Below, piece by piece: positions 1 to 13,964 of a DNA stretch of 13,964 nucleotides. The DNA is from Rhodobacterales bacterium UBA3089 (lineage in GTDB: Bacteria; Pseudomonadota; Alphaproteobacteria; Rhodobacterales; Rhodobacteraceae). The translations under genes and the position numbers were made by a program. Location: NCBI GenBank assembly GCA_002367255.1, contig DFBD01000026.1, forward strand, positions 18,722-32,685, given 5' to 3'. Every line of letters starts with the position of its first letter. Position 1 is the first letter of the stretch. The notes under the pieces are model-generated. The model saw nothing but the letters and a program-made list of their open reading frames with translations, had not been told where the DNA came from and made no database searches.

Positions 1-1062
1 GAACAGCGCGCCCGAGATGAAGCCGTGGCTGATCATCTGGAAAATAGCACCGTCAATACCCTGTTGGTTAAACGCGAAGATACCCATCGTCACGAACCCC
101 ATATGCGCAACGGATGAATAGGCAATCAGCTTCTTCATATCCGTCTGCGCGAGCGCAATCAGCGAGGTAAGGATGATCGCCGCAACAGACAAGAAGAACA
201 CGAAGTTCTGCATGATATCCGAGGCCACCGGGAACATCGGCAAACTAAACCGCAAGAAGCCGTAGCCACCCATCTTGATCAAGATTGCCGCCAGAACCAC
301 GGAACCGGCTGTAGGCGCCTGAACGTGTGCATCCGGAAGCCAGGTATGCACCGGCCACATCGGCATTTTTACGGCGAAGGAGGCAAAGAACGCCAGCCAC
401 ATCAAGGTTTGTGCGCCACCGACAATTTGCAAGCCCAGAACAGAAATGGTGCTGGATGAAAACTCGTGGTCCAGCAATTTCACGATATCCGTCGTGCCTG
501 CGTCATACCACATCGCGATCATTGCGATCAGCATTAGAACTGAACCAAGTAGCGTATAAAGGAAGAACTTGAACGCCGCATAGATTTTGTCTTGGCCACC
601 CCAGATGCCGATAATCAGGAACATCGGTATTAGGCCAGCCTCGAAGAACACGTAGAACAATACCAGATCGAGCGACAGGAACACGCCGATCATAAGCGTT
701 TCCAGCAGCAAGAACGCGATCATGTATTCCTTGACGCGATGCTCGACTTTCCAGCTTGCACCGATGACGATTGGCATAATGAAGGTGGTCAACATCACGA
801 ACAGAATACTGATACCGTCAACACCCATTTTATAGGTTAGTCCGCCGAGCCACTCGGCCTCTTCGACCATCTGGAAACCAGTGTCGGAAGGATCAAAGCC
901 TTGCAAGATAAACAACGAGGCAACGAACGTCATAACTGTGGCAAACAGCGCCAGAAGTTTGGCATTTTTCACAGCCATTTCGTCGTCGCCGCGAAGGAAG
1001 AACATCAATACAATCGCGCCGAACAACGGCAGGAAGGTGACGATGGAAAGAAGGTTATCCAT
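1..1062 (-). CDS. nuoM: NADH-quinone oxidoreductase subunit M (partial, 3' end off the window)
   Basis: Antiporter-like, proton-pumping membrane-arm subunit of complex I. An open frame of 354 codons starts at the ATG complementary to 1060-1062 and is still open at base 1, so the C-terminal part is missing (family members are about 500 residues). Residues expected for the proton path are present: E141 in [14 protein letters not shown]232 in the [21 protein letters not shown] region (231-250), K263, H319 in YSSVAHMG and H346. Many hydrophobic helices cover the sequence. The start follows the nuoL stop after a single base, and a GGAGGGG Shine-Dalgarno lies inside the nuoL end, suggesting translational coupling. 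nuoN is expected downstream but is outside the window. NuoM is distinguished from NuoL by the E141 context and the VKMP motif. Confidence 0.97.
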
Positions 1063-1063
1063 A

Positions 1064-3034
1064 TTAGTGCGCCCCTCCGAAAATGGCGAACCATGTAATT
1101 AAGCCAACAACCCCGAGGATCATCGCAAATGCATAGTGGAACAAATACCCCGACTGGGCCTTGCTGGCCGCGCGTGTCAGGAACGGGATGAAACCCATGG
1201 CGATACCGTTAATGGTGCCGTCAATGACCGAGCCATCCACCTTCTTCCAAAGGAAGTGCCCAAGGCGTTTAGCAGGGCGAACGAACAAGAAATCGTAAAC
1301 CTCGTCGAAGTACCATTTGTTCAACAAGAACTGGTAAAGACTTGGGTTTCGCACGGCCAAAGCTTTCGGGAACGAAGGATTCACAATGTAGAAATAATAC
1401 GACACTAGGAAGCCCACGACCATCGCTATGAATGGCGAAACTTTAACCCAATTCGCAACATCATGCGCGTCATGCAACACGTGGTTCGTATCGTGGTTTG
1501 TGTAAACCGCAACCGAGAACCATTCGGCGACATCGTGACCGAAGAAGTTGTTATAGAAGACCATACCGGCAAACACAGAACCAACAGCCAGAACAGCAAG
1601 TGGTATAATCATTACCAGCGGGCTTTCATGCGCATGGTCATGTGTGTGCTTGTCGCCTTTTTCCTGACCATAGAAAGTCAGGAACATCAAACGCCAGCTA
1701 TAGAAACTTGTCATAGCAGCAGCCATTACCAGCATCCAGAAGGCATAGTTGCCAACGGAAGAGTGCGCCGCAAAGGTGCTCTCGATGATTGCATCTTTAG
1801 ATAAGAACCCAGCCAGCCCGATATTCGTTAACGGAATACCAACGCCTGTAATGGCCAACGTGCCGATCATCATTGCCCAGAATGTATACGGAATTTTCTT
1901 ACGCAGCGCACCATAGCTACGCATGTCTTGCTCGTGGTGCATTGCCGTAATCACGGAACCTGCGCCAAGGAACAACATCGCTTTGAAGAACGCGTGTGTG
2001 AAAAGGTGGAACATGGCCGCTTGATAAACCCCTACGCCCGCTGCTGCGAACATATAGCCAAGCTGGGACATGGTTGAATAAGCAATCACACGTTTGATGT
2101 CGTTTTGCACCAGAGCAATCGTCGCAGCGACGAATGCTGTGCTTGCACCGATAACCGTAACAAACGCCAATGTCCCCGGTGCGTATTCAAATAGCGGCGA
2201 CATCCGCGCCACAAGGAAGACACCAGCCGTAACCATGGTCGCGGCGTGGATCAAGGCTGACACAGGTGTAGGCCCCTCCATCGCGTCGGGAAGCCATGTG
2301 TGCAGAAACAACTGCGCTGACTTACCCATCGCTCCGATGAACAGCAGCAAAGTAATTGCTTCGGCTGCATTCACATCCATATGTAGGAACGTAAAGGAGG
2401 CCTCAGCAAGGTGATGCCCCTGCGTAAAAATATCCGAGAAGTTAATGCTGTCTGTCATCATATAGATGGCAAAAATACCCAACGCGAAACCGAAATCACC
2501 AACACGGTTAACGATAAACGCCTTCATCGCCGCTGCATTTGCCGAAGGTTTGCGATAATAAAAACCGATCAACAGGTACGAGGCAACACCTACGCCCTCC
2601 CAGCCAAAGAACATCTGCAACAGGTTGTCGGATGTTACCAGCATCAGCATCGCGAAAGTGAAGAACGACAGGTAGGCAAAGAAACGCGGCAGGTAGCTTT
2701 CGCCCTCTTTCCACTGCGGGTCGTCTTTCATGTAACCGATTGAATAGAGATGCACGAGGCTGGAAACCGTGGTCACAACAACCAACATTACAGCCGTCAG
2801 ACGGTCCATCCGAATAGCCCAGTCAACCGACAGACTGCCGCTTTCAACCCAACGGAACAGCGCGATTGTCTGTACATGGTCATAATCGCCAAAGAACAGG
2901 ATCCAAGACAGGAGCGCTGACAAGAACAACAGTCCTGTGGTCAGGTACATCGCATTCTTCTCGCCAATAATGCGCCAGCCGAAACCGGCGATCAGCGCAC
3001 CCAGTAGCGGGCCAAAGAGAATAATCGCAGGCAT
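1064..3034 (-). CDS. nuoL: NADH-quinone oxidoreductase subunit L
   Basis: Distal antiporter-like subunit of the membrane arm; it pumps protons and carries the long lateral helix that runs back along the arm. It is 656 residues long. Visible family marks are [19 protein letters not shown] (E146), the N-R-V-G-D stretch with D180, GAMGKSAQ with K238, the [20 protein letters not shown] region (245-264, with H263) and K413 in GFLSKDAI, matching the charged residues of the proton path. A histidine-rich loop (KHTHDHAHE, 462-470) separates the core helices from the C-terminal part, which contains [14 protein letters not shown] (571-584). The ATG lies 3 nt after the nuoK stop, with AAGGGA upstream. 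The nuoM start follows its stop by one base. At 656 residues it is, from memory, somewhat shorter than many Rhodobacterales NuoL proteins. Confidence 0.98.
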
Positions 3035-3037
3035 AAT

Positions 3038-3343
3038 TTATCCCTTCATCGCATTGACGTCTTCAACATCAATCGCGCCACGGTTACGGAAGAATACAAC
3101 GAGGATCGCAAGACCAATGGCAGCCTCGGCTGCGGCAACGGTCAGAATAAACAAGGTAAACACCTGCCCGACCATATCACCCAAGTGTGAAGCGAACGCA
3201 ACGAAGTTGATGTTCACAGCCAGCAACATAAGTTCTACGGACATCAGTATGACAATGATGTTCTTGCGGTTAAGGAAAATTCCAAAGATACCGATAACAA
3301 ACAGCGCCGCTGCGACGGTTAGGTAATGCTCTAATCCAATCAT
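3038..3343 (-). CDS. nuoK: NADH-quinone oxidoreductase subunit K
   Basis: Small three-helix membrane subunit of complex I, homologous to MrpC and mitochondrial ND4L. At 101 residues it has the usual length. The two membrane glutamates needed for proton transfer in the E. coli protein (E36, E72) correspond to E37 in ILMSVELML and E73 in [12 protein letters not shown]. The start begins with [18 protein letters not shown], typical of the family. Its ATG overlaps the nuoJ stop by 4 nt (ATGA), which usually means coupled translation. nuoL begins 3 nt after its stop. The identity is not in doubt. Confidence 0.98.
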
Positions 3344-3954
3344 ATCCCTTGCCCCGGTTTGACGTCTTTCATTTCATATGAATCCTTCGGATCACGATAG
3401 ATTTGTTCAACAATGCTTTGACGTTTCACGTTCGGACGATGCCGCATTGTTAAAACAATCGCGCCTATCATGGCCACGAACAGGATCAAGCCTGCAATCT
3501 GAAACAGGAATACATAATCTGTATAAATCAACTGTCCCAATGCGACGGTATTTTCGACTTCTTCGAGTGCAGGTGCAACGGCAGACCGCAACGCCGGTGC
3601 GTTTTCGGCGAATACCCAGTTGCCAAATACGATACCCAATTCCATTAGCAAGATCAGCCCGATGGCCAACCCTAACGGTAGGTATCCTGCAACTGAACCA
3701 CGTAATTCTGTGAAATCCACGTCCAGCATCATGACGACAAACAAGAACAACACTGCCACTGCGCCGACGTAAACGATCAGCATCAACATTGCGATGAACT
3801 CTGCCCCCAGCAGAACGAACAGAGCCGCCGCCGAGAAGAACGTTAAAATCAACCACAAAACCGAGTGAACCGGATTGCGTGAAAGCACAACAAATATTGC
3901 GGACGCCACAGCGGTGAACGCAAATAGGTAAAATGACAAGGTCGCTATGACCAT
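3340..3954 (-). CDS. nuoJ: NADH-quinone oxidoreductase subunit J
   Basis: Membrane-arm subunit of complex I (homologue of mitochondrial ND6). It helps link the quinone site to the proton pumps. The 204-residue protein has about five hydrophobic segments. The conserved third-helix stretch [20 protein letters not shown] (59-78) contains the YVGA motif at the known pi-bulge position. A long loop (about residues 115-140) precedes the last helix, and the tail (about 172-204) is charged and soluble. GGAAGGG lies 7 nt before the ATG. Its stop overlaps the nuoK start. The 44-nt gap to nuoI on the upstream side is the widest between consecutive nuo genes with no gene between them in this window. Confidence 0.97.
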
Positions 3955-3998
3955 AATCTGTCCCTTCCTTCTTCCCGCGTCATGCGGAGTTATTTGCC

Positions 3999-4490
3999 TT
4001 AACGATAAGGCGCATCCAGTTCGATATTACGTGCGATCTCGGCTTCCCAACGGGCGCCATTATCAAGCAGTTTTTCCTTGTTATAGAAAAGCTCCTCGCG
4101 TGTTTCGGTCGCATACTCAAAATTCGGTCCCTCGACGATGGCATCCACCGGACAAGCTTCCTGACAAAAGCCACAGTAGATACATTTAGTCATGTCGATG
4201 TCGTAGCGCGTGGTGCGACGGCTGCCATCCTCGCGCGGTTCTGCATCAATCGTAATCGCCTGCGCGGGGCAGATTGCTTCGCACAACTTACAAGCAATAC
4301 AACGTTCTTCGCCATTCGGATAACGACGCAACGCGTGTTCGCCACGGAAACGCGGACTAAGTGCGCCCTTTTCGTGCGGGTAGTTAACAGTAAATTTAGG
4401 TTTGAAGAAATACTTCATGCCCAAAGCAAAGCCGCTCAGAAAATCCTTCAGTAGGAAGTTCTTAATAACGCGATCTAAAGTTACAGCCAT
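3999..4490 (-). CDS. nuoI: NADH-quinone oxidoreductase subunit I (two [4Fe-4S] ferredoxin-type)
   Basis: Ferredoxin-like subunit of the connecting module. It carries clusters N6a and N6b, which pass electrons from the NADH module towards N2 in NuoB. The 163-residue protein has two CxxCxxCxxxCP motifs: C64, C67, C70, C74 ([12 protein letters not shown]) and C103, C106, C109, C113 ([12 protein letters not shown]). The N-terminal amphipathic part ([18 protein letters not shown]) fits attachment at the membrane surface. I chose the ATG at 4490 rather than the open frame reaching 4535. The longer version would run into nuoH coding sequence, its extra 15 residues match no family member I know, and this ATG sits 4 nt after the nuoH stop with a GGGGGG purine run upstream. 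Confidence 0.97.
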
Positions 4491-4494
4491 AGTC

Positions 4495-5535
4495 TTAGCC
4501 CCCCACTGCCCAACGGGCATAACCCGGGACACCATATTGCGCGAACGCAGCTACAAGAACGACCCATCCCAACGACAGCGGCAAGAACACTTTCCAGCCA
4601 AGGCGCATCAACTGGTCATACCGGAACCGTGGAACCAGTGCTTTTACCATCGAGAACAGGAAGAAGAAGAACAGCATTTTGCCGACAAACCACAAGACAC
4701 CGTCCGGAAGCCCCGGAATTGGTGACAACCAACCACCGAAGAACAGGATAGTCATCATGGCGGTCATAAAGACCAACGCCATCAGCTCGCCAATCATAAA
4801 CAGCAGGAACGGGGTAGAGGAGTATTCGACCTGATACCCAGCCACCAGTTCGGATTCCGCCTCGGGCAGATCGAATGGTGGGCGGTTGGTTTCAGCCAAA
4901 GCCGATACGAAAAACAGCCAGACCATCGGGAAGTGCGGTAACCAGTACCAGCTTAGAAAGCCATAATTGCCATCCTGCGCGTGTACAATATCCGTTAGGT
5001 TCAGCGAGCCAGTTGAAAGCAATACCCCAACGATAATAAGCCCAATCGATACCTCGTAGGAAATCATCTGTGCCGCAGAACGCAACGCCCCGAGGAACGC
5101 GTATTTTGAATTCGAGGCCCACCCCCCCATGATCACGCCGTAAACCTCAAAAGAGGACATGGCGAAGATATAGAGGATTCCAACGTTGATATTCGAAACC
5201 ACCCAACCCTCGTTGAACGGAATGACAGCCCAGACCACAACAGCCATTATGAAGGTGATCATCGGCGCAAGGAAAAAGACGATTTTGTCAGCGCCAGAAG
5301 GTACGACAACCTCTTTAGCGATGTATTTAATGAAATCCGCAAAAGATTGCAGCAGGCCGAACGGCCCTACGATATTGGGGCCTTTGCGCATCTGCACGGC
5401 TGCCCAGATTTTCCGGTCGCCGTACATCAGGAACGCCAGCGCCACCAAAAGCAACACGACGACCAGCAAGGCCTGCGCCATAATGACCAGAAATGTCCCG
5501 AAGTAGAGGCCGAATGTATCGATCATAAATTCCAT
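4495..5535 (-). CDS. nuoH: NADH-quinone oxidoreductase subunit H
   Basis: Membrane subunit at the base of the peripheral arm (homologue of mitochondrial ND1). It forms the quinone entry tunnel and the first part of the proton route. The protein is 346 residues with eight or nine hydrophobic helices. Family signatures are [15 protein letters not shown] (40-54), [14 protein letters not shown] (57-70), [20 protein letters not shown] (138-157) and [20 protein letters not shown] (215-234), the acidic loop lining the quinone site. The ATG is 4 nt after the nuoG stop, and GGAG lies in the last nuoG codons. A second in-frame Met three residues later (MIDTFG) is a possible alternative start. nuoI begins 4 nt downstream. 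Confidence 0.98.
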
Positions 5536-5539
5536 ATCG

Positions 5540-7543
5540 TTACTCCGCCGCCATTGGTTTTTGGCTTGTCGCCATTTGACTTAACTCAGCCATCACGCTT
5601 GATGCGCGGGCAATCGGGTTGGTTTGGTAGAAGTTTGTGACCGCATTGGTAAAGGCACCGGAACCGAGTTGCTTCGGCGCAGCAGCTTTCCATTTGTTAA
5701 CCGGAACGTCGTCAATCGCAGCCAAATGCGGAAACTCTTTAAACATCGCCGCACGCAGTTCATTAAGCGAGCCATACGGCAATGCCTCCCCCAACTCCGC
5801 CGATAACGCCCGAAGGATTGCCCAGTTTTCACGCGCATCACCAGGCGCAAAACCCGCACGTTGCGCCATCTGTGGGCGACCCTCGGTGTTAACGAATATG
5901 CCGGATTCTTCGGTATAGGCTGCCGCTGGAAGGATCACATCAGCACGGTGCGCACCGCGATCCCCGTGCGAACCTTGATAAATCACGAACGGACCCGCAT
6001 CAATGTCCAGTTCGTCGGCACCAAGGTTATAAATGACTTCAGCTTTATCCAAAGCGTTAATCATGCCACCTTCGGTCGCAAAACCGATGTCCATACCACC
6101 GACACGCGTCGCGGCCGTGTGCAGAACCATGAATTTGGAATTCGTATTCTCGGTCAGTTTTTTCGCGGCTTCAAGAACCGCCTCGCCGTCCTTACCAGTC
6201 AACGCGCCCTGCCCGATGATAACGACGGTGTTCATATCCTTGGCTGGACCGATTTCTTTATCCGCCAACATCTGCAGTGCGGAACGATCATCGCCAACAT
6301 ATGCATATTCATACGTCAAATCAGCTTGCTCACCAACCAAACCAATCTGTGCGCCATTCAGCCACGCCTTGCGGATACGCGCGTTCAAAACAGGTGCTTC
6401 GGTACGCGGGTTCGTGCCAATCAACTGGATCATCTGGGCGTTATCAATGTCCTCGATCGTCGCCGTTCCAACGTAACCCGAGCGATCCCCAATCGGCAGA
6501 TACGCCCCGTCAACGCGACACTCGACATTGCCGTCGATCATGCCTTTCAGGGCATACATTGCCTCGGTCGAGGCTAGATCACCGGCAATTGCGGCAACCT
6601 TTTTGCCTTCGCTGGCCGTTTTGATCGCGGCAAAAGCTTCGGCCCAAGTCGCCGGCGTCAATTTGCCGTCAACACGCACATAGGGCTTGTCCAGACGTTG
6701 GCGGCGCAATCCGTCCCAGATGAAGCGGGTTTTGTCGGAAATCCATTCCTCGTTCACACCATCGTGGTTGCGTGGAACAATGCGCATAACTTCGCGGCCC
6801 TTGGTATCCACACGAATGTTGGAACCAAGCGCGTCCATCACGTCGATGGTTTCGGTCTTTTTCAACTCCCAAGGGCGGGCAGAAAACGCGTAAGGCTTAG
6901 ATGTCAACGCGCCAACCGGACACAAATCAATGATATTGCCCTGTAAATTGCTGTCGAGCGTCTGATTGAGGTAAGTTGCAATCTCGGCATCCTCACCACG
7001 CCCTGTCTGGCCCATCACGCTCAAACCAGCGACCTCGGTTGTGAAGCGCACGCAGCGGGTGCAGGAAATACAGCGCGTCATTGTTGTCGACACAAGCGGC
7101 CCTAGGTTCAGATCTTCTACCGAACGCTTCGCTTCGCGGCTCCGGCTGAAATCGACACCATAGGCCATAGCCTGATCTTGCAGGTCACACTCGCCACCCT
7201 GATCACATATCGGGCAATCGAGCGGGTGGTTTAGAAGCAAAAACTCCATAACCCCTTCGCGAGCCTTTTTAACCATCGGCGATTTTGTTTTAACAACAGG
7301 CGGTTGGCCCTCAGGGCCCGGACGCAAATCACGAACCTGCATGGCACAAGATGCGGCAGGTTTGGGTGGACCACCAACAACTTCGACCAGACACATGCGG
7401 CAGTTGCCGGCAATTGTCAGACGTTCGTGATAGCAGAAACGCGGGATTTCGATGCCCACTACTTCCGCTGCCTGAAGGATGGTCATAGAGCCATCGACCT
7501 CGACTTCTTGGTCGTCGATGATGATTTTTTTAAGGTCGCTCAT
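5540..7543 (-). CDS. nuoG: NADH-quinone oxidoreductase subunit G (Fe-S, 75 kDa type)
   Basis: Largest peripheral-arm subunit; it passes electrons from NuoF/NuoE through a chain of Fe-S clusters. The 667-residue protein has in order: a [2Fe-2S] ferredoxin domain with C37, C48, C51, C66; the His-Cys ligand set of cluster N5, H106, C110, C113, C119 ([14 protein letters not shown]); the [4Fe-4S] N4 ligands C158, C161, C164 and C208 (CISCTRC, then CPVGAL); and from about 220 a molybdopterin-oxidoreductase-like fold that in this family binds no molybdenum. I see no extra cysteine motif for cluster N7, as expected for the alphaproteobacterial/mitochondrial type. The ATG is 24 nt after a small Cys-containing ORF and has only a weak purine stretch (GAAGAG) upstream, so its translation may depend on the preceding gene. 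Confidence 0.98.
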
Positions 7544-7567
7544 ACTATTTTGTTCTCTTCTTCATAT

Positions 7568-7792
7568 TTACAACCATTCCAAAGACTTAAGTTGAAAATC
7601 ACCACATACGTTATATGCATCCGTGGCGGGCCAAACAACCAAGGGAAAGTTTTTGCTTTCTTCATTGCTGTCTTCGCGAAATACCATTGGACTAGGTGCA
7701 TATCGGCGGCATTCTCCTTGTATTGCAAACCCGCCAGTTTCATCTAACGGTTTCCAATAAAGACATTCGCCACACTCTTTGCCCATACCCAT
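7568..7792 (-). CDS. Small four-cysteine protein of unknown function between nuoF and nuoG
   Basis: A 74-residue soluble protein that I do not recognise by name. It has four cysteines (C7, C10, C28, C63) in the order CGEC, GECRRYAPSP, WPATDAYNVCGDF. Tryptophans, prolines and a Gly-Asp-Phe follow the last Cys, a layout that suggests a small metal-binding (Zn or Fe-S) fold. This is inference. The start is the ATG at 7792, 5 nt after the nuoF stop, with GGAG 8 nt upstream in the last nuoF codons; M3 is a second possible start. The stop is 24 nt before nuoG. The frame fills the gap exactly and the segment looks more AT-rich than its neighbours. Unidentified reading frames are known within Paracoccus and Rhodobacter complex I clusters, so an accessory or assembly role is plausible. 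An alternative frame at 7540-7743 looks non-coding. Confidence 0.75.
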   Translation of the reverse strand: MGMGKECGECLYWKPLDETGGFAIQGECRRYAPSPMVFREDSNEESKNFPLVVWPATDAYNVCGDFQLKSLEWL

Positions 7793-7797
7793 ACCAG

Positions 7798-9093
7798 TTA
7801 CTCCGCCGCAATCGAGCTTACGCGGCCCGTTTTCTGATATTTTATCCGGTCTTCGATTTCGTTACGGAAATGCCGGACCAACCCTTGAATTGGCCAAGCA
7901 GCCGCATCGCCAAGCGCACAGATCGTGTGGCCCTCAACCTGTTTCGTAACCGAAAGCAGCATATCAATTTCTTCCAGCTCTGCCTCGCCTGTAACTAGAC
8001 GGTCCATAACCCGCATCATCCAGCCTGTGCCTTCACGACACGGCGTACACTGACCGCAGCTTTCGTGTTTATAAAACTTCGCCAACCGCCAGATCGCTTT
8101 GATAACATCCGTTGACTGATCCATGACGATAACGGCCGCCGTTCCAAGACCAGACTGTTGTTCGCGCAGCCAGTCAAAATCCATGATGGCTTCTTTGGCA
8201 ATATCGGCAGGTAAAAGCGGAACCGAGGAACCACCGGGAATAACCGCCTTAAGGTTTTTCCAACCACCACGAACACCGCCGCAATGTTTGTCGAGCAGCT
8301 CTTCCAGCGGAATCGACATTGCCTCTTCAACAACACAAGGGTTGTTAACGTGGCCCGAGATACCGAAAAGTTTTGTGCCGTGGTTATTCGGACGCCCCAT
8401 GGAGGTAAACCAATCCGCGCCGCGACGAAGGATTGTCGGAACAACCGCGATGGATTCCACGTTGTTAACTGTCGTTGGCGCGCCATACAGGCCAGCACCA
8501 GCTGGGAACGGAGGTTTCATGCGCGGCATGCCTTTACGGCCCTCAAGGCTTTCTAAAAGCGCAGTTTCTTCGCCGCAGATATAAGCGCCGGCACCGTGGT
8601 GCAGATAAAGATCAAAGTCCCAACCGGACCTCGCCGCGTTTTTACCCAGCAGTCCAGCATCGTAACATTCGTCAATCGCCGCTTGCAATGCTTCACGTTC
8701 ACGAATGAACTCGCCACGTATATATATATAACCGGCATTCGCCCCCATGCCGAAACCGGCGATCAAGCAACCCTCGATCAACGTGTGCGGATCATGGCGC
8801 ATGATTTCGCGGTCCTTACAGGTGCCCGGCTCGGATTCATCGGCGTTTACCACCAAATACGACGGACGACCGTCGGATTCCTTGGGCATAAAAGACCACT
8901 TCAAACCGGTCGGGAAGCCCGCACCCCCACGGCCGCGAAGGCCGGATGCTTTAACCTGCTCGACAACCCAGTCACGACCGTTCTGGATATATCCAGCGGT
9001 TCCGTCCCAATGTCCACGCGCACGCGCCCCCGCAAGGCTGCGATCATGCATACCGTAAAGGTTCGTAAATATACGGTCCTTATCGTCGAGCAT
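7798..9093 (-). CDS. nuoF: NADH-quinone oxidoreductase subunit F (NADH- and FMN-binding)
   Basis: Electron entry subunit: it binds NADH and FMN and carries the [4Fe-4S] cluster N3. The 431-residue protein has the glycine-rich FMN/NADH segment [16 protein letters not shown] (51-66), [16 protein letters not shown] (83-98), the nucleotide-site stretch [19 protein letters not shown] (167-185) and cluster ligands C346, C349, C352 ([16 protein letters not shown]) and C392 (HTICALGD). I chose the ATG at 9093 ([19 protein letters not shown]). AAGGAG lies about 8 nt upstream and the family begins this way. The open frame up to 9138 would add 15 unrelated residues lying within the preceding gene. The preceding small membrane gene stops one base before this ATG. 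A (TA)6 run at 8719-8730 encodes part of GYIYIRGEF. Confidence 0.98.
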
Positions 9094-9094
9094 C

Positions 9095-9313
9095 CTACTC
9101 TCCTTCTTGGCGTTGCCGCCAAACCCTAAACAAAACAATCAACGCCCAAGCGAAAGCTGCCAAAGCGGCGAAGTCCGCCAGAAACGCAAATCGAACCGGC
9201 AATCCTATTTTTCCACCAAGAAATGTAATCGACATCCAGCCCAACATAGCCACAAGAATCACGATTGAAGCCAATCGCATTTGTGCTTTCTGTTGTTCCA
9301 TTTTATCGCTCAT
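9095..9313 (-). CDS. Small two-helix membrane protein (resembles DUF5337)
   Basis: A 72-residue protein with a charged, Gln-rich start ([13 protein letters not shown]), a hydrophobic segment at about 14-33, a short [10 protein letters not shown] turn, a second hydrophobic segment at about 42-64, and a basic end ([10 protein letters not shown]). Size, hairpin layout and position inside a nuo operon match what I remember of DUF5337, a family of unknown function in Rhodobacterales; this is from memory and unverified. It probably sits in the inner membrane. Its stop lies one base before the nuoF ATG and the nuoF Shine-Dalgarno is within its last codons, so the two are likely coupled. Its own ribosome site is weak (GGTAGAAAC before the ATG). 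M5 is an alternative start. It could help assembly or stability of complex I, but nothing in the sequence proves it. Confidence 0.8.
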
Positions 9314-9332
9314 TGTTTCTACCGATACGACG

Positions 9333-9884
9333 TTAGTATACGTCGCCCTTATCTACTTTCTTCGAAAACACTGTATCGCCACCCGCGGCCAGCGTCTTTG
9401 CTTGGCCAACCCAGTCATCGCGACTGACACGGCCCTTAAATTTAACCAAATTTTCATCGGCCCATGCAACCTCACTCGCGCTCCAGGATGCGATTTGGTC
9501 ATAATGCCAAACGCCCTTTGCGTTAAGATCAGCCTCTAATTTTGGACCTACACCTTTGACTTTCTTTAGATCATCCCCGACACCACCGCGTGGCGCGGAC
9601 AGCAATTCTGGGGCACCATTTTCAGACGGCGTTGGCTCTACCACTGGCTCCGCTTCTGCAACTGGGGCAGGCTCAGACGGCGCAATAACCGATGGGCTAT
9701 CGTCAACATTCATGCCGCAAAACTTTGCAGCCAACCAATATCCGGCAGCGAGAAATACCAAGAAGGCAATGACGGCGACCCATATTGGTGCGATCAAACC
9801 AACGTAATAACTTAGAACCCCGACGATAATCGCCGCTATGATTAGGCCAACGACTTGGCAAGTATAGTTTTTCGCTTCTGTCAT
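9333..9884 (-). CDS. Two-helix membrane protein with C-terminal helix-hairpin-helix domain like the NuoE tail
   Basis: A 183-residue protein. Residues 1-9 are polar, two hydrophobic helices follow (about 10-31 and 33-53), then a Pro/Glu/Ala-rich linker (about 61-92) and a soluble domain (94-177). That domain has [12 protein letters not shown], a helix-hairpin-helix signature, then WHYDQIASWS and a long conserved stretch. It matches the C-terminus of the adjacent NuoE at about 66 of 84 positions by hand alignment, including 26 consecutive identical residues (138-163 here, 299-324 in NuoE). The domain resembles the H3TH group described as a predicted 5' nuclease-like domain (COG3743, from memory), but no catalytic residues are evident. 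The start has AGGGAGAGG 7 nt upstream and lies 15 nt after nuoE. The product is probably membrane-anchored with the domain in the cytoplasm; function unknown. Confidence 0.85.
   Translation of the reverse strand: MTEAKNYTCQVVGLIIAAIIVGVLSYYVGLIAPIWVAVIAFLVFLAAGYWLAAKFCGMNVDDSPSVIAPSEPAPVAEAEPVVEPTPSENGAPELLSAPRGGVGDDLKKVKGVGPKLEADLNAKGVWHYDQIASWSASEVAWADENLVKFKGRVSRDDWVGQAKTLAAGGDTVFSKKVDKGDVY
9354..9605 (-). repeat. Copy 1 of duplicated helix-hairpin-helix domain coding region
   Basis: Codes residues 94-177 of the accessory membrane protein. It pairs with 9903-10154. The protein is more conserved than the DNA, whose differences fall largely at third codon positions, so this looks like an old duplication kept by selection rather than a recent copy. 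Confidence 0.85.
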
Positions 9885-9899
9885 AAGAATGCCTCTCCC

Positions 9900-10916
9900 T
9901 TAGGCCTTTTCTGAAAATTCCGTAGTGCCGCCAGCCGCGAGTATTTTTGCCTGACCGACCCAGTCATCACGGCTAACGCGCCCTTTGAATTTCACGAGAT
10001 TTTCATCCGCCCATGCGACTTCTACATCACTCCATGCCGCGATTTGATCGAAGTGCCAAACACCTTTAGCATTCAGTTCCCCTTCGAGCTTTGGTCCTAC
10101 ACCTTTGATTTTCTTCAAATTATCGCCACCACCTGATCGCGGGCTGTCCAGCATCACAGGTTTTTGCCCTGCGCTTACAGCTTCTGGTTCAGGGGTTTTG
10201 GCAGGCTTTGCTTTCGCGGGCTTGGGTTTAACTAATATCGGCACTTCATCGCCCTGAATGCGTTTGACCGTATCGCCAAGTGCAATCGCGCGTGCCACAG
10301 ACCCATTCGCCGCCTCACCAGTTTTATCCTGCAAGCTGGTCAAACCACCCAGTGGCTCGGCTGCAAAGCGACCGTTCTGCGGCCCCGGTGTGGGAACTTC
10401 GCCATTTTCAAACGCCTTCAGGAGGTCACGAAACTTCTCAGCGGTAAGGTCTTCGTAATAATCCTTACCAATCTGTGCCATAGGGGCATTGGTGCAAGCG
10501 CCGAGACACTCGACCTCCTCCCAACTGAACTTGCCGTCAGCGCTGATTTCATGCGCGTTTGGTGCAATCACTTCCTTGCAAATACCAATCAGGTCTTCTG
10601 ACCCACAAAGCATACAGCTGGTAGTGCCGCAAATCTGGATATGTGCAACAGAACCAACGGGTTTGAGCTGAAACATAAAGTAAAACGTCGCCACTTCGAG
10701 GACACGGATGTACGCCATGCCCAACATATCTGCGATGCTTTCAATCGCGGGCTTGGACAGCCAACCTTCTTGCTCTTGTGCTCGCCATAACAGCGGGATC
10801 ACACCGCTGGCCTGGCGGCCTTCGGGAAATTTGGTCAACTGGGCTTCTGCCCAAGCCTGATTGGCGGGCGTAAACGCAAAGCTGTCAGGTTGTTCTGTGT
10901 GAAGGCGGCGTAACAT
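9900..10916 (-). CDS. nuoE: NADH-quinone oxidoreductase subunit E with C-terminal helix-hairpin-helix extension
   Basis: Thioredoxin-fold [2Fe-2S] subunit of the NADH module (24 kDa type, cluster N1a). The core is residues 1-173, with ligands C96, C101 (CGTTSC), C137 and C141 (CLGAC). The protein is 338 residues, well beyond the roughly 160-240 of a plain NuoE. Residues 174-254 form a flexible linker rich in Pro, Lys and Ala ([11 protein letters not shown] at 230-240), and 255-338 form a helix-hairpin-helix domain ([11 protein letters not shown]). I recall extended NuoE proteins in Rhodobacter and related genera, so the fusion is probably a lineage trait. The same domain ends the next gene. 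The start overlaps the nuoD stop by one base (TAATG), a typical coupling arrangement. Confidence 0.96.
9903..10154 (-). repeat. Copy 2 of duplicated helix-hairpin-helix domain coding region (nuoE 3' end)
   Basis: Codes residues 255-338 of NuoE, the extension beyond the thioredoxin-like Fe-S core. It aligns without gaps to copy 1 over 84 residues, about 66 identical by hand count. The two copies are in direct orientation about 300 nt apart, close enough for recombination or gene conversion. Confidence 0.85.
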
Positions 10917-12127
10917 TAACGGTCAATCTCCCCGAAAACGATGTCAATTGTACCGATAATGGCGGCAACGTCGGCCAATTGATGGCCCGTTGCGAGATGA
11001 TCCACGGCCTGCAAATGCAAATAGCCGGGCGCACGGATTTTAGCTTTGTATGGCTTGTTCGATCCGTCGGCGACCAAGTACACTCCGAATTCGCCCTTCG
11101 GTGCTTCAACAGCAGCGTAAACTTCGCCAGCCGGAACATGGAAGCCTTCGGTGTAAAGCTTGAAATGGTGGATCAGCGCCTCCATCGAGGTCTTCATATC
11201 ACTGCGTTTTGGTGGCGTAAGCTTACCACGCGCCAGAACGTCTTCACCCTTGCATTCACCAAGCTTAACGATGCATTGCTGCATGATCTTGATGCTTTCG
11301 CGCATCTCTTCAAGGCGCAGCAAGTAGCGATCATAGCAGTCGCCGTTCTTACCAACCGGAATCTTGAAATCAAACTCATTGTAGCATTCATAAGGTTGCG
11401 AACGACGCAAATCCCACGCTAACCCGGCCGAACGCGCCATGACGCCGTTAAGACCCCAATCGTATACGTCTTGCTTGGTAACAACGGCGATATCAACGTT
11501 ACGCTGTTTGAAAATGCGGTTTTCTGTCAGAAGACCTTCAAAATCTTTCAAGAAAGGTTCGAACTGTTCCGTCCATGTCTGAATATCTGCAATCAGTTTT
11601 TCCGGCAAATCCTGATGCACACCACCCGGGCGGAAGTAATTCGCGTGCAGACGCGCACCACAGGCCCGTTCGTAAAAAATCATCAGGCTTTCACGCTGGT
11701 CAAACCCCCAGAGGTTCGGCGTCAGTGCCCCAATGTCCAGCGCTTGCGAGCCGACGTTCATCAGGTGGTTGGCTATACGGCCGATTTCGGAATACAAAAT
11801 GCGGATCAGGCTCGCACGACGCGGCACCTCAACGCCTGTCAGCTTCTCAATAGCCAGACACCAAGCGTGTTCCTGATTCATGGGCGCAACATAGTCCAAC
11901 CGATCAAAATACGGCAGATTTTGCAGGTATGTCCGGCTTTCCATCAGCTTTTCGGTGCCACGATGAAGCAAGCCGATATGCGGGTCAGCGCGTTCAACAA
12001 TCTCGCCGTCAAGCTCAAGCACCATGCGCAAAACGCCGTGCGCCGCAGGGTGCTGTGGGCCGAAGTTAATCGAGAAATTACGGACTTTTTCGTCCATACT
12101 TATAGCGCTGCCGTTTGATCCATCCAT
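10916..12127 (-). CDS. nuoD: NADH-quinone oxidoreductase subunit D (49 kDa, quinone site)
   Basis: Connecting-module subunit related to the large subunit of [NiFe] hydrogenases; with NuoB it forms the quinone-reducing site. The 403-residue protein carries [15 protein letters not shown] with H26 and H30, [20 protein letters not shown] and [12 protein letters not shown] with Y79, corresponding to the quinone-contacting His and Tyr of studied complexes. The nickel-binding cysteines of hydrogenases are absent, as normal here. It is a separate gene from nuoC, unlike the fused nuoCD of enteric bacteria. The start at 12127 (MDGSNGS) is 3 nt after the nuoC stop with AAGGA upstream. [15 protein letters not shown] at 12097 is a possible shorter start with a poorer ribosome site. 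Confidence 0.98.
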
Positions 12128-12130
12128 GTC

Positions 12131-12733
12131 TTAGGCGTCCTTCTTCTCGTCACCTGGCAGGATGTATTCAGCACCCTCCCACGGGGACATGAAATCGAAT
12201 TGGCGATATTCCTGTGTTAGCTTCACAGGTTCATAAATGCAGCGTTTTTCGACTTCGTCATAGCGCATCTCAACATAACCGGTTGTCGGAAAATCTTTAC
12301 GCAGTGGATGCCCCTCGAAACCGTAGTCAGTCAAAAGGCGACGCAAATCGGGGTGGTTCGCGAACAGGATGCCATACATATCGAAGGCTTCGCGTTCAAA
12401 CCAGTTGGCGCATGCGTGTATAGAGGTGATCGATTCTACTTGCTCGCCCTCCTCGATCATCACTTTCACGCGGATGCGTTGGTTAATGACCATGGACAGG
12501 AAGTGGTAAACAACCTCGAAACGTTTTTCGCGCCCCGGGTAATCAACGGCCGTGATGTCTACAAGTGTTGTGAACTGACAGGACGCGTTCCCTTTCAGGA
12601 AATCCACGAAATCGAGCAAGCTCGTATTAGTAACAACAACCGTCAATTCATCGAAATCAATCGAGGAGGATACGATCGCGTCCGATTGCTTGACCTCAAG
12701 AACGGCGGCCAGATCATTAAGTGCTTCGCTCAT
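12131..12733 (-). CDS. nuoC: NADH-quinone oxidoreductase subunit C (30 kDa)
   Basis: Peripheral-arm structural subunit that packs against NuoD and carries no cofactor. The 200-residue length is typical of alphaproteobacteria and mitochondria. The family signature lies at 111-149 ([20 protein letters not shown], then [19 protein letters not shown]), followed by the conserved C-terminal [13 protein letters not shown] (175-187). The ATG at 12733 has a GGGGG run 5 nt upstream, and the nuoB stop lies 9 nt before it. nuoD follows after 3 nt. No odd features. Confidence 0.98.
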
Positions 12734-12742
12734 ATCAGCCCC

Positions 12743-13273
12743 CTACCGTGCAATCGTGCCAGTGCGACGGATTTTCCGTTGCAACTGTAAAAGGCCATAC
12801 ATCAACGCCTCGGCTGTCGGTGGGCAGCCCGGCACGTAAACATCAACTGGAACAATGCGATCACAACCGCGCACAACGGAATACGAATAATGGTAATACC
12901 CGCCACCATTTGCACAGGACCCCATCGAAAGCACATACCGTGGCTCTGGCATCTGGTCATAGACTTTACGCAACGCTGGCGCCATTTTATTGGTCAGCGT
13001 TCCCGCCACGATCATCAAATCTGATTGCCGAGGGGACGCACGCGGCGCCGTCCCGAAACGCTCCAGGTCATAACGTGGCATGGAGGTGTGGATCATCTCC
13101 ACCGCGCAACATGCCAGACCGAATGTCATCCAGTGCAGCGATCCTGTACGCGCCCAGTTGATCACGTCCTCGGTAGTTGTAAGAAGAAAGCCCTTGTCGG
13201 CCAGTTCGTCATTCAACGCTTTGGTAGCAAAATCCTTATCACCACCAGCGGCGTTCGTCGAAGTTAATCCCAT
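12743..13273 (-). CDS. nuoB: NADH-quinone oxidoreductase subunit B (cluster N2)
   Basis: Holds the terminal [4Fe-4S] cluster N2, which reduces quinone at the NuoB-NuoD interface. The protein is 176 residues. Ligands are the tandem C55-C56 in [11 protein letters not shown]120 in SMGSCANGG and C150 in [35 protein letters not shown] (74-93) is the usual family stretch. I chose the ATG at 13273 ([14 protein letters not shown]): it gives the normal family length and has AAGG 10 nt upstream. The frame could be extended to a GTG at 13294, but that would add seven residues inside nuoA. With the chosen start the gene overlaps the nuoA end by 10 nt in another frame. Confidence 0.97.
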
Positions 13274-13629
13274 TCCAAGGCACCCTTCTTCCACTCATAA
13301 GCAAATCCGATAGTTAGGACTGCTAAAAATACGATCATTGACCAGAACCCGAACAGCCCTACATCCTTGAACGCGGTGGCCCAAGGGAAAAGGAAAGCAA
13401 TTTCAAGGTCGAAAATAATGAACAGGATGGCCACTAGATAGAACCGCACATCGAAACGCATGCGGGAATCATCAAACGGGTTGAACCCGCATTCATAAGC
13501 CGATGTTTTTTCCGGATCAGGATTTCGGACCGCTACAATCACCGCCGATATGGAAAGAACAATGGCCAATGCCACGGCAAGTGCGAAGAAAATCAGAATG
13601 GGAAGGTATTCTAGTAGAAGGTCTTCCAA
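13264..13629 (-). CDS. nuoA: NADH-quinone oxidoreductase subunit A, TTG start
   Basis: First gene of the operon: a three-helix membrane subunit (ND3 homologue) near the quinone channel. From a TTG at 13629 the product is 121 residues, [15 protein letters not shown] onward, which fits the family length and N-terminus. Landmarks are [20 protein letters not shown] (35-54), the loop containing C47 that moves with enzyme state in ND3, and D74/E76 in [13 protein letters not shown]. No in-frame ATG exists near the beginning. AGGAG lies 8 nt before this TTG, the best ribosome site available. The frame stays open to another TTG at 13659 (131 residues), but that one lacks a Shine-Dalgarno. The end overlaps nuoB by 10 nt. 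Confidence 0.95.
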
Positions 13630-13636
13630 ATTTGGC

Positions 13637-13642
13637 ACTCCT
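13637..13642 (-). promoter_or_regulatory. Shine-Dalgarno (AGGAG core) fixing the nuoA TTG start
   Basis: On the minus strand TCAGGAGTGCCAAATTTG places AGGAG with 8 nt to the TTG at 13629. This purine core decides between that start and the more distal TTG (13659) and GTG (13638) codons, neither of which has a properly spaced site. Confidence 0.75.
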
Positions 13643-13677
13643 GAATCTATACAAATCAATACATTTGAGTCGAAAGT

Positions 13678-13706
13678 GGTTTACCCCTCGCCTTATTCGA
13701 GGTCAA
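13678..13706 (-). promoter_or_regulatory. Candidate proximal promoter for nuoA
   Basis: On the minus strand TTGACC (13706-13701) is followed after 17 nt by TAAACC (13683-13678). The -35 is good and the -10 poor. A transcript would start near 13671, leaving a leader of about 40 nt before the nuoA TTG. The spacer contains an inverted repeat: CCTCG at 13686-13690 and CGAGG at 13698-13702, with a 7-nt loop. This is inferred from consensus only. Confidence 0.3.
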
Positions 13707-13738
13707 CAGATGGAAGCCTTTAAAACAACAGAATTTAT

Positions 13739-13789
13739 TTAGTTTTTAACAGGAAAACCCATCGCATATTTCGAATATATCATTTTCAT
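13739..13789 (-). CDS. 16-codon ORF with perfect Shine-Dalgarno in the nuoA leader
   Basis: ATG to TAA encodes MKMIYSKYAMGFPVKN, with no similarity I recognise. It is preceded by AAGGAGG (minus strand, 13805-13799) at 9 nt, the strongest ribosome site in the window, stronger than those of the nuo genes. A candidate promoter lies just upstream, so it could be the first frame of the operon mRNA. It ends 109 nt before the nuoA TTG. It is too short for codon statistics. The peptide is basic (three Lys) with two Tyr, and shows neither a signal-peptide pattern nor an attenuator-like run of one amino acid. It could be a leader peptide, an independent small protein, or chance. Confidence 0.4.
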   Translation of the reverse strand: MKMIYSKYAMGFPVKN

Positions 13790-13798
13790 AAATTCCAA

Positions 13799-13805
13799 CC
13801 TCCTT
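13799..13805 (-). promoter_or_regulatory. Perfect Shine-Dalgarno AAGGAGG
   Basis: The plus-strand CCTCCTT reads AAGGAGG on the minus strand, fully complementary to the 16S rRNA tail, 9 nt before the ATG of the 16-codon ORF. Its presence in otherwise AT-rich non-coding sequence is the main reason to take that ORF seriously. Confidence 0.6.
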
Positions 13806-13825
13806 ATTTGCATACAAATGCATAC
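13806..13825. repeat. Nested direct and inverted repeats, possible operator
   Basis: TGCATAC occurs at 13809-13815 and again at 13819-13825, ten bases apart, about one helix turn. The same bases form inverted repeats: ATTTG-N4-CAAAT (13806-13810 and 13815-13819) and TGCAT-N4-ATGCA (13809-13813 and 13818-13822). They overlap the -10 and start region of the candidate distal promoter, a typical place for a repressor site. The regulator is unknown. Confidence 0.4.
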
Positions 13826-13848
13826 TGCCGATCATTATCGCAGGTCAA
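13819..13848 (-). promoter_or_regulatory. Candidate distal promoter upstream of the 16-codon ORF
   Basis: On the minus strand TTGACC (13848-13843) is followed by an 18-nt spacer and TATGCA (13824-13819), or a 17-nt spacer and GTATGC. A transcript would start near 13812, a few bases before the AAGGAGG site. The -35 is good and the -10 is imperfect. Consensus inspection only. Confidence 0.35.
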
Positions 13849-13899
13849 TTGTGAATTATTTCATAAACAACACCCGAGATAACAATAACCATACAAATT

Positions 13900-13964
13900 A
13901 TGACATTAGATCAAGCCACCGTTACCTCACAAGGTTGTGTGTGGATATTCAACGACCCAATCGG
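13900..13964 (+). CDS. Possible start of a divergent ORF (partial)
   Basis: A plus-strand ATG at 13900 opens a frame that stays open to the window edge (21 codons), beginning MTLDQATVTSQGC and continuing V-W-I-F-N-D-P. No Shine-Dalgarno is visible, and the part seen is too short to recognise. It may be a divergent gene sharing the nuoA upstream region, or chance. Confidence 0.15.
   Translation, partial: MTLDQATVTSQGCVWIFNDPI

Follow-up and report, generated by a model that had tools for sequence, protein, structure and literature searches.

A protein-O homologue in the nuo operon of a Rhodobacterales bacterium ends in the same helix-hairpin-helix domain as NuoE and probably has a job besides the photosystem

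The gene between nuoE and nuoF in the DNA analysed here (the window, 13,964 nucleotides from Rhodobacterales bacterium UBA3089) encodes a protein which, as judged from its sequence, is homologous, and probably orthologous, to protein-O, known as one of the subunits of the RC-LH1 photosystem of Dinoroseobacter shibae (PMC12079452). The new point is that such homologues occur both with and without reaction-centre (RC) genes; we recognised no publication, including the available text of the D. shibae paper (PMC12079452), as reporting protein-O without them. Since many carriers lack reaction-centre genes, protein-O probably has a further job besides RC-LH1. The explanation that fits best, to which we give a probability of about 0.55, is that of a membrane hairpin bearing a docking tag, which lodges in RC-LH1 where that complex is present and serves an RC-independent task elsewhere.

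Genomic context and identification of the protein-O homologue

The window is a nuo operon running from nuoA to nuoL on the minus strand (Table 1), in which all genes except nuoE, its neighbour and the DUF5337 gene were named by eye from open reading frames. Its NuoE corresponds to the long-NuoE model NF009040, with 534.2 bits against a cut-off of 514. In most genomes that have no protein-O, the short gap between nuoE and nuoF would be wide enough for the DUF5337 gene.

Table 1. Features of the nuoE-nuoF region, in positions of the window.
Feature	Position	Strand	Basis
nuoE, NADH-quinone oxidoreductase subunit E, 338 aa	9900..10916	-	PF01257 E 6.5e-51; NF009040
NuoE [2Fe-2S] thioredoxin-like domain	residues 25-169	-	PF01257 E 6.5e-51
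NuoE Lys/Pro-rich linker, residues about 226-254	10155..10241	-	sequence
NuoE C-terminal helix-hairpin-helix tail, residues 255-338	9903..10154	-	alignment; resembles NCBIfam L21, S2, PhaH tails
26-residue identical block, NuoE copy, residues 299-324	9945..10022	-	alignment
Protein-O homologue (neighbour of NuoE), 183 aa	9333..9884	-	8yy9_O, 9wqv_a matches
Predicted two-helix membrane hairpin of protein-O homologue, residues 4-55	9720..9875	-	AlphaFold2
Cys9 of protein-O homologue, aligned with D. shibae protein-O disulfide Cys10	9858..9860	-	
Cys56 of protein-O homologue, aligned with D. shibae protein-O disulfide Cys59	9717..9719	-	
Pro/Glu-rich linker of protein-O homologue, residues 57-94	9603..9716	-	pLDDT 47-69 (blocks 61-90)
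Helix-hairpin-helix domain of protein-O homologue, residues 95-178	9351..9602	-	
26-residue identical block, neighbour copy, residues 138-163	9396..9473	-	alignment
DUF5337 small protein, 72 aa, between protein-O homologue and nuoF	9095..9313	-	PF17272 E 1.7e-27
nuoF, downstream of the neighbour	7798..9093	-	ORF; named by eye, start taken by eye as an internal ATG

Among the chains of solved structures, the neighbour of NuoE matched 8yy9_O (E 6.2e-36) and 9wqv_a (E 7.1e-32), both from reaction-centre entries, and no other chain under E 0.05. The C-terminal domain contributes 123.8 of the 127.4 bits of the match to 8yy9_O, and the hairpin alone scores a weak 8.0 bits. No Pfam family matched at E 0.01 and no NCBIfam model reached its cut-off; HHH_5 and HHH stayed below their Pfam thresholds (13.1 against 27 bits and 12.6 against 24 bits, respectively), and HHH_5 is matched at E 0.01 by 15 of 35 homologues. 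The AlphaFold2 model has helices at residues 4-28 and 33-55, and Cys9 and Cys56 fall opposite the two disulfide-forming cysteines of protein-O, in an alignment that is weak (8 bits) across the hairpin.

The protein-O of D. shibae, seen in the RC-LH1 structure 8YY9, has 239 residues, of which residues 8-59 form a hairpin between RC and LH1 with a disulfide Cys10-Cys59; its gene lies between nuoE and nuoF, as in the window, and it is described as a photosystem subunit without known function (PMC12079452). Its C-terminal domain is flexible and unseen in the structure, and as the same paper likens it to the C-terminus of NuoE, the shared domain is already in print (PMC12079452).

Likeness of the NuoE tail and the neighbouring domain

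The likeness between the two proteins on which the first-pass annotation was built held up on recounting the alignment: 66 of the 84 C-terminal residues of NuoE equal their counterparts in residues 94-177 of its neighbour, including 26 consecutive ones. The local alignment scores 384, whereas 500 shuffles gave at most 56. When the tails are aligned without gaps over 90 columns, 68 residues are identical, of which 26 share their codon, against 28.2 expected from codon usage. Because synonymous codons are no more alike than codon usage predicts, the duplication or exchange that gave rise to the pair is old; a recent gene copy or conversion is out, the synonymous sites being randomised, and the matching letters have likely been kept by purifying selection. 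The 26-residue block falls in a better conserved stretch, with a cross-genome identity between NuoE tail and neighbour of 64.6% (25 columns) compared to 55.6% elsewhere, and the run in the window ranks second in length across the 96 genomes having both tail and neighbour. In a midpoint-rooted FastTree phylogeny of 246 domains the two tails of the window genome are sisters, with a local support of 0.966.

Distribution with and without reaction-centre genes

The order was sampled evenly with 149 genomes, of which 148 have a completeness of 90% or more and a contamination of no more than 5%. All 149 have nuoE, and 63 have the reaction-centre family PF00124 (RC+); the window genome, itself only 72% complete, gave neither a PF00124 nor a bchN match. 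An iterated profile of the helix-hairpin-helix (HhH) domain was run over 148 fetched nuo loci, with the window standing for its own genome; one genome with a split locus (G017) was dropped, leaving 148 for the counts. The protein-O gene is present at the nuo locus in 59 of 63 RC+ genomes and in 46 of the 85 without RC matches (RC-), a raw association with a Fisher p of 5e-8 (59/4/46/39) that falls to p 0.0025 with one genome per genus (25 RC+ with the gene and 4 without; 22 RC- with and 21 without). On a tree of NuoE plus NuoF the association loses its significance: of 13 supported pairs, 3.2 go the same way, 1.1 the opposite way and 8.7 are tied. Parsimony on the midpoint-rooted tree, with the root thus assumed, places the gene in the ancestor and counts 15 later losses and 4 regains. 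In a biased sample of named genomes reached through their loci, 19 of 37 had RC matches, and Celeribacter ethanolicus, Pseudooceanicola pacificus and Paracoccus denitrificans are among those that have the protein-O gene without them.

It could be supposed that protein-O is a plain assembly filler of RC-LH1 and that RC- genomes merely retain leftover copies from a time before photosynthesis was lost. The raw association fits this supposition, as do the place of protein-O in RC-LH1, similar to that of protein-U (PMC12079452), and the greater likeness of hairpins within the same RC class than in mixed pairs (p 0.007 with genus labels shuffled, which is not proof against phylogeny). Other observations speak against it. 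Two hydrophobic segments are encoded by all 105 protein-O genes, including the 46 from RC- genomes, and cysteines stand at both hairpin ends in 35 of these 46, compared to 33 of 59 in RC+ genomes. A relaxed hairpin was sought in RC- genomes and not seen, their hairpins being about as alike as those of RC+ genomes (p 0.78 in a one-sided permutation test of greater likeness in RC+); in the C-terminal domain, RC+ genera resemble one another a little more (p 0.03). With protein-O also found in Paracoccus species without RC matches, we consider the filler explanation unlikely.

PufX was found in all four RC+ genomes without a nuo-linked protein-O gene; of all 63 RC+ genomes, 30 have a PufX match above the cut-off. 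Copies outside the nuo locus were searched for in the 43 genomes without the gene there and in G017, matches being read for part of these. A single protein closely matching the build of protein-O came to light, encoded elsewhere in one of the four RC+ genomes (G134); it has 205 residues, with an HhH domain and, by eye, two hydrophobic segments (L292 8564-9181, minus strand). It lies 35 bases past dxs, downstream of bchY, bchZ, pufL, pufM and pufX, all on one strand; dxs, bchY and bchZ were named by eye, pufL and pufM by PF00124 (M confirmed) and pufX by PF11511. When this protein was searched against the 63 RC+ genomes, no other copy near PF00124 places was among the matches listed.

Relation to complex I

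The first-pass annotation had proposed that the NuoE tail and the domain of its neighbour pair with each other or share a partner, and so hold the NADH module of complex I to the membrane. Its structural premises, an HhH-like fold (by model), a membrane anchor and flexible linkers, stand, and the tether itself fares poorly. The two genes are adjacent and encode the same domain, and copies from one genome are 63.0% alike compared to 59.6% when randomly paired (maximum 60.8 in 300 shuffles), a comparison that ignores kinship; in 8 of 96 genomes, moreover, the two copies share a clade restricted to their genus, in one of these with a support of 0.08. However, tail and gene are distributed independently (both in 96 genomes, tail only in 38, gene only in 9, neither in 5; Fisher p 0.55, n=148), so that 38 of 134 tail-bearing genomes have no neighbour at the locus and 9 of 14 tail-less ones do, and independent pairs on the tree likewise show no association. 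Nor is the type of tail tied to protein-O: by a rough pattern rule giving counts alone, long tails occur 47 times with and 24 times without the gene, and short tails 49 and 14 times. Electrostatic attraction between linkers, basic in NuoE and acidic in protein-O, was also considered, the window having charges of +3 (across the 45 residues preceding the HhH domain of NuoE) and -6, and rejected: this combination occurs in only 27 of 96 genomes, and the two charges correlate positively (Spearman 0.32).

The complex I of P. denitrificans, solved at 2.3 Å, contains 14 core subunits, the three supernumerary subunits NDUFS4, S6 and A12, and PIMT according to the portion of the report available (PMC11522691). 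The protein-O homologue of this species (L054) matches none of its chains at E up to 1, at which level only 8yy9_O and 9wqv_a were matched. A mass spectrometric study of the purified complex, in its available text, names no protein resembling protein-O and mentions further unnamed proteins (PMC8115037). Co-purification in a species having both tail and neighbour did not turn up in the literature consulted. As far as compared, then, protein-O is not a subunit of complex I; the comparison concerns Paracoccus, whose NuoE has no tail, and hence bears neither on tail-to-tail pairing nor on tail-dependent association elsewhere. A complex I tether could exist but is not the explanation that we prefer, and we would give it rather long odds.

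The HhH domain and its other carriers

The top fold match of the HhH domain is a protein-docking domain, NusA AR2 (6IB8 chain C; Foldseek E 0.55, 22% identity), a weak match that may reflect no more than a common HhH fold. Further weak matches were to DNA polymerases and RAD51. The hairpin motif GVGPK is typical of DNA-binding HhH domains, and it might be proposed that the tails bind DNA or RNA and keep translation or the nucleoid near membrane complexes. The weak polymerase and RAD51 matches are in keeping with such a role, as are the HhH tails of the ribosomal L21 and S2 models and of an apparent L20 (L043). The domains are, however, near neutral or slightly acidic, with mean net charges of -0.8 in NuoE and -0.3 in protein-O (0 and +1, respectively, in the window), and the top match is to a domain that docks on proteins. 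Binding of nucleic acid by the tails appears improbable.

A third copy of the domain (G000:C28:17-268, L005) stands at the start of a contig and is followed by rpmA (L27, by eye); it is most likely the end of L21. The apparent L20, named by eye, lies around positions 6001-6309 of an epsilonproteobacterial contig, and several contigs binned as Campylobacterota MAGs (L024, L025, L029, L031, L038) encode proteins with one transmembrane call ending in an HhH domain. A separate, unlinked family (L293-L296, L298, L299, L304, L305) has a conserved start, one transmembrane helix by eye and a spacer, followed by an HhH domain mostly ending like that of protein-O.

Between the protein-O gene and nuoF, some loci hold a third HhH reading frame, without a transmembrane call and with a phasin-like N-terminus by eye (L019, L020, L088, L102, L113 and L297, 1989-2588). 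It is also found at the nuo loci of G013, G016, G044, G050, G083, G125 and G126, its carriers within the 148-genome set being RC+ in 7 of 7 cases; G017, outside the set and with no RC match, has it too. Rhizobial loci (L050, L056, L065, L066, L069 and others) have a nuoE with tail, nuoF and then an HhH protein, and so a parallel HhH pair within the nuo operon; in the named loci these proteins are frames of 218-328 residues with a phasin-like start by eye, mostly without a transmembrane call.

Proposed role of protein-O

NuoE of the window genome terminates in a domain of like kind, as its ribosomal L21 also appears to do, and the presence of such a domain on NuoE, protein-O and the L21, S2 and PhaH models makes a reusable docking tag most likely. 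For the docking-tag hairpin, we propose that the N-terminal hairpin of the protein-O homologue would sit in the membrane, closed by a disulfide, and that the flexible linker would present the HhH domain to the cytoplasm; for the window protein, both orientation and disulfide are putative. The tag may bind one or more shared cytoplasmic partners, by analogy with the dual-HhH AR2 of NusA, which docks alternately on two proteins, and a common partner is suggested by the common domain. Where a photosystem is present the hairpin would lodge between RC and LH1, a site established in D. shibae (PMC12079452); where it is absent, protein-O would be retained for a task independent of the RC, linked to the nuo operon through the place of its gene and not as a stable subunit of complex I.

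A bridge between complex I and RC-LH1, in which the hairpin sits in RC-LH1 and the HhH domain holds the NuoE tail so that a respiratory-photosynthetic assembly forms in phototrophs, is less probable than any of the alternatives above. The alphaCTD is itself an HhH fold, and its docking with the dual-HhH AR2 is a precedent; the hairpin is in RC-LH1 (PMC12079452) and the gene in the nuo operon. Against this, the NuoE tail is missing in 4 of 63 RC+ genomes, three of which have the protein-O gene, the gene occurs in 46 genomes without RC genes, and the D. shibae work, in its available text, reports no complex I with RC-LH1 (PMC12079452). Equally speculative is a dual-complex adaptor predating photosystems, with the hairpin in whichever quinone-handling membrane complex is available, which in phototrophs is RC-LH1, and the tag paired with that of NuoE in a switchable supercomplex, which if true would bring light-driven and NADH-driven quinone traffic together.

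That protein-O occurs in many RC-less genomes, and has retained its cysteine pair in most of them, suggests recruitment by the photosystem of a protein that a respiratory operon already encoded. The RC-less carriers offer non-phototrophic species in which to seek its other job, and with one HhH tag common to NuoE, protein-O and ribosomal proteins, the search for a common partner becomes a direct experiment.

Comparison with known systems

The long NuoE of NF009040 (PRK12373) consists, like that of the window, of a core plus HhH tail, the model having 400 residues and the window protein 338. The tails of the NCBIfam models for L21 (NF008915, NF008916), S2 (NF008966) and the phasin PhaH (NF045508) resemble those of both window proteins at E 1e-15 or better, except for NuoE and S2 (2.9e-15); these are ribosomal or granule carriers, and the window proteins score far below their cut-offs. 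Chain a of 9WQV, homologous to the window protein over its residues 65-168, bears the deposited name "NADH:ubiquinone oxidoreductase 41 kd complex i subunit", yet the entry contains a reaction centre, including its M chain. The protein-O of D. shibae (PDB 8YY9, 8YZ2, 9JPB) and the window protein share a two-helix hairpin, aligned cysteines, a linker and an HhH domain; they differ in length (239 and 183 residues), and, unlike in D. shibae, no reaction-centre gene was found in the incomplete window genome. Protein-U of the Rba. sphaeroides RC-LH1 is likewise a two-helix hairpin at a site similar to that of protein-O, a likeness taken here from its description, with quite distinct primary sequences, and the authors propose that protein-O plays a comparable role (PMC12079452).
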